Below, one piece after another: positions 1-64,000 of a stretch of 64,000 bases of DNA. How positions within the stretch are numbered: the stretch's first letter is position 1; each line of letters starts with the position of its first letter. This DNA comes from Gemmatimonadota bacterium (GTDB lineage Bacteria > Gemmatimonadota > Gemmatimonadetes > Longimicrobiales > Gaopeijiaceae). Location of the stretch: NCBI GenBank assembly GCA_029262115.1, contig JAJCZZ010000099.1, positions 1-64,000 of the forward strand. The letters are read 5' to 3'. The notes under the pieces were generated by a model that saw only the letters and a program-made list of their open reading frames with translations, made no database searches and was not told where the DNA came from. The translations under genes were made by a program, and so were the position numbers.

Positions 1-25
1 TCACTTCGTACGTTCTCTTCATCGG

Positions 26-91
26 TGGTGGCTCCTTTGGGTTGTTGAAGACACCCGATCCTAATCGGATCGGGCGCCCTTGGAGCCACCA
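26..91. repeat. Long inverted repeat with nested hairpin, possible terminator
   Basis: A perfect 12 bp inverted repeat has its left arm at 26-37 (GGTGGTGGCTCC) and its right arm at 80-91. A second perfect 8 bp hairpin (CCCGATCC, loop TAATC) lies inside the loop. A short T-rich run (TCTTTT) follows the right arm, so it could end a plus-strand transcript entering from the left. It could also be the end of a repeat element. No gene is seen between 92 and 209. Confidence 0.45.
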
Positions 92-209
92 CCTCTTTTC
101 GTCCCTGCTTAGGGACCTTCAACTACGCTCGGGACAGCCTCCCGTTCGATTCAGGCGGCTCTCAGGCGGCTCACGGACGCCGGTCCGCAGTCCATCATCG
201 TCCGGAGGT

Positions 210-863
210 TCACAGGTTGGGCAACGCCACCGCGTCCAGGGTCATGCCGTTTTCTCTGGTGATGCGCCGGACTATGGGGTCATTGAGCACGCGGTCGTAG
301 ATCCACGTATAGAACCCGTGACCTTCCAGGATTTCACGTGCACGCTCACGCCCGATCAGTGCCGTCAGGGCTTGGTACTCCAGATCGTTGACCACGAGAT
401 GCCGGTACGTGCTCTCCAGGTCCCGCCCCCCTTCCGGTCCGCCCGCCGGTGCGTTGGGGTACGCTTCCGCGAAGGCACGCATGGCCGCGGTGAAGCCCGG
501 GTGGTCGTCCTCGAGCCAGTGGAGCTGCTCGTGCATGAACGTCGCGAGAACTTCGTCGTCGGTGCCGGGGCCCGCGCTGAGCGTGAGCACGGGATGGCTG
601 TGGGGCACCACCCGGTCCTCTATGGCGATCTGACGGGTGTAGATCCATCGCTCCACGTCCCACCGGTCGAGCACCCGGCGGAGCTGGTCGGCACGAGCCT
701 CCTCTGAGGCGCTGCCGTTCACCGCGCGGATCGACAGGGCGGGGGCCTCGGGACTGGCCGAGGCACACGCGCCCGCTCCTGTCACCAAAGCCAAGGAGGT
801 CAAGGCGACAATCCGGCGGTCACTGAAACGTGTACCGTGGTCGTCAGCGCGGTCGTGCGGCAT
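210..863 (-). CDS. Secreted lipoprotein-like protein with HEXXH zinc-peptidase motif
   Basis: This 217-residue protein has an N-terminal hydrophobic signal (about residues 18-33) ending in a loose lipobox (GAGAC), so export is likely. Residues 111-115 read HEQLH, the HEXXH signature of zinc metallopeptidases, and Glu162 in NDLEYQAL is a plausible third ligand of a gluzincin. I chose the ATG at 863 because GGAG lies six bases upstream and the signal peptide then begins close to the start; the frame is open further upstream, but that part looks non-coding. Peptidase activity is inferred from the motif only, and the family was not recognised. It stands alone, transcribed leftwards. Confidence 0.7.
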   Translation of the reverse strand: MPHDRADDHGTRFSDRRIVALTSLALVTGAGACASASPEAPALSIRAVNGSASEEARADQLRRVLDRWDVERWIYTRQIAIEDRVVPHSHPVLTLSAGPGTDDEVLATFMHEQLHWLEDDHPGFTAAMRAFAEAYPNAPAGGPEGGRDLESTYRHLVVNDLEYQALTALIGRERAREILEGHGFYTWIYDRVLNDPIVRRITRENGMTLDAVALPNL

Positions 864-1130
864 TGCGGTCTCCGGAGGGGCGGGGGTTCCGACAGGCGGA
901 AGCCAAAGAGTCGAAGCATCGTCGTGAGAAGCTAGGTGTCCGATCGACTGACGGCGTTGAACAAACCGGCATCGGCGCATCCGATTGCGACCCGCGGCCC
1001 TGGAGGCGCGATGTCGTCGGCTGAGTGGGTCCGTCAGTGCGACACCGTCTCGTTCAGTTGGACGGACCTCGGATCATGTTTTCGCGGTTACCACAGGTCG
1101 GACGCCCCCGCGTGAGGCGTTTTGCCCCAT

Positions 1131-1420
1131 ATCCCGAGTGGCGTACTTTGGCGGAGCGACTGCGGCTTCTCCTACTGCGTCACCGCCGGGCCGCCGCGAG
1201 ATCTGATTGACGAGGTGGAACGGGCCGTTTGGTCCGTCGACGCCAACCTGCCCGTGTACTCGGGAGACACGCTCCCCGAGTTGATTGAGCGGCGCCTCGG
1301 CGGTCTTGCTGTTATCGGGTACTTGATGGGCACTTTGCCGTCCTGTCCTCGTCCTTGGCGCCGTCGGCATCTACGGAGTTACCGCTTACTCCGCACAGCA
1401 GTGCACGGCCGAAATCAGTT
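1131..1420 (+). pseudogene. Remnant of MacB-like (ADOP) ABC permease, C-terminal part
   Basis: The translation contains the late periplasmic segment of an orphan MacB-like permease (residues such as ERAVWSVDANLPV and LPELIERRL). The following transmembrane segment (GAVGIYGVTAYSAQQ) lies in a different frame, so at least one and probably two frameshifts separate them. Neither the upstream half nor the final transmembrane helices are present. Homology stops near 1420, where a truncated hydrolase begins on the other strand. This is dead debris related to the intact permeases at 1782-4454 and 16037-21314. Confidence 0.65.
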
Positions 1421-1703
1421 CGTTGATGCTCCCGCCAAACGAGTGACCCAAGATCGTCGCGCCTCCGATGGACAGTTCGTCCATGACATCGACGACCTCC
1501 TGGACCCACACGTCCATTCCGACCGGCTCCTGGCGGTTGTGCCCCGCCGCACGCCCATTCCCGGAGAAATCGAAGTACACGACACGATGGGTCGTCACAA
1601 GGGTGTCGAGCCAGGGGCGCAAGACGAACTGATCCATGCCCATCCCGCCGTGAAGAGCCACGATGGGTGGGCCATCACCTACTGTGCGGATTGAAGTCGG
1701 CAT
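1386..1703 (-). pseudogene. Truncated alpha/beta hydrolase
   Basis: The reading frame has the oxyanion-loop motif HGGMG near its start and the nucleophile elbow GHSFGGS close to its end, as in alpha/beta-fold hydrolases. Those enzymes are normally 250-300 residues; this frame stops about ten residues after the nucleophile serine, so the acid and histidine of the catalytic triad are missing. The last ten residues are antisense permease sequence, which marks the deletion or recombination junction near 1420. The start could be ATG at 1703 or TTG at 1724. It is very unlikely to make an active enzyme. Confidence 0.7.
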
Positions 1704-1781
1704 CAGGTCCGGGGCAGGACTCAATTGCAGAAAGGAAAGTGCCCGCAGGGGGGCCGTCCAACCAGCGGTTGCTTTGCCCCG

Positions 1782-4454
1782 CTACTCCGCTTCGAGCGCC
1801 CTCGACGGCTGGACCCGCGCCGCCCGCGTGGCTGGTACCCAGCAGGCGAGCCAAGCCACCCCGACCAGCGTCGCTGTGACCGTGACGTACGTGGGCAGGT
1901 CTGTGGGCGCCACTCCGAAGAGGAGCGAGGCCAGGAGCGAACTCAGCAGGAAGGCGCCGGCCAGCCCGATCACCACGCCCACCACCGCCAGCGTGAGCCC
2001 TTGGCGGACCACCATCCGCCGGACCTCGCCGGCGCGCGCGCCCAAGGCCAGCCGTATGCCGATCTCCCGGGATCGTTGGCTGACCACGTACGACAGGACA
2101 CCGTAGATCCCCACCATCCCGAGAAGGAGGGCGGCGGCCGACGCGGCGGCCAGCACCGAGGTGGTGAACGACGTCCTGGCCATGGAGCGCTCTACTACTT
2201 GGGCCATGGTGCGTGCGTTGGCCAGGGGGATGTTCGCGTGGAGCGCCCGCGTCTCCCGCCGGAGGAGAGGGATCAGAGCCAGCGGCTCTCCGGTCGTCTG
2301 CACCACCAGGTCGAAGGCCCGGCTCACGAGAGGGTTCGCGGAAGGGCCGAAAAGCGTCGGGAAGTAGATGGCCCCTTCCGCAGGCTCCGCCAGCCCTTGG
2401 AGGCGGACGTGGTCGGTCACCCCCACGATCGTATACCACTCGTCGCCGTCGAAGCCGGTTCGGACCCGGCGGCCGAGTGCACTCCCGCCCGGCCACCATC
2501 GTTCGGCGAAGGCCCGGCTGACCACCGCTCCGCGGAGTCCTACGGCGTCATCGCCGTGCTGGGCTGAGCGACCCTCCAGGATGGGGATCCCCATGGCCTC
2601 GAAGTATCCTGCCGACGCACGGCGGACGTGGGACATGATGGGCAGCTTCTCGGGGCCGCGGGGATGATCCTCCACCTCTACGTTGAAGAACGAGCCACTT
2701 CCCAGCGGAAGAGCGTCCACCAGGCCCGCCGCCTCCACCCCCGGCAGGGCCAGGACCCGGTCGACGAGCTGCCGTTGAAGCTCCGCCGCCGCAAGAGCGT
2801 CCGGGATCTCCCCCGACGGGACCGTGAGCCGCACGGCGACGACGCCGTCCTCATCGAACCCCGGGTCCACCGCTCGAAGCGCCAGCACGCTCTGGATCAT
2901 CAGCCCGGCGCCGACAAGGAGGACCAGGGCAAGCGACACCTGCACCACCACCAGGGCGGAGCGGATACGCTGCCGATCGCGTCCGCCCGTCGCCCCGCGC
3001 AGGCCGCCAGACCGGAGCCGCGCCGACATGCCCGAAGAGCCGTATCGCACGAGGGGAAAGAGGCCGAAGAGGAGCGCCGAGCCAGCCGCCAACAGCAGGG
3101 CCACCGAGACGGCCCGGCCGTCGATCCCCACCTCGGAGACCCTGGGAAGGTTGGTCGGCGCGACCCGAACCGCCCACTCGACCGCCACGCGAGCCACGGC
3201 CAGCCCGAGAGCCGCGCCTCCCACGGCCAGCAGGAGGCTCTCCGAGAAGAACATCCGCCAAACCTGGACTTTGCCCGCGCCCAGGGCGACCCGAACGGCC
3301 ATCTCCCGGCTGCGCTCCTCGGCCCGCACGAGGAGAAGGTTGGTCACGTTCGCGCCGGCGATCAGCAGGACGAACCCTACCGTCCCGACCAGCACCCAAA
3401 GCGTCTGCTGCACGTCGCCCACCACCGACTCCTTGAGGGTGAGCACGCGAGCGCCCAGTCCCGCGTCGTGGAGGAACTGCGTCCCTTCCCGCAGATCGGG
3501 TAGCCGCGACAGGAGGGTGGCAGCCTCGCTGCGGGCGGCTTCCAGCGACGAGCCGGGTGCCAGCCTGGCAACCGCGAGCGGCGAGAAGTCGCCGACGGGC
3601 GCCTGAGCTGGGTTGATCACCATGGGGAGCCAGAACCGCGTCTCGGGGTCGGGCCAGGCGAACCCTGCCGGCATGACGCCCACCACCCGCCGGGACACGC
3701 CGTCCATAATCACGGTCGTTCCCAGGACGTTGCGGTCGGCGCTGAACGCGCTCCGCCAAACCGCGTGCCCGAGGACAACGACGAGCTCGCCGCCGGGTCG
3801 ACCCTCCTCTTCCGAGAAGGACCGCCCCAGCGCGGGGTCGGCTCTGAGGACCTCGAAGAAGTCGGGCGTAACCACCGCGCCCGTGACCCGCTCGGGCTCT
3901 TCGTCGATTACGAGGTTGGCTGCGGTCGCGCGGTAAAGGGCGATGGCCTCGAGGGTGTGAGCATGCTCCGCGTAGGTCAGGTAGAGCCCCTGGGAGGTGC
4001 CCCACCGCTCTCCCTCTCCCCCCGTGTGACCGACCTCGACAAGATCGTCGGGGTCGTCGAAGGGCAGGGGCCGTAGCAGCACTCCGTCCACCAGGGAAAA
4101 GACAGCTGTGTTCGCGCCGATCCCCAGGGCGAAGGTCATGAGAGCCACCGTCGTGAAACCGGGCGACCGCATCAGGCCTCGCAGGGCAAACCTCACGTCG
4201 TTCCACCACCCATCCGTCGTCATCGTCTCCCGCCTCTCGCTGAGTGCGTCGATGGTGCAGCCCAGGACCCTCCACCGCAGCCGCAGCCGAGCCATCCGGG
4301 TCGACCGTCCACCCTCCTCCATCCGGCGCCACGCGAACACCAACTCCGCCTCCCACTCCCGCCTCCACGCGTCCCGTCGTGCCGGTGGGACGAGATGGGC
4401 CACCTGCTCGATCCAGCGGGCGCCCGGAGGCTGTGGCTCCGGCGGCAGCGTCAC
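1782..4454 (-). CDS. Large MacB-like orphan ABC permease (ADOP family)
   Basis: This 890-residue membrane protein has the duplicated MacB/FtsX layout of the ADOP family. A short N-terminal region (about 1-75) is followed by a first helix with GIGANTAVFS, a large periplasmic domain, three central helices (LIAGANVTNLLL), and a second copy of helix, periplasmic domain and three helices near the C-terminus (GMVGIYGVLSYVVSQRSRE). No ATPase domain is present. The start is GTG at 4454, overlapping the padR stop as GTGA; the frame stays open upstream but that part overlaps padR. ADOP proteins probably move lipids, peptides or drugs across the envelope or act as mechanotransmitters; the substrate is unknown. 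Expression is presumably tied to the PadR regulator. Confidence 0.9.
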   Translation of the reverse strand: MTLPPEPQPPGARWIEQVAHLVPPARRDAWRREWEAELVFAWRRMEEGGRSTRMARLRLRWRVLGCTIDALSERRETMTTDGWWNDVRFALRGLMRSPGFTTVALMTFALGIGANTAVFSLVDGVLLRPLPFDDPDDLVEVGHTGGEGERWGTSQGLYLTYAEHAHTLEAIALYRATAANLVIDEEPERVTGAVVTPDFFEVLRADPALGRSFSEEEGRPGGELVVVLGHAVWRSAFSADRNVLGTTVIMDGVSRRVVGVMPAGFAWPDPETRFWLPMVINPAQAPVGDFSPLAVARLAPGSSLEAARSEAATLLSRLPDLREGTQFLHDAGLGARVLTLKESVVGDVQQTLWVLVGTVGFVLLIAGANVTNLLLVRAEERSREMAVRVALGAGKVQVWRMFFSESLLLAVGGAALGLAVARVAVEWAVRVAPTNLPRVSEVGIDGRAVSVALLLAAGSALLFGLFPLVRYGSSGMSARLRSGGLRGATGGRDRQRIRSALVVVQVSLALVLLVGAGLMIQSVLALRAVDPGFDEDGVVAVRLTVPSGEIPDALAAAELQRQLVDRVLALPGVEAAGLVDALPLGSGSFFNVEVEDHPRGPEKLPIMSHVRRASAGYFEAMGIPILEGRSAQHGDDAVGLRGAVVSRAFAERWWPGGSALGRRVRTGFDGDEWYTIVGVTDHVRLQGLAEPAEGAIYFPTLFGPSANPLVSRAFDLVVQTTGEPLALIPLLRRETRALHANIPLANARTMAQVVERSMARTSFTTSVLAAASAAALLLGMVGIYGVLSYVVSQRSREIGIRLALGARAGEVRRMVVRQGLTLAVVGVVIGLAGAFLLSSLLASLLFGVAPTDLPTYVTVTATLVGVAWLACWVPATRAARVQPSRALEAE

Positions 4455-4765
4455 GTCGCTCCTGCTTCGGGTGCGAAGAGCCGCACCAGAGCGGGAAAGC
4501 GTGCCGCGACCTCCTCGATGGAAGCCTCTCCCAGTGGCGTGAGCCGGTAGTAGCGCCGCGGCGGCCGCCGCTCGGCCCGCGCCGCCTCCTCGTCCTCCCA
4601 AGCGCCGGTCAGGACCCCGCGCCGTTCGAGCCGACGCAGGAGAGGATACACGGTGCCGTCCGGCAGCCCCGTGGCGTCCATGAGGTCGAAGCCGTACAGA
4701 TGGCCCTGACGGATCGCCAGGAGCACCGCAGCGGTCGGGTAGGTGAGGCTGAAGAGTCGTCCCAT
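4451..4765 (-). CDS. PadR family transcriptional regulator
   Basis: This 104-residue protein is a compact PadR regulator: a winged helix (LLAIRQGHLYGFDLMDATGL, then GTVYPLLRRLERRGVL) followed by the wing motif RRYYRLTPLGE. It lacks a long C-terminal dimerisation arm. It is translated together with the downstream large permease through a GTGA overlap, the usual PadR-ADOP arrangement. PadR proteins are mostly repressors relieved by a small molecule or by phosphorylation-independent ligand binding. The palindrome at 4776-4793, just upstream of the start, is a likely autoregulatory operator. Confidence 0.92.
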   Translation of the reverse strand: MGRLFSLTYPTAAVLLAIRQGHLYGFDLMDATGLPDGTVYPLLRRLERRGVLTGAWEDEEAARAERRPPRRYYRLTPLGEASIEEVAARFPALVRLFAPEAGAT

Positions 4766-4775
4766 TGGCTACCTG

Positions 4776-4793
4776 TACCAAGAATTCTAGGTA
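4776..4793. promoter_or_regulatory. Candidate PadR operator palindrome
   Basis: TACCAAGAATTCTAGGTA matches its own reverse complement at 16 of 18 positions. On the minus strand it contains TAGAAT, one base from a consensus -10 box, and it lies 10-28 bases upstream of the padR start. A repressor bound here would block its own promoter. No convincing -35 was found. The divergent gene at 4957 could share the control region. Confidence 0.5.
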
Positions 4794-4956
4794 GGTGCAA
4801 GATCATGAGGAGGTGGGGCGCGGGCAAGGGGGTGGAGATCCCGCCCCGACCTTCGTCTCACTCCAACGTGGGCGTAAAGCGTGACGTCCCCTTGCGACGC
4901 GGGTTGAGCCAGGGAACTGTACGTGAACCGCCCGACCGTTCCAATTCGAGCCCGCG

Positions 4957-5451
4957 ATGAACACGCCTGAACTCCGCCCGACCTTCCATGTACGGCTCGA
5001 GTACCCGTGCGACGTTGCTGTCGAACGGATCCGTGCGGGCCTGGTGGCTCGTGAGGATCTCCACGGACGCTGGCGGGGAAAGGGGCGGTGGGCTGAGATC
5101 TACGTACCAGAGCGGACTCGGAAGCTCTGGTCGCCCCGGCTCTCGCTTCGGGTGGATGACGCGGGTGATGCGTCGGAACTCTTCGGGCGTTTCGAGCCGA
5201 ATCCGGAGGTGTGGACCTTCTTCATGTTCGTGTACTTCGGTGTCGCGTTCCTGGTGGTGTTCGGGGGCACGCTCGGCTACGTGCAGTGGGCGTCGGGGGA
5301 GCCGGCATGGGGCCTCTGGGCCGTATGGATCGGTGTCCCACTGATCGGCCTACTGCATCTGGTGAGCGCCGTGGGCCAGCGGCTTGGCCGCGAGCAGATG
5401 CGCGATCTCCATATCCTCGTCTTCGAGGTTCTCGAGGAGATGGGGAGGTAG
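4957..5451 (+). CDS. Hypothetical protein with two membrane helices
   Basis: This 164-residue protein has a soluble N-terminal half of about 80 residues, rich in charged and aromatic residues. Two transmembrane segments follow at roughly 87-110 and 118-138, then a short amphipathic tail. There is no signal peptide, and I recognise no catalytic motif. It is transcribed away from padR (4451-4765), with 191 bases between the two starts. The function is unknown; it may be an inner-membrane protein with both ends in the cytoplasm. Confidence 0.7.
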   Translation: MNTPELRPTFHVRLEYPCDVAVERIRAGLVAREDLHGRWRGKGRWAEIYVPERTRKLWSPRLSLRVDDAGDASELFGRFEPNPEVWTFFMFVYFGVAFLVVFGGTLGYVQWASGEPAWGLWAVWIGVPLIGLLHLVSAVGQRLGREQMRDLHILVFEVLEEMGR

Positions 5452-5513
5452 GGGTACGGTCCATGTAGTGGTTGCGGACGGCGGCGGCCGAATCGCGCAG
5501 GAGAGGAGCATAA

Positions 5514-5850
5514 CGGAGCCTTCTTCGGACCGGCGTCGAAGCCTCGGATGATGTCCTGGTCCCGACGTTTAGTTTAGTCGAGGTGCATCGCCACCTACTT
5601 CGGCATCTTGAGGGAGAGCAAGCGTTATCCGTCGTCGGAGCGATGCGGCGAGGTCGGCTCATTCCTCTCACGGATTTCCTCGCCCTTGATGCTGCTGAGC
5701 TCAGCTCGACGACGAAGCCGGCGATGGCGGACGGCATCCTCTTGGCGAGTGCACGAGCCCACGGTGCACTGTTCTGGACCCAGGACGCGGACTTCGAGGA
5801 GTATCGGTCCGGCTCGGCGCGCCGCTCGGACCTCGCCCCTGGTCGCCATG
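5514..5850 (+). pseudogene. Decayed VapC-like PIN-domain toxin
   Basis: The frame encodes the middle and end of a PIN domain: VLVPTFSLVEVHRHLLR, then LTDFLALDAAELS, then the acidic motifs MADGILLASARAHGA and WTQDADFEEY. The first strand with the first catalytic aspartate is missing. An in-frame TAA sits at 5511, and a short piece that looks like the preceding segment (AFFGPASKP) lies in another frame, so a frameshift near 5541-5547 is likely. No antitoxin was recognised upstream. After 5850 and up to 6100 I see nothing coding. Confidence 0.55.
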
Positions 5851-6100
5851 CGATCAGGATCCGTGTAGGCCGCGCACGCGTGCGGGGTCTCCGGTGCGGA
5901 ACTCGCCCAGCCCGCTGTGTCCGGCGAAGCTCCGGCGAAACGGAGGCTGGCCGCCGTGGGGGAACGCGTAGGTCGGGGGACTCGTATCAGGCATCATGGA
6001 GATTCCATAGCCGGCGGGGAACCTTGCCGGAGATACCGTGTGTTGCCGATCGTGAGTGGACGTGGGGTGAATTGTCTCTCGAAGGGAAGGTCGGGTCGCC

Positions 6101-6673
6101 ATGCGCTTTGTATCCGCAGCAGTCGTCGCCCTCGCCGTGGTCGGGTGTGCAGGCGGGAGTTCCGGAGCGGCAGATCCGTCCGCCGCCAGCCCATCGGCCG
6201 ACTTCTCCATCCAGATCGAGCCGCTTTCGAGTGGGTGGGTGGTGCATACGAGCCGTCCCGCCTCCATGGCCATGTTCGAAATCGTCCCCGGTCGAGGCGC
6301 CGGTCTGCTCTATCCCGACCCCGGACGTGACGACGGCCACCTGGACGCGGGGAGCAATCGAGTCGTCACGGAAATCGGATCTGTCATCGCCCGACACCGT
6401 GCGTCCTACCTGTCCCAGCGGGGTGGGGGAGGGCTGGTCGGGAGCAGCAACGTGGACCTCTACGAGGCCAACGACCCTACCGTCGTCGTGGCGATCGCGT
6501 GCGAATGCGAACTGGACGTCAGCCAGTTGGCCCAGCCCGACGGGCCGTCCGAGGTCCTCGGGCACTTCGCGTCGGTCAACTCGAGGACGGCGGTGGACCG
6601 CCTCGTTCGCGCGGTGTTGCCCAGTGGAGACGTGCGCTGGGTCATGGATAGATACGCGGCGGGGATTCGCTGA
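6101..6673 (+). CDS. Hypothetical lipoprotein
   Basis: This 190-residue protein opens with a signal peptide and a clear lipobox (VVGC, Cys at about residue 16), so it is probably lipid-anchored and faces the periplasm. The mature part begins with a Gly/Ser/Ala-rich linker. It then holds an unrecognised domain with a short CEC motif near residue 135 and a beta-strand-rich core. A purine-rich ribosome site (GGAAGG) sits about ten bases before the ATG. No partner gene is obvious: its neighbours on both sides are gene remnants. Confidence 0.72.
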   Translation: MRFVSAAVVALAVVGCAGGSSGAADPSAASPSADFSIQIEPLSSGWVVHTSRPASMAMFEIVPGRGAGLLYPDPGRDDGHLDAGSNRVVTEIGSVIARHRASYLSQRGGGGLVGSSNVDLYEANDPTVVVAIACECELDVSQLAQPDGPSEVLGHFASVNSRTAVDRLVRAVLPSGDVRWVMDRYAAGIR

Positions 6674-6816
6674 GGGCTGGTAGACAGGGTCGGATTGCCG
6701 CTCAGCCCGCTGGACCTCGGCGGCTTCGAAGCGTCGGGCCTCGTCATCCTTCCGCAGTTGATCACGCTTCGACTGCGACGTGATCGAGGTGGCCTTGGCC
6801 AAGCGCTGACACGGAC

Positions 6817-7066
6817 GCCGACGAAACCCTGCGGGCCGCGCTGAACGGTGTGGATCTCTGCGTTGTCCTCCGCTTCCAGGAAGCGTGGGTTCGCCCGGTC
6901 GCCGAGGGGACGGGGGTTCCGACGGTCACCGCCGCAGTCCACCCGATGATGAGCGCGGGTGCGGGGCGCTTGTTTCACGAGGGTCCGGTGCTCGCTGTGG
7001 TGGTCGATCCCGCCGTGGCGGAACGCGCCCGACGTACCTTGGAGTCACGGCTGCCAGTGTGTTCTA
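6817..7066 (+). pseudogene. Fragment of an unidentified, possibly regulatory, protein
   Basis: A protein-like stretch of about 80 residues is readable in one frame (ALNGVDLCVVLRFQEAWVRP, then VPTVTAAVHPM, then VLAVVVDPAVAERARR). It has no proper start and runs into unrelated sequence. The alternating hydrophobic strands resemble the C-terminal effector domain of some GntR-type regulators, but this is a weak impression. It lies between an intact lipoprotein gene and HIT-like debris and is most simply a degraded gene. Confidence 0.3.
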
Positions 7067-7184
7067 CACGGACGAGGTGTGTCTCGGCTTCATGACGCTC
7101 CGCCCGACGCGGCCGGGAGAGTGCCTCGTAGTCCCGAGGAACCACGTCGACCACTTCGTCGATCTGATGTCGCAACTCGATCGA
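7053..7184 (+). pseudogene. HIT-domain protein remnant
   Basis: About 44 residues read like the N-terminal half of a HIT-family nucleotide hydrolase: VFYTDEVCLGFMTLRPTRPG followed by ECLVVPRNHVDHFVDL. In HIT proteins the active HxHxH motif lies 40-50 residues further on; nothing like it is seen here and the frame turns into non-homologous sequence. The fragment has no start codon or ribosome site of its own. The region from 7185 to 7322 holds nothing recognisable. Confidence 0.45.
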
Positions 7185-7322
7185 GGCCGCCCCTCGACGA
7201 TCCTGTACTTGGAGCTCAAGTGGAGGGAACGCTGGAACGCTTCCAGGACGGACCTTGTACCAGGTCCTATGAAAACGAGCTTCGCGGGGCCGGTTGCTGA
7301 CGTAATTCTCATGGGAGTGACG

Positions 7323-7955
7323 ATGGTCCCGAACTCTCTGCCCGGTCTCGGGAGGCTCGTCGGTTGGCGGGCGCTCGTATGGGCTCTGGGGGTGGTCTTG
7401 GCGCTACCCTGCGTCTTGTCGGCCCAGGATGCGGCCCCGCGGGTCGCTATCGATGTTGCGGCCTCCGCTGTCCGGTTCTCGATCTACGGCGGGGACGCGA
7501 CCGTGGGACCCGTCGCGAACATCGGGTGGGCGGGCTCCGTTTCGGCCCGATCCACGAGCGGTCTTGGCGGCGAGCTGTTCCTGAGTCTCTTACCCGCCAG
7601 TGACGACCCCTACGACCCGTCTCCTCGGCTCACCACTTTCGGTGGCTGGCTGACGCTCGGATTGAATCGGACGCCACACGAGGGCTTTGATATCTTCGGC
7701 GGTGCGGGTATGGCCTATCTTGCGGTTCGCGGCTGGCCGGACTTCTCCGACTGTACGTTGGACGTCGGGTGCTTCGCCGAGGGAGGGCCGAACTTCGAGA
7801 ACGGGGGGTCGGTCGTCACCGTCGCCGGCGGTGGCGTCCTGTACTCGTTTCGTCCACTCGCGGTACGGGGCGATGTTCGTGTGATTCCCAGCAACTCCCA
7901 TGCGCGTCAGCGGACGGTGCAACTCGGGCTCGGCGTCGCGGTCCTACTCCGCTGA
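7323..7955 (+). CDS. Exported beta-barrel-like outer-membrane protein
   Basis: This 210-residue protein has a long signal peptide (about 1-33, cleavage after VLSA before QDA). Short amphipathic beta-strands rich in Gly, Thr and aromatic residues follow, and it ends on a hydrophobic strand (QLGLGVAVLLR), the pattern of small outer-membrane barrels. I chose ATG at 7323 because GGGAG lies six bases upstream; the frame is open further upstream only through HIT-like debris. It is followed 26 bases later by a lipoprotein gene on the same strand. Barrel assignment is from pattern only. Confidence 0.65.
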   Translation: MVPNSLPGLGRLVGWRALVWALGVVLALPCVLSAQDAAPRVAIDVAASAVRFSIYGGDATVGPVANIGWAGSVSARSTSGLGGELFLSLLPASDDPYDPSPRLTTFGGWLTLGLNRTPHEGFDIFGGAGMAYLAVRGWPDFSDCTLDVGCFAEGGPNFENGGSVVTVAGGGVLYSFRPLAVRGDVRVIPSNSHARQRTVQLGLGVAVLLR

Positions 7956-7981
7956 CCCTATCTGCTCCGCGAACCATCCCC

Positions 7982-9151
7982 ATGAACCGACTTACGTTCG
8001 TCCTCGGCGTCCTCGTCACCGCGTGTGGCGGAACGGAGCCGGCAGCCCCTTCGGGGGTCGAGTCCCACGACAGCGCGGGCATCGCGATTCACACGCACGG
8101 ACGAGCGGTTCTCAACCGGCTGACCCTGTCCGAGGCGCTGGTGACGATCGGTGGGGGCGAATCGTCCGACGCCGAGTTGTACCGGGTACGCGGTGCGGTG
8201 CTTCTCGAAGACGGGGGTGTCGCCATCGCCAACGCGGGATCCAGTGAGATCCTCTTTTTCTCGCCGGATGGGTCGGTGCGCGAACGGGTCGGGCGCGAGG
8301 GCCAGGGGCCCGAGGAGTTTCGGAACATCCTCTGGATTCAGGGCACGGAGAGCGATGAGGTTCTGGTGTACGACGCCGGGAACCAACGGCTGAGCGCGAT
8401 CGGGGTCGATGGGACCTTCCGTCGCACCCGTACCATGCGGTTCGAACCCGATCCGGAGCTGCCTCGGGGCGCGATCGCGGGCCCGGCGTTCGCCTTCGGA
8501 GCCTCGGGGGTTGATCGAGTGGTTGCCGTCCCTGCCGCCGTGGCGCTCCTGGACGGCACGGAAGGCCCTCTTCCGCTCCGAGGAGAGCTTCGGGTCTACG
8601 GCTCGGAGCTCTCCGACTTCACGGCACTCGACACCGTCCGACTCCGAACGTGGCAGGAGGTGGACGCGTCCGAGGGGCCGCCCATCGGTCAGGTGATGGA
8701 GTCACCCGAACTGGTATTTTCGGCCAACGGACGGTGGACCGCGTTTTCCGAGGCGATGGCGCATCGAGTCATGGTCCTTCGTGACGGGGTGCCAACCTAC
8801 GTGGTCGTGGAAGCGCGCACCCGGACGCCCTTCGTTCCAGATTCGATTCCCGAGCACTTCGTGCGGGCTGCGGATAGCCTACCGGCCTATCGGGCGATTC
8901 AAGTCGATTCGGAGGGAAGGATCTGGCTGCGGGATCCGGTGGAAGACACGGATGGCACCAGCCAGTGGCGCGTTGTATCCGATGGCGGTCGCCGTATCGA
9001 GTCCCTCCGCCTCCCCGAGTCGTCCGATGTGATGGATGCCCGGGGCGCGCGCGTGCTGATCCGCGAGCGAGACGCGCTCGACGTAGAACGGGTCGTGGTA
9101 CGGCGGGTGGTCGAGTGGCCTTCGAATCCTACGGCACGTCCATCCGCCTGA
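7982..9151 (+). CDS. Lipoprotein with six-bladed beta-propeller (NHL-like)
   Basis: This 389-residue protein starts with a signal peptide and lipobox (VTAC). The opening HDSAGIAIHTHG, then repeated blades containing GGVAIANAGSSEILFFSPDG and GREGQGPEEF, mark the six-bladed beta-propeller lipoproteins that are numerous in Gemmatimonadota and Bacteroidota relatives. Such proteins usually bind ligands or partners in the periplasm or at the surface; no specific role can be given. Its last 23 bases overlap the 3' end of the convergent ABC permease gene. Confidence 0.75.
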   Translation: MNRLTFVLGVLVTACGGTEPAAPSGVESHDSAGIAIHTHGRAVLNRLTLSEALVTIGGGESSDAELYRVRGAVLLEDGGVAIANAGSSEILFFSPDGSVRERVGREGQGPEEFRNILWIQGTESDEVLVYDAGNQRLSAIGVDGTFRRTRTMRFEPDPELPRGAIAGPAFAFGASGVDRVVAVPAAVALLDGTEGPLPLRGELRVYGSELSDFTALDTVRLRTWQEVDASEGPPIGQVMESPELVFSANGRWTAFSEAMAHRVMVLRDGVPTYVVVEARTRTPFVPDSIPEHFVRAADSLPAYRAIQVDSEGRIWLRDPVEDTDGTSQWRVVSDGGRRIESLRLPESSDVMDARGARVLIRERDALDVERVVVRRVVEWPSNPTARPSA

Positions 9152-9842
9152 GTCGCCGCGTCGACATCCAGAAGAAGACCGCCATCACGGCCGCGCTGAC
9201 CACGATCGTCGGGATCAGGCCGACATGGGCGTCATCGACGAAACGGCGGGGATCGAGGCCGTGCATCCAGGCGATCGCGTAGCCTCGGATGCTGCCGACG
9301 CGGATGCCGGACACGAAGCCCGAGAAGAAGCCCTCCCACAGAACGATGTAGAGAAGTCCGACCCCGATGGCCTGCTTCGTGACCAGTCCCAGCCAGACGA
9401 ACACGACACAGTAGAGGAGGAGGCCGACGAACGACGCGACCGTGACGGCGAGTACAGCGGTCATGTCGCGGTTGAACGCCAGGAAGCTGGTCAGGAACGC
9501 GCTGCCCACGGCGAATGGTCCGGCCACGACGACGGACGCCAACAGCTTGCCCATCACGATCTTCCAGCGGGGCAGCGGGGTGAGGGTGAGGTTGGCGAGC
9601 GTGCGGTCGTCCACCTCCGTGCCGAACGCGCCGCTGGCGATGGCCACGGCAATGAGCGGTGCGATCGCGCCCGCGAGCATCGCGCTGAGGACGATGGCTT
9701 CGAATTCCTGCACGAAGGGCGCGGTCTCGCCCCGGACCACGAGCGCCGTGAAGAGCACGGGAAGCAGGGCCAGAACGGCCATGATAGACAGCCGCATCCG
9801 GCCGGAGAGCTGTCGAATCGTCAACACGAAGATCGGGTGCAT
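9129..9842 (-). CDS. ABC-2 type transporter permease
   Basis: This 237-residue protein has six hydrophobic segments and the typical cytoplasmic loop after helix 2 (SGAFGTEVDDRTLANLTLTP LP-type sequence), which marks ABC-2 permeases that read out a dominant remodelling ATPase. It starts two bases after the stop of the ATPase gene 9845-10774, so the two form one exporter. It is the last gene of a five-gene minus-strand operon and converges on the beta-propeller gene, with a 23 bp coding overlap. The substrate is unknown. Confidence 0.85.
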   Translation of the reverse strand: MHPIFVLTIRQLSGRMRLSIMAVLALLPVLFTALVVRGETAPFVQEFEAIVLSAMLAGAIAPLIAVAIASGAFGTEVDDRTLANLTLTPLPRWKIVMGKLLASVVVAGPFAVGSAFLTSFLAFNRDMTAVLAVTVASFVGLLLYCVVFVWLGLVTKQAIGVGLLYIVLWEGFFSGFVSGIRVGSIRGYAIAWMHGLDPRRFVDDAHVGLIPTIVVSAAVMAVFFWMSTRRLRRMDVP

Positions 9843-9844
9843 GG

Positions 9845-10774
9845 CTATCGTCCCACCAGGTATCCGAAGACGCTCTCGAGCGAGTCGTCCAGTGGCTCGA
9901 TACGCCGGAGTCCGATCGCCCCGGCGCGCGCGAGGCGCGGCAACTCGACCTGAAGCGCGCGGACGTTGCTACTGAGCACCACCAACGCCCCGTCCGGGTC
10001 GACGTTCACGGCGTCGACGGAGGGGAGCATCACGATGGCGGAGGCGAGCTTTCTGGGCGCGTCGGACACGATCCGGACGTGGTACGGCCGCTTGTCCAGT
10101 GCGGCCCGGATGGCCCGAAAGCCGCCGGACGCGGCGAGCTTTCCATTGACGATCAGCAGGACCGTTTCGGCGAGTTGCTCGACCTCCTCCAGGATGTGCG
10201 ACGAGAGCACGATGGTCCGACCCTCGTCGCCCAACCGGCGGAGCAGCGATTGGAACTGCGCGCGCTGGCGCGGATCGGCGCCGTTGAGCGGTTCGTCCAG
10301 CACGAGAACTTCGGGGTCGTGGACGAGCGTGCCGGCAAGGCGCATTCGCTGCCGCATCCCCCGGGAATAGGTGCCCATTTTCAGGTCGGCCGCCTCGAGC
10401 AGGTCCACCTGCCGGATGGCCCGTTCCGCCGCCGCGCCTGGATCGGCCACGCCTCGCACCTCTGCCATCAGCCGTACGAAAGCGCGTCCCGTGAGGAACG
10501 AATAGACGGTCTCATGCTCTGACATGACGCCGATCCGTCCGTACAGCGCCGGATTGTCGCGCACCGGCTCTCCGAACATCGTCACCGATCCGTCGGACAC
10601 GTCCGCGAGTCCGGTCATCATCCGCAGAAGCGTCGTCTTCCCGGCGCCGTTCGGGCCCAGCAAGCCGGTGATGCCCGGTCCGATGTCGAAGGTGATGTCA
10701 CTTACGGCCACCACGCTTCCGAACCACCGCGATACCTGATCGACCCGGATCACGGGCTCGCCTCGTACGCTCAC
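9845..10774 (-). CDS. ABC transporter ATP-binding protein (ABC-2 exporter)
   Basis: This 309-residue ATPase has Walker A GPNGAGKT (residues 40-47), the signature YSRGMRQRM, Walker B VLVLDEP and the switch histidine in LSSHILEE. A C-terminal extension of about 90 residues is typical of ABC-2 exporters. The start GTG at 10774 overlaps the stop of the preceding permease as GTGA; an ATG at 10810 is possible but would overlap by 40 bases. With its downstream permease it forms the second of two exporters in this operon. Confidence 0.88.
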   Translation of the reverse strand: MSVRGEPVIRVDQVSRWFGSVVAVSDITFDIGPGITGLLGPNGAGKTTLLRMMTGLADVSDGSVTMFGEPVRDNPALYGRIGVMSEHETVYSFLTGRAFVRLMAEVRGVADPGAAAERAIRQVDLLEAADLKMGTYSRGMRQRMRLAGTLVHDPEVLVLDEPLNGADPRQRAQFQSLLRRLGDEGRTIVLSSHILEEVEQLAETVLLIVNGKLAASGGFRAIRAALDKRPYHVRIVSDAPRKLASAIVMLPSVDAVNVDPDGALVVLSSNVRALQVELPRLARAGAIGLRRIEPLDDSLESVFGYLVGR

Positions 10775-11727
10775 GGGGTCAACTTCCGGTAGCGGATCCA
10801 CAGCAGCCATCCGGGCACCAAAACCCAGAGGGCCCACCACCCGAAGAGCAAGGACGAGCCCAGTTCCCGAGCGGGTGCAGCGTCGGTGATGTCGCTGACA
10901 TCGCCGAAGATGAGGTCGTTCACGTGGACGGGGATGTTGCTCAGGTTGAACATCGAAACCCACTGCCCGAGTGCGCCGTCGAGCTCTTGGGAGAGCCCGG
11001 CCGTGAAGGGCGTGGACACGATGAAGAGGCCGACCAGGAACACCGACGCGTACGCACGGCGCGTGGTGAAGCTCGCGACCAGAAGCGCCAGCGTGCTCGT
11101 GTAGACCGCGATGGCCGCGCCCGACGCGAGGATCTTCGGCACGTCGTTCCAATGGTCCGACAAATACGCTACGGGGTCTGGCGTGCCCATCATCCGGCCG
11201 ATCAGAAGGACGAACTGAGGCAGGAGCGCCACGCCGAGCGTGACCGCGGTGAAGGCCGCCCATCTCCCAACGATGTAGTCCGTCGCGGTGATCGGTCGCA
11301 CCAGGTAGAGATTGATGACCCCGTCCCGCCGGTCCGGGCAGAGCAGCTCGGGCCCGACCACGGCCGCGAATACAAAGAGGATGATCGAGGCGATCCCGTA
11401 GAAGTCGGAGTGCGACGGGACGCCCTCGGCGGCCTCGGGGCCCGCGAACCGGAAGGCCGCTCCAGCCACCATCGCCAGGATGAAGCCGATGAACACGAGC
11501 AACGCAATGAAGGACCACGGCAGGATCTTGGCACGTCCGCCGCGTCCGAAGCCGAGGGCGGTGCGCACGCCGTCCTTGAAGACCGCGATCCGCCCTCGGG
11601 CGCGGCCCTCACGCGGGCCGTCGTAGCGCTGGTACCCGATGTCGAAGACCCGGCCCTCGGGCCTCGCGTGTCCTTCGTGTGAGGCCGCGGCGGGGTCGAT
11701 GTCGTGGACGGGCACGGGATCGCTCAC
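10771..11727 (-). CDS. ABC-2 type permease
   Basis: This 318-residue permease has a cytoplasmic N-terminus of about 65 residues followed by six or seven membrane segments. The loop PELLCPDRRDGVINLYLVRP is the ABC-2 equivalent of the coupling element. It begins at GTG 11727, overlapping the stop of the upstream ATPase by four bases, and ends by overlapping the next ATPase in the same way. This spacing suggests it pairs with the ATPase at 11724-12734. The substrate is unknown. Confidence 0.85.
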   Translation of the reverse strand: MSDPVPVHDIDPAAASHEGHARPEGRVFDIGYQRYDGPREGRARGRIAVFKDGVRTALGFGRGGRAKILPWSFIALLVFIGFILAMVAGAAFRFAGPEAAEGVPSHSDFYGIASIILFVFAAVVGPELLCPDRRDGVINLYLVRPITATDYIVGRWAAFTAVTLGVALLPQFVLLIGRMMGTPDPVAYLSDHWNDVPKILASGAAIAVYTSTLALLVASFTTRRAYASVFLVGLFIVSTPFTAGLSQELDGALGQWVSMFNLSNIPVHVNDLIFGDVSDITDAAPARELGSSLLFGWWALWVLVPGWLLWIRYRKLTP

Positions 11728-12734
11728 GGTGTCGCCTCGGGCGATTCGTCGCCCTCGTCCGGCAGCGCCGCCCCAATCATTTCACCCGTTTCCGTCGGAT
11801 CCCCCTGGAAGAGCTCCGCGAGCGCGCGACGGCGCGGAGCCAGACGGCGGAGGGGCGCATCGGCGTCCACTACGGCGTCCCGCACGTCGTCGTACAGCGA
11901 TTCGTCCGGTCCCTCCACGCGGAAGCCACCGGCGTCCGCGGTCACGCGTACGCCGCGCCGTTCCAACTCCTGAACCAGCCGCTCTCGATTCGTGTCGACT
12001 TCCACGAAGACCGATCGGGTCTCCGCGGTGAAGTCGCGCACCTCCCCGGACTGCACGAGTCGCCCGCCCTGCAGAACGACGATCCGGTCGCAGGTCCGCT
12101 CCACGTCCGACATCAGGTGGGAGGAGAAGAGGATGCTGATCCCGAATTCACGATGCGTCTTTCGCACCAGATCGAGCATCTCCTCACGGCCCGCCGGATC
12201 GAGCCCGGCGGTCGGTTCGTCGAGGAAGATCATCTTCGGATCGTGGACCAGAGCCTGCGCCAGTTTGACGCGCTGCTTCATTCCCGTGGAATAGCCGCCG
12301 ACGGCCCGATACCGCTCCTCGAACAGACCCGCGTGGCGTAGCGTATCCGCGGCCCGCGTGCGAGCCCGTGACGGGGGGAGCCCGCCGACCTCGGCCATGT
12401 GCGTCAGGAATTCAGCGGCGCTGACGGTCGACGGCAAACAGTCGTGCTCCGGCATGTACCCGAGGCGGGCGCGCACCCGCGTGCTCTGGGACGCGTCCTC
12501 TCCCAGGACCAACGCCGATCCGGACGTGGGCTGGAGCAGGCCGAGAAAGATTTTGATGGCCGTGCTCTTTCCCGCACCGTTCTCCCCGAGGATCCCTGTG
12601 ATTCCGTCATGGATGGCGAAGCTGACGCCGTCCAGCGCGACCACGGATCCGTACCGCTTGACCAGGTCACACGCGACCAGGAGCGGTGGTGCAGGGTGGG
12701 GGGCGCCGGTCTCAGCCGTCGGCCTCTCCGTCAC
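11724..12734 (-). CDS. ABC transporter ATP-binding protein
   Basis: This 336-residue ATPase shows Walker A GENGAGKS (residues 50-57), signature YSTGMKQRVKLAQ, Walker B MIFLDEP and switch SSHLMSD. A C-terminal domain of roughly 100 residues carries acidic residues at its end. The start GTG at 12734 forms a GTGA overlap with the end of the Sel1 gene; GTG 12743 is a possible alternative. It is followed by its permease with another GTGA overlap. It is probably an exporter rather than an importer, because no binding protein is nearby. Confidence 0.88.
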   Translation of the reverse strand: MTERPTAETGAPHPAPPLLVACDLVKRYGSVVALDGVSFAIHDGITGILGENGAGKSTAIKIFLGLLQPTSGSALVLGEDASQSTRVRARLGYMPEHDCLPSTVSAAEFLTHMAEVGGLPPSRARTRAADTLRHAGLFEERYRAVGGYSTGMKQRVKLAQALVHDPKMIFLDEPTAGLDPAGREEMLDLVRKTHREFGISILFSSHLMSDVERTCDRIVVLQGGRLVQSGEVRDFTAETRSVFVEVDTNRERLVQELERRGVRVTADAGGFRVEGPDESLYDDVRDAVVDADAPLRRLAPRRRALAELFQGDPTETGEMIGAALPDEGDESPEATP

Positions 12735-13693
12735 CGTCGACACGCGTCTGCGTAGCCCAGGCGGCACGCTCGCCGAAAGAAGGACGCCGCGCGTCCGAGG
12801 TTCCGTTCGACACCCCGTCCGTTCGCGTACAGATCGCCTGCCCGGAAGCAACTCACCGCCACGGGCGGGGAGCCCTCGCCGCGCCGAAGCGTCCCGTCAC
12901 ATGCCTGGTCGAACAGGTCGGCCGCCCGTTCGCCGTCGGCCTCGACGCCGATCCCCTCGCTGTAGAGGATGCCCAGTCCGTGGCACGCGATCATCTCGCG
13001 TTCGCACGCCGCCTCGAGGAGCGTGGCAGCCCGAGCGGGGTCGGCCGGAACGCCCATCCCCTCGACGTAGGCCTGACCCAGGTGGGCGCAGCCGAGCGCT
13101 TCGTCGGCGTCGCACGCCCTCTGGTGCAGAGCCACGGCCAGGCCGGCGTCGTGCTCGACGCCCCGGCCCTCGCCAAACAGCATACCGAGCCGAGCGCACG
13201 CCTTCATGGCGCCGGCATCGCATCCGCGGTCGTATTGCGCCGCCGCTTCGGTAAGGTCCTGCGCAACGACGCCGCGCAAGGTATCCCCGGGAACACTGTC
13301 GCCCCCGACGTACAGATCGCCGAGATACAGGCACCCGTCAGCGGCGTCACCGTCGCAGCCCTGCCGGAACAGCGTAGCCGCCGACAGCGTGTCGACCGTC
13401 ACGCCCTGCTCGCTCGACGACGCCTGAAGTCGCATTCGGCCGAGCCGAACGCATCCGGTCCCGTCGCCCTCGGTGCATGCGCGGTCGTACAGATCCGCCG
13501 CCAGGCGCCAGTCCCTCAGGATATGTCGTCCCATGTACGCGCGGATGCCCAACTCTCGGCATGCCACCGCGTCCAGCGCGTCGCACCGGGCGCTCAGGTC
13601 GCGTGCCTCCGCAGCGCCCGGGTTGCACCCGCTGACGGCGGGGACTGCCAGGATCAACGCCGGGAAGACGTACCGGCGGAAGGCTGGAGGCAT
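12731..13693 (-). CDS. Sel1-repeat, cysteine-rich lipoprotein
   Basis: This 320-residue protein begins with a signal peptide and lipobox (VSGC) and then carries about seven Sel1-like helical repeats of roughly 36 residues. Each has the pattern RACDADEALGCAHLG followed by YVEGMGVPADPARAA. Paired cysteines in each repeat recall Helicobacter cysteine-rich (Hcp) proteins, whose repeats are disulphide-bridged, so folding in the periplasm is likely. It is the first gene of the operon with two ABC exporters and may be an accessory or scaffold for them. The transport link is inferred from gene order only. Confidence 0.82.
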   Translation of the reverse strand: MPPAFRRYVFPALILAVPAVSGCNPGAAEARDLSARCDALDAVACRELGIRAYMGRHILRDWRLAADLYDRACTEGDGTGCVRLGRMRLQASSSEQGVTVDTLSAATLFRQGCDGDAADGCLYLGDLYVGGDSVPGDTLRGVVAQDLTEAAAQYDRGCDAGAMKACARLGMLFGEGRGVEHDAGLAVALHQRACDADEALGCAHLGQAYVEGMGVPADPARAATLLEAACEREMIACHGLGILYSEGIGVEADGERAADLFDQACDGTLRRGEGSPPVAVSCFRAGDLYANGRGVERNLGRAASFFRRACRLGYADACRR

Positions 13694-13865
13694 CGGTCGT
13701 CCGGATCAGGGGAGCAGGCGGCGCCAACCGCAAAGAGCGGCGCGTCATGGTCGTGGGCTTGTTGGAACGGTACGGGTCGTGTGGGAGGTCAGGTTTCAAT
13801 CCTGTCCATTGTCAGGAAGAGGGAGTTGACATCACGCCCGGTAGGATGGGGGCCAGCAAGTCTCG

Positions 13866-14288
13866 CTAAGAAGAGGCGTTGAGGGCCGCGAGTAGCTCCC
13901 GGGGTGTCACGACTGGGATGGACCGAGCCTCGAAATCCGATGGATCTCGCGTTACGAGGTAGTCAGCGCTGCCCCGCGGGGCAGAAAGCCACTGCACCGC
14001 ATCCTCGACGTCGTTCCACCCGAGAGAGAGGGCTCGGACAAGGAGGTCACCGTCCAAGGAGGTTACGGACACATGCTCGAGGAGGTCGATAAGCGTCCCA
14101 ACGGCCCGCTTGTTCCCGAGATGTTTGGCCGCGAGGTAGTGGAGGGTCGTAACGGAATGCGCAGCGATCATTCCTTCGATATCTGGTTCGTCGAGTAACG
14201 ACAGGACTGACGCGGAATCGTCCACCCACGGCTCGCGGTTCATCAGAACGTCGAGGACAACGTTGATATCGAGGAAGAGACGGATCAC
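13866..14288 (-). CDS. PIN-domain toxin (VapC-like)
   Basis: This 140-residue protein starts with LFLDINVVLDVLMNREPW, containing the first catalytic Asp of the PIN ribonuclease fold. It later has the acidic motif WNDVEDAVQ and ends the fold with YLVTRDPSDF. PIN toxins of this kind cleave RNA, often tRNA or rRNA, when freed from their antitoxin. The start is GTG at 14288, overlapping the stop of the antitoxin gene as GTGA, so the two are made together. Unlike the PIN remnant at 5514-5850, all acidic positions appear present. Confidence 0.83.
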   Translation of the reverse strand: MIRLFLDINVVLDVLMNREPWVDDSASVLSLLDEPDIEGMIAAHSVTTLHYLAAKHLGNKRAVGTLIDLLEHVSVTSLDGDLLVRALSLGWNDVEDAVQWLSAPRGSADYLVTRDPSDFEARSIPVVTPRELLAALNASS

Positions 14289-14521
14289 GAGTACTTCTCT
14301 TCCAGGTGCTCTCGGTACTCATCCTCCGACGCGTCACTTGGAAGAATCCCCCTGAGTCTCTGCACCCACGGAGCCACGGTGGCTTCGGACGACGACTCCA
14401 ACTGGCTCAGGTAATCGGTTACCAGCTTTGAGATGCTTGTGTTGTGTTGGGAGCTGTATCGTCGAGCGCGCTCGATTACACGCTCATCCACGCTCAACGT
14501 GAGCTTCTTCTTGGTGCTCAT
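14285..14521 (-). CDS. Ribbon-helix-helix antitoxin (DUF6364-like)
   Basis: This 78-residue protein opens with KKKLTLSVDERVIERARRYS, a ribbon-helix-helix DNA-binding strand and helix. It continues with ISKLVTDYLSQL and an acidic, flexible tail that would neutralise the toxin. It precedes the PIN toxin with a four-base overlap, the normal antitoxin-first order. A strong promoter and a near-palindrome lie immediately upstream, consistent with repression by the toxin-antitoxin complex. Confidence 0.82.
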   Translation of the reverse strand: MSTKKKLTLSVDERVIERARRYSSQHNTSISKLVTDYLSQLESSSEATVAPWVQRLRGILPSDASEDEYREHLEEKYS

Positions 14522-14550
14522 GGTCGCCCCGGAGGTGCACGTATTTATTT

Positions 14551-14584
14551 CGTAAAATTATACGTATGCCATAAAACGGGGCAA
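14551..14584 (-). promoter_or_regulatory. Toxin-antitoxin promoter and operator
   Basis: On the minus strand TTGCCC (14579-14584) and TATAAT (14557-14562) are separated by 16 bases, a good sigma-70 promoter 36-41 bases before the antitoxin start. The -10 lies inside CGTATAATTTTACG, a palindrome at 12 of 14 positions (14551-14564), so a bound ribbon-helix-helix repressor would cover it. The stretch 14585-14844 holds no gene that I can recognise. Confidence 0.65.
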
Positions 14585-14844
14585 CCGGGCTTGCTCGGGC
14601 AGCGTGACGTCAAATAACCAAGTGGTGCCGCTTCCGCTTGCGTTGCTCGCTCCGGTGAATCACGGCCCCTACTTGGGGGCCGCGCCAGCAACAACGGATC
14701 GTTTGCACCCGCCACCGGATTTCCGCCACGCGACGCTGCCGAGGGACTGTCCCGACGGCGGGACCTCAATCCTCCCTACGCCGCTTCCACCCTGTCCGAG
14801 TGAATAATTGAGTGAAGGGCTGTCCCACCCGAGCGGGGGGATCC

Positions 14845-15576
14845 GTGTCGAAGGACGTACCGAGCGATCCGTGGGAGCGACCGGCCCTGGCCGTCTGGGA
14901 GGAATCCCGTCCGGGCAGGGTTTCGGTCGCCTGGAGTCTGGCGGGGGGCGTGACGGCGGGAGGCCTCCTCGTAACGGCGGTCTCGCTGGCTGGCTCCCTG
15001 TCCGCAAGCATGGCCAGCACGGTGGCCACGATCCTCTTCGTTCTGGGCGCGGCGGCCGGATTCGTCCACGGTGGGCTGCTCGGGTACCTGGGACGTGACC
15101 TGAGCCGCTCCCGTGCTCACGCATTCCGTGGGGTCGCGTTCGGACTTCTTCTGCTCCTCCCTTCGGCTCCGGTCGTCTGGCTGTTCACGATTCTCCTGGC
15201 GCTGAGCGTCGCCTCTTTGGGCAGCGGCCGGTTCGAACTCCAATTGGGCGCGGTGGCGGGCTGGATGGTCGGACTCTCCCTGTGCGCCTGGGCGGCGTGG
15301 GAGGGATGGCTCGCGTTGAAGGTCGTCTGGGCCCGCTGGCCCGGCCGGCGCGAGGGGAGTCTCATCATGGCGGGCGTCCTCGCCATCCTCAGCCTCAACT
15401 TCGTCACAACCCGTCCGGAGATCTGGGGCACGGACATCCGGGTCACCGGCGCAGGGGCCCTGATCCTTGCGTTCGGTGCCACCACCTGGATCGCGCTCCC
15501 CGTGGTCCTTGCCACGCTGCACCTCTTCCACCGCGTCATGGGCGGCCGGGCCTCCGGACAGGACCGGGACGGCTGA
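14845..15576 (+). CDS. Hypothetical multi-span membrane protein
   Basis: This 243-residue protein is mostly hydrophobic, with six to seven membrane spans starting near residue 30 and a short charged cytoplasmic N-terminus (PSDPWERPALAVWEESRPGR). I chose GTG at 14845 because a G-run (GGGGGG) lies four bases upstream; an upstream GTG at 14812 has no ribosome site. No catalytic or transport motif was recognised. It lies 116 bases before the second padR gene on the same strand and could share its control. Confidence 0.65.
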   Translation: MSKDVPSDPWERPALAVWEESRPGRVSVAWSLAGGVTAGGLLVTAVSLAGSLSASMASTVATILFVLGAAAGFVHGGLLGYLGRDLSRSRAHAFRGVAFGLLLLLPSAPVVWLFTILLALSVASLGSGRFELQLGAVAGWMVGLSLCAWAAWEGWLALKVVWARWPGRREGSLIMAGVLAILSLNFVTTRPEIWGTDIRVTGAGALILAFGATTWIALPVVLATLHLFHRVMGGRASGQDRDG

Positions 15577-15692
15577 GATAGTCCGAGGCCGGTTGCAGGG
15601 GCGACGGCTACCAAGCCCCCCCTCCCGTCGCCCCCTATGACCTGCTATCCTCATACGTCGCGTCACGATATAGCGCACCACGAGGGAATGCT

Positions 15693-16040
15693 GTGCCGTC
15701 CAACGATCACACACCGATCAGCGAAGCGGTCTTCCATATGCTCTTGTCGCTCGTAGACGGGCCGATGCATGGGTACGGGATGATCCAGGACGTGGAGCGC
15801 CGCACGGGCGGGAGCGTCGTGTTGGGGTCGGGGACCCTGTATTCGGCCATCAAGCGGATGCGCCGGGACGGGTGGCTGGCCGAGGCGACGGTGGCGGACC
15901 CGGAGGATCCGCGCCGGCGGTATTACGAGCTCACGGAGCTGGGGCGCAGGGTCGTACGGGCCGAGGCCCGCCGCCTCGACGCCATGGTCCGCCACGCGCA
16001 TGCGAAGCACCTGCTCGCGGACGGGCCGGCCGCACAGTGA
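15693..16040 (+). CDS. PadR family transcriptional regulator
   Basis: This 115-residue PadR protein has the winged-helix core ([20 protein letters not shown], then [19 protein letters not shown]) and wing [13 protein letters not shown] longer C-terminal helix than in the 4451 copy probably forms the dimer. It starts at GTG 15693 after a GAGGGA ribosome site. Its stop overlaps the start of the downstream permease as GTGA, repeating the arrangement at 4.4 kb. It is presumably a repressor of its own operon. Confidence 0.92.
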
Positions 16041-18697
16041 CGCTGTACCGCCTCTTGATGTGGCTCGTGCTCCCGCCGGACTTCCGCCGGGACTTCGGCG
16101 AGCAGATGCGGGTCGCCGTGCGGGACAGAGTGGCATCGGCCGGAACGTCCGCTCGCGTCGGCATCTGGACGCGCGAAGTCGTCGACCTCGTGCGGACCGG
16201 GGCCAGGGAGTGGTGGGCGCTGATCACGGAACAGACGGGCACGGGGAATTTCACCAGACGGGGGGATGGGATGATGACGGAGCTGTGGAGGGATATCCGC
16301 TTTGCGATCCGAACCCTGGGGCGAGCGCCCGGGTTCACGGCGGTGGTGGTTGCCACGCTCGCACTCGGAATCGGTGCGAACACGGCCATCTTCAGCGTGG
16401 TCGACGCCGTGTTGCTCGAGCAACTCCCGTACGATGAGCCGGACCGCCTCGTCAACGTATGGCAGGATGTGAGGGAGCGGGGCGGCCCCGAGACGGAGTG
16501 GTTCAATTACGAGGACTTCGCCGACCTCGCGGCCGAGCCCAACATGCTGGCTGCGGCGGGTACCTGGGGCGGGTGGCAGCCGACTCTCACGGGCTCCGGC
16601 GAGCCCGACGTCATTACCGGAGCGTCGGTCAGCCACGAGATGTTGACGGGAGTCCTACGCGCCCAGCCGTTCCTCGGTCGTCTCCACCAGCGCCAGGACG
16701 ATGTGCCGGGTGCCCCGGGCGTGGTGGTCCTCTCCTACCGGGCGTGGCAGGACCGCTTCGGCGCCGATCCCGATGTGGTGGGCCGGAGCGTTACGCTCTC
16801 CGAGAACCCGTTCACGATCGTGGGCGTGCTCCCGCAGGGCTTCGACACGCCGTTCGTTCCCGGAGCCGAGATGTACAGCGCGCTCGGCGCGTTCGGGGAG
16901 CCGGGTTGCGGACGTGGATGCTTCGGAACGCGCGTCATCGGCCGCCTGGCGCCGGGCGTCAGCCTCGATCAGGCCCGCAGCCGTGCGCGAACGCTCGCTG
17001 CCCGCCTTGAGCAGGCGTATCCGGAAACCAACACGAACATGACGTTCAGTGTGGTCGACCTCCGCGAAGACATGACACAGGGCTCGGCACGGGGCCTCTG
17101 GGTCCTGCTGGGCGCTGTGGCGTTCGTCCTGCTCATCGCCTGTACGAATGTCGCGAACCTCCTCCTGTCCCGTGCCGCCGCGCGCGAGGGAGAGATGAGC
17201 GTTCGCGTTGCGCTGGGCGCGGGTCGCGGGCCCCTCCTCCGCCAACTTCTCACCGAAAGCCTCGTCCTGGCCCTGGCGGGTGGTACGCTCGGGTTGGCGC
17301 TGGCCTGGTGGGGCACGGCCGCGCTGCTCCGTCTGGCGCCCGACGGAGCGCTCCCCCGGCTCGACGCTGTGTCCATCGACCCCGGGGTCCTGGCCTTCAC
17401 GGCGGTGGTCACGATTCTGACGGGGGTCCTGTTTGGCCTTCTGCCGTCGTGGCGCGCGGCCCGGCCCGACGTGCACGACAGCATCCGTTCCGCCGGTCGG
17501 GGTGGAACGGGGCAAGGCGGCCGGCTGCGGAACGCCCTCGCGGTTCTCCAGATCGCAGCGGCCCTCGTGCTCCTCGTCGGTGCGGGTCTGCTGATCCGGA
17601 GCTTCGACCGGTTGAACCAGTCGGACCTCGGATTCGACCCCGAGGGTGTGCTGGCCCTCCAGCTCTCGCTGCCCAGCGGACGGTACGAAGACGCCGACGC
17701 CCGACGCTCGTTCTACTTCACGTTGATCAGTCGGTTGGAGGCCCTTCCGGGTGCGACGGCCGTCGGTGCCGTGAATTCGCTGCCCCTGGCCGGCTTCGAC
17801 GGAGACGCGGACTTCATGGTGGAGGGGGAGCCCCCCGCACCTCCCGGCGTGAGTCAGGCCACCTGGATTCGGCCCATGAGCGACGGGTACTTCGAGGCGG
17901 TCGGGTTGGAGTTGCTGCAGGGTCGCATGTTCGAGCCCGGCGACGACGCGGAGGCTCCGCGCGTCGTGATCGTCAACCAGACCATGGTCGACCGCTACTA
18001 CGACGGAGACGCGGTCGGGCGGAGCATGGCGTTCGGGAGCGAGCCCGACGACGCGACGTGGCGGACCATCGTCGGAGTCGCGCGGGACGTTCGCCACTTC
18101 GGCATCAAGGCGCCGCCGCGCCCGGCGACCTACCTGCCCTACGGACAGGTTTCGTTCGCGAACATGGCGCTGGCCGTTCGAACCAGCGGGGACCCCACCG
18201 CGCTCGCACCCGAAGTCCGACGTGTCATCTCCGACATGGATCCGTCGCTGGCTGCCTCGGGCATCCGCCCGCTCCGAGACCTGGTCGACACCGCCCTGGC
18301 GCCCGATCGCTTCGTGACGCTCCTGCTCGGTCTCTTTGCCGTGACCGCTCTGCTCCTCGCGGCGGTCGGCATCTACGGGGTCATATCGTACGGCGTAACC
18401 CGTAGGTACCGGGAGATGGGCATCCGGATGGCGCTCGGCGCCGACAGCGGCCAGGTCCGTCGGCTGGTGGTCAGGAAGGGGATGGGACTCGTGGTGGCGG
18501 GGCTGCTGGTCGGACTGGCGGCGGCGTTCGCGCTCACGGGCGTGCTCCAGAGCCTTCTCTACGGAGTGGAGGCCACCGACCCGCTGACGTTCGTGGTCAC
18601 GACGTCGATCCTGGCCGGTATCGCCCTGACCGCGAGTTGGATTCCGGCGGTGCGCGCGAGCCGGTCCGATCCTGTGAACGTGCTTCGGGAGGAGTAG
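16037..18697 (+). CDS. Large MacB-like orphan ABC permease (ADOP family)
   Basis: This 886-residue protein has the duplicated ADOP plan. An N-terminal region of about 75 residues ([15 protein letters not shown]) is followed by a first helix with [17 protein letters not shown] and a large periplasmic domain. Central helices contain [19 protein letters not shown]; a second periplasmic domain and three final helices with [20 protein letters not shown] complete it. It starts at GTG 16037 inside the padR stop. There is no ATPase within the protein or adjacent to it, so either it borrows a general ATPase or works without one. It may transport lipids or toxic amphiphiles; this is family-level inference. 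Confidence 0.9.
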
Positions 18698-18863
18698 GTG
18701 TGAGATCGACGAGACGGTTCCTGGACGTGGGCCGAGCCCTTCGAGCCCCTGTCGGGCGTACGCGTCATCGACTGACGAAGCCACCGCGACACCCCAAAAC
18801 CGAGGGACGGTCGCTGGCGTAGGGGCCCGCGAGCGACGCACCATCTCCAGCTTCGGGGCGCCC

Positions 18864-21314
18864 ATGGACCGTATTCGTCAGGACCTTCGCTTCGCCGTCC
18901 GTCAGATCGTCCGGCGCCCCGTGTTCGCTGCCGTGGCCTCCCTTTCCCTCGCCATCGGTGTGGGCGCGAACACCGCCATTTTCAGTGGCGTCAGCGCGCT
19001 CCTCCTTCGACCGGTGCCCGGTGTCAGCGAGCCGGAGCGCGTGGTGGAGATCGGTCGGTCGCGCCCGGACGGCTCGGGCTTCGATTCGTTCGCCTATCCG
19101 GACTTCGTCGACCTCCGGAGCGAAGTCGATGCGTTCTCCTCGGTGGCGGCGTACACGCTCGAGGTGTTCAGCCTGAGCCGGGGTGGGAAGGGCGAGCGGA
19201 TCACCGGGATGATGGTGTCGCCCACCTACTTCGACGTCATGGGCGTGCGCCCCGCGCATGGGCGCTTCTTGTTGGCAGAGGAAGACCGACCCGGGAGCGC
19301 GCCCGCCACCGTCGTGCTCAGCCACGCCTTCTGGTCGGGCCCCCTGGGTGCGGACCCGACGGTCGTGGGCTCGACGGTCCGGGTCAACCGGGTCCCGGTC
19401 GAGGTCGTGGGAATCGCGCCCGCCGATTTCACCGGTCACATGACCGGCTTCCAGCCCGACGTGTACCTGCCCCTTCGGAGTGCGCCTACGGTCCTCGGCA
19501 GGGACGAGAACGTCTTCGAGCAAAGGGGCTCGAGTTGGCACATGGCGGTGGCCCGTCTGGCGCCGGGCGCGGAATTGGACGATGCCGCCACGCAGGTCCG
19601 GTCCGTCTACGCCCGATTGGCCTCGGCCTACCCGGACACCAACTCCGACCGATCCGGCCGGGTGGTCCCCCTTGGACTGGTGCCGGGCGCGGGCCGGGGG
19701 CCGGTTGCCGCGTTCCTGACCGTGTTGATGGCCATGGTGGGGCTGATCCTGCTCGTGACCTGCGCCAACGTAGCCGGCATGTTCGTTGCGCGGGCCACCG
19801 CGAGGGAGCGAGAGATCGGGATCCGGCTGGCACTCGGAGCGGGGCGTGGGCAACTGATCCAGCAACTGGTCATCGAGGCGCTCCTGATCTTCTTCATGGG
19901 GGGCGTGCTCGGGACGGTACTCGGTGTGCAGCTCTTGGGACTTCTGCCCGTGGATCGCCTTCCGGTGCCGATTCCGATCGTACTCGACCTGTCTCCCGAC
20001 GTCGGCGTGCTGTTCTTCTCGTTCGCCCTGACCCTGGTGACCGGGTTGGTGTTCGGGCCGCTTCCGGCGCTCCAGACGACCCGTCACGACCTCACCACGT
20101 CGCTCAAGGACGACGGCGCGAAACGCTCCGGCACCGGGCGGCTCCGGCGCTTCTTCGTGGCCGGGCAGGTCGCACTCTCGCTGGTGCTGCTGGCGTCTGC
20201 CGGACTTCTGCTCCGCGGCCTCCAGCGGGCCTCCTCGGTCGAGACCGGCTTCGACGCGTCGGGCGCGTATCTGACCGGGGTGAACCTCGACATGGAGGGA
20301 TACGAGGGAGAATCCGGGACGCTCCTGCAGCGTCAATTGGTGGAGCGAGTTGCCGCGATTCCGGTCGCCACGTCGGCCGCCCTGTCCATCGACCTTCCCC
20401 TGGATATGGGAAGTCACGGCACGTCGGCCTACCCGGAGGGCTGGTCCGACACGGACGGCCGGGGCGGCATCGGGGTGGACTTCAACCATGTCTCGCCGGC
20501 GTTCTTCGAGACCCTGGGCATTCCCGTGCTTCAGGGTCGTGTCTTCACCGACGACGACGTGGCCGGTACGGAACGGGTCGTCGTCGTGAGCCGCACCATG
20601 GTGCGCTCGGTCTGGCCGGAGGGCTCGCCGCTCGGGCGGCGACTTCGTGTCGGCCTGGCCGGGATCCGTGAGGAGTGGTGGACGGTCGTGGGCGTCGTCG
20701 AGGACGTGAAGAACCAGATGCTGACCGACACCCCCGGGCCGTTCGTCTACCTCCCGCTCTGGCAGGTGTATCGCCCGGACACGAAAGTCGTCGTTCGCGC
20801 GGCTGGCGAGATGAGCGCCGTGGGCCCGGCGCTCCGGCGCGCGATCCTGGAGGTCGACCCGACCCTCTCGGTCGAACCGGTCATCAGCCTCGAGCGGTAC
20901 ACGAGCGTCGGCGTTCTTCCCCAGCGGCTGGCGGCGGCCATCACGACCGGGCTCGGCGCGCTGGCCCTGCTGCTCGCGGGGCTCGGCGTGTACGGGGTCG
21001 TCGCCTTCTCCGTGAGCCAACGGACCCGTGAGATCGGCGTTCGCATGGCTCTGGGGGCGGGACGGGGGCGGGTCATGCGGATGGTCCTCCGAGGCGGGCT
21101 GGGACTGGCGCTTCCCGGGCTCATCGTAGGCGGCGTGGTCGCGTCCGGCGTGGGCTTCGTACTGCGCTTCCTTCTCCTGGGACTCAACCCGCTCGATCCC
21201 GTCGCGCTCGGGGGCGTGTCGCTTCTACTTCTGGCCGTCGTGGCGTTGGCCAGCGTGGTGCCGGGACGGCGAGCAGCGGCCGTCACCCCGATCGAGGCGC
21301 TCCGCTCCGAGTAA
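18864..21314 (+). CDS. MacB/ADOP-type ABC permease without N-terminal extension
   Basis: This 816-residue permease has two MacB-like halves (first [17 protein letters not shown], centre CANVAGMFVARATARERE, end GLGVYGVVAFSVSQRTREIG). It lacks the roughly 75-residue N-terminal region seen in the other two large permeases of the window. It has its own start after 166 non-coding bases, and no padR immediately precedes it. The following gene across 234 bases is a LolD/MacB-type ATPase, a possible partner. The substrate is unknown. Confidence 0.88.
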   Translation: MDRIRQDLRFAVRQIVRRPVFAAVASLSLAIGVGANTAIFSGVSALLLRPVPGVSEPERVVEIGRSRPDGSGFDSFAYPDFVDLRSEVDAFSSVAAYTLEVFSLSRGGKGERITGMMVSPTYFDVMGVRPAHGRFLLAEEDRPGSAPATVVLSHAFWSGPLGADPTVVGSTVRVNRVPVEVVGIAPADFTGHMTGFQPDVYLPLRSAPTVLGRDENVFEQRGSSWHMAVARLAPGAELDDAATQVRSVYARLASAYPDTNSDRSGRVVPLGLVPGAGRGPVAAFLTVLMAMVGLILLVTCANVAGMFVARATAREREIGIRLALGAGRGQLIQQLVIEALLIFFMGGVLGTVLGVQLLGLLPVDRLPVPIPIVLDLSPDVGVLFFSFALTLVTGLVFGPLPALQTTRHDLTTSLKDDGAKRSGTGRLRRFFVAGQVALSLVLLASAGLLLRGLQRASSVETGFDASGAYLTGVNLDMEGYEGESGTLLQRQLVERVAAIPVATSAALSIDLPLDMGSHGTSAYPEGWSDTDGRGGIGVDFNHVSPAFFETLGIPVLQGRVFTDDDVAGTERVVVVSRTMVRSVWPEGSPLGRRLRVGLAGIREEWWTVVGVVEDVKNQMLTDTPGPFVYLPLWQVYRPDTKVVVRAAGEMSAVGPALRRAILEVDPTLSVEPVISLERYTSVGVLPQRLAAAITTGLGALALLLAGLGVYGVVAFSVSQRTREIGVRMALGAGRGRVMRMVLRGGLGLALPGLIVGGVVASGVGFVLRFLLLGLNPLDPVALGGVSLLLLAVVALASVVPGRRAAAVTPIEALRSE

Positions 21315-21548
21315 GCGCCGGTACCGCCGGGGCGGCACGCGGTTCACTGGCACTCGCACCGATTCCGCGTAGCTTTCGGATCGGCGTGCGGGGGCGGGGG
21401 AAACCCTCGCCGGGTGCACGCAGTCCAAGAGGTGCGGCTCCGTGACGTCGGGTTCGCGGATCGCGGGACCGCCAGGGGTCGGGGCGGGGGACGACGGGAG
21501 GCTTTCGCACTCGGCGAAAGCGGGTCGAATCGCAACGGAAGCGACGGG

Positions 21549-22220
21549 ATGATCAAGCTCAGAAACATTGAAAAGTCGTTCAAGACAGGCGCGGGCGAGA
21601 CCTTCGTGCTCCGGCGCATCAGCGGGGACATCGAAAAAGGTGAGTTCGTCACCATCATGGGCCCCTCGGGCGCGGGGAAGTCCACGCTGCTGTCGATCAT
21701 GGGCATGCTGGACGGCGACTGGCGCGGGGAGTACTACCTGCACGGCGAGCCCGTGCACGCCATGAAGCCGCGGGCGCGCATTGAACTGAACAAGAAGTAC
21801 ATCGGCTTCGTCTTCCAGCAGTACCACCTGCTCGACGACCTGACGGTCTACGAGAACCTCGAGATCCCGCTGTCGTACCGGAACGTGAAGCGCAAGGATC
21901 GGCAGGCGATCGTGGCGGACACGCTCGACCGCTTCCAGATCGTCGGGAAGAAGGATCTGTACCCCAGTCAGCTCTCGGGCGGGCAGCAGCAGCTCGTGGC
22001 GGTGGCCCGCGCGATCATTGCGGAGCCGACCATGATCCTGGCCGATGAGCCGACCGGTTCGCTCCACTCCTCGCAGGGCGGGATGATCATGGATCTCCTG
22101 GCTGAGTTGAATCGGGAGGGCACCACCATCATTCAGGTCACCCACAACGAGGCGTATGCGCAGTACGGCAACCGGATCATCCAACTGCGCGACGGATGGA
22201 TCGTGGAGGAGCAAGAGTAG
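21549..22220 (+). CDS. LolD/MacB-type ABC ATPase
   Basis: This 223-residue ATPase belongs to the group that energises MacB, FtsX and Lol-type mechanotransmission permeases. Walker A is GPSGAGKS, the signature LSGGQQQLVAVARAI and Walker B MILADEP. The D-loop region reads GSLHSSQG where the family usually has GNLDS, so an Asn and an Asp are replaced. The Q in the signature (normally R, GGQQQR) is also followed by L. Whether these changes slow ATP turnover is unknown. It lies directly before an NtrC-type regulator (8-base gap), and together with the upstream permeases it may form a regulated export system. Confidence 0.88.
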   Translation: MIKLRNIEKSFKTGAGETFVLRRISGDIEKGEFVTIMGPSGAGKSTLLSIMGMLDGDWRGEYYLHGEPVHAMKPRARIELNKKYIGFVFQQYHLLDDLTVYENLEIPLSYRNVKRKDRQAIVADTLDRFQIVGKKDLYPSQLSGGQQQLVAVARAIIAEPTMILADEPTGSLHSSQGGMIMDLLAELNREGTTIIQVTHNEAYAQYGNRIIQLRDGWIVEEQE

Positions 22221-22228
22221 GACGGGAG

Positions 22229-23587
22229 ATGCCGCACCGGATTCTCATCGCCGACGACCAGCCCGACGTTCTGGAGGCGCTCCGCCTCCTCCTCAAGGCG
22301 GAGGGCTTCGAGACCGAGACCGCGTCGTCGCCTCCCCTCGTTCAGCACGCCGTGGAGCAAGGGGACTTCGATCTCGCGCTGATCGACCTGAACTACACGC
22401 GCGACACCACGTCCGGGCGCGAGGGCATGGACCTTCTGTCGCGCCTGCACGAGTTGGACGCGACGCTTCCCGTAGTGGTCATGACCGCCTGGAGCAGCGT
22501 CGAAGGGGCCGTTGAGGCCATGCGGCGGGGCGCCCGCGACTATATCGAGAAGCCGTGGGACAACGAGCGGCTGCTCACGACCATCAAGACCCACGTCGAG
22601 TTGGCCCGCGCTCTGCGCCGCAGCCAGCAGCTCGAGGGCGAGAACCAGCGGCTCAAGGGCGACGGCGCCCCCGACTTCATTGCCGAGTCCAAAGCGATGG
22701 AGCCCGTTCTCGACGTCATCGAGCGGGTGGGGCCGTCGCGCGCGAATGTCCTGATCGTCGGGGAGCACGGCACGGGCAAAGAGGTGGTCGCCCGGTGGCT
22801 GCACGCGGTTTCCCCACGCGCGAAGAAGCCCCTGGTGGCGGTGAACGCCGGAGGCTTCAGTGAGGGGGTCTTCGAGTCCGAGCTGTTCGGCCACGTGAAG
22901 GGCGCCTTCACCGACGCCAAGACCGACCGCGTCGGCTGCTTCGAGTTGGCGCACGAGGGCACGCTTTTTCTCGATGAGATCGCGAACGTGCCTCTTCAGC
23001 AGCAGGCCAAGCTGCTCCGCGTCCTCGAGACCGGCGAGATCCAGCGGGTCGGCTCGTCCAAGCTCCGCAAAGTGGACGTCCGGGTGTTGTCCGCCACGAA
23101 CGCCACGCTGGGCGAAGCGGTGGCGGACGGGTCGTTCCGCGAAGACCTCCTCTACCGCCTGAACACCGTCGAGATTCGACTACCGCCTCTACGTGAACGT
23201 AGAGAAGATATCCCATTGCTGGCAAAGCACTTCCTGGCGCAGCACGCCGCGCATTATGGACGCGATCTCGACGGCTTCAGTTCGGCCGCGATGGACACGC
23301 TGATCCGTCATCCATGGCCGGGGAACGTTCGCGAACTGGAGCATGCGGTGGAGCGTTCGGTGCTGATGGCTCGCGGGGGACGAATCGACGCCTCCGACCT
23401 GGGGCTCCGCCGGAGGGAGGACGGCTCCGTTCTGATGGAGGAACTCACGCTGGACGACGCGGAGCGCATCCTGATCGAGAAGGCACTCGAGCGGTTCCAG
23501 GGGAACGTCAGCAAGGCCGCCGACGCCCTCGGCCTGTCTCGAAGCGCCTTATATCGACGCCTCCAACGGCATGACCTGAAGGAGTAG
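22229..23587 (+). CDS. NtrC-family sigma-54 response regulator
   Basis: This 452-residue protein has an N-terminal receiver domain with phospho-acceptor Asp53 in LIDLNYTR. The AAA+ domain has Walker A GEHGTGKE, the sigma-54 loop GAFTDA, Walker B GTLFLDEI and the R-finger region [14 protein letters not shown]-terminal Fis-type helix-turn-helix ([19 protein letters not shown]) completes it. GAFTDA is a common variant of GAFTGA. GGGAG lies three bases before the chosen ATG at 22229. It activates transcription from sigma-54 promoters when phosphorylated, presumably by the kinase encoded two bases downstream; target genes may include the upstream transport genes. Confidence 0.92.
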
Positions 23588-23589
23588 GG

Positions 23590-24939
23590 ATGCCCGGTTG
23601 GTGGCGGCGCCTTACGCACGACCGGCGGGTCCTGATTATGGCGTTCCTGATCGGGCTCCCCGGTCTGGCGGCTGCCTTTGGCCTGCTGTGGCTGGGGGAC
23701 TACTCCCCCAAGGTTCAGTGGTCCGTCACCGTCGTGCTGCTGACCTTGTGGTCGGGCACGACCATGGCGCTTCGGGAGCAGGTCGTCCGCCCGCTCGGGA
23801 CGTTGGCGAACATGCTTGCGGCGCTTCGCGAAGGCGATTTTTCGATCCGCGCCCGCGTCGGCGACGGCACCGACCCGTTGAGCCTGGCCTACCTCGAGGT
23901 CAACGCGCTTGAGGAGATCCTGCGCGAGCAGCGGCTGGGAGCCGTCGAGGCCACCGAAACGCTTCGGAAGGTGCTCGAAGAGATCGACGTCGCGGTCCTG
24001 GCGTTCGACCCCGGCCAGACGCTCCGGTTGGTCAACCGGGCAGGGGAGCGGCTGCTCGGCCAGCCGGCCGCACGGCTCATCGGAAAGACGGCGGAGGATC
24101 TCCGCATGGACGACGCGCTCCACGGCGTTGCACCCCGCACGGTCGAGCTCGCCTTTCCGGGAGGGACCGGCCGGTGGGAGTTGCGCCGTTCGGTGGTACG
24201 CCAGGAAGGCTATCCCCTTCAACTCCTGGCGTTTTCGGACCTGAGCCGCGCCCTCCGTGAGGAAGAGCGGCAAGCATGGAAGCGCATCATCCGGGTGCTC
24301 TCCCACGAGATCAACAATTCGCTCGCGCCCATCAAGTCGATCTCAGGCAGTCTCCAGGGGATGCTCGACAAGGACATCCTCCCGGAGGAGTTGGACGAGG
24401 ACGTCCAGCGGGGGCTCAAGGTGATCTCCTCGCGGGCCGAGGCTCTCGGCCGGTTCATGGCCTCCTACGCGAAGCTGGCGCGTCTACCCAAACCGGATCG
24501 CGCGCCCGTGGTGGTGCGCGGGCTGGTCCGGCGCGTGGCCGATCTGGAAACACGTCTCAGCGTGCAGGTCGTGGACGGGAACGACGTGACCGTGTCGGCC
24601 GATCCCGACCAGCTCGAACAGGCGCTGATCAACCTGGTTCGCAACGCCGTGGACGCGACCCTGGAGGCCTCCGATGGCACCAACGGCACGGTGACACTCC
24701 GGTGGCTGGTGAAGGGTGGAACGCTCCACATCCTCGTCGAGGACGAGGGGCCCGGCCTGGGCGACACCGGAAACCTGTTCGTGCCCTTTTATACGACCAA
24801 GCCGGGCGGCTCCGGGATCGGGCTCGTGCTGTCCCGGCAGATCGCCGAAGGGCACGGCGGGTCACTCGAATTGGAGCACCGGGAACACGTTGCGGGCGTT
24901 CGGGCGCGCCTCACGCTTCCGATGGACCTTTCGGCCTGA
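23590..24939 (+). CDS. Sensor histidine kinase (NtrB/NtrY-like)
   Basis: This 449-residue kinase has two membrane helices (about 15-35 and 44-62) with almost no periplasmic loop, then a HAMP-like linker and a PAS-type domain (about 125-215). The dimerisation domain has phospho-acceptor His239 in RVLSHEINNSLAPIK, and an HATPase_c domain (NLVRNAVDATLEA, EDEGPGL, GSGIGLVLSRQI) follows. The short periplasmic part suggests it senses a membrane or cytoplasmic signal. Its partner is the NtrC-type regulator encoded two bases upstream, so the pair is one operon. Confidence 0.9.
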   Translation: MPGWWRRLTHDRRVLIMAFLIGLPGLAAAFGLLWLGDYSPKVQWSVTVVLLTLWSGTTMALREQVVRPLGTLANMLAALREGDFSIRARVGDGTDPLSLAYLEVNALEEILREQRLGAVEATETLRKVLEEIDVAVLAFDPGQTLRLVNRAGERLLGQPAARLIGKTAEDLRMDDALHGVAPRTVELAFPGGTGRWELRRSVVRQEGYPLQLLAFSDLSRALREEERQAWKRIIRVLSHEINNSLAPIKSISGSLQGMLDKDILPEELDEDVQRGLKVISSRAEALGRFMASYAKLARLPKPDRAPVVVRGLVRRVADLETRLSVQVVDGNDVTVSADPDQLEQALINLVRNAVDATLEASDGTNGTVTLRWLVKGGTLHILVEDEGPGLGDTGNLFVPFYTTKPGGSGIGLVLSRQIAEGHGGSLELEHREHVAGVRARLTLPMDLSA

Positions 24940-24977
24940 GGTGCACGGCACAGCTCAATCCGGACGGCGTGACGCGC

Positions 24978-25376
24978 CTACCCCTCGGGAGCGGGCGCGA
25001 CCACCTCGATGGGGTAGTCGAGTTCGGCCCACACGCCGCCCGGCGTCTCGACCCGCACGGTCATCATCCAGTCACCGGCGACGGGAAAGGGGAAGCGAGC
25101 GACCCGATACTGGCCGGCGCCCTGTCCCATGGCGGTGTCGACGGCCACGGCCACGTCCTCCCGTAGGGCCGTCACGATGACCCGGTCGCCATTGCGAGGC
25201 CGCCAATCCACGTCGGCGACTTCGAGCACGACGTCGGCCTGGCCGATCACCGGTGGGTCGGGCTCGAAGGACAGCTTCACCTGCAGGTCCCGATTGCCAC
25301 GTCGGTCGGGTCCGCAGGCGGAAGCGATCACGATGGCGACAACGAGGGTCGAGCGGAGGAGGATTCGCGAATTCAC
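24978..25376 (-). CDS. YtkA/FixH-like periplasmic lipoprotein
   Basis: With the chosen GTG start at 25376 this is a 132-residue protein with a signal peptide and a Cys in ASACGPDRR that can act as a lipobox. The mature domain has the beta-sandwich pattern of YtkA/FixH-like proteins: SFEPDPPVIGQADVVLEV, then the methionine-containing AMGQGAGQYRVARFPFPVAGDW, then a final strand. Such domains often bind copper or help cytochrome oxidase assembly, but a copper role is only a family-level suggestion here. The frame is open 150 bases further upstream without a convincing ribosome site; the start is uncertain. Confidence 0.7.
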   Translation of the reverse strand: MNSRILLRSTLVVAIVIASACGPDRRGNRDLQVKLSFEPDPPVIGQADVVLEVADVDWRPRNGDRVIVTALREDVAVAVDTAMGQGAGQYRVARFPFPVAGDWMMTVRVETPGGVWAELDYPIEVVAPAPEG

Positions 25377-25513
25377 GGTTCGAAAGACAGCGAGAAGACG
25401 GCAGTGCACACCAGCCTGGAATACTACGCTGTGCGACTTCTCCCAGACAGGGATGAGCGGCACCCGGATACATCGACCGCCGATTAACCGCTCGGCACGC
25501 AACTGTCTGGCCG

Positions 25514-26113
25514 ATGCCTGTGTCACACGGGGTGGAAGAGAGCACTACTGGCGATCACCGAGCTCCTCTTTTGACTGACATCCAAACGATCGAACGAGCC
25601 ATGGCGGGCGATGAGCGTGCCTACCAGGCCATTTACGAGGCGAATGTGGACCGTATCTACCGACTCGCGTACCGAATGGCGGGGGACGATGACCTGGCGA
25701 AGGACTTCACCCAGGAAGCGTTTCTCCGTGCGTTCTCGCGGCTCGATCAATTCCGCGGCGATGCGGCGTTCTCCACGTGGCTCCATTCCATTGCGGTCTC
25801 CGTGTCCCTGAATGGGCTGCGGAAGGTTGATCGCCACCGCAAGCGCGAACGGTCGCTGGAGGACGCCGCTCCTGTCGCGAGCCGCAACCGACAGTTGGAT
25901 CCGGGGGTGCGCGACCGGCTGAACGAAGCCGTCGACACGCTGTCGGAGATCTACCGGACCGTCTTCCTCATGCACGATCTGGAGGGCTACAGCCACGGCG
26001 AGATCGCGGAGACGTTGGGGGTGGCGGAGGGGACGTCGAAAGCACGCCTGTTCCGGGCCCGGGCCAAGCTCCGGGACGCCCTGGGAGAAGAGATGCAGGA
26101 GTATGTCCGATGA
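25514..26113 (+). CDS. ECF-type RNA polymerase sigma factor
   Basis: This 199-residue protein has the two conserved sigma regions of ECF factors. Region 2 reads DRIYRLAYRMAGDDDLAKDF then AFSTWLHSIAVSVSLN. Region 4 reads YRTVFLMHDLEGYSHGEIAE then GVAEGTSKARLFRARAKL. It lacks the region 3 of housekeeping sigmas. It directs RNA polymerase to envelope-stress-type promoters when released by its anti-sigma factor, probably the product of the next gene, whose start overlaps this stop (ATGA). The start is uncertain between ATG 25514 and several in-frame codons up to TTG 25574. Confidence 0.9.
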   Translation: MPVSHGVEESTTGDHRAPLLTDIQTIERAMAGDERAYQAIYEANVDRIYRLAYRMAGDDDLAKDFTQEAFLRAFSRLDQFRGDAAFSTWLHSIAVSVSLNGLRKVDRHRKRERSLEDAAPVASRNRQLDPGVRDRLNEAVDTLSEIYRTVFLMHDLEGYSHGEIAETLGVAEGTSKARLFRARAKLRDALGEEMQEYVR

Positions 26114-26766
26114 GCGATGACAGGAAATTCGACGAAGCGCTGGCCGAGTTGCGGGCCGGGTACAACCCCCCCCCCGAGACGCCGGTGGCCGAGATGTGGA
26201 CCGTCGTTCGCGCGGGGCTTCCCGTGGGCCAGGGCACTCCGGTGCGCTCTCTGGATGAGGCTCGGTCGCGTCGGAGTCGGACCCCCCATCGTTCGTTCGG
26301 GTGGGCCGTTGCCGCGGCTGCGGTCCTGATGTTCGGCGTCGGGATCGGTCGGATGACGGCGCCTGTCGCGCCCGACGAGAGCACCGTGGCATCCGAGCCG
26401 GACCGCTCTCTCTTGATGATGGCGGCCGCCGATCACCTCGGGCAGAGCGAGTCGTTCCTGACGGTGGTCCGGACCGAAGCACGGGTGGGCACCCTCGACC
26501 CGGAGATGGTGGGGTGGGCCCGGGGTCTCTTGATGCAGACCCGACTGTTCCTCGACGTGACGGACCGGGGCGCTCAGCCCGCCTTCACGGAGCTGATGGA
26601 GGATCTGGAACTGATCCTGGCTCAGGTGGTGTCGGTGGCCGAGGGCGGGCAGGCGGATCCCGACCGCACGCGTACCGAGTTGGACCTGGCCCTGCGGGGC
26701 CTGGAAGATCGGGAAGTGATGACCAGAATCCAGGCGGCGTCCGCGCCGACTTTGGCGGGAACTTGA
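26110..26766 (+). CDS. Membrane anti-sigma-like protein
   Basis: This 218-residue protein has a cytoplasmic N-terminus of about 60 residues, one membrane helix (about 62-82) and a 135-residue periplasmic domain rich in helices. Its position, with an ATGA overlap to an ECF sigma gene, and its topology fit an anti-sigma factor. The usual zinc-binding HxxxCxxC motif of many such proteins is absent from its N-terminus, so it would be an unconventional one. The periplasmic domain could sense the HEAT-repeat proteins encoded just downstream. Anti-sigma function is inferred from context. Confidence 0.75.
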   Translation: MSDDRKFDEALAELRAGYNPPPETPVAEMWTVVRAGLPVGQGTPVRSLDEARSRRSRTPHRSFGWAVAAAAVLMFGVGIGRMTAPVAPDESTVASEPDRSLLMMAAADHLGQSESFLTVVRTEARVGTLDPEMVGWARGLLMQTRLFLDVTDRGAQPAFTELMEDLELILAQVVSVAEGGQADPDRTRTELDLALRGLEDREVMTRIQAASAPTLAGT

Positions 26767-26777
26767 GGAGGATGACC

Positions 26778-28163
26778 ATGCGGAACGTGACGATAGCAAT
26801 GGCGGTGGGGGTGTGGGGCGCGGCAATGGCGCTGCCCGCGGAAGCCCACCAGGCGAGCCTCCGTCCCAAGGCGGCGGAGAGCGTCGTGGCTCAGGCGGAA
26901 CCGGGAGGTGGGGCTCCCCCCGCGGCGTGGCTGCAGGAAGACCCCGGCAGCCGGAGCTACACGGCCGCCCGCGATCTTCTCAACCGGCGGCGGTACCGGG
27001 AGGCGGCCGACGGCTTCGCCGCGTTGCGGCGCGACCACCCGAGGTCGGGGTACGTGGCCGATTCCTATTACTGGCAGGCGTTTGCGCTCTACCGCGAGGG
27101 GGGCCGCGAGAACCATCGCACCGCTCTGGACCTGCTCGCGACGCAGCGCAGTCGACATGCGGATGCCCGCACGGCTTCCGAGGGGGAGGACCTGCGCGTC
27201 CGCATTCAGGCGGAGCTGGCACGCGGCGGCGACGCCGAGTCGGCGGAATACATCGCGCAACAGGCGTCGCAGCCCTGCGATTCGCAAAAGCAGCCGATCC
27301 GTGCCGCGGCCCTCAGCGCGCTGCTGAACATGAACGCGGATCAGGCCGTGCCGATCCTGCGCGAGGTTCTGCAGAACCGTGACGAGTGCTCGGTCGAACT
27401 GCGCCGCCGGGCCGTGTTCCTGGTCTCCCAGAAGATGAACGACGAGTCGGTCGACATCCTGCTGGATCTTGCGCACGGAAATCCCGATCCGGACTCCGAA
27501 GTGCGCGAACAGGCCGTGTTCTGGCTGTCACAGGTGCGGTCCGAGGAAGCTCTGGACGCCCTGGCGTCGATCCTGCGGGAAACCCAGGACCGCAATCTTC
27601 AGGAGAAGGCGATCTTCGCCATCTCACAGCACAACAGCGCGCGTGCCGTGACCATGCTGAGGGACTATGCCGAACGGACCGACGCCGACGCAGAGGTTCG
27701 CTCGAAGGCGATCTTCTGGATCGGGCAGAGCGACCGGGCCGGGGGCTCGCGCTACCTGAGGGAACTCTACGGCCGCCTGCAGGACGCGGAGCTCAAGGAG
27801 CGGGTGATCTTCGGCGTGGCGCAGTCCAGAAGTGCGGAGAACCACCGCTGGCTGCTCGACCGGGCTGGTGACCGCTCGGAGACGATCGACCTGCGGAAGA
27901 AGGCGCTGTTCTGGGCAGGGCAGTCGGGTGCGGTGGACGTGGCGGCGCTGCGAAGCCTGTATGGCTCCTTCGAAGACCGTGAGATGAAGGAGCAGATCAT
28001 CTTTGTGGCGTCCCAGCGGAACCGGCCGGGCGCCGTCGATTTCTTGATGGAGGTCGCGCGTTCGGAGACCGACGGGAAGCTTCAGGAAAAAGCGATCTTC
28101 TGGCTCGGCCAGAGCAAGGATCCCCGGGTGGCGCAGTTCCTCCTCGAGTTGATCCGGCTGTGA
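26778..28163 (+). CDS. Exported HEAT-repeat protein with TPR-like N-terminus
   Basis: This 461-residue protein has a signal peptide (cleavage near AEA-HQA, residue 24). A TPR-like region follows (about 57-125, TAARDLLNRRRYREAADGF). Then come eight regular HEAT-like repeats of 31-34 residues, each centred on a motif such as EKAIFWLGQS or KKALFWAGQS (about residues 212, 246, 278, 311, 343, 376, 407, 439). I chose ATG 26778 because GGAGG lies seven bases before it, while ATG 26772 is too close. It is a periplasmic solenoid likely to bind partner proteins. It ends in a GTGA overlap with a second HEAT gene. Confidence 0.82.
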   Translation: MRNVTIAMAVGVWGAAMALPAEAHQASLRPKAAESVVAQAEPGGGAPPAAWLQEDPGSRSYTAARDLLNRRRYREAADGFAALRRDHPRSGYVADSYYWQAFALYREGGRENHRTALDLLATQRSRHADARTASEGEDLRVRIQAELARGGDAESAEYIAQQASQPCDSQKQPIRAAALSALLNMNADQAVPILREVLQNRDECSVELRRRAVFLVSQKMNDESVDILLDLAHGNPDPDSEVREQAVFWLSQVRSEEALDALASILRETQDRNLQEKAIFAISQHNSARAVTMLRDYAERTDADAEVRSKAIFWIGQSDRAGGSRYLRELYGRLQDAELKERVIFGVAQSRSAENHRWLLDRAGDRSETIDLRKKALFWAGQSGAVDVAALRSLYGSFEDREMKEQIIFVASQRNRPGAVDFLMEVARSETDGKLQEKAIFWLGQSKDPRVAQFLLELIRL

Positions 28164-28948
28164 TCCCCCGGGCCGCGGTGCTGGCCCTGGTTCTGGCGGC
28201 GGTCCCCGCGACCGTCGCCGGCCAAGACCTCATGGCTCGCGTCACCTCGGTCGCGGATGGCACCGTGCGCTTCCGGTACGCGACCCGCCCGGACGTTCAG
28301 ATCTGCGACCGGGGCATCCGGATGGGTGAGGACGACCACATGATCTGGCAGGGGGGGCGGTGGGACGACCACGACCCTCGCAACTGCCGGTACGGCCCCG
28401 CCGAAGTGGAGGTCGAGGTACGGGCCGACGGCGTGCGCGACGTGACGATTCTCGTCCCGTGGCGATCGGCCACGGAGGGCGCCGCCGACCTCGGTGAGGT
28501 CCCGGCCGACGTGGCGGCGGACTTCTTCCGTTCCGTCGCTATGGGGGCGGGCTCCGACCGGGCCGCCAAGGAAGCGATCTTTCCGCTGGTTCTGATCGAC
28601 ATCGAGGAGGTCTGGCGCCCGCTGCTGGCTGTGGCGCGCGATGCGCGGGCCCCACGGGGCGCTCGAAAGAACGCCCTGTTCTGGGTGGGACAGGAAGCGG
28701 CCGCCGCTGCCACGGTCGGTCTCGCGGATGTCGCCTGGGACGAAGAGGAGGACCAGGACGTGCGAGACGCGGCCGTGTTCGCGCTCTCTCAGCGTCCAGC
28801 GGACGAGGGGGTACCGATCCTGATGGAGCTGGCGCGGGACGCCGACCAGGCCGAGACGCGTCGAAAGGCCATGTTCTGGCTGGCGCAGAGCGGGGACGAG
28901 CGCGTCGTGCGTTTCTTCGAGGAGATCTTGCTGGGGACGGGTCGGTAG
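28160..28948 (+). CDS. Exported HEAT-repeat protein
   Basis: This 262-residue protein starts at GTG 28160, overlapping the stop of the previous gene. It has a signal peptide (cleavage after VAG, residue 21) and a distinct N-terminal domain of about 90 residues with two cysteines (ICDRGIR and RNCRYG). Three or four HEAT-like repeats follow with the same motifs as its neighbour (KNALFWVGQ, DAAVFALSQ, RKAMFWLAQ). The shared repeat motif suggests the two proteins arose by duplication or bind together. It is the last gene of the sigma-factor operon. Confidence 0.8.
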   Translation: MIPRAAVLALVLAAVPATVAGQDLMARVTSVADGTVRFRYATRPDVQICDRGIRMGEDDHMIWQGGRWDDHDPRNCRYGPAEVEVEVRADGVRDVTILVPWRSATEGAADLGEVPADVAADFFRSVAMGAGSDRAAKEAIFPLVLIDIEEVWRPLLAVARDARAPRGARKNALFWVGQEAAAAATVGLADVAWDEEEDQDVRDAAVFALSQRPADEGVPILMELARDADQAETRRKAMFWLAQSGDERVVRFFEEILLGTGR

Positions 28949-29050
28949 GCGGCGCCGGCCTCGAGTGGGTGGCCCAAGCCAAGACCACGTTGGTCGAGGT
29001 GGGTCCACGCGGCTGTCGCGGTCACGGCCCGCGGGCTCCGAGCGTACGTA

Positions 29051-29087
29051 GTGTCAACCGTTGATCGCCTGACAGCGCGATTGACAC
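29051..29087. promoter_or_regulatory. Inverted repeat with consensus -35 upstream of secD
   Basis: GTGTCAA (29051-29057) and TTGACAC (29081-29087) form a perfect 7 bp inverted repeat. The right arm includes TTGACA, the exact sigma-70 -35 hexamer, about 80 bases before secD. A clear -10 box at 17 bases is not evident. The repeat could bind a regulator or be coincidental. Confidence 0.35.
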
Positions 29088-29165
29088 ACTCGAAGGCCCT
29101 GGACAGCTTTACGGGCTGAATTTGCAAGGCCCTTCGAGCCCCTCTTCCGCCGACTTCGCGCTCCC

Positions 29166-30797
29166 ATGTTCAAAACGGTCCGTGCCCGGATCATCACCAT
29201 CCTGATCGTCCTTCTGGGCGCTGGATGGCAACTCTACTCGAAGGGTCTCAAGCTCGGCCTGGACCTTCAGGGCGGGATGCACCTCGTCCTCGAGGTGAGA
29301 GACCCCGAGGGTACCCTTACGGCAGACGCCAAGTCGGACATGATCGACCGTGTGGACCGGATCATCCGGACACGGATCGACGAATTCGGAGTCGAGGAGC
29401 CGCTCATCCAGAAGGTCGGGCGGGAACGGCTGATCGTCGAACTCGCTGGCATCAGCGACGAGGATCAGGCGAAGGCCATCATCTCCGAGGCCGCCTTCCT
29501 GGAGTTCAAGGAGGTGCACCCGACGACGGACGTCGACAACGCGCTCGCCCGGATCGACCGCGCGGTGGTCGTGGCCCTCGGGGTCGACTCGATCCGGGCG
29601 CTCGGGCGCGACATCACCGGGACGTCGACGGGCTCGCAGGCCGACATCGAATCGCTCTTGTTCGGGGGGCAGGACTCGACGGCCACCGGTCAGGACACGG
29701 CGCAGGTCGCCGAGGGCGACACGGCGTCGATGGACGAGGAGGATGCGCTCCGCCCGTTCTCCTCGCTCCTGAACATCGGGGACGCGCTCGGTACCTACCT
29801 GGTGGAAGTCGACGACGTGCCGATCGCCACTACGCTCCTCGCGCTCCCCAGCGTGCAGCGTGCGTTGCCTCGTGATCGGGTCCTGCAATGGGGCGACGAG
29901 GTGGTGGCCATGGGCGCGCGCAACTACCGCCGGCTCTACGTACTGGAGGAAGATCCGTTCCTGACGGGTGAGTTCCTCGAAGACGCCACGGCGCAGCGGG
30001 ACCCCCAGTTCAATCAGGCGCAGGTTCAGTTCGAACTGAACCGGGCCGGCGGGCGTCTCTTCTCGCGGTACAGCGGTCAGCACGTCGGCGACTATCTGGC
30101 CATCGTGCTCGACGACGAGGTCGTGAGCGCCCCCGTGATCCAGGCCCGCATCGGCGCGCGCGGCTCCATCGAGATGGGCAACGCCGACCTCGAGGAAGCC
30201 CGCGATCTGGCCCTCGTGTTGCGCGCGGGTGCCTTGCCGGCTCCCGTGGACATCGTCGAGGAGCGCACGGTGGGTCCGTCGCTCGGCCAGGACTCCATCG
30301 AGCAGGGCGAGGTGGCCGGGGTGGTCGGGCTTCTCCTCGTCGTCGTCATCATGATCGGGTACTACCGGATGGCGGGGGTCATGGCGGTGGCTGCCCTTGC
30401 GGTCTACGTGATCCTGGTGCTGGGCGGGCTGGCCGGGATCGGTGCCGCGCTCAGCGTACCGGGCATTGCCGGGCTCATCCTCTCGGTCGGAATGGCCGTG
30501 GACGCGAACGTGCTGATCTTCGAGCGCATCCGTGAGGAGTTGACCATCGGTCGAGCGCCGCGCACCGCGGTCGACGAAGGCTTCGGCCACGCGCTCTCGG
30601 CCATCGTCGACGCGAACATCACGACGCTGATCACCGCGCTGATCCTCTTCCGCTTCGGGACGGGTCCGGTGCAGGGCTTTGCCGTGACGCTGTCCATCGG
30701 AATCGTTGCGTCGTTCTTCTCCGCTCTCTTCGTGACCCGCTCCTTCTTCCTGCTCTACCTGCAGGGACGCAAGGCTTCGGATCCCATCAGCATCTGA
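29166..30797 (+). CDS. secD: Protein translocase subunit SecD
   Basis: This 543-residue protein has an N-terminal helix followed by GLDLQGGMHLVLEV, the SecD signature. A large periplasmic P1 domain follows, then the RND-type membrane half with GMAVDANVLIFERIREE, the motif in helix 4 that carries the proton-coupling Asp. It uses the proton gradient to finish preprotein translocation through SecYEG. Compared with the E. coli protein it is shorter in the periplasm but has an acidic insertion (about 165-200) rich in Asp, Gln and Thr. secF follows after ten bases. No yajC is visible in the window. Confidence 0.95.
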   Translation: MFKTVRARIITILIVLLGAGWQLYSKGLKLGLDLQGGMHLVLEVRDPEGTLTADAKSDMIDRVDRIIRTRIDEFGVEEPLIQKVGRERLIVELAGISDEDQAKAIISEAAFLEFKEVHPTTDVDNALARIDRAVVVALGVDSIRALGRDITGTSTGSQADIESLLFGGQDSTATGQDTAQVAEGDTASMDEEDALRPFSSLLNIGDALGTYLVEVDDVPIATTLLALPSVQRALPRDRVLQWGDEVVAMGARNYRRLYVLEEDPFLTGEFLEDATAQRDPQFNQAQVQFELNRAGGRLFSRYSGQHVGDYLAIVLDDEVVSAPVIQARIGARGSIEMGNADLEEARDLALVLRAGALPAPVDIVEERTVGPSLGQDSIEQGEVAGVVGLLLVVVIMIGYYRMAGVMAVAALAVYVILVLGGLAGIGAALSVPGIAGLILSVGMAVDANVLIFERIREELTIGRAPRTAVDEGFGHALSAIVDANITTLITALILFRFGTGPVQGFAVTLSIGIVASFFSALFVTRSFFLLYLQGRKASDPISI

Positions 30798-30807
30798 CGG
30801 ACCATTC

Positions 30808-31767
30808 ATGAGATTCTTCGCGAACGCCCACTACAACTTCATCGAGCAGCGTCGACGGGCGTATATCGTCTCCGGCATCGCGCTTCTGATGGGGATCGGT
30901 GCCATGGTCACGAACGTCGTGTCCCTCGGCTCCTGGCAGAACTACGGCGTCGATTTCACAGGGGGATCCCTGGTGGAAGTGCGCTTCGATCAGGATGTGT
31001 CCGCAGGTGATATCCGTGACGCGCTCGGCGGGGCCAACGCGCCGCCGATCACCCGGTTCGGCCAGGATCGCGACTTCGTGATTCGTGGCAGCTTGGCGGA
31101 AGATGCCTCGATCGAGGAGGTCGCTACCGGACTGGAGAGCCAACTCGAAGCCGCGTTTGGGGCCGGCTCGTTCGAGGTCGTGCGCACGGAGTTGGTGGGG
31201 GCGAAGGTCGGGAGCGAACTCCAGCAGAAGGCGCTCGGCGCCATTCTGTTTTCCTTTTTGCTGACGCTCGTCTACATCGCCTTCCGCTTCGAATTCCGAT
31301 TCGGCCTCGCGTCGATCGCGGCCACCCTCCACGACATGATCATCACGCTCGGGTTCCTGGCGCTGTTCGACGTGGAGATCGCGCTCCCCACGGTCGCCGC
31401 CATCCTGACGATCCTCGGGTACTCGCTGAACGACACCATCGTGGTGTTCGACCGTATCCGCGAGAACATGAACAAGAAGGGCGCGAGAAAGCGTGACCCC
31501 ATCGAGCTGATCAACGCCTCGATCAACGAGACGTTGCCCCGCACGATCCTTACGTCGAGCACCACGCTCGCCGTGCTGTCGGCGCTTCTGATCCTCGGTG
31601 GGCCGGTCCTCTTCGACTTCACCGTGGTCCTGATCCTCGGGGTCGTGATCGGAACGTATTCGTCGATCTTCGTGGCCAGCCCGGCGCTTCTCGAGATCCA
31701 GAAGCGCTTCGGCGACGGAAAGACCGGGAAGGAAAAGCGGCCGAGACCCGAACCCGCGACGGTGTGA
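30808..31767 (+). CDS. secF: Protein translocase subunit SecF
   Basis: This 319-residue protein has six membrane helices and the SecF motifs VDFTGGSLVEV near the first helix and NDTIVVFDRIRENM in helix 4, which includes the conserved Asp. It works with SecD in a proton-driven complex that pulls proteins out of SecYEG. The C-terminus is Lys/Arg-rich and cytoplasmic (GKTGKEKRPRPEPATV). Its stop overlaps the tatD start as GTGA, so the housekeeping operon continues. Confidence 0.95.
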   Translation: MRFFANAHYNFIEQRRRAYIVSGIALLMGIGAMVTNVVSLGSWQNYGVDFTGGSLVEVRFDQDVSAGDIRDALGGANAPPITRFGQDRDFVIRGSLAEDASIEEVATGLESQLEAAFGAGSFEVVRTELVGAKVGSELQQKALGAILFSFLLTLVYIAFRFEFRFGLASIAATLHDMIITLGFLALFDVEIALPTVAAILTILGYSLNDTIVVFDRIRENMNKKGARKRDPIELINASINETLPRTILTSSTTLAVLSALLILGGPVLFDFTVVLILGVVIGTYSSIFVASPALLEIQKRFGDGKTGKEKRPRPEPATV

Positions 31768-32549
31768 ACCGACCTGCGGGCGTCGAGTATTTCGACAGCC
31801 ACTGCCATCTGACGGACACCGCCTTTCGGGACGACCGGGAGGCGGTGTTGCATCGGGCGCACGCTGTGGGCGTCACCCGGCTGGTTACCATTGCCTCGAG
31901 TGTGGACGACGCCGAGGCTGCCGTCCGGCTCGCCCGCTCGAAGGAGGGGGTCTGGTGCACCGCGGGTGTTCATCCGCACGAAGCCGGTGCCGCCGGCGAG
32001 GACGCCATCGATAGGGTTCGCGCCCTGACCGCCGCCCCGGTCGTGGTGGCCATCGGGGAGACCGGGCTCGACTACCACTACGACCACAGCCCGCGGGACG
32101 TCCAGCGGAGCCTGTTCGATCGCCACCTCGCGCTCGGCGCCGAGCTCGACCTTCCGGTGGTGGTACATGCGCGGGACGCCGATTCCGACGTAGCGGCGTC
32201 CCTCCGCAAGGCGCCCGACGGCGTGCGCGGCGTTCTCCACTGCTTCACGGGAGGAGACGAGGCGTTCGCGGTGGCCATGGACCGGGGGTGGTACGTCTCT
32301 TTTTCGGGCATCGCCTCGTTCACGTCGTTCGAGGTGGCGGAGCACCTTCGCTCCGTACCGCTGGACCGACTGCTGATCGAGACGGACAGTCCCTACCTCG
32401 CGCCGGTCCCGTATCGGGGCCGTCGAAACGAGCCCGCTCACGTGGTGGAGGTGGCGGCCGCGGTGGCCGTCCACCGGGACCTGGGGCCGTCGGAGGTGGC
32501 ACGCAGGACCATGGAGAACGCGCTGCGCTTCTACAACCTGGCTCCGTAG
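31764..32549 (+). CDS. tatD: TatD family metal-dependent deoxyribonuclease
   Basis: This 261-residue TIM-barrel hydrolase carries the metal-binding motifs of TatD enzymes: DSHCHL, HPHEAG, GETGLDYHYDHSP, HARDADSD, HCFTGG and ETDSPYLAP. TatD proteins are 3'-5' exonucleases or DNases acting on DNA ends or damaged DNA. It starts at GTG 31764 within the secF stop and is followed two bases later by mutL. Position next to mutL is compatible with a repair role, but linkage is not proof. Confidence 0.93.
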   Translation: MNRPAGVEYFDSHCHLTDTAFRDDREAVLHRAHAVGVTRLVTIASSVDDAEAAVRLARSKEGVWCTAGVHPHEAGAAGEDAIDRVRALTAAPVVVAIGETGLDYHYDHSPRDVQRSLFDRHLALGAELDLPVVVHARDADSDVAASLRKAPDGVRGVLHCFTGGDEAFAVAMDRGWYVSFSGIASFTSFEVAEHLRSVPLDRLLIETDSPYLAPVPYRGRRNEPAHVVEVAAAVAVHRDLGPSEVARRTMENALRFYNLAP

Positions 32550-32551
32550 AC

Positions 32552-34306
32552 GTGTCCACGCGCCGCATCCACGTCCTGCCCGACGCCGTGGCGAATCAGA
32601 TCGCGGCCGGCGAGGTCGTCGAGCGCCCCGCTTCGGTCGTGAAGGAGTTGGTCGAGAACGCCCTCGACGCGCGGGCCACCCGCATCGACATCGCCCTGGA
32701 ACAAGGCGGCCGGCGCCGGATCCGGGTGAGTGACGACGGCACCGGTATGGGCCGCGAAGACGCGCTCTTGAGCCTCGATCGGCACGCGACCAGCAAGATT
32801 ACAACGGCCGTCGAGCTGCGGGCCGTCCGGACCTTCGGCTTCCGCGGCGAGGCGCTCCCCTCGATCGCGGCCGTGTCGCGCCTGACGATCGAGACCCGGG
32901 AGGCGGAGGAGGAGGCCGGCACGCGGATCGGCGTGAACGGGGGCGGGATCACCGGGGTGGACGACGCGGCGCGGCAGCGCGGCACGACCATCGACGTGCG
33001 CAACCTGTTCTTCAACGCGCCGGCGCGCGCCAAATTCTTGAAGTCGGTGGCGGCCGAAACCCGGGCGGTCAGCGAGGTCGTCACCACGTTGGCACTCGCC
33101 AACCCCCGAGTCGCGTTCACGCTCACCTCGGACGAGCGCACGCTGATCGAAGTGCCCCGGGCAGGGGACGTCGCAGCCCGCGTCGCCGCGCTCTGGCCCG
33201 GCCCCGAGGCCGGGACCCTCATCCCGCTGTCGCACTCCGAGCGCGGCGTCGAGGTCCTTGGCCTCGTGCAGCGCCCGGATGTCGCGCGCCCCGGCCTCCG
33301 GCGTGCCCATCTTTTCGTCAACGGCCGCCCGTTCCGTTCGCCGGCCGTCGTCCGAGCGGCCGAGCGCGGGTATCGGACGACGATCCCCCACGGCGCTCGC
33401 CCGTGGATGTTCCTGTTCCTGGAAATGGGCGGCGGCGATGTGGACGTGAACGTCCACCCCGCCAAGGCCGAAGTGCGGTTTCGCGAGGAAGGCCCGGTCC
33501 TCGAGGTGGTGGAGTCGGCCGTGCGGGGGACGCTCCAGGGCGACGCCAGTTCGGCCACCTTTGACGCGCAACTCGCGGCTCCCGTCATGGCGGTGCGTGA
33601 GCCCCGGCCGGCAACGAAGCCGTCGGCTGACCAGATGGCGCTCTTCGCGACCGCCTCGGACCAGGGGGAGGGCGGGGACGCTGCCGGCGCACAGACCGAG
33701 ATCGCACCGGTCGGCCGCCCGAGGCTCTGGCAGGCGCTGCGCACCTACATCATGGCGGAGACCCGCGACGGCCTCCTGATCGTCGACCAGCACTCCGCGC
33801 ACGAGCGGGTCCTGTTCGAGCGGTTGATACGCGCGTTCGAGCGGGGAGGTCAGGACGGCCAACGCCTTCTTTTTCCGCTGACGATCCGCTTGACCCGCGC
33901 GGAGTACGATCTGGTGGAAGAGTTGGGGAGTCTGCTGGCGCGGGCCGGCTTCGAGGTCGAAGGCTTCGGCGGCGACACGGTCATCGTGCAGGCGGTGCCC
34001 AACCCGCATCCATACTTCGATGCGGAGCGGAGTTTCCGGGAGATGGTGCACGATCTCACGAACGGATCGGAGCTGTCCCGATCGGCGAAGAATCAGCACG
34101 AGCGCATCGCGTCGGTGTTCGCGTGCAAGAGCGCCATCAAGTCCGGCCAGAAGCTGGACGCCCGCGAAATGCAGGAGCTGTTCGACCAACTGTTCGCCAC
34201 GGAACTGCCCCACCACGATGTTCACGGGCGACCGACGATCGTGCGGCTGTCGACCGCTGAATTGGAGCGGCGCTTCGACCGCTCGGGCACCAGTCACGGC
34301 GGATGA
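32552..34306 (+). CDS. mutL: DNA mismatch repair endonuclease MutL
   Basis: This 584-residue protein has the GHKL ATPase half (ANQIAAGEVVERPASVVKEL, SDDGTGM, GFRGEALPSI) and a C-terminal dimerisation domain. The metal-binding endonuclease motif appears as DQHSAHERVLFE, matching DQHA-X2-E-X4-E with Ser for Ala, and ACKSAIKSGQKL follows, so the protein is predicted to nick DNA. The CPHGRP motif of the zinc site reads PHHDVHGRP, lacking the Cys. I chose GTG 32552, two bases after tatD. MutS is not in the window. Confidence 0.95.
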   Translation: MSTRRIHVLPDAVANQIAAGEVVERPASVVKELVENALDARATRIDIALEQGGRRRIRVSDDGTGMGREDALLSLDRHATSKITTAVELRAVRTFGFRGEALPSIAAVSRLTIETREAEEEAGTRIGVNGGGITGVDDAARQRGTTIDVRNLFFNAPARAKFLKSVAAETRAVSEVVTTLALANPRVAFTLTSDERTLIEVPRAGDVAARVAALWPGPEAGTLIPLSHSERGVEVLGLVQRPDVARPGLRRAHLFVNGRPFRSPAVVRAAERGYRTTIPHGARPWMFLFLEMGGGDVDVNVHPAKAEVRFREEGPVLEVVESAVRGTLQGDASSATFDAQLAAPVMAVREPRPATKPSADQMALFATASDQGEGGDAAGAQTEIAPVGRPRLWQALRTYIMAETRDGLLIVDQHSAHERVLFERLIRAFERGGQDGQRLLFPLTIRLTRAEYDLVEELGSLLARAGFEVEGFGGDTVIVQAVPNPHPYFDAERSFREMVHDLTNGSELSRSAKNQHERIASVFACKSAIKSGQKLDAREMQELFDQLFATELPHHDVHGRPTIVRLSTAELERRFDRSGTSHGG

Positions 34307-35244
34307 CGCCGCCGCGCCCGGCCTTCCTGGCCATCACCGGGCCCACCGCCTCCGGCAAGACCGAACTCTCCCTCGCGGTCGCCGGGGCCCTGGACTGCGA
34401 AGTCATCTCCATGGACTCCCGCCAGGTCTACCGGGGCATGGACATCGGAACCGACAAGGTCGAGCCGAGCGCCCGTGCCGCCGTCCCGCACCACGGGCTC
34501 GACCTGGTGACGCCGGCCGAGCGGTACTCCGCGGGGAAGTTCGCGCGCGCCGCCCGTCGGTGGATCGCCGAGATCGCCGCACGCGGCCGACTGCCGCTCC
34601 TGGTCGGGGGCACCGGCTTCTTCCTGCGGGCCGTGCTGCAGCCGATCTTCGCGGAGCCGGAGCTCGACCCGAAGAAGCGGGAAGCCCTGAGGGCGTGGTC
34701 CGCCGCTCAGCCCCGTGAGACGCTCGAGGCCGCGGTGCGCCGACTGGACCCGGAGCGCGCCGAGGTGGCGGTCGTGGGCGGCCCGCAGAGGATGAGCCGG
34801 ACGATCGAGGTGGCCCTCCTGTCCGGTCGCCCGCTGTCGTGGTGGCACGAGAGCGCGCCCCCGGACGGTCCCGCCATTCCCGGGGTGGTCGTCACCCTCG
34901 ACCTATCGCGCGCCGAGATGGACCGCCGGATCGACGACCGGGTGGACCGCATGGTGGAACGAGGACTGATCGAGGAGGTACGGGGGCTCCTGGCCGACGG
35001 ATACACCAGAGACGCCCCCGGCATGACCGGCACCGGGTACCGCGAGATCGCGGCCCACCTCGATGGCACCTGTACCCTGGAGGAGGCCGTGGAGGAGATC
35101 CGCAGGAACACCCGGCGCTACGCGCGCCGACAGCTCACGTGGTTTCGGCACCAGCTCCCGAACGGCTCGGTGCGGATCGACGCGACCGCCCCGATGGACG
35201 CCCAGCTACGGGCCACGCTCGACGCCTGGGAGGCGTGTGCATGA
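34303..35244 (+). CDS. miaA: tRNA dimethylallyltransferase MiaA
   Basis: This 313-residue enzyme transfers a dimethylallyl group to A37 of tRNAs that read UNN codons. It shows the P-loop GPTASGKTE, the substrate loop MDSRQVYRGMDIGTDK, the GGTGFFLRAV motif and the C-terminal RRNTRRYARRQLTWFR. It overlaps mutL as ATGA and overlaps bshA as ATGA. Length is normal for the family. tRNA-Leu(CAA) at 62.7 kb is one expected substrate. Confidence 0.95.
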   Translation: MTPPRPAFLAITGPTASGKTELSLAVAGALDCEVISMDSRQVYRGMDIGTDKVEPSARAAVPHHGLDLVTPAERYSAGKFARAARRWIAEIAARGRLPLLVGGTGFFLRAVLQPIFAEPELDPKKREALRAWSAAQPRETLEAAVRRLDPERAEVAVVGGPQRMSRTIEVALLSGRPLSWWHESAPPDGPAIPGVVVTLDLSRAEMDRRIDDRVDRMVERGLIEEVRGLLADGYTRDAPGMTGTGYREIAAHLDGTCTLEEAVEEIRRNTRRYARRQLTWFRHQLPNGSVRIDATAPMDAQLRATLDAWEACA

Positions 35245-36380
35245 AGATCGGTATCACCTGTTATCCCACGTACGGAGGGTCCGGGGCGGTCGCCACGGAG
35301 CTCGGCATCCAGTTGGCCGCGCACGGGCACGAGGTCCACTTCGTCTCGTACGCGCAGCCCTTCCGACTGGGCCACTTCCGCGAGCGGATCTTCTTCCACG
35401 AAGTGGAGATGGAGGACTATCCGCTGTTCGAGCACCCGCCGTACTCGCTGGCCCTGGCGGTGGCGATGCACGACACGGCGCGGCGTGAGAAGCTCGATCT
35501 CATGCATGTGCACTACGCCATCCCCCACGCCACCTCCGCGTGGGTGGCCCGTGAGATGCTCGCGGGCGAACGCGATCTCCCGATCGTGACGACGCTCCAC
35601 GGAACGGACATCACCCTCGTGGGAATGCACCCCTCCTTCCACGCGATCACGGAGTTCTCCATCAAGCGGTCGCAGGGCATCACGGCGGTGTCGGACTTCC
35701 TGAAGGAGGAGACCGTCCGTGACTTCCACGTGCCCGAGAATCGCGTCGAGGTGATCCCCAACTTCGTCGACACGAACATCTGGAAGCCCGGCAAGGAGCC
35801 GTGCCACCGAGCGGCGCTCGCCCCCGGTGGCGAGAAGATCGTCATGCATGTGTCGAACTTCCGGAGCCTCAAGCGCGTCGACCATGTAGTCGAAGTGTTC
35901 GCCCGCATCCGAAAGGCCACGCCGGCGCGCCTCGTCATGATCGGAGACGGGCCCGAACGGCCACGCGCGGCCGCGCTGGCTGCGGAGCTCGGTGTGAAGG
36001 AGCATGTCCTCTTTCTCGGGAAGCACGCGTCCGTCGACGAACTGCTCGCGTGCGCGGACCTGTTCTTGCTTCCCTCCGAGACCGAATCGTTCGGGCTGGC
36101 GGCGTTGGAGGCACAGGCATGCGGTGCTCCCGTGGTGGCCTCGCGGGTCGGGGGACTTCCGGAGGTGGTCGAGCACGGCGTGTCGGGATGGCTCATCGAG
36201 CAGGGAAACATCGACGAGATGGCACGCGCAGGCACGGAACTCCTCTGTGACGACGCGCTTCATGCACGGTTCAGCGAAGCGGGCAGGCGCCTGGCAGTCG
36301 AGCGGTTTTCGGCGCGCACGGTCGTGCCCCGATACGAGGCGTACTACGAGGCCGTCGTGGCCGGAGGAGCGGGTGCGTGA
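35241..36380 (+). CDS. bshA: N-acetyl-alpha-glucosaminyl L-malate synthase BshA
   Basis: This 379-residue GT4 glycosyltransferase begins MKIGITCYPTYGGSGAVATE, the BshA signature. Further motifs are HVHYAIPHATSAW, TLHGTDITLVG, VIPNFVDTNIW and the nucleotide-sugar loop ESFGLAALEAQACGAPVVAS. BshA joins UDP-GlcNAc to L-malate, the first step of bacillithiol synthesis, so this organism likely uses bacillithiol as its low-molecular-weight thiol. The later genes bshB and bshC are not in the window. It overlaps miaA (ATGA) and uppP (GTGA). Confidence 0.93.
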   Translation: MKIGITCYPTYGGSGAVATELGIQLAAHGHEVHFVSYAQPFRLGHFRERIFFHEVEMEDYPLFEHPPYSLALAVAMHDTARREKLDLMHVHYAIPHATSAWVAREMLAGERDLPIVTTLHGTDITLVGMHPSFHAITEFSIKRSQGITAVSDFLKEETVRDFHVPENRVEVIPNFVDTNIWKPGKEPCHRAALAPGGEKIVMHVSNFRSLKRVDHVVEVFARIRKATPARLVMIGDGPERPRAAALAAELGVKEHVLFLGKHASVDELLACADLFLLPSETESFGLAALEAQACGAPVVASRVGGLPEVVEHGVSGWLIEQGNIDEMARAGTELLCDDALHARFSEAGRRLAVERFSARTVVPRYEAYYEAVVAGGAGA

Positions 36381-37159
36381 CTGTTCTTGAAGCGCTGATA
36401 CTGGGTGTGATCCAGGGCGCCACCGAGTTCCTTCCGGTGTCGAGTTCCGGGCATCTCGTGCTCGCGCAGCGGTTTCTGGGCATCGAGATCGAGGGAGTGC
36501 TGTTCGAGGTGGTGGTCCACGTGGGCACCCTGTTATCGGTGATCCTGGTGTATCGCGAGCGCTTGGCAAACCTCATTCGCGGTGTGGTGGGACGGGACCG
36601 CGACGCGTGGCGGTACGTGGGCCTTCTGGTCCTGGCCACGATTCCGGCCACGGTCGTTGGGCTCCTCTGGAAAGACAGCATCGAAGCGCTCTTCGACGAC
36701 CCGGCCGTTCCCGGGTATGCGCTGATCGTGACCGGGCTGATCCTGATCACGGCCAAGTGGGCGGTCGACCAGGGCGAGCGGGAGGAGCCGACCACCGGGT
36801 CCGCACTTCTGATCGGGATGGCGCAGGCCTTTGCGTTGATTCCCGGGATCTCCCGGTCCGGGTCGACGGTGGTCACGGCGCTCTGGCTGAAGATGAACGC
36901 CGAGGACGCGGCCGCCTTTGCATTCCTGATGGCGATTCCGGCCATCGCGGGTGCGGCGGTCCTTCAGATCCCCGACATCGGGGCCGGCACCGCGTTGGGC
37001 GCGGCGCCGTTGCTTGTCGGGGGGGGCGCGTCCGCGATCACCGGCGTCCTGGCCATCCGCACCTTCGTGGCCCTCCTGGCCCGCAAGTCGTTCCACTGGT
37101 TCGCGCCGTACTGCTGGGTGGTCGGAGCAGGCTATCTGGCGTGGCTCTTCCTGGCATGA
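36377..37159 (+). CDS. uppP: Undecaprenyl-diphosphatase UppP
   Basis: This 260-residue membrane enzyme contains both signature loops, QGATEFLPVSSSGHLVLAQ and IPGISRSGSTVV, which form the active site on the periplasmic side. It hydrolyses undecaprenyl diphosphate so the lipid carrier can be reused in peptidoglycan and glycan assembly; it can also give bacitracin resistance. It has seven to eight membrane spans. The start is GTG 36377 inside the bshA stop, and the stop overlaps nadC. Confidence 0.95.
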   Translation: MTVLEALILGVIQGATEFLPVSSSGHLVLAQRFLGIEIEGVLFEVVVHVGTLLSVILVYRERLANLIRGVVGRDRDAWRYVGLLVLATIPATVVGLLWKDSIEALFDDPAVPGYALIVTGLILITAKWAVDQGEREEPTTGSALLIGMAQAFALIPGISRSGSTVVTALWLKMNAEDAAAFAFLMAIPAIAGAAVLQIPDIGAGTALGAAPLLVGGGASAITGVLAIRTFVALLARKSFHWFAPYCWVVGAGYLAWLFLA

Positions 37160-38049
37160 GCGGGACGATCGACCGCGAGCTCCGGGCCCTCGTCGTCCAG
37201 GGCTTCGTGGAAGATCTCGGGCCCGACTCCCGGGACGTCACGACCGAATGGACGATTCCGCCGGACCACCGGAGTCGCGCCGTGATCGTGGCCAAGACGC
37301 CGCTCGTCGTATCAGGGATGGAGGCGGTCCGAGCGGTGTTCCAGCTCGCCGGCGACATTGACATGAGGTTCCGACACACCGACGGCGCTCGCGTCGACGC
37401 CGAGACGGTGCTCGTCGAGCTGGAGGGCCCGACCGGGCACATCTTCCGGTGCGAACGGGTGGTGCTGAACTTCCTGGGTCGGCTCAGCGGGATCGCCACG
37501 CTGACCCGCCGCTTCGTCGACGCGGTTGCGGGCACCGACGCCCGGGTCATCGACACGCGCAAGACCACGCCCGGGTGGAGGGTGCTCGAAAAGGCTGCGG
37601 TACGTCACGGCGGCGGCACGAACCACCGCATGGGTCTGTACGACATGGCGCTGGTCAAGGACAACCACGTCGACGCATGTGGGGGTGTGGCGGCTGCGGC
37701 TCGGGCGGCGCTGGCAGGCTCGCTCGCGAGAGCCGAGGAGACCGGGGAGCTCCGCATCCCGGTCGAGGTCGAGGTGCGGGACCTGGCCGAATTCGACGAG
37801 GTGCTGGGCCTGGGGGTCGATCGGATCCTGCTCGACAACATGCCGCCCCCGACCATGGCCGAAGCGGTCGCGAAGGCGGCGGCCTTCGGCGAGGGTCGTC
37901 CGCTCCTGGAGGCGTCCGGCAACGTGTCGCTCGACACCATCGGGCCGATCGCCCGCGCCGGTGTGGATCTCATCAGCGTCGGCGCGCTCACACACTCCGC
38001 CCCCTCCGCAGACGTCTCCCTCCGGATCGTGGGCGATCGCCCCGGGTGA
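37156..38049 (+). CDS. nadC: Nicotinate-nucleotide diphosphorylase (carboxylating) NadC
   Basis: This 297-residue enzyme makes nicotinate mononucleotide from quinolinate and PRPP in NAD synthesis. It carries GFVEDLGPDSRDVTTEW near the start, the substrate site IDTRKTTPGWRVLEKAAV, HRMGLYDMALVKDNH, and the C-terminal EASGNVSLDTI and GVDLISVGALTHS. The start overlaps the uppP stop (ATGA). The stop codon lies in the first copy of a three-fold imperfect repeat described separately. Confidence 0.95.
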   Translation: MSGTIDRELRALVVQGFVEDLGPDSRDVTTEWTIPPDHRSRAVIVAKTPLVVSGMEAVRAVFQLAGDIDMRFRHTDGARVDAETVLVELEGPTGHIFRCERVVLNFLGRLSGIATLTRRFVDAVAGTDARVIDTRKTTPGWRVLEKAAVRHGGGTNHRMGLYDMALVKDNHVDACGGVAAAARAALAGSLARAEETGELRIPVEVEVRDLAEFDEVLGLGVDRILLDNMPPPTMAEAVAKAAAFGEGRPLLEASGNVSLDTIGPIARAGVDLISVGALTHSAPSADVSLRIVGDRPG

Positions 38050-38114
38050 AGCTGAATCGTCGCCACCGATCGCCCCGCGTGACCCATCTCGTCCTCACCG
38101 ACCGCCCCGCGTGA
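38035..38114. repeat. Three imperfect tandem copies around the nadC-birA junction
   Basis: GATCGCCCCGGGTGA (38035-38049), GATCGCCCCGCGTGA (38068-38082) and GACCGCCCCGCGTGA (38100-38114) recur every 32-33 bases. Similar intervening sequence follows each copy (TGACCCATCTCGTCCTCACC and TGACGCACCTCAC). The first copy holds the nadC stop and the third holds a GTGA that could be a birA start. It looks like duplication of a junction sequence. Confidence 0.7.
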
Positions 38115-38143
38115 CGCACCTCACGCATTGGGAAGGCGTTCCC

Positions 38144-38893
38144 GTGTCCGCTTGGGCCTCCGCTTGGCGGGTGCCGCGCGTGGAAGTCCACGACGTGCTC
38201 TCCTCCACGCAAGATCGCCTTCGCTCGCTCGCGGCGGAGGGCGCGCCGGCCTGGTGCGTCGTGGTGGCGGACGAACAGACCGCCGGGCGCGGTCGGAGCG
38301 GGGCCCGGTGGCGTTCCGATGCCGGGCACGGACTGCTGATGTCGGTGCTCGTGCCGGGTATGCCCGACCGCACTCGCACGCCGGCCGTGACCCTCGCGGT
38401 CGGCCTCGCGGTCGCACGGGCAATCGCAGCGACGGCCGACGCCCAACCCGCCATCAAGTGGCCGAACGACGTATATGTAGAGGGACGCAAGGTCGCGGGT
38501 GTGCTGTGTGAGACCGCCGGGACGAGCCTGATCGTGGGTGTCGGCGTGAACGTGCGTGCTCCGGAGGGAGGATTCGGCTCGGCACTCCACCGGATCGCTG
38601 GAGCCGTCTCCAAAAGGGAGGGGCCGCCCGTCTCGAGGGGCGAACTGGCGGGGGCCGTGCTGGACGAGATGCGTGCTCTTCTGGCGGAGCGCGTGTTGGC
38701 GGGCCCCGCGCTGAACGAACTTCGGAAGCGGGACATGTTGCGAGGGCGTGCGGTGCGGACGCATCGAGGCGTCGGTACGGGCGCGGGCATTGGCGACGAC
38801 GGCGCGCTCCTCGTCGATCTGGATCCAGGCGGCAGGGCAGCCGTGGTCGCGGGCAGTGTGCAGCTCCTCGATGGACACAACCATGGGCAGTGA
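38144..38893 (+). CDS. birA: Biotin-[acetyl-CoA-carboxylase] ligase
   Basis: This 249-residue enzyme attaches biotin to the carboxyl carrier protein of acetyl-CoA carboxylase. Motifs are STQDRLRSLA, the biotinyl-AMP loop GRGRSGARWRSDAGHGLLMS, and KWPNDVYVEGRKVAGVLCE. There is no N-terminal DNA-binding helix-turn-helix, so it is a class I ligase and not a repressor of biotin genes. The GTG at 38144 has GGAAGG seven bases upstream; GTG 38111 in the third tandem repeat is an alternative adding 11 residues. It is followed by coaX. Confidence 0.9.
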   Translation: MSAWASAWRVPRVEVHDVLSSTQDRLRSLAAEGAPAWCVVVADEQTAGRGRSGARWRSDAGHGLLMSVLVPGMPDRTRTPAVTLAVGLAVARAIAATADAQPAIKWPNDVYVEGRKVAGVLCETAGTSLIVGVGVNVRAPEGGFGSALHRIAGAVSKREGPPVSRGELAGAVLDEMRALLAERVLAGPALNELRKRDMLRGRAVRTHRGVGTGAGIGDDGALLVDLDPGGRAAVVAGSVQLLDGHNHGQ

Positions 38894-38900
38894 GGATCGG

Positions 38901-39683
38901 ATGCAACTCGTCGTAGATGTCGGGAATACCGAGACGGTCATCGGCCTGGTCGCCGGCGCCTCCGATCTGGTGGCCAGTTGGCGTGTGAGCTCGGTGGTAC
39001 CAAGAACACAGGACGAGTTGGACGCACTTGTCCGCGTGATGACGGATCGCCACGCTCAGGAGTTGGCGCACGTCGAACGCGCCGTCATTGCGTCGGTCGT
39101 CCCCAGCTCGACGGCCCTCTGGGTAGACACGCTCGCACGGCTGTTGCAGCGGCCCGTCATCACCATTGATCCGGCCACGCCGCTCGGGATCGTCCTCGAC
39201 GTCGACGAGCCTATGACCGTGGGCGCCGATCGAATCGTGAACACGCTGGCGGCTCGCGAGATGTATGGGCGGGACGTCATTGCCGTCGATCTCGGGACCG
39301 CCACCACGTACGATTGCATCAGCGCGGACGGCCACTTCCTCGGCGGGGTCATTGCTCCGGGGCTTTCGGCCGGCCTCGAATGGTTGGGTCGGCGCACCGC
39401 CAAGCTCCCTCGCGTGGAGATGACGCCGCCGGACGCGGTCATCGGGCGTCGGACCGAGGTGTGCATCCAAAGCGGCGTCTTCTGGAGTGCCGTGGACGGG
39501 GTAGACGGTCTCGTTCGCCGGATCAAGGACGAGTGGGGCCGACCGGACGCGCTGGTCGTCGCGACCGGCGGGTACGCGACCGTGCTCGGGCCTCACCTGG
39601 CCACCGTTGACGAGATCGAACCGTTTCTCACGGTGTACGGGCTCGCCATGGCCGGGCGGGTGCTCGCCGACGCCCCACAGTGA
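38901..39683 (+). CDS. coaX: Type III pantothenate kinase CoaX
   Basis: This 260-residue ASKHA-fold kinase catalyses the first step of coenzyme A synthesis. It begins LVVDVGNTETVIGLV, has GADRIVNTLAA and DLGTATTYDCIS, and ends with a glycine-rich ATGGYATVLG. I chose ATG 38901, which gives the usual MQLVVDVGNT start and has GAGG five bases upstream; ATG 38883 would overlap birA. CoaX enzymes need a monovalent cation and resist feedback by CoA. Confidence 0.93.
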   Translation: MQLVVDVGNTETVIGLVAGASDLVASWRVSSVVPRTQDELDALVRVMTDRHAQELAHVERAVIASVVPSSTALWVDTLARLLQRPVITIDPATPLGIVLDVDEPMTVGADRIVNTLAAREMYGRDVIAVDLGTATTYDCISADGHFLGGVIAPGLSAGLEWLGRRTAKLPRVEMTPPDAVIGRRTEVCIQSGVFWSAVDGVDGLVRRIKDEWGRPDALVVATGGYATVLGPHLATVDEIEPFLTVYGLAMAGRVLADAPQ

Positions 39684-39770
39684 CCACGCGGCAGGTCTAC
39701 CAGCGGCGCGGGGCCCGACCCTACATTGCATCGTCCCGAAACCCGTGCTGAAACCGGAGTACGTGCGACC

Positions 39771-40844
39771 ATGACTCTCTCCCCGGTCTTCCGATCTCCC
39801 GCCGCCGTCCGGCTGCTGGAAGAGCGCGGCCTCTGGCGGCGGCTGGCCCCGGACATCGGGGCTCAGGCCGACGCCGTCCGGAGGGTTCATGCCGATCTCC
39901 GGGATGTGATCGGCGCGGATTTCCTCGGAGATGCCGCGTCGGTTCCCGATACGGATGGGCCGGGGGGCGACGAACTGCACTTCCTGCAGGAGTACTTCTT
40001 CCTGATCCTCTTTCGGTCGATCTTTTCCGCGCTCGGCGTCCCGGAGGACAGGCTCGCTCTCTACTGCGAACTGAACTTCTGCATCAAGGGCACGATCACT
40101 GCCGCGGACAATCTCTTCGATGACCAGGCCAAGAGCCTGCTGCCTCTCGCGGACGCCGCGGGCCCCCGCTTCCGATCGATCTTGCAGCTCATGTGTTTCG
40201 AGCGGCTCGTTCGCCGCGCGCTCGATCGCGGCGTGGACGACGGCCTGCTCGACGCATCCCAGCGAGACCAGATCCTGAAGGGGTTGTTGGACCGTATGGC
40301 GTCGATCGGGGCGCTGGAAGGGTCGGAGGAGGGTGGGGTCGACGACATCCCCCCACCCGACGCCATGCTCGAAGGGGTGCACCGGGTTCGCGGGGGTGCG
40401 CTCTTTGCCCTCGCGTTCGTCGCGCCGTCGGTGGTTGAAGGCGATGCCGTGGCCGATCGGATCGGTCGCGCGGAGCCGGCCGTCGCGCGTCTGGGCACCG
40501 CGTTCCAGATCGTCGACGACCTGACCGACTTCGAGTTCGACGTGGGTCGAAAGAGCCACAACCTCCTCGTGAGTCAGGTCTACCATGCGGGCTCAGCCGA
40601 GGAGAAGGCGGCCCTGGAGGGGATGTGGGACGGCCGCGAGGCCGGCTCGGGGGCGGTCGAGGCCCGCTTCGTCGAGTCGGCGCGGGCCGTTCTCGAGCGG
40701 GCCTACGGAGAAGCGCGGGCGTCCTTCCAGTCGCTGGCCGACCTCGGCCACTGGTTCGATCCGGCCATGGCGGACGACGTCGTGCATGCGATCGTGGGCC
40801 TCGACGGTGTCGCGCGCATGGAGGCCATCACGGCCTCGGAGTAG
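39771..40844 (+). CDS. Isoprenoid-synthase-fold protein (polyprenyl synthetase-like)
   Basis: This 357-residue all-helical protein has two aspartate-rich motifs placed as in trans-prenyltransferases. DNLFDD at 113-118 matches DDxxD loosely (first Asp replaced by the pair DN), and DDLTDFEFD at 249-257 is a good second motif. The usual GGKR lysine-arginine pair near the N-terminus is not visible, so chain elongation is doubtful; it may be a diphosphate-binding relative or terpene synthase-like enzyme. GGAG lies about ten bases before the ATG. It is transcribed after coaX with an 87-base gap and ends at a strong hairpin. Confidence 0.65.
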   Translation: MTLSPVFRSPAAVRLLEERGLWRRLAPDIGAQADAVRRVHADLRDVIGADFLGDAASVPDTDGPGGDELHFLQEYFFLILFRSIFSALGVPEDRLALYCELNFCIKGTITAADNLFDDQAKSLLPLADAAGPRFRSILQLMCFERLVRRALDRGVDDGLLDASQRDQILKGLLDRMASIGALEGSEEGGVDDIPPPDAMLEGVHRVRGGALFALAFVAPSVVEGDAVADRIGRAEPAVARLGTAFQIVDDLTDFEFDVGRKSHNLLVSQVYHAGSAEEKAALEGMWDGREAGSGAVEARFVESARAVLERAYGEARASFQSLADLGHWFDPAMADDVVHAIVGLDGVARMEAITASE

Positions 40845-40850
40845 GCTTCG

Positions 40851-40883
40851 CGACGGTCGGTTGGCACGGTCCGCCGACCGTCG
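40851..40883 (+). terminator. Hairpin after the isoprenoid-synthase-like gene
   Basis: CGACGGTCGG (40851-40860) and CCGACCGTCG (40874-40883) form a perfect 10 bp stem just six bases after the stop codon at 40842-40844. There is no U-run, so termination would be Rho-assisted or weak. It separates the housekeeping run from the groESL promoter. The following 60 bases contain imperfect GGGTCC-centred repeats with a period near 22. Confidence 0.6.
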
Positions 40884-41003
40884 CCAGGGTCCGCCCGGCC
40901 CGCCTGCAGGGTCCTCCGGTCCGTCCGCGGGGTCCCCCGGTCTCAAGGTGAATGCCCCCCCGGAATCGCATGCGAGACGCCCTTTTCCGGCCCGCCGCCG
41001 CCC

Positions 41004-41036
41004 TTGACACTCCGCCGCCGTCTGCGACATTTACTT
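41004..41036 (+). promoter_or_regulatory. groESL promoter
   Basis: A perfect -35 hexamer TTGACA lies at 41004-41009. The best -10 candidates are weak: CATTTA 18 bases on, or TTTACT 21 bases on. The CIRCE operator begins at 41043, so a transcript would start at or just before the operator, as in other HrcA-controlled chaperone operons. Confidence 0.55.
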
Positions 41037-41042
41037 CTTGTG

Positions 41043-41069
41043 TTAGCACTCATCTCACGTGAGTGCTGA
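41043..41069. promoter_or_regulatory. CIRCE operator (HrcA binding site)
   Basis: TTAGCACTC, nine bases, then GAGTGCTGA matches the CIRCE consensus TTAGCACTC-N9-GAGTGCTAA with one mismatch in the right arm. It lies 59 bases before groES. HrcA bound here represses groESL until heat shock titrates GroEL away from HrcA. hrcA itself is not in the window. Confidence 0.93.
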
Positions 41070-41127
41070 TTGCAGGAAGATCCGAAGGTTCTCAGCACGT
41101 CAGTTTTCCCAACAGGAGGAAGGCCGG

Positions 41128-41433
41128 ATGTCCAAGAAGAAGGCCGCCCAGATCAAGCCGTTGTCCGACCGCGTGGTCGTCAAGGCGCTCGAAGAGTCGG
41201 AGCAGATGCGGGGTGGGCTGTACATCCCCGATACCGCGAAAGAAAAGCCCTCACAGGGCGAGGTCGTTGCCGTCGGTCCCGGAAAGATCTCGGATGACGG
41301 TACCCGCCTGGACATGGACGTCAGCGTCGGCGACAAGGTGCTGTACGGGAAGTACAGCGGCACCGACGTGACGCTCGATGGTCAGGAGTACCTGATCCTC
41401 CGTGAGTCCGACGTCCTCGCAATCATCCAGTAA
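41128..41433 (+). CDS. groES: Co-chaperonin GroES
   Basis: This 101-residue protein is the heptameric lid of the GroEL chamber. It has [14 protein letters not shown] at the start, the mobile-loop region [17 protein letters not shown], and [14 protein letters not shown] followed by [13 protein letters not shown]. It has a few extra lysines at the N-terminus (MSKKKAAQ). AGGAGGA lies eight bases before the ATG; the open frame upstream is the operator region. CIRCE controls it. Confidence 0.97.
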
Positions 41434-43107
<1,674 letters not shown>

Positions 43108-43168
43108 GGCGACGCCTCAGGCGGTCCCGGTGGTGCGGTCGATCCGTGCCGCCGACGCAGGAAGGGCG

Positions 43169-43196
43169 GGGCCCGGTCACTTCGGTGGCCGGGCCC
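43169..43196 (+). terminator. groESL terminator hairpin
   Basis: GGGCCCGGTCAC and GTGGCCGGGCCC form a 12 bp stem (one G-T pair) capped by the very stable tetraloop TTCG. It lies 61 bases after the groEL stop. The sequence after it (TCGTTCGTG) is only weakly T-rich, so intrinsic termination would depend on stem strength. Confidence 0.7.
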
Positions 43197-43356
43197 TCGT
43201 TCGTGTACGCCCGGCATGTTTGACGGCCTCGCCGACGGTTCGCGGCGGCCGCCCTCCCCGCGGCTCGGAGGCTGCGACCATCGCGTTGGGCGCGCGCACG
43301 CTCTTGCCGTTGCCGGAGGCGCCGCGCACCATGGGGGCTCTCGTTCCGAGGAAGTG

Positions 43357-43797
43357 ATGACGATTCGTGGTAGCAACCGCGCCCTGGCGATCCTCCTGGC
43401 CCGTTCGGTGGTGGGCCTCATGTTCTTCATGGCCGGGGTGTGGAAGGTCTTCACGCTGGGCCCGCTCAACCACGCGCGGGCGCTTTTCGTGGACTCCTAC
43501 GCGGAGACGTTTCTACCCGTCTGGTCGCTGTGGTTGACCGGGGCCCTCGTGCCGTTCGTCGAGCTGATCTTCGGGGGCCTCCTCCTGCTCGGCCTGTTCC
43601 GCCGACCCGCGCTCGCGGCCCTCGGTGGGGTGTTGGTTCTCGTGACGTTCGGGCATCTGGTCCTGGAGCCGTTGTACGCGTTCAACATGCACGTCATGCC
43701 GCGGCTGTCGCTGCTGTTGTTCGTGCTTCTCATGCCAGCTGAGGACGATGCGTTTTCGCTCGACCGGCTGTTGGAGCGGCGGCAAGGGACGGGGTAG
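43357..43797 (+). CDS. DoxX family membrane protein
   Basis: This 146-residue protein has four membrane helices, with the DoxX-like opening ARSVVGLMFFMAGVWKV in the first helix and VELIFGGLLLLGLFRRPAL in the second. DoxX proteins are often linked to thiol or sulphur redox chemistry (for example a complex with SodA and a rhodanese in mycobacteria), though many have no assigned role. I chose ATG 43357, which has GAGGAAG upstream. It stands alone between groEL and the foldback element. Confidence 0.75.
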   Translation: MTIRGSNRALAILLARSVVGLMFFMAGVWKVFTLGPLNHARALFVDSYAETFLPVWSLWLTGALVPFVELIFGGLLLLGLFRRPALAALGGVLVLVTFGHLVLEPLYAFNMHVMPRLSLLLFVLLMPAEDDAFSLDRLLERRQGTG

Positions 43798-44014
43798 TCG
43801 CACTCGGGGCCGCGTGGCCCGTCCTCGACGAAGGACGCCGGAGTGACCCCCGTGGGACGGGACGTGTGGGCGGCGGGCCCCCGGGACCGACGCGCCACTC
43901 CTGGCAGCGCCATACTCCCACAACGCGTGAGCCCGCTGCACGGTTGTCGCTACCGAATGTGGTACCCAACTTGCAGCGCGCTACCTCATCGGTAGCGTGT
44001 GCGCGATCTCGACG

Positions 44015-44179
44015 TAGTGTGGTGTTGCGAAAGTTCGCGAGCCACCGAGAGGGCCGAGGCGCCGGATCCTGGTAGGCGCGACGACGAGGAATAGCAGCGC
44101 TCTTTCGAGGAGGAGCAACGACCCAGGGCCGGATGCATCGGCCCTCGAATGGCCGAGACACTTTCGTAACACCACACTA
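44015..44179. mobile_element. MITE-like foldback element with TA ends
   Basis: The 20-base ends TAGTGTGGTGTTGCGAAAGT (44015-44034) and ACTTTCGTAACACCACACTA (44160-44179) are inverted repeats matching at 19 of 20 positions. Weaker inverted similarity continues inward for about 35 more bases. TA flanks each end, as expected for TA-targeting (IS630/Tc1-type) elements. No protein is encoded. A small perfect hairpin (GCTACC, TCATC, GGTAGC at 43980-43996) lies just upstream. The rest of 43798-44014 holds no gene. Confidence 0.7.
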
Positions 44180-44219
44180 GAGCGTAGCCGGGAGCGAATC
44201 ACCGGTGTAATCCCGGACC

Positions 44220-44247
44220 TTGACCCCTCCGCCGATTAGGCGAAATT
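44220..44247 (+). promoter_or_regulatory. Possible rplU promoter
   Basis: TTGACC (44220-44225) and GAAATT (44242-44247) are spaced by 16 bases and lie about 45 bases before rplU. The -10 match is poor (three of six), so this is tentative. The promoter would lie just downstream of the foldback element. Confidence 0.35.
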
Positions 44248-44292
44248 AACAGGCTCTGCACCGAGAAAAAGACTTTGATCGGGATCGTAGGC

Positions 44293-44610
44293 ATGTACGC
44301 AGTATTCCAGACTGGTGGAAAGCAGTTCCGGGCCGAGCCTGGCACGCGCATCCGTATTCCCACGCTCCAGGCGGAGCCGGGGGATACGGTCACGTTCGAT
44401 GATGTCCTGCTCGCGACCGATAGCGATGACAAGGTCCAGGTCGGCACGCCGGTCCTCGACGGGGCGTCCGTGACGGCCGAGGTTCTGCGCCATGGGCGCG
44501 GGAAGAAGGTCATCGTGTTCAAGCGCAAGCGCCGGAAGGGGTACCGCAAGAAGCAGGGACACCGACAGAACTTCACCGAGGTCCGCATCGACGGCGTCGA
44601 GCTCGGCTGA
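44293..44610 (+). CDS. rplU: 50S ribosomal protein L21
   Basis: This 105-residue protein is L21: it starts MYAVFQTGGKQFRAEPG and contains the strongly basic FKRKRRKGYRKKQGHRQNFT near the C-terminus, which binds 23S rRNA. The start was set at ATG 44293 because L21 proteins begin MYA. rpmA follows after 40 bases, the usual rplU-rpmA order; obgE, which often follows, is not next here. Confidence 0.96.
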   Translation: MYAVFQTGGKQFRAEPGTRIRIPTLQAEPGDTVTFDDVLLATDSDDKVQVGTPVLDGASVTAEVLRHGRGKKVIVFKRKRRKGYRKKQGHRQNFTEVRIDGVELG

Positions 44611-44650
44611 GCTCGAATCACATCGATCCGAACCCTACGGGGACTAGACG

Positions 44651-44905
44651 ATGGCACATAAAAAAGCGGGTGGTTCCAGCCGAAATGGTCGGGACAGCAA
44701 CCCTCAGTTTCTCGGCGTGAAGCGCTTTGGCGGCCAGCCGGTCTCGGCGGGGAGCATTCTCGTCCGACAGCGCGGCACGCGCTTTCACCCCGGCCGTAAC
44801 GTCGGGCGTGGAAACGACGACACGCTTTTCGCGACCGTCGACGGTGTCGTGAAGTTCGAGCGGCTCCGGCAGAAGAAGGTCGTTTCGGTCTATCCGGCCG
44901 AGTAG
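44651..44905 (+). CDS. rpmA: 50S ribosomal protein L27
   Basis: This 84-residue protein begins [20 protein letters not shown], the L27 N-terminus that reaches the peptidyl-transferase centre, and has [18 protein letters not shown]. There is no N-terminal leader of the kind cleaved by Prp protease in Firmicutes. It follows rplU in the same transcript. After it come about 250 bases with no gene. Confidence 0.96.
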
Positions 44906-45163
44906 CGCGCCTTACGGGTCCATGGGTTCGGCGGCGCGCTGAGCGCCGTCGTACTTTTTGGCTTGTGAGGAACCCCGCGAAGGTGCATGGTGTTGAAGGT
45001 GCCAAGCTGTTTCGCGGCTTACCGAAGCTCGGTCGCTCCTGACCGCGAGGAGATCCATCCTCACGCTTCGACCCCGCTCTCCCCCGGGTCGGAAGACACG
45101 TACGCAACTCCGCATGTCGATCGTCCGTAGTACGTGGGTGAGAGCATAGCAGGGAGGTGGATG

Positions 45164-46180
45164 ATGATGGGAATCGACACACGCGGGCTTCGAGCCCGTG
45201 TGAATCGGTGGGGGGCCGAAGGTGGCTCTCGCGATCGCCGGGGGGTTTTGACCTTCCGTGCGCTGTTGATCCTTGCCGTGGTGCAGGCCCCGTTTTCGGC
45301 GGCCCTGCTTCGCGACCGCATGGTCGCCGATAGAACGCCCGTGCCCGCACTCGCTTCGGCGGAGCTGCTGAGCGCGGAACTCCCGCTCCACATGAACGAC
45401 CGCGTGTCGCGCTGGGTGGAGCGATTCCGGACGGACCAACGGCCCTCGTTCCAGCGCCTCCTCGGGAAACAGGGGCTGTACGCGGACATGATTCGCGCCA
45501 AGCTCGTCGAGCGGGACATGCCCGTCGACCTGCTGTACATGGCCATGATGGAGTCGGCGTTCTCGACCCGTGCGGTCTCCAGGGCTTCGGCCGTGGGCGT
45601 CTGGCAATTCATGGGTCCCACTGCTCTTCAGTACGGCTTGCGAGTCGATGAGTGGGTGGATGAGCGTCAGGATCCCGTCCGTGCGACCGACGCCGCCCTC
45701 GACTACATCGAGTGGCTGTACGACCGGTACGACTCCTGGTACCTGGCGGCTGCCGCCTACAACGCGGGTCCGGGGCGGGTCGATCGCATTCTGCGCCGCC
45801 ACGCCGACGGTCGCACCGGCGATGAGGACATCTACTGGGAGGTGCTGGAGCATCTGCCGCGTGAGACGCGCGAATACGTCCCGCGTCTGGTCGCCGCCAC
45901 GCACCTGGCTCAGAACGCCGAGGAATACGGGTTCTCGGTCAAGCTCGATAAGCCCTATCGCTACGAGCGGGTGTTCGTGCCTGCCGGCACGTCGCTAGCG
46001 CGGGTCGCTCGGGAACTCGGTGCGGACGAGAAGGTCCTTCGTGACCTGAACCCCCACCTGTTGAAGGGAATCACGCCTCCCGGCGAGACGTACCCGGTTC
46101 GCGTCCCGGTGGGCGAGACGTCCGTGCTGATCTCGTCGCTTCGGCGCACGACCCGCGTGTTGCGGCGGGCGGACGACTAG
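45164..46180 (+). CDS. Lytic murein transglycosylase, MltD-like, with LysM-like tail
   Basis: This 338-residue protein has a hydrophobic N-terminal helix (about 34-50) and an SLT domain. The catalytic Glu is in MAMMESAFSTRAVSRASAVG, and VWQFMGPTALQYGL and AAAAYNAGPGRV follow. A C-terminal segment (RYERVFVPAGTSLARVAREL then DLNPHLLKG) resembles a LysM peptidoglycan-binding fold. It cuts glycan strands with formation of 1,6-anhydro ends. Three ATG codons occur at 45161, 45164 and 45167 after AGGGAGG; I chose the middle one. Confidence 0.85.
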   Translation: MMGIDTRGLRARVNRWGAEGGSRDRRGVLTFRALLILAVVQAPFSAALLRDRMVADRTPVPALASAELLSAELPLHMNDRVSRWVERFRTDQRPSFQRLLGKQGLYADMIRAKLVERDMPVDLLYMAMMESAFSTRAVSRASAVGVWQFMGPTALQYGLRVDEWVDERQDPVRATDAALDYIEWLYDRYDSWYLAAAAYNAGPGRVDRILRRHADGRTGDEDIYWEVLEHLPRETREYVPRLVAATHLAQNAEEYGFSVKLDKPYRYERVFVPAGTSLARVARELGADEKVLRDLNPHLLKGITPPGETYPVRVPVGETSVLISSLRRTTRVLRRADD

Positions 46181-46242
46181 ACTCCGGGAGGGCGAGCCGT
46201 AAGTCCCGTCGCTCTCCTCGTAGATGGTCTCGAGGCTGCTAC

Positions 46243-46317
46243 AACGTCGATTACTACATCAGCTACGACGGCGGGCTGTCCTGGCAGTACATCGGGTCTG
46301 GCATGTACTGCAACTGA
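46243..46317 (+). pseudogene. C-terminal fragment with Asp-box motif
   Basis: About 24 residues (NVDYYISYDGGLSWQYIGSG and a final CN) read up to a stop at 46315 and contain the Asp-box S-x-D-G-G-x-x-W found in sialidase-like beta-propellers. No start codon or upstream domain is seen, and the gene before it ends at 46180. It appears to be the last scrap of a secreted protein. Confidence 0.35.
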
Positions 46318-46332
46318 CGGAAGGAGAGGCCG

Positions 46333-46623
46333 ATGCGGTCAGAACCTGACCGCCAGGTAGAGGTGGAGATCGCAAAGTCCAAGGCGCACATCGACGAACT
46401 CGTGGTCCAAGAGCGCACCGGGCTGGGAAGCTTGCTCCTTCAGTGGGTGTTGATCCTTCCCTTCCTTACGTTCGCTGTGTGGAAGTGGGGATGGGTGGTC
46501 GCCGCTGGAGCGGGGGGTGTCGCGCTCTTCACATCGTCGCGCGCACTTCGCCGGTACCTCCAGGCTCGGCACGACTTGGCAGAGGCTAGGCGGGAAATGG
46601 CCACCTTGGAACTGTCCCGCTGA
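46333..46623 (+). CDS. Small hypothetical membrane protein
   Basis: This 96-residue protein has an amphipathic, charged N-terminal helix (about 1-28), two membrane helices (about 32-50 and 52-68) and a C-terminal Arg/Ala-rich helix likely to form a coiled coil (RALRRYLQARHDLAEARREM). GGAAGGAGAGG lies upstream of the ATG, a strong ribosome site. The function is unknown. A GC-rich hairpin follows. Confidence 0.7.
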   Translation: MRSEPDRQVEVEIAKSKAHIDELVVQERTGLGSLLLQWVLILPFLTFAVWKWGWVVAAGAGGVALFTSSRALRRYLQARHDLAEARREMATLELSR

Positions 46624-46650
46624 TGGCGGGCCGGAGTACGAACGAGACCG

Positions 46651-46682
46651 GGGGGCGCTTCGCGACCATGCGGGGCGCCCCC
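46651..46682 (+). terminator. GC-rich hairpin after the small membrane protein
   Basis: GGGGGCGC (46651-46658) and GCGCCCCC (46675-46682) form a perfect 8 bp stem with a 16-base loop, 28 bases after the stop. It lacks a U-run. A 20-codon frame (46728-46790) follows but has no clear ribosome site and was not called. Confidence 0.5.
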
Positions 46683-46786
46683 GACTCGTGAGGTCAGGTA
46701 ACAGAGCGACTCGGTACGCTCTACTCTATGAGGAAGAGTGACGAGGGTTACAAGCGGACGACGCACTACGAAAGCGTGTTCCCCGC

Positions 46787-47149
46787 CTAGCCGGACTCCT
46801 GCGGGTCGGCGGGCCCACTGCTGGGCGATGCAGCATCGAGGGGCGGACCCCACCGGGTCCGCCCCTCCTGCGTGTCCCGGGCCGATGCGATGATCCGCCA
46901 GATCACGTCGCGCACGAGTTCGTCGTCGACGCCCTCGGCGCGGGCGATCTCGGCGGCGCGCCGCACGACTTTCGCCTCCTGCGTCGGGTCCATGACCGGG
47001 AGCCCCGCCTCGTCCTTGATGCGGCCGACCTCGAGCACCAGCTCGCGCCGCTCCCCGACCAGCCGGATGAGCGCCTCGTCGACCTCTCGAATACGGGCAC
47101 GTAAGGCTTCGAGGTCCGGAGCCGGGCCGTTGTCGTCCTTGGTCGTCAT
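46787..47149 (-). CDS. Chorismate mutase, AroQ type
   Basis: This 120-residue protein has the all-helical AroQ fold of chorismate mutase: LRARIREVDEALIRLVGERR, then LVLEVGRIKDEAGLPVMDPT and EAKVVRRAAE, which place the Arg and Lys residues that bind chorismate. It converts chorismate to prephenate for Phe/Tyr synthesis and has no fused dehydratase domain. It ends with a Pro/Ser-rich tail. The start overlaps the symporter stop (ATGA), an unusual neighbour for this enzyme. Confidence 0.88.
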   Translation of the reverse strand: MTTKDDNGPAPDLEALRARIREVDEALIRLVGERRELVLEVGRIKDEAGLPVMDPTQEAKVVRRAAEIARAEGVDDELVRDVIWRIIASARDTQEGRTRWGPPLDAASPSSGPADPQESG

Positions 47150-48630
47150 TCGGGGGCCTCGCCGGCGACGATGGGACCGCAGAAGCGATGCGTGTGCGCC
47201 TCCTCCTGACGGGAGGTCAGCAGACTCACGATGACGAGCACCGGCACGTGCACCAGAAGTCCCAGAACGCCTTCGTGCATGTCATACGGCTTCATTCCCG
47301 GGTTCAGCCAGAAGAAGGCCGCCGTGGACCACCCGGCGAGCAGGCCGGCCACAACCCCCCGGGTCGTGGCCCGCCTCCAATACATCGCGGCCACGATCGG
47401 CGGGGCCAACTGCGACACGATCCCGTAGGCGGTGGCCAGAAGTTGGACGAGCGACGATTCGGCGTCCAGAGCGGCGAAGTATGCGATGGCCCCGACCGCG
47501 ACGACCACCAGACGCATGAGGAGCCGCTGAGTGGCTTCGGTCAGGAGCTTGAACGGTCCGATCCCGTCTTCGACCACAACGGAAGCCGCAGCGTGGAGGA
47601 GGGCGTCTCCCGTCGACATCGATGCCGACAGCGCCCCGGCGCAGAAGAGTCCGACCACGAGCCAGGGGAGGTCCGTCTCGAGAATCATGAACGGGAGGAT
47701 GAAGTCGGCCTGGTCGGGGCCCCTCCCGAACATCACCCCGCTGAACCCGATCAGAAACACAGGAATGAGGAAGAGCTGGAACGTCGGGAACAGGATCACC
47801 GTGCGCCGGAGTGTGTCGTCGTTCTTCGCCGTGAAGGCCTTCATGAAGAGGTGGGGCCACATCATGAGGCCCACCGCGCTGATCAGGATGTACGTGCTGT
47901 ACGCGCCCCAACTCCATGGGTCTCCGGACGCGGTCAGGCCGGGCGTCACGAGCAACTCGGGTCGAGCCGCCTGAATTTGCTCGAACATGGGCAGGATCCC
48001 GCCGTACAGCCGGTTGGGCAGGTACAGCCCCAGCGTCCAGGCAATGACCACCATGAAGATGCCCTGAAACGTGTTGGTCCACCCGACTGCCATCGCCCCG
48101 GACACCAGCACGTACACGATGACGATTCCGTACGCCACGAGCGCCCCGAGCCAGAGCGGCACATGCCCATCGGTCACCGCCTCGATGACGATGCCGGCGC
48201 CCCGGATCTGGATGGTCACGTACGGGATGAAGGCGACCAGGCTCAGGAGGGCGACCAGGGCCGACAGTCCCTTGGAGGGGAAGCGCCCGGTCAGCAGCTG
48301 GGTCTGCGTCACGTAGCCGTGCCGACGACCGAGGGCTGCAGCCCTCGGTCCCATCCAGTAGAACGGGGCCATTCCCAGGACCCCGTACGACAGAATGTAG
48401 AACGCGGCCGCGCCCCGCCCGTACGTCCATCCCGGCCCTCCGAGGAAGGCGAACGAACTGAAGACGGTGGCGCCCGTGATGAAGTACATCACGAGGAGGC
48501 CAAAGCTACGGTCGGCGGCGACGAAGCCGGCCACCGACGAGGTTGCGCGCCGCCCGGCCATCAGCCCGATCGCGAGGGTCACGGCGAGGTAGACGCCGAT
48601 GAACGCCGTGATGAAGACCCAGCGCTCCAT
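47146..48630 (-). CDS. Sodium:solute symporter (SSS family)
   Basis: This 494-residue protein has about 13 membrane helices and the SSS pattern, with GATVFSSFAFLGGPGWTYGRG in the early helices, the sodium-site region FIPYVTIQIRGAGIVIEAV, and LFCAGALSASMSTGDALLHA. The ATG at 48630 overlaps the stop of the upstream DUF3311 gene by one base (TGATG). DUF3311-SSS pairs occur in several phyla and resemble the YhdT-PanF pair for pantothenate. The solute cannot be read from the sequence. Confidence 0.88.
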   Translation of the reverse strand: MERWVFITAFIGVYLAVTLAIGLMAGRRATSSVAGFVAADRSFGLLVMYFITGATVFSSFAFLGGPGWTYGRGAAAFYILSYGVLGMAPFYWMGPRAAALGRRHGYVTQTQLLTGRFPSKGLSALVALLSLVAFIPYVTIQIRGAGIVIEAVTDGHVPLWLGALVAYGIVIVYVLVSGAMAVGWTNTFQGIFMVVIAWTLGLYLPNRLYGGILPMFEQIQAARPELLVTPGLTASGDPWSWGAYSTYILISAVGLMMWPHLFMKAFTAKNDDTLRRTVILFPTFQLFLIPVFLIGFSGVMFGRGPDQADFILPFMILETDLPWLVVGLFCAGALSASMSTGDALLHAAASVVVEDGIGPFKLLTEATQRLLMRLVVVAVGAIAYFAALDAESSLVQLLATAYGIVSQLAPPIVAAMYWRRATTRGVVAGLLAGWSTAAFFWLNPGMKPYDMHEGVLGLLVHVPVLVIVSLLTSRQEEAHTHRFCGPIVAGEAPE

Positions 48631-48848
48631 CAGCGGTCCGGCGTCCGATGGCGGGCTTCCACGCGGTCCAATGCGTACAGGACGGGAACCGCGAGCCCGA
48701 CCCACAAGGCCGGCCAGAAGAACGAGAAGGGTAGTCCGAACACCCACGGTTCGATGCGAGACGCCACCAGCGCGCCGGGCCACATGACCGCGACGGCCAT
48801 GGCCACGAAGTAGAGCGCTGTGAGGGTCCGGGCGGTGCGCAGGCTCAT
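48630..48848 (-). CDS. DUF3311 small membrane subunit
   Basis: This 72-residue protein has two membrane helices (about 8-26 and 36-60) and a polar C-terminus (LDRVEARHRTPDR). Its place directly before an SSS symporter, with a one-base overlap, is the normal position of DUF3311 proteins. It is probably an accessory subunit that stabilises or regulates the transporter. Its start overlaps the stop of the beta-lactamase-like gene as ATGA. Confidence 0.78.
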   Translation of the reverse strand: MSLRTARTLTALYFVAMAVAVMWPGALVASRIEPWVFGLPFSFFWPALWVGLAVPVLYALDRVEARHRTPDR

Positions 48849-49804
48849 CGTGCGCCTCCCGTCCCCGACACGCGCCGCTTCAGCGCGATCGGCACCCGCG
48901 TTCCGTACGGCGTCGCTCCGGCCAACTTCGAGAAGTACCGGTACGCGGCTTCCGAGACGGCCTCGACGACCTGCCCGCCGTTACCCCCGTAGTTGGACAT
49001 CACAGACAGGACGTACGGCCGGTCGGGGAGCCCGACGAGGGCCCAGACCGTTGCGACGCCCGTGATACCGCCGGGCTTGAAGGCGATCGGCACGCTGGCG
49101 GGAACGGGCACTCGGACCGGCCCGCCCTTCGGAAGTTCCAGGATTTCGCGGACCCGGGCGCACGCAGACTCGGACATGGGCAGGTCGCACGTGGCGATCC
49201 GCTCCATGATCATGGCGGCGTCCCGAGGCGTCGACAGATTCTCGTCACCCCGCGCGGACGCCTCCGGCTGGATCATCTTCCTCTGGACCCGCGTCTCGGG
49301 CGCGCCGAGCGACGCGGACAGGCGATTGATCGCGTCCATCCCGATCGTGTCGATCAGCACGTTCGTTGCGGTGTTGTCGGAGAATACGATCATGTAGATC
49401 GCGTAGTCCTCGAGCGACAGCGCGGAGCCCCCGTCGGTCAGCAGTTGAAGCACGCCGCTGCCGGCGGTGCGGACCCGCTCGGTTAGTTCGATCCGGCGGC
49501 GGAGCAGGTCAGGGTCCGACTCTGCGGCTCGAAAGAGCTCCAGCAAAATCGAAATCTTGATCGCGCTCGCCTGGGGGAAGACGAGTTGGTCGTTCACCGA
49601 GAACCGGGTGCCGTCGGTCAGGTCGAGCACGTGCGCACCCGCCACCCCGTCGAAACCGCGCACGATCTCGGTCAACTCCGCGCGGAAGTTGTCTTGGAGA
49701 ATCCGCCGATGGTCCGGCTGGGCGTCGAGCGGCGTTGAGCTTCCTGCGACGAGCGTCATCGTCAGGCTCGAGATCAGCGCGGAGATTCGAGTGCGCACCC
49801 GCAT
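48845..49804 (-). CDS. Class A beta-lactamase-like serine hydrolase
   Basis: This 319-residue exported protein (signal peptide about 1-28, cleavage near DAQ) has the class A fold with Ser80-x-x-Lys83 (SAIK) and Ser142-Asp-Asn (SDN). The third motif is KPG at 243-245 instead of KTG or KSG. The omega-loop Glu of class A enzymes (ExxLN) is not evident; the region reads PEASARGDENLSTP. It may hydrolyse a peptide, ester or cell-wall fragment rather than beta-lactams. It leads an operon with DUF3311, a symporter and chorismate mutase, suggesting it releases a substrate for uptake. Confidence 0.82.
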   Translation of the reverse strand: MRVRTRISALISSLTMTLVAGSSTPLDAQPDHRRILQDNFRAELTEIVRGFDGVAGAHVLDLTDGTRFSVNDQLVFPQASAIKISILLELFRAAESDPDLLRRRIELTERVRTAGSGVLQLLTDGGSALSLEDYAIYMIVFSDNTATNVLIDTIGMDAINRLSASLGAPETRVQRKMIQPEASARGDENLSTPRDAAMIMERIATCDLPMSESACARVREILELPKGGPVRVPVPASVPIAFKPGGITGVATVWALVGLPDRPYVLSVMSNYGGNGGQVVEAVSEAAYRYFSKLAGATPYGTRVPIALKRRVSGTGGAR

Positions 49805-49869
49805 GTGGCTTCCCCAGGGCTTCGGGTCCCGTTTCGATGACAGGCGGAGAACCTATCGTCTCACGGCTG

Positions 49870-50676
49870 CTACCGCCCCTTCCACTCCGCGCGACGCTTC
49901 TCCGTGAAGGCCTGGATGCCCTCGCGCCCATCTTCGGACGCGAACGCTGCCAGGAACAGTTCTCGCTCGTACTGAAGCCCCGCAGACAGCGGCATCTCGA
50001 ACGCGGCGCGGGTCGCTTCCTTGGCCAACCGCAGCGACACCGGACTCCAGCGCGCCATCCGGCCCGCCAACTCGAGCGCCCGCTCCACATGCTTGCCCTT
50101 CGGCGCCAGGAACTCGACAAGGCCGATCCGATAGGCTTCCTCCACGTCGATCATGTCGCCCGTCAGCGCCATGCGGAGCGTATGCCCGCGACCGACGAGC
50201 CGGGCGAGCCGCTGCGTGCCGCCGCCGCCGGGAATCAGCCCGATGCGGATCTCGGCCTGGCTGATCTGCGCGGTGGCATCGGCCACGCGGATGTCACACG
50301 CAAGCGCCAACTCGGATCCGCCGCCCAGGCAGAAGCCGTGAACGGCCGCGATGACCGGCTTCGGGAAGTCCGCAACCGTTTCGTAGATCCGGCGGCGGTC
50401 GTAGACCGCGCGCTGTTCCATGTAACTCCGTTCGGCGAACTCCGCGATGTCGGCGCCGGCCACGAAGGCCTTTTCTCCCGCGCCGTGGATGACGACGACC
50501 CGGACGTCATCGTCGTTCGCCATGCGGTCGAACGCCTCCATCAGGAGCCGTCGCACCTCGGCGTTCAGCGCGTTGAGCTTGTCCGGCCGATTGAGCGTGA
50601 CCACGGCGATCCCGTCGTCGCGCGTGTGGACATCGATGGGCGTGTCGAGGGGGCGTTGCTCGTCGGGCTCGGTCAT
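49870..50676 (-). CDS. Enoyl-CoA hydratase/isomerase (crotonase family)
   Basis: This 268-residue crotonase hydrates 2,3-enoyl-CoA. It has the CoA-binding GAGEKAFVAGADIAEF, the oxyanion-loop GFCLGGGSELALACDI with its catalytic Glu, and QAEIRIGLIPGGGGTQRL with the second Glu. It is the last gene of a run with dehydrogenase, thiolase and aldehyde dehydrogenase, separated from the dehydrogenase by 30 bases. A beta-oxidation or phenylacetate-type role is plausible. Confidence 0.9.
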   Translation of the reverse strand: MTEPDEQRPLDTPIDVHTRDDGIAVVTLNRPDKLNALNAEVRRLLMEAFDRMANDDDVRVVVIHGAGEKAFVAGADIAEFAERSYMEQRAVYDRRRIYETVADFPKPVIAAVHGFCLGGGSELALACDIRVADATAQISQAEIRIGLIPGGGGTQRLARLVGRGHTLRMALTGDMIDVEEAYRIGLVEFLAPKGKHVERALELAGRMARWSPVSLRLAKEATRAAFEMPLSAGLQYERELFLAAFASEDGREGIQAFTEKRRAEWKGR

Positions 50677-50706
50677 AGGGAAGATCCGTCCGTCTACCAG
50701 GGGTCG

Positions 50707-51750
50707 CTATTCGGTCCAGTCGTAGAAGCCGCGGCCGCTCTTCTTGCCGAGACGGCCGTCCGCCACCATCTGCCGGAGAAGCTCCGGCGGTCGAAATGCT
50801 TCGGAGTCGAGCGTGTGGTGCAGGTATTCCGCGATGCCGAGGCGGACATCGAGGCCCACGAGATCGGTCAGCTTCAGAGGACCCATGGGATGGCGATACC
50901 CGAGCTCCATCGCCCTGTCGATGTCCTCGGCGCTCGCGATATCCTGCTCGACCATGCGGATCGCTTCCATCCCGAGCACGATGCCCAGGCGAGAGGACGC
51001 GAAGCCGGGCGCGTCCCGTACGACGATCGGCTCTTTTCCGAGACGCCTGGCAAAGGCGACGCCGGTGTCTCGAGTGCGCTCGGACGTTCGTGTGCCCCAG
51101 ACCACTTCCACCAGCTTCATGATGTGGACGGGGTTGAAGAAGTGCAGCCCGAGCACACGCGTCGGATCCGCCACGGACGCCGCGATGGCGTCGATGGACA
51201 GCGACGACGTGTTGGTCGCCAACAGCGCGTGCGCCGGGGCGGCGGCATCGACTGTGCGAAAGATCTTCTCCTTCAGCTCGAGCGACTCCGGTGCGGCCTC
51301 GACCACGAGGTCGGCGCCGTTTACCGCCTCCTCAATCGACGTCGTGCCGCGGAGGCGGGATACCGTGTTGTCTCGATCGTCGGCCGTGACCTTCCCGAGC
51401 TGGACTCCCTTGTCGAGGTTGGCGCCGATGCGTGCAAGGCCAGCTTCCACGGCTGTCTCGTTCACGTCGTAGACGCGCACGTCGCACCCCACGGCGGCGC
51501 ACACCTGAGCGATGCCGTGGCCCATTGTCCCCGCGCCCAGAACGGCCACCGTGGCGATCGCGTCGGCCGCCGCCTCGGCCGCTACGACGGCCTGCGCAGT
51601 CTCGGCGGCCTCCTCAGTCTCGGCGGCCTCCTCAGTCCCGGCGGCCTCCTCAGTCCCGGCGGCATCCGTAGTCCCGACGGCCTCCTCAGTCCCGGCGCCC
51701 GCGTCGACCGAAGCGTCCGTCTCCGGCGCCCTGCCCGCACCCTCGCTCAT
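50707..51750 (-). CDS. 3-hydroxyacyl-CoA dehydrogenase with acidic repeat extension
   Basis: This 347-residue enzyme oxidises 3-hydroxyacyl-CoA with NAD. The Rossmann motif is [13 protein letters not shown], the catalytic His is in [18 protein letters not shown], and NTSSLSI completes the site. Homologues start right at the Rossmann strand; here about 65 residues precede it, including six hexapeptides of the type TEEAAG (residues 21-56). ATG 51750 overlaps the thiolase stop (ATGA), so the extension is translated if this start is used. It acts with the flanking thiolase and crotonase. Confidence 0.88.
51583..51690. repeat. Coding 18 bp tandem repeat (six copies)
   Basis: An 18 bp unit is repeated about six times in frame and encodes [12 protein letters not shown] hexamers. 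On the plus strand a unit reads TCGGCGGCCTCCTCAGTC. Copies differ at a few positions, including TTDAAG and TAQAVV. Copy number may vary between strains by slippage. Confidence 0.85.
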
Positions 51751-52970
51751 ACCGCCTCCACGAGCGTGGCGATGCCCTGACCCACTCCGATGCACATGCT
51801 GGCGAGGCCGCGCTTCGATCTGCGTCGGTCCATCTCGTGCACGAGCGTCGTGAGAATCCGGGCGCCTGAGCAGCCGACCGGGTGACCCAGGGCGATCGCG
51901 CCTCCGTTCACGTTCGTCTTTTCGGAGTCGAGACCGAGCTCCTTGATGCAGGGCAGGGCCTGTGCGGCGAATGCCTCGTTGAGCTCGACCAGGTCCAGGT
52001 CGTCCACGCTCCACCCCGCCCGCTTCAGCGCCTTCCGTGTCGCCGGGACCGGACCGATGCCCATCCGGTGGGGCTCCACGCCCGCGACCGCGCCAGCGAC
52101 GACCCGGACCAAGGGACGCAGGCCGAGCTCGCGTCCACGTTTGGCCGATACGATGAGGAGCGCGGCCGCACCGTCGTTGATGCCGGACGAATTCCCGGCC
52201 GTCACGCTCCCCCCCTTGGCGAACACGGGGCGTAGACGTGCGAGCGCGGCCTCGTCTGTGCCAGGGCGTGGGTGCTCGTCCTTGTCCACCAGGATGGGAT
52301 CTCCCTTCCGCTGCGGCACCGGGACCGGAACGATCTCCGGGTCGAAGCGGCCTTCCTCGATCGCCGCCGCCGCGCGGCGTTGGCTCTCGGCCGCAAAGGC
52401 ATCTTGGGCCTCCCGCGCCACGCCAAACTCCTGTGCGATGACCTCGGCGGTTTCACCGAGTCCGATGGTCCACTCGGGACTCAGGGCAGGGTTCGGGAAG
52501 CGCCACCCGAGGACGGTGTCCGCCACGTCCGGCACTCCCCGCGCGTACGCCGAATCGGACTTGAGCATCACGTACGGCGCGCGGCTCATCGACTCGACGC
52601 CCCCGGCAATGAATACGTCGCCCTCGCCGGCGTGAATCGCGTGGAACGCCGAGTTCACCGCCTGGAGCCCCGAGCCACACAGTCGGTTCAGCGTCTGGCC
52701 CGGCACCGTGACCGGGAGTCCTGCGAGTAGAAGCGCCATACGCGCTACGTTGCGGTTGTCCTCGCCCGCCTGGTTCGTGCAACCCAGGATCACATCGTCG
52801 ATCGTGTTCGGATCCACTCCGGTCCGCGCAACCAAGGTCGTGATGGTGATTGCGGCCAAGTCGTCCGGACGGATAGAGGCGAGCGCCCCGCTGTGCCGCC
52901 CGATCGGCGTGCGGACCGCGTCGATGATCCACGCGTCGCGGTCCGCGGCGGGGCGGCTCCCCGCACTCAT
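51747..52970 (-). CDS. Acetyl-CoA acyltransferase (thiolase), PcaF/PaaJ-like
   Basis: This 407-residue thiolase has the acylated Cys in [12 protein letters not shown], the His pair in NEAFAAQ and [17 protein letters not shown], and the second Cys in [13 protein letters not shown]. The segment [20 protein letters not shown] is characteristic of beta-ketoadipyl-CoA thiolases of the phenylacetate and protocatechuate pathways, so cleavage of a dicarboxylic 3-oxoacyl-CoA is possible. It overlaps the neighbours by ATGA on both sides. A general fatty-acid or acetoacetyl-CoA thiolase cannot be excluded. Confidence 0.9.
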
Positions 52971-54421
52971 CGGTCGAGCGCCACCCAGACGCTCTTCACC
53001 TGCGTATACTTATCGAGAGCCGACTCCCAACCGAGGTCCCGCCCGAAGCCCGACTGCTTGTACCCTCCGAAGGGCGAGGCCGAGTCGTACTGGTTGTAGG
53101 TGTTGACCCACACCGTACCCGCTTTGATTTCGGCTGCCATGCGGTGGGCCGTGCCCACGTCGCGCGTCCACACGCCACTCGCGAGCCCGTAAATCGTGTC
53201 GTTGGCCTTTCTGATGGCGTCGTCGATGTCGTCGAACGGGATGACCGCGGCTACCGGTCCGAAGATCTCCTCCTGCGCGATGGTCATGCCCGGCTCGACG
53301 TCGGCGAAGACCGTGGCCGTTACGAAGTTGCCCTTGCCGTCCACGTCGGTCCGCTCACCCCCCGCGACCAGTCGGGCGCCCTCGTCCTTGCCCTTCTGGA
53401 TGTAGCCGAGCACCCGCTCCAGCTGCTCCTCGCTCACGATGGCGCCCAGCCGTGTGTTTTCGTCCATCGGGTCGCCGACGGTCATCTTTTCCGCGCGTCC
53501 CGCGAACTGCTCCACGAAGTCGTCGTAGACGTCGCGTTGAACGAGCACGCGCGAGCCCGCGGCGCACACTTCGCCCTTTCCGTAGAAGATCCCGGTCGAA
53601 GCGCCGCGCACGGCGGCCTTCAGGTCGGCGTCGGCGAACACGACGTTCGGGCTCTTGCCACCCAACTCGAGCGAGACCTTCTTGAGCGTCTCGGCGGCGT
53701 CGCGCATGACGATCTTGCCGACCTGCGTCGAGCCGGTGAACGCGATGGCGTCCACGTCAGGGTGACGGACGAGCGCGGCGCCCGCAGTCTCGCCGTAGCC
53801 GGGCACGACGTTGAGCACGCCCTCGGGAAAGCCGACCTCGGCCGCGAGTTCGCCGAGCCGAAGCGCGGTGAGCGGCGTCTGCTCGGCCGGTTTCAGCACC
53901 ACCGTGTTCCCGGTCGCGAGGGCGGGGGCCACCTTCCACGACGCGAGCGACAGCGGGAAGTTCCAGGGCGTGATGATGCCAACCACCCCGACGGGCTCGC
54001 GTAGCGTGTAGTTGAGGAACGGCCCCGCCACGGGGATCGTGGCGCCGTGGATCTTGTCGGCCATGCCCGCGAAGTAGCGGAAGTTCTCGACCACGCTGGG
54101 CAGGTCGACCTTACGCGCTTCGAAGTACGGCTTGCCATTGTCCGCCGTCTCGAGCGCACCCAATTCGTCGGCGTTCGCTTCGATGGCGTCGGCCAGCTTC
54201 CACAGCAGTCGCGACCGTTTGTGCGGGTTCATGGCCCGCCAAGCCTTCCCGGTGGCCGCGTCGCGGGCGGCCTGGACGGCGCGGTCGACGTCCGCCGATT
54301 TGGCTTCCGCGACCGAGGCGATGACCTCACCGGTGGCGGGGTTGATCGTGTCGAAGGTGGCGCCGTCGGCGGCGTCCACCCAGGCGTTGGCGATCCAGAG
54401 TCGATCGGGCGCGTCGCTCAT
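52967..54421 (-). CDS. NAD(P)-dependent aldehyde dehydrogenase
   Basis: This 484-residue enzyme has the ALDH motifs [38 protein letters not shown], the active-site Glu in [13 protein letters not shown] and the Cys in [16 protein letters not shown]. The tail reads [15 protein letters not shown]. It resembles betaine/phenylacetaldehyde dehydrogenases. It is followed by the thiolase with ATGA overlap, and a hairpin separates it from the upstream crotonase gene. The true substrate is unknown. Confidence 0.9.
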
Positions 54422-54510
54422 ATCGGGTCGGGGTGTTGGGACGAGTGGGGACAGCCAGGGCGCCGGACGCCCTCAAAAACGCAACGGGCCGGCACCCTGG
54501 TGTGAAGCGA

Positions 54511-54541
54511 AGACGGGGCCCGGAAAGTCCGGACCCCGTCT
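54511..54541 (-). terminator. Hairpin between the two crotonase-side genes
   Basis: AGACGGGGCCCGGA and TCCGGACCCCGTCT form a 14 bp stem with one mismatch and an AAG loop. On the minus strand it follows the crotonase gene 54615-55415 and precedes aldehyde dehydrogenase, and it is trailed by a pyrimidine-rich stretch. It should reduce read-through into the downstream genes. Confidence 0.65.
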
Positions 54542-54614
54542 CAACCCTTCAAGGGGTCGTTGGTTCACGCGACCCCGCGGCACCCCAGGTGCCTGTCGCG
54601 CGCCGTGACCCGCG

Positions 54615-55415
54615 TCAGTTGCCCTTGAAGTCGGCTGGGCGCTTCTCGACGTAGGCGGCCAGGCCTTCCTTGGCATCCTTCGACGCGAATAGCTGCGCCT
54701 GAAGCTCGCGCTCCAGAGCCAGCGCCAACTCGAACGGCAGTTCGGCTCCCGTCTGGACCGATCGCTTGATGAGTCCGACCGCCTTGGTGGCCTTGTTCGG
54801 GGTCGTGAACTGATTCGCGTACTCGAGGACCTTCGCGAAGAAGTCGTCGCGGCTGTCGGCCTCCCACACCTCGTTCACCAGGCCGAGTTGGTGCGCACGG
54901 TCGAAGTCGAAGGTGCTTCCCTCGACCATGAGTTGGATCGCGGACGGCTTTCCAACGAGGCGGACCAGACGCTGCGTGCCACCCGTGCCGGGAAGCACGC
55001 CCAGCGCGACCTCAGGCAGGCCGACCTTTCCGGAGTCCTTGCGCGCGATGCGCATGTCCGCGGCCATCGCGATCTCCAGACCACCACCCACCGTGTGACC
55101 GTTCAGCGCGGCGATGACGAGCTTGGGCGTGTGCTCGAGGCGGTTGAGCGTCTCGTTCGCGTGGAGGCAGAAGCAGTATTTCCAGTCCGGGTCGGCCTCG
55201 TTCAACATTCCGATGTTGGCCCCCGCGCAGAAGAACTTCTCGCCGGCCCCGGTGATGACGATCACCTCGACACCCTTGTCGAAGCGGGCCTTGATGATGC
55301 CCGAATCGAGCTGGCTCATCATCTCGTGCGTGTAGGTGTTCGCGGGTGGGTCGTCCAGCGTGAGGACAGCGACCTTCCCATGGACTTCGTAGTGGACCAG
55401 GACCTTCTCGGACAT
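54615..55415 (-). CDS. Enoyl-CoA hydratase/isomerase (crotonase family)
   Basis: This 266-residue crotonase has GAGEKFFCAGANIGML, GHTVGGGLEIAMAADM with the first catalytic Glu and LPEVALGVLPGTGGTQRL with the second. GGGAG lies upstream of the ATG. It is the most upstream gene of the acyl-CoA set but has its own terminator-like hairpin, so it may be expressed separately. It differs clearly from the copy at 49870, so the two likely prefer different substrates. Confidence 0.88.
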   Translation of the reverse strand: MSEKVLVHYEVHGKVAVLTLDDPPANTYTHEMMSQLDSGIIKARFDKGVEVIVITGAGEKFFCAGANIGMLNEADPDWKYCFCLHANETLNRLEHTPKLVIAALNGHTVGGGLEIAMAADMRIARKDSGKVGLPEVALGVLPGTGGTQRLVRLVGKPSAIQLMVEGSTFDFDRAHQLGLVNEVWEADSRDDFFAKVLEYANQFTTPNKATKAVGLIKRSVQTGAELPFELALALERELQAQLFASKDAKEGLAAYVEKRPADFKGN

Positions 55416-55580
55416 CGGGAACTCCCTCAGTTGACTGTCGTGGCGTGGGTGCCGACGGGGCGGCGAACGTTACCCGAGCGCGCGCCCCTTGGTCAACCCG
55501 GGCGCGGTGTGATGGTCAGCGCCGGGGTGAGGGGCGGTGTGGCTGGCGTCGCCTTCGCCCCGCGGCGATCTTTCTTCGCT

Positions 55581-56366
55581 ATGACCTCTTCACTCTTCGC
55601 CCGCCTACTCGTGATCGTGACCGCCCGCCCGAGACGGGTGTGGCGGCCGACGGCGGTCTCACTGCGCGTCCTGGTCACGGCCGTCGGGGTGGCCACCACC
55701 GGTGCGTGCGAGGATTCCCCGATCGATCCGCTCGGCGGCGTGATCGCGGGTGAGACCGGGGCGGGGGCGCTGGCCCTGGCGGTATCGCTTCCCTCGCCCG
55801 CGCACGAAGTGTGGGACGCTTCGGATCCGGCGGTGAGTTCGACCATTCAGGAGTGGCTCGATTCGTGGAGCCTGGACGTCCGGTCGGGTCGCGACGTGCG
55901 GGAGCGCCTCTATCCGACCCTTGCACGCGCCCGGGCCGAGCACCGCGGCGACGAAGGGCTCGTGGCCGACCTGGACGCATTGGCGACGGCCGTGCAGACC
56001 GCCGAGAGGCTCGCCCTGCCTGATTTTCCGATATCGCTCCGAGCCGGAATCGACAGCGCCGCGGGCGAGTCCGAGCTTGCCGCTGCAGCTCACGCGGAGG
56101 GCCGGCCGACGGGCGCGCTGGAGCACGTGCTCCGAGGGAGCGATCGACTCCGGGAAGTGGGACCCGAGGCGGTAGCGCGTAGCGCCGTCGCCGAGGTCGA
56201 GGGCCTCTTTCGAAGGATCTCCGACTCCGATCCGTACTCCGAACAGGACGTCGAGCGGATCTCGCGGTTGGTTCGTGGGAGCCGTCAGGCCCTCCAAGAG
56301 CGCGACTGGACATTGGCCATCCGACGCGCGTACTACGGAAAAGGCCTCCTGACACGAAGACCTTGA
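55581..56366 (+). CDS. Hypothetical exported lipoprotein-like protein
   Basis: This 261-residue protein has an Arg-rich N-terminus, a hydrophobic stretch (about 28-42) and a Cys in TTGACEDSP that could be a lipobox. The mature domain is rich in helices with many Arg and Glu and has a C-terminal RRAYYGKGLL. No family was recognised. Its TGA overlaps a TTG that could start the nfeD frame, so it may be co-transcribed with nfeD and floA. It is divergent from the crotonase gene. Confidence 0.65.
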   Translation: MTSSLFARLLVIVTARPRRVWRPTAVSLRVLVTAVGVATTGACEDSPIDPLGGVIAGETGAGALALAVSLPSPAHEVWDASDPAVSSTIQEWLDSWSLDVRSGRDVRERLYPTLARARAEHRGDEGLVADLDALATAVQTAERLALPDFPISLRAGIDSAAGESELAAAAHAEGRPTGALEHVLRGSDRLREVGPEAVARSAVAEVEGLFRRISDSDPYSEQDVERISRLVRGSRQALQERDWTLAIRRAYYGKGLLTRRP

Positions 56367-56392
56367 AGAGCTTGCCCGCCCCGGTGACAGCC

Positions 56393-57772
56393 ATGCGAAA
56401 CGTCGAGATTCTGGTAGCCTTGGTGGCCGTGTCCCTGACGCCCCTCACGGTCCAGGCCCAGGTCGGGCCGGTGCACCGCATTCCGGTGACCGGGGTGATC
56501 GAGCTCGGGCTGGCCCCGTTCATCGAACGTGGCCTGGCCGAGGCTCGGGAGGCGGGCGCGTCCCTGGTCGTGCTCGACATCGACACGCCCGGCGGTCGGG
56601 TGGACGCGGCGCAACGGATCGCCGACGCCCTGTCCGATTCCGAGGTGCCGGTTGTGGCGCTCGTGAATCGGCGCGCGTTTTCGGCGGGCGCGTTGATTGC
56701 CCTCGCGACCGAGCGGGTCTACATGCGACCGGGTTCGGTCATCGGAGCGGCGACGCCCGTCGACGGCTCCGGTACGAAGGCTCCCGAGAAGATCGTCTCC
56801 GCAATGCGAAGTGAGATGCGTGCGCTTGCGGAGGCCCGCGCCCTCGACCCGGCCGTTGCCGAGGCGATGGTCGATGAAGACATTGCGATCGCGGGTGTGG
56901 TGGAGGCGGGCAAGCTGCTGACGCTGACCACCGAGGAGGCCGTGGCCATCGGGTACGCCGCCGAGATCGAGGATCTGGACGCGCTCCTGGCCGAGCGCGG
57001 CGTGGACGGGGCGAGCGTCACGACCGCCGAGGTGAACTGGGCCGAACGGGTGGTGCGCTTCTTTTCCAACCCGGTGGTGGCGCCCTTCCTTCTCACGCTC
57101 GGCTTTCTCGGGCTGATGGCCGAGATCAAGACGCCGACCTTCGGCGTGGCCGGAGCGGCCGGTCTGCTGGCCCTGTCGCTCTTCTTCGGCTCGAATCTGA
57201 TCATCGGGCTGGCAGGCCTCGAAGACGTCATCCTCTTCGGAGCAGGGCTCGTCCTTCTGGGTGTCGAGATCTTCGTGATCCCCGGATTCGGGGTTTTCGG
57301 CGTGCTTGGGGCGGTGGGTGTGGCGGGCGGGTTGTACATGAGTCTCTTGGGGGGGCTACCCACCGTCCCCGACTTCACGAGGGCCGGTATGGTACTGACC
57401 ACTACGATTCTCGTTCTCCTCGTCACGGGTTGGGCGATCCTCCGATCGCTGCCCGGAAATGCGCGCCTGGGGCGCAGTGGCATCTTCCTCACCGACCGGA
57501 CGGATCGCTCGATCGGGTACAGCTCCGCCGAGCGGCGCAACGACCTCATCGGGCAGCGGGGGCAGGCGGTGACCGACCTCCGCCCGTCCGGGACCGCCGT
57601 GTTCGGCGACGAACGCGTCGACGTCGTGACCGACTCGGAGTGGATTCCGGCCGGAACGGCCATCGAGGTCATCAGCGCGGAAGGGTACCGCCACGTGGTA
57701 CGACCCGTCCGGGCTCTCGAAGGCGATGGGCCGTCGGATGACCCGAGCGACGACGGCGCCGTGGCAACCTGA
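56393..57772 (+). CDS. NfeD family membrane serine protease
   Basis: This 459-residue protein has a signal peptide ([20 protein letters not shown]) and a ClpP-like protease domain with the nucleophile in [14 protein letters not shown] and the partner Lys in [19 protein letters not shown]. Four membrane helices follow ([20 protein letters not shown] onward), then a C-terminal OB-type NfeD domain ([16 protein letters not shown]). Long NfeD proteins cleave stomatin-like proteins in membrane microdomains. The next gene encodes flotillin-like FloA, its expected partner. ATG 56393 was preferred over TTG 56363. Confidence 0.9.
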
Positions 57773-57830
57773 AGCACCCCGACCGCCGAGGTCGGCCGCA
57801 CCGCATCCATCTACCACGAGGCACCGCCCA

Positions 57831-58829
57831 ATGGATCAGCTCGCTCTGCCCACAACCATGGCCATTCTCGCCGTGGCCTTCCTGTTCTTCCTGCTCTGGG
57901 CAATCCCGGTCCGGCTCTGGATCGAGGCCATGTCGGCGGGGGTCGACGTCAAGGTCGGCTCTCTGGTGGGGATGCGACTGAGAAAGGTCTCGCCTCCCGC
58001 CGTCGTGCGACCCCTCATCACCGCGACCAAAGCGGGACTGGATCTCGACACCAACTCGCTCGAGGCGCACTACCTGGCGGGTGGGCGTGTCGATCGGGTC
58101 GTGGGCGCGTTGATCAGCGCGGACAAAGCGAACATCGATTTGACGTTCAACCAGGCGGCGGCCATCGACCTCGCGGGTCGCGATGTCTTCGAGGCCGTGC
58201 AGGTGTCCGTCAACCCGAAGGTCATCAATACGCCGAAGGTCGCGGCCATGGCCAAGGACGGCATCCAACTCATTGCCATCGCGCGCGTGACCGTTCGGGC
58301 CAACATCAACCGGCTGGTCGGTGGTGCGGGCGAGGAGACGATCCTCGCCCGCGTCGGTGAGGGCATCGTCTCGACCATCGGTTCGGCCGAGTCGCACAAA
58401 GCGGTGCTGGAGAACCCGGACAACATCTCCAAGACGGTGCTCTCGAAAGGGCTGGATTCGGGCACGGCGTTCGAGATCCTGTCCATCGACATCGCGGACG
58501 TGGACGTCGGCAAGAACATCGGTGCCGAACTCCAGACCGATCAGGCGGAGGCCGACAAGCGGGTGGCGCAGGCCCGGGCGGAGGAACGACGCGCCATGGC
58601 CGTTGCCAACGAGCAGGAGATGAAGGCGCGTGTGCAGGAGATGCGGGCCGAGGTCGTCCGCGCCGAGGCGCAAGTACCGCTCGCGATTGCCGATGCCTTC
58701 CGTAGCGGCAATCTGGGCGTCATGGACTTCGTGAAGTACAAGAACGTCGAAGCCGACACGGAGATGCGGAAAGCCATCGCGGGGCCTGACGAGTCGGGCG
58801 CGCACGGGGGCGATGGAGCGGACCGTTGA
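57831..58829 (+). CDS. floA: Flotillin-like protein FloA
   Basis: This 332-residue protein has one N-terminal membrane anchor ([21 protein letters not shown]), then the PHB/flotillin-like region ([20 protein letters not shown]) and a C-terminal Ala/Glu-rich coiled coil ([19 protein letters not shown]). It matches the FloA/YqfA family that scaffolds functional membrane microdomains. It follows nfeD by 58 bases, as in many bacteria. Its stop overlaps the TTG start of the next gene. Confidence 0.9.
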
Positions 58830-59620
58830 ACGAGCAACTCATCTTCTTCGGACTGATTATCGCATTCAGCATTCTGGACGGCATCGTGCGCAGGAAGCGC
58901 GGAACGCAGGTCCCCCCTCCAGAGGAGTGGGAGGGGGGTGACGAGTGGCAAGGAAGCGACGACCGGGAGGGGAGCGACGAGGTCGGCGATCCCGGCCCGG
59001 TTACCGCCCGGGAGTCGCGTCGTGGAGAGGATGCCCCGGAGGGCTTCGAAGACGATCTTACGTCGTACCAGCGGCGGGGTGCTTCGGTGTCGAAGTACGA
59101 AGCGCCGGGCGGCTCTGGGTCGGTCCCCGGCACGACCCCTCCATCGCGCTACCAACCGCCCAGGACATCGTCTCCGGTGGGGGACGCGCAGACGGCCGAG
59201 AGCGTCTGGGAGGAGATCGCTCGACTCGCCCGGGCCGGAGGTGTGCCGCCCGACGATATGCCTGGGGATGCGCCCTACGCAGAATCCCCGCCGAGGCTGC
59301 CTGGGACGTCTCGGCGGCCCGGATCAGACACGTCCCGGCTGCCCCGGTCCGGTCGGTCGGTCGTGCGCCGGTCGGGTGTTCCGGCCCGAGGCGCGCCCTC
59401 GCAGGAGCATCCCATCCACCTGTCCCACGCCGGCTACGGGACGGACCCTTCGTCCCGCCCCAGCAACGCCGCGGTGGTGACGTCCGAGCAGTCCAGCGAA
59501 GACGTGAAGGCAGTGAAGCGCATGCTGGCCGGAGGGCGCGGCCAACTGCGCCGCGCGGTCATCCTGCAGGAGATGCTCGGGCCGCCCGTGTCGATGCGCG
59601 ACGCACCCGACCACCTGTAG
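58826..59620 (+). CDS. Membrane-anchored disordered protein, FloA operon partner
   Basis: This 264-residue protein starts at TTG 58826 overlapping the floA stop (TTGA). It has one N-terminal membrane helix ([17 protein letters not shown]) and then about 190 residues of low-complexity, Pro/Ser/Arg/Gly-rich sequence that is likely disordered. A short helical C-terminus ([18 protein letters not shown]) follows, and an ILGPP-type tail recurs in genes near FloA. It may tether partners to the microdomain; the function is unknown. Confidence 0.72.
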
Positions 59621-59637
59621 ACTCGCGGGGCATCCAG

Positions 59638-59652
59638 CGCCCCGCCGGGGCG
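59638..59652. terminator. Convergent terminator-like hairpin
   Basis: CGCCCC, loop GCC, GGGGCG forms a perfect 6 bp stem between the converging floA-operon gene and acnA. There is no U-run in either direction. It is small but GC-only and could serve both strands. Confidence 0.45.
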
Positions 59653-59671
59653 TCCCGATCTCCCCGCCGGT

Positions 59672-62488
59672 CTACATCTCCCCGCGGGCCATCTTCCGCA
59701 GCACCGTGTTAAGGATACCGCCGTTGCGGTAGTACTCGACGTCGACGTCCGAGTCGAGCCTCACGCGCACCTTGAAGTTCGTGGTGGCGCCGTCGTCGCG
59801 CGTGGCGGTCACCTGCACCAGTTCGCCGGGGGCGAGGCCGTCGGCCACACCCGTGATATCGAAGACCTCCCGGCCCGTCAGCCCGAGCGTCTCGGTGGAA
59901 TCCCCCTCCAGGAACTCGAGCGGGAGCACGCCCATGCCCACCAGGTTGCTCCGGTGGATGCGCTCGTAGCTCTCCGCGATGACCGCGCGCACTCCGAGGA
60001 GCAGGGTGCCCTTGGCGGCCCAGTCCCGCGAGCTACCCGTCCCGTACTCCTTGCCCGCCAACACCACGAGCGGCGTGCCGGCCTCCTGGTACTTCATACA
60101 CGCGTCGTAGATCGGCATGACCTCGTCGGTCGGGAAGTGGATCGTGTAGCCCCCCTCCTTGCCGTCGAGCAGCAGGTTCTTGATGCGCACGTTGCCGAAC
60201 GTGCCGCGCATCATGACTTCGTGGTTGCCCCGCCGGGACCCGAACGTGTTGAAGTCCAGCACCGACACGCCGTTTTCCTGGAGATACCGGCCCGCCGGTT
60301 CCCGCTTGGGGATCGCGCCTGCCGGTGAAATGTGGTCGGTCGTGACCGACTGACCGAGGACGGCCATCACGCGCGCACCCTGGATATCCCGCACGTCTGG
60401 AACCTCCGTCGTCATCCCTTCGAAGAACGGAGGGAGTGCCACATATGTCGACTCGGGATCCCACTCGTAGAGGCTGCTCTCTTCGGGCAGGGGAAGTGCC
60501 CGCCAGTTCTCGTCGCCATCGAACACCTCGCCGTACCGGTCGTGGTACATGTCCGGCTTGAGCGCGGACGCGACGGTGTCGCGGACCTCCTCCTGGGACG
60601 GCCAGATATCCGCCAGGAAGACCGGCTCACCATCGGATCCGTGGCCGAGCGGCTCGTTGTACAGGTCGATATCCACCCGACCCGCGAGCGCAAACGCGAC
60701 CACCAACGGCGGCGATGCCAGGTAGTTGCCCCGAACCAAGGGGTGGATACGTGCTTCGAAGTTGCGGTTGCCGGACAGGACGGCGGTGACCACGAGTCCG
60801 TTCTTCTCGACGGCGTCGTGGATCTCTTCGGGCAGCGGACCGCTGTTGCCGATGCAGGTCGTGCAGCCGTAGCCCACCACCTGGAAGTCGAGCGTCTCCA
60901 GGTAGGGCAGCAGTCCCGAACTGGTGAGGTAGTCGGTGACGACCTTCGAGCCCGGCGCCATGCTGGTCTTCACACCTGGCGCGATCGTCAGCCCCTTCTC
61001 CACGGCCTTCTTGGCCAGCAGCCCCGCGCCGACCATGACCGATGGGTTGGACGTGTTCGTGCACGAGGTGATGGCGGCGATGACCACCTTGCCGTCGAAG
61101 ACATCCACCTCGTCTCCGTCATACGTCACCGTGACGGCACGGCCCTGGGCCGCCCGGACCACGCCGGCCACACGAACCGGTTCGTTGCCGCCCTCCCCGG
61201 CCCAGCTCTCGCTGGTTCGGTCGGTGCCTTCGCTCTCCGCGGCTTCCCGGCTCGGCAGGTCGAAGCCCACCGGCACCAGGCCCGGGAGGTCGCGTTCGAA
61301 CTGGGTGCGCATGTTCCCCATCGCGATCCGATCCTGCGGGCGCTTCGGCCCCGCCAGGCTCGGCTCCACGGTTGACAGATCGAGCTCGATCGACGACGTG
61401 AACTCGGGGTCGGGCGTGTCGTCCGTGCGGAACAGGCCGAGCTCTTTGCTGATGCGCTCGACCCGCTCCACCAGCTCCGGGCTGCGGCCCGACCCCTCGA
61501 GGTAGCGCAGCGCCTCCTGGTCGACGGGGAAAAACCCGATCGTGGCGCCGTACTCCGGCGACATGTTGGCCATGGTGGCCTTGTCCGGAAGCGTGAGGTT
61601 GCTCAACCCCGAACCGTAGTACTCGACGAAGCGCCCGACGACCCCGTGCTCCCGCAGCATCTCGGTAACACGGAGCACCAGGTCGGTGGCGGTCGCGCCC
61701 TCCGGGAGCCGGCCTGAGAACTTCATGCCGACGACTTCGGGAAGCAGCATGTAGTAGGGCTGACCGAGCACCACGGCTTCCGCCTCGATGCCCCCGACGC
61801 CCCACCCCACAACGCCCAGACCGTTGATCATGGTCGTGTGGGAATCCGTGCCGACGAGCGTATCGGGGAACGCCACGTGGAGGCCGTCCTGCTCGTGCCG
61901 ATGCACAACGGACGCCAGGTACTCGAGGTTCACCTGGTGCACGATTCCCGTTCCCGGGGGCACCACGGAAAAGTTGTCGAACGCCTCCTGCGCCCAACGG
62001 AGCAGGGCGTACCGCTCGCGGTTTCGCTCGAACTCTTTCTCCACGTTGAGGCGGTACGCGTCCGCAGTGCCGAAGTAGTCCACCTGGACGGAGTGGTCGA
62101 TGACCAGGTCGACCGGCACCACCGGGTTGATGCGCGAGGGGTCGCCGCCCATGGCTTTGATGCCGTCACGCATCGCGGCGAGGTCGACGACGGCGGGCAC
62201 ACCGGTGAAGTCCTGGAGGACGACGCGGGACGGCATGAAGGGCACGTCCGCGCCGGCGTTGGTCGGGCTCCACGCCCCCACGGCGCGTACGTGGTCTTCG
62301 GAGACGTACGGACCTCCCGCGTGGCGGAGCGCGTTTTCGAGAAGGACCCGAATCGAAAACGGCAGGCGATCCAGGGAGGGGATCACGCCTTCGTCTTCAA
62401 GACGGGACAGGCGATAAAAGGAGGTCGATCCCTCTGCCAGGTCGACGTTGGACAGGGCGCCGAAGGGGTCCTTGCGATGTTCAGCCAC
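59672..62488 (-). CDS. acnA: Aconitate hydratase (AcnA type)
   Basis: This 938-residue enzyme isomerises citrate and isocitrate in the TCA cycle. The [4Fe-4S] ligands are Cys in AITSCTNTSNPSVMVGAG and the CxxC in YGCTTCIGNSGPLP. Other motifs are GTDSHTTMINGLGVVGWGVG, SVTTDHISPAGAIP and KEYGTGSSRDWAAKG of the swivelling domain. I chose GTG 62488 (GGAG six bases upstream, product begins with EHRKDPFG); an ATG at 62542 would add 18 residues. The length is slightly more than usual because of an acidic insertion near residue 450. Confidence 0.95.
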   Translation of the reverse strand: MAEHRKDPFGALSNVDLAEGSTSFYRLSRLEDEGVIPSLDRLPFSIRVLLENALRHAGGPYVSEDHVRAVGAWSPTNAGADVPFMPSRVVLQDFTGVPAVVDLAAMRDGIKAMGGDPSRINPVVPVDLVIDHSVQVDYFGTADAYRLNVEKEFERNRERYALLRWAQEAFDNFSVVPPGTGIVHQVNLEYLASVVHRHEQDGLHVAFPDTLVGTDSHTTMINGLGVVGWGVGGIEAEAVVLGQPYYMLLPEVVGMKFSGRLPEGATATDLVLRVTEMLREHGVVGRFVEYYGSGLSNLTLPDKATMANMSPEYGATIGFFPVDQEALRYLEGSGRSPELVERVERISKELGLFRTDDTPDPEFTSSIELDLSTVEPSLAGPKRPQDRIAMGNMRTQFERDLPGLVPVGFDLPSREAAESEGTDRTSESWAGEGGNEPVRVAGVVRAAQGRAVTVTYDGDEVDVFDGKVVIAAITSCTNTSNPSVMVGAGLLAKKAVEKGLTIAPGVKTSMAPGSKVVTDYLTSSGLLPYLETLDFQVVGYGCTTCIGNSGPLPEEIHDAVEKNGLVVTAVLSGNRNFEARIHPLVRGNYLASPPLVVAFALAGRVDIDLYNEPLGHGSDGEPVFLADIWPSQEEVRDTVASALKPDMYHDRYGEVFDGDENWRALPLPEESSLYEWDPESTYVALPPFFEGMTTEVPDVRDIQGARVMAVLGQSVTTDHISPAGAIPKREPAGRYLQENGVSVLDFNTFGSRRGNHEVMMRGTFGNVRIKNLLLDGKEGGYTIHFPTDEVMPIYDACMKYQEAGTPLVVLAGKEYGTGSSRDWAAKGTLLLGVRAVIAESYERIHRSNLVGMGVLPLEFLEGDSTETLGLTGREVFDITGVADGLAPGELVQVTATRDDGATTNFKVRVRLDSDVDVEYYRNGGILNTVLRKMARGEM

Positions 62489-62624
62489 GGTGGCTCCAGG
62501 TGGTTCGTTCGTCTCGATTCGAAAATTCGGAGCGCGGGTCACGGGACCGATGCGCCACCCGTAAGGATAAGAGAAGCGGGCGCGACTTGCAGCGGGCGAG
62601 ATGCGCGTCGAGGTACCTGGGACG

Positions 62625-62654
62625 TTGAGAACCGGCGCGGGGTGCCGTTAGCTT
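62625..62654 (+). promoter_or_regulatory. Possible tRNA-Leu promoter
   Basis: TTGAGA (62625-62630) followed at 17-18 bases by TTAGCT/TAGCTT (62648-62654) lies 14 bases before the tRNA. The -35 is good and the -10 poor, and the sequence up to the tRNA is GC-rich like a stringent discriminator. This is tentative. Confidence 0.35.
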
Positions 62655-62667
62655 GGGTGCGCTCGGC

Positions 62668-62750
62668 GCCGGGGTGGCGGAACGGTAGACGCGGCGGCCT
62701 CAAAAGCCGCTGTCCGAAAGGGCGTGCGGGTTCGAATCCCGCCCCCGGCA
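62668..62750 (+). tRNA. tRNA-Leu, anticodon CAA
   Basis: The 83-base sequence folds as a class II tRNA. The acceptor GCCGGGG pairs with CCCCGGC, with discriminator A. The anticodon stem GCGGC/GCCGC carries loop CTCAAAA, giving anticodon CAA, which reads UUG. A long variable arm (TGTCCGAAAGGGCG) and T-arm GCGGGTTCGAATCCCGC are present. CCA is not encoded, so it must be added after transcription. It is a substrate type for MiaA, encoded at 34.3 kb. Confidence 0.96.
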
Positions 62751-62789
62751 TTCGAGCATCTTCGATCAGGGTGGGGAGGCATTGCGCAC

Positions 62790-64000
62790 ATGGACCCATG
62801 GAGCGAGCGGATGCACTTCGGAGGGGATCGCTCTCCGCCCCGGTCGCGCCTCGGAGGTGGTCACGCTCGGACCCGGTCGTGCTTCGCCACCGCCGTGGCT
62901 GTGTTCGGATGGGTCGCGACGTTCGCCGCTCCCGCGACCGCCCAAACCGTATCCGGTACGGTCCGCGAGGCCGCCACGGGCCGCCCGGTCGTCGGCGCAA
63001 TGGTTCACCTCGTGGATCAAACCAACGCACGGGTCGCCTCCTTCCTGACGGCGGCAGACGGGCGCTACTCGGTGTCCGCGCGCTCGGCCGGGAGTCATGA
63101 GCTGGTGGTAGAGCGCATCGGCTATGCGGGGCACCGCGTCGGACCGCTCGAACTCCGCAGCGGCGAGCGAACCGTCCGTGACCTCGTGGTGAGCCAGGCG
63201 CCCGTCCAGTTGACCGGCCTGGTCGTCGAGGGCTCGGGCCGCCGGTGCGGTTCTCCCAGCGACGACGGGGGCCGCACGGCGCTCCTCTGGGACCAGGTTC
63301 GCAAGACGCTCGACGTGGCGACGTGGACGAAAAGGCACGGCGCTCTCCTGCTCCGTGTGGATCAGTGGCAGCGTGTGCGGGACCCCGGCTCCCTCGCGGT
63401 CGTGGACGAGGCGCGGAGCCGGCGCGAAGCCGTGGGCGGCAACTCCGTGCGGTCGCTCGCGCCCGAGGAGCTGGCGCGCACCGGCTACGTGGTCGAGGGT
63501 GACGGCGTTGTGGACTACTACGGACCCGACGCGGAGGCCCTCCTCTCGGACGAGTTCCTGGCCACGCACTGCTTCTCCGTCGTTTCGGTCCAGGGGGCGT
63601 CGGGCGCCGAGATCGGCCTGGCCTTCCGACCGGCTCCCGGCCGTGACGTCCCCGACGTATCGGGTGTCGTCTGGGTCGAGGAGGCTTCGGGCCGGCTCGA
63701 CCGGATCGAGTTCTCCTACGAGGGGCTCGGTACCCTCGTCTCGGAGCACGCCGGTGGGATCGTGCGCTACGCGGAGCTACCCGACGGCCGGTGGGTCGTC
63801 CGTGACTGGCACATCCGCGCGCCCTCGATGCGCCAGGTGAGCAACCAGGGCGCGCTCGGCCGGAGCGAGCGCCGCATGGTGGACGCTGTCCACGAGACGG
63901 GCAGCGAAGTCCGCTCGGTGCGCGGCACCGGGTGGCGGTGGTCGCCGGACCGTCCGACCGTGACCCTCGTCGGATCCGTCTACGACAGCACGGCGTCGGG
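62790..64000 (+). CDS. Exported carboxypeptidase-regulatory-like domain protein (partial)
   Basis: This frame stays open for 403 codons to the end of the window, so the C-terminus is missing. GGGGAGG lies about ten bases before the ATG. An N-terminal charged stretch is followed by a hydrophobic signal (about 42-60, ending TAQ). A carboxypeptidase-D regulatory-like beta-sandwich follows (TVSGTVREAATGRPVVGAMV and DGRYSVSARSAGSHELVVER), then an unassigned domain of about 270 residues. The last residues (TVTLVGSVYDSTASG) begin a second such sandwich. Family members are surface or TonB-associated proteins. Confidence 0.75.
   Translation, partial: MDPWSERMHFGGDRSPPRSRLGGGHARTRSCFATAVAVFGWVATFAAPATAQTVSGTVREAATGRPVVGAMVHLVDQTNARVASFLTAADGRYSVSARSAGSHELVVERIGYAGHRVGPLELRSGERTVRDLVVSQAPVQLTGLVVEGSGRRCGSPSDDGGRTALLWDQVRKTLDVATWTKRHGALLLRVDQWQRVRDPGSLAVVDEARSRREAVGGNSVRSLAPEELARTGYVVEGDGVVDYYGPDAEALLSDEFLATHCFSVVSVQGASGAEIGLAFRPAPGRDVPDVSGVVWVEEASGRLDRIEFSYEGLGTLVSEHAGGIVRYAELPDGRWVVRDWHIRAPSMRQVSNQGALGRSERRMVDAVHETGSEVRSVRGTGWRWSPDRPTVTLVGSVYDSTAS

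Follow-up and report, generated by a model that had tools for sequence, protein, structure and literature searches.

The window analysed here, a 64,000-nucleotide stretch of Gemmatimonadota DNA, contains four co-directional genes that encode an ECF sigma factor, a one-span membrane protein (gene 2) and two exported HEAT-repeat proteins, H1 (gene 3) and H2 (gene 4). ECF sigma systems are one of the main bacterial ways of sensing the surroundings, and for most of them the signals are not known. The locus raises the question of whether gene 2 is the anti-sigma factor of its neighbour and whether the HEAT proteins act on it, as an earlier note had proposed in a model in which the solenoids bind the sensor domain of the anti-sigma factor and gate sigma release. 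At the level of sequence, our comparisons establish the gene set, the gene order, the anti-sigma identity of gene 2 and the conservation of an ECF-type promoter upstream of sigma. We favour, as reasonably probable, the reading that the four genes form one autoregulated envelope-signalling unit, in which H1 would be a dedicated partner of the anti-sigma factor and H2 an auxiliary output.

Operon layout and the promoter of the sigma gene

The four genes are coupled in the way that the earlier note had read them (Table 1). The end of the sigma gene (stop at 26113) overlaps gene 2 as ATGA at 26110; gene 2 has its last base at 26766 and is separated from the H1 ATG at 26778 by an 11-base gap, with AGGAGG next to it and with an alternative in-frame ATG possible at 26772; and a GTGA overlap joins H1 to H2 at 28160. 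Upstream of the operon lie genes for an NtrC-type response regulator and a histidine kinase (22196–24939), and downstream those for SecD and SecF (29166–31767). A gene for a FixH-like small lipoprotein (24978–25526, minus strand, start likely near 25377) is divergent to the sigma promoter, and a similar divergent gene adjoins the operon in the genome G043 (locus L127).

Protein families were searched in Pfam, NCBIfam and PHROGs. The product of gene 1 has the make-up of an ECF sigma factor, with sigma-70 regions 2 and 4 only: it matched Pfam Sigma70_r2 (E = 1e-15) and r4_2 (8e-19), and NCBIfam TIGR02937 above its cut-off (8e-28). Its gene is preceded by a GCAACC...TGTC element, whose AAC and GTC are exactly 18 bases apart in 63 of 69 loci (about 57 distinct sequences) from several phyla, the outgroups included. 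A stricter form of the element was present in 51 loci, compared with a mean of 0.4 in mononucleotide shuffles. As judged from its sequence, this conserved site is a promoter of the AAC/GTC type placed before the operon of the ECF factor itself. Since such a promoter is conserved before the sigma gene, the operon is likely to be autoregulated by its own sigma factor.

The position of the promoter also bears on the start of the sigma gene. The earlier note had the gene begin at 25514, a position that falls within the conserved promoter; translation from there is therefore implausible. The likely start is TTG at 25571, which is matched by TTG or GTG starts in relatives.

Table 1 Positions of the operon features within the window
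Feature	Position	Strand	Basis and remarks
ECF-type promoter GCAACTGTCTGGCCGATGCCTGTGTC	25499..25524	+	AAC at -35 and GTC at -10, 18 nt apart; predicted to be read by the sigma factor of the same operon
ECF sigma factor	25571..26113	+	TTG at 25571 is the likely start, since 25514, where the ORF opens, falls within the promoter; Pfam, TIGR02937 and promoter position
Membrane anti-sigma factor (gene 2)	26110..26766	+	zf-HC2 in orthologues; AF2 model; sigma tree
Exported protein H1	26778..28163	+	Signal peptide, TPR/CpoB-like part (59–122), HEAT solenoid, eight F-x3-Q motifs
Exported protein H2	28160..28948	+	Signal peptide, N-terminal beta domain (34–114), three HEAT repeats that share the H1 motif

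The anti-sigma factor and its zinc motif

The gene 2 protein of the window matched no Pfam family, and in NCBIfam it gave a weak anti-sigma match (E = 5e-5) that fell below the cut-off. The HX3CX2C (zf-HC2) zinc motif is absent from it, as had been remarked before, and the window protein itself thus lacks the mark of class I. It has one membrane span, at about residues 62–82. In an AF2 model (pLDDT 85, about 95 in the periplasmic bundle), two short cytosolic helices (residues 3–17 and 26–36) are followed by a transmembrane helix (64–82) and a periplasmic helical bundle (99–211), so that the periplasmic helical domain claimed in the earlier note now has a confidently modelled form. Searching the PDB with Foldseek returned no significant structural match for this bundle (none under E 0.06; four-helix chemoreceptor sensors appeared at insignificant E), and a PDB sequence search with the anti-sigma profile returned no match.

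The orthologues of gene 2 that lie between the same two neighbours are more telling. Of 60 such proteins, 20 matched Pfam zf-HC2, the zinc-finger domain that marks class I anti-sigma factors, and in these forms the zinc motif is followed by one membrane span and then by a homologous periplasmic domain. They occur in f3 relatives within the Gemmatimonadota and in KSB1, Aminicenantes, Calditrichota and Acidobacteria records. In single-sequence phmmer comparisons, the window protein matched the zinc forms of f3 genomes at 4e-25 to 7e-16 and the best outgroup zinc forms at about 4e-5 to 7e-5, the outgroup orthologues being only about 13–24% identical to it; phmmer and the tree together make it an ortholog of the zinc members in the same operon. 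Moreover, W30, in the helix preceding the membrane span, is invariant in zinc and zinc-less forms. Because its same-operon orthologues carry zf-HC2, we accept gene 2 as an anti-sigma factor, an assignment that is well supported by these comparisons and that the earlier note had put forward as an inference.

We considered whether gene 2 might instead be an unrelated membrane protein lying by chance between the sigma and HEAT genes. The window protein taken alone, with neither a Pfam match nor a zinc motif, would allow this. The zf-HC2 domains of the same-operon orthologues, the weak NCBIfam match and the W30 common to both forms argue against it and make it extremely unlikely; on the strength of the zf-HC2 domains we rejected this reading.

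In a tree built from the sigma factors next to gene 2, from which the window row was omitted as a duplicate locus while its close relatives were included, the zinc state changes once (SH-aLRT 92; the branches are long and we give this moderate weight). Most simply, the zinc motif was lost a single time, in the ancestor of the main Gemmatimonadota clade, and the short zinc-free two-helix form of gene 2 arose from a class I domain. Of the ECF factors in Gemmatimonadetes, about 79% are neighboured by a class I anti-sigma factor (PMC7406223). The zinc-bearing orthologues are like class I anti-sigma factors of the zf-HC2/ZAS kind, such as RsiW and ChrR, whereas the main Gemmatimonadota clade, including the window, lacks both the motif and the helices that carry it. 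In this it resembles the class II system CnrH-CnrY-CnrX, in which two helices lie around the sigma factor (PMC4598750): the cytosolic part of gene 2 is likewise short and zinc-free, with two predicted helices and a transmembrane anchor in the model. It differs from that system in that its orthologues carry a class I zinc-finger domain and in that the operon has no CnrX-type metal sensor. The locus thus offers a traceable case of an anti-sigma domain that loses its zinc core and still holds its position in the system; this case is relevant to the relation between class I and class II anti-sigma domains.

Two exported HEAT proteins in a conserved gene set

Both H1 and H2 consist in part of HEAT helical repeats, as they match HEAT_2/HEAT_PBS in Pfam (HEAT_2 at E = 1e-32 for H1 and 3e-7 for H2), and the HEAT part of H2 also matches alphaRep structures (Foldseek, E about 1e-4). 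Both N-termini carry Sec-type signal peptides, judged by eye, in agreement with the earlier claim that the two proteins are exported. H1 contains exactly eight [AVIL]F-x3-Q motifs at a spacing of about 32 amino acids, far beyond the shuffled proteins (mean 0.26, maximum 3); the eight regular repeats with an aromatic-glutamine motif described in the earlier note are thus borne out, as is their sharing by H2, which has two strict F-x3-Q copies plus MFWLAQ. In H1 the motifs alternate between an FWxGQ/SQ form and an FxxSQ/AQ form. This alternation holds in most H1 relatives, with up to 12–14 matches in KSB1 members, and the strict motif is lost in some divergent Gemmatimonadota H1 proteins (for example L024, L025 and L028).

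The description of the two proteins as HEAT solenoids holds for their repeats and leaves out a further part of each. Residues of about 59–122 in H1 match the TPR part of the Tol-Pal protein YbgF/CpoB (NCBIfam TIGR02795, 4e-9); at 37 bits against a cut-off of 90.1, and with the match confined to the TPR part, this does not make H1 a member of that family. H2 has a separate N-terminal beta domain (34–114; AF2 pLDDT 89) that belongs to no known family. H1 and H2 therefore have the repeat fold of PBS-type HEAT proteins (alphaRep, YibA, CpcE/F) but differ from them in the alternating FWxGQ/FxxSQ motif, the export signal, the fused TPR or beta domain and the constant link to a sigma and an anti-sigma factor.

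The model of the earlier note would fail if homologues of gene 2 occurred without a sigma gene; these were sought, and the outcome did not refute it: the sigma gene adjoins gene 2 in 100 of the 102 loci with enough flanking sequence (99 by script, plus L010). The two sigma-less exceptions are L155, which has a run of N exactly at the place of the sigma gene, and L033, a very similar counterpart locus. H1 directly follows gene 2 in 101 of 101 loci, usually overlapping it or starting within a few bases; it has no other copy in its own genome, and among 98 relatives it was not found apart from gene 2 except in G076, where the contig ends near the H1 start. H2 or a second HEAT gene is present in 64 of 68 testable loci. 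The periplasmic domain of gene 2 was found in 212 of 395 Gemmatimonadota genomes, mostly as one copy, and no natural fusion of anti-sigma and HEAT proteins was seen among the loci read. Three genomes retain decayed remnants of the operon, in which fragments of the sigma and HEAT genes lie behind the promoter (L124, G007:C72; L128, G049:C88; L129, G020:C40). These remnants show that the operon is lost as a unit and help to account for its scattered distribution within the family to which the window belongs.

The four-gene set is a real envelope-signalling module that has been kept together across several phyla, with the same gene order and the same promoter in KSB1, Aminicenantes, Calditrichota and Gemmatimonadota. 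Since most loci come from one phylum and the MAG data are redundant, the order could in principle reflect the genomic conservatism of a few related genomes and have no functional meaning. This explanation is highly improbable, however, as order and promoter persist across the four phyla despite the low identity of gene 2, and the outgroup sigma factors sit on deep, separate branches of the sigma tree.

Some f7 genomes (L137–L153) have two operon copies, on separate branches of the sigma tree, and several of them have an extra H2-like gene. One locus in a record named Gemmatimonadota (L070) is a zinc-type operon that groups with the KSB1 members, suggesting transfer or misnaming.

Possible role of the HEAT proteins and other candidate targets

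In the reading that we favour, the anti-sigma factor would sit in the inner membrane and hold the ECF sigma factor by its short cytosolic two-helix domain, presumably a zinc-finger type that has shed its zinc helices. Sigma release, by proteolysis or conformational change, would follow a signal sensed by the periplasmic helical bundle, and the free sigma factor would then transcribe its own operon and a few genes for exported proteins from AAC-N18-GTC promoters, with positive feedback. H1 and H2 would thereby be made in step with the sigma factor, and H1 might set the sensitivity of the anti-sigma factor, as RseB or the FoxA signalling domain does. Given its constant association with gene 2 and the parallels with RseB and FoxA, H1 is on the balance of probability a dedicated periplasmic partner that tunes the anti-sigma factor, with H2 as an auxiliary output.

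In the E. coli RpoE-RseA-RseB(-RseC) operon, as here, the exported partner is encoded downstream; RseB, unlike H1 and H2, is neither a HEAT nor a TPR protein. The two systems also have in common an ECF sigma factor, a one-span anti-sigma factor with a periplasmic sensor part, and autoregulation, which is likely here. They differ in that the periplasmic domain of gene 2 matches no solved structure and in that partner binding is putative here. Binding of RseB to RseA prevents RseA from being cleaved (PMC4598750), and in Fox signalling (FoxI-FoxR-FoxA) a periplasmic partner domain protects the C-terminal domain of the anti-sigma factor from proteolysis (PMC11637429). Protection of the FoxA type may serve as a model for the role of H1, although in the Fox system a TonB-dependent receptor supplies the partner through its signalling domain.

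Alternatively, H1 and H2 could be outputs only, namely exported HEAT/TPR scaffolds that the sigma factor induces to repair or stabilise the envelope, without feedback on the anti-sigma factor. The operon promoter, which is of the sigma factor's own kind, is consistent with this, as are the divergent second HEAT gene (H2) of G081, which has its own copy of the AAC-N18-GTC promoter, and the resemblance of the TPR part of H1 to CpoB/YbgF of envelope maintenance. Moreover, when evolutionary distances were compared by partial correlation, the anti-sigma and HEAT proteins showed no special link: the periplasmic domain of gene 2 tracks the sigma factor (0.32) more than the two HEAT proteins (0.14 and 0.13). 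As these correlations do not single out the HEAT proteins, an output-only role keeps real weight. The association of H1 with the anti-sigma gene in every one of the 101 loci is nevertheless tighter than would be expected of a mere regulon member, and we regard a role as outputs only as rather doubtful.

A bolder proposal, which we make tentatively as possible rather than probable, is that the module represents an undescribed and widespread form of ECF signalling, in which a dedicated exported TPR-HEAT solenoid binds and gates the periplasmic helical bundle of the anti-sigma factor and a zinc-binding class I domain has shrunk to a class II-like two-helix form within one lineage, the rest of the system remaining unchanged. 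An operon that combines sigma and anti-sigma genes with exported HEAT proteins is apparently undescribed so far, as a full-text literature search, which did not cover the main ECF classification paper, found no paper describing one. Casas-Pastor 2021 is reportedly a census of ECF groups, and this sigma group may already be numbered in the ECF classification. Since the partner set is fixed across phyla, the promoter prediction is clear and one further target is probable, the signal, the release of the sigma factor and the regulon can be put to the test.

The regulon is small or loosely defined, given that the genome of the window contains 8 promoter-like sites against 2 in the reversed control. 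When 98 relatives were searched with a stringent form of the promoter, 18 sites were found, and the reversed control gave 2; of the 18, at least seven are sigma-operon promoters, three head the decayed operons and one is that before the divergent H2 gene of G081. In the window's genome, one site lies 38 bases upstream of a gene for an exported DUF4097 protein (Pfam PF13349; L111:1565-2389, G000:C8:36433-37257). Among close orthologues of this gene, across families, 15 of 16 carry the element; of 14 upstream regions from more distant paralogues none does, and the background is 0.09 per region. The DUF4097 gene is thus a probable further target of this sigma factor, if not an exclusive one. In genomes without the operon, its orthologues retain the AAC-N18-GTC element in 6 of 9 cases, five of the six with CGTC instead of TGTC at -10, whereas 15 of 17 elements in genomes with the operon have TGTC (Fisher p = 0.003, calculated post hoc and ignoring relatedness). 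We rejected the DUF4097 gene as an exclusive target, as a similar promoter precedes it where the sigma factor is absent; another ECF factor can therefore probably read this promoter.

Four of seven other sites in the window's genome precede PadR-ADOP permease operons (L114, L115, L116 and L118), as does a site in G163 (L190). The L115 site, almost perfectly palindromic, may be an operator for PadR rather than a sigma promoter. The same ECF-type promoter was also seen before a gene for an exported beta-propeller-like protein in G052 (L121) and G025 (L135), in the latter just 5′ of the sigma operon.
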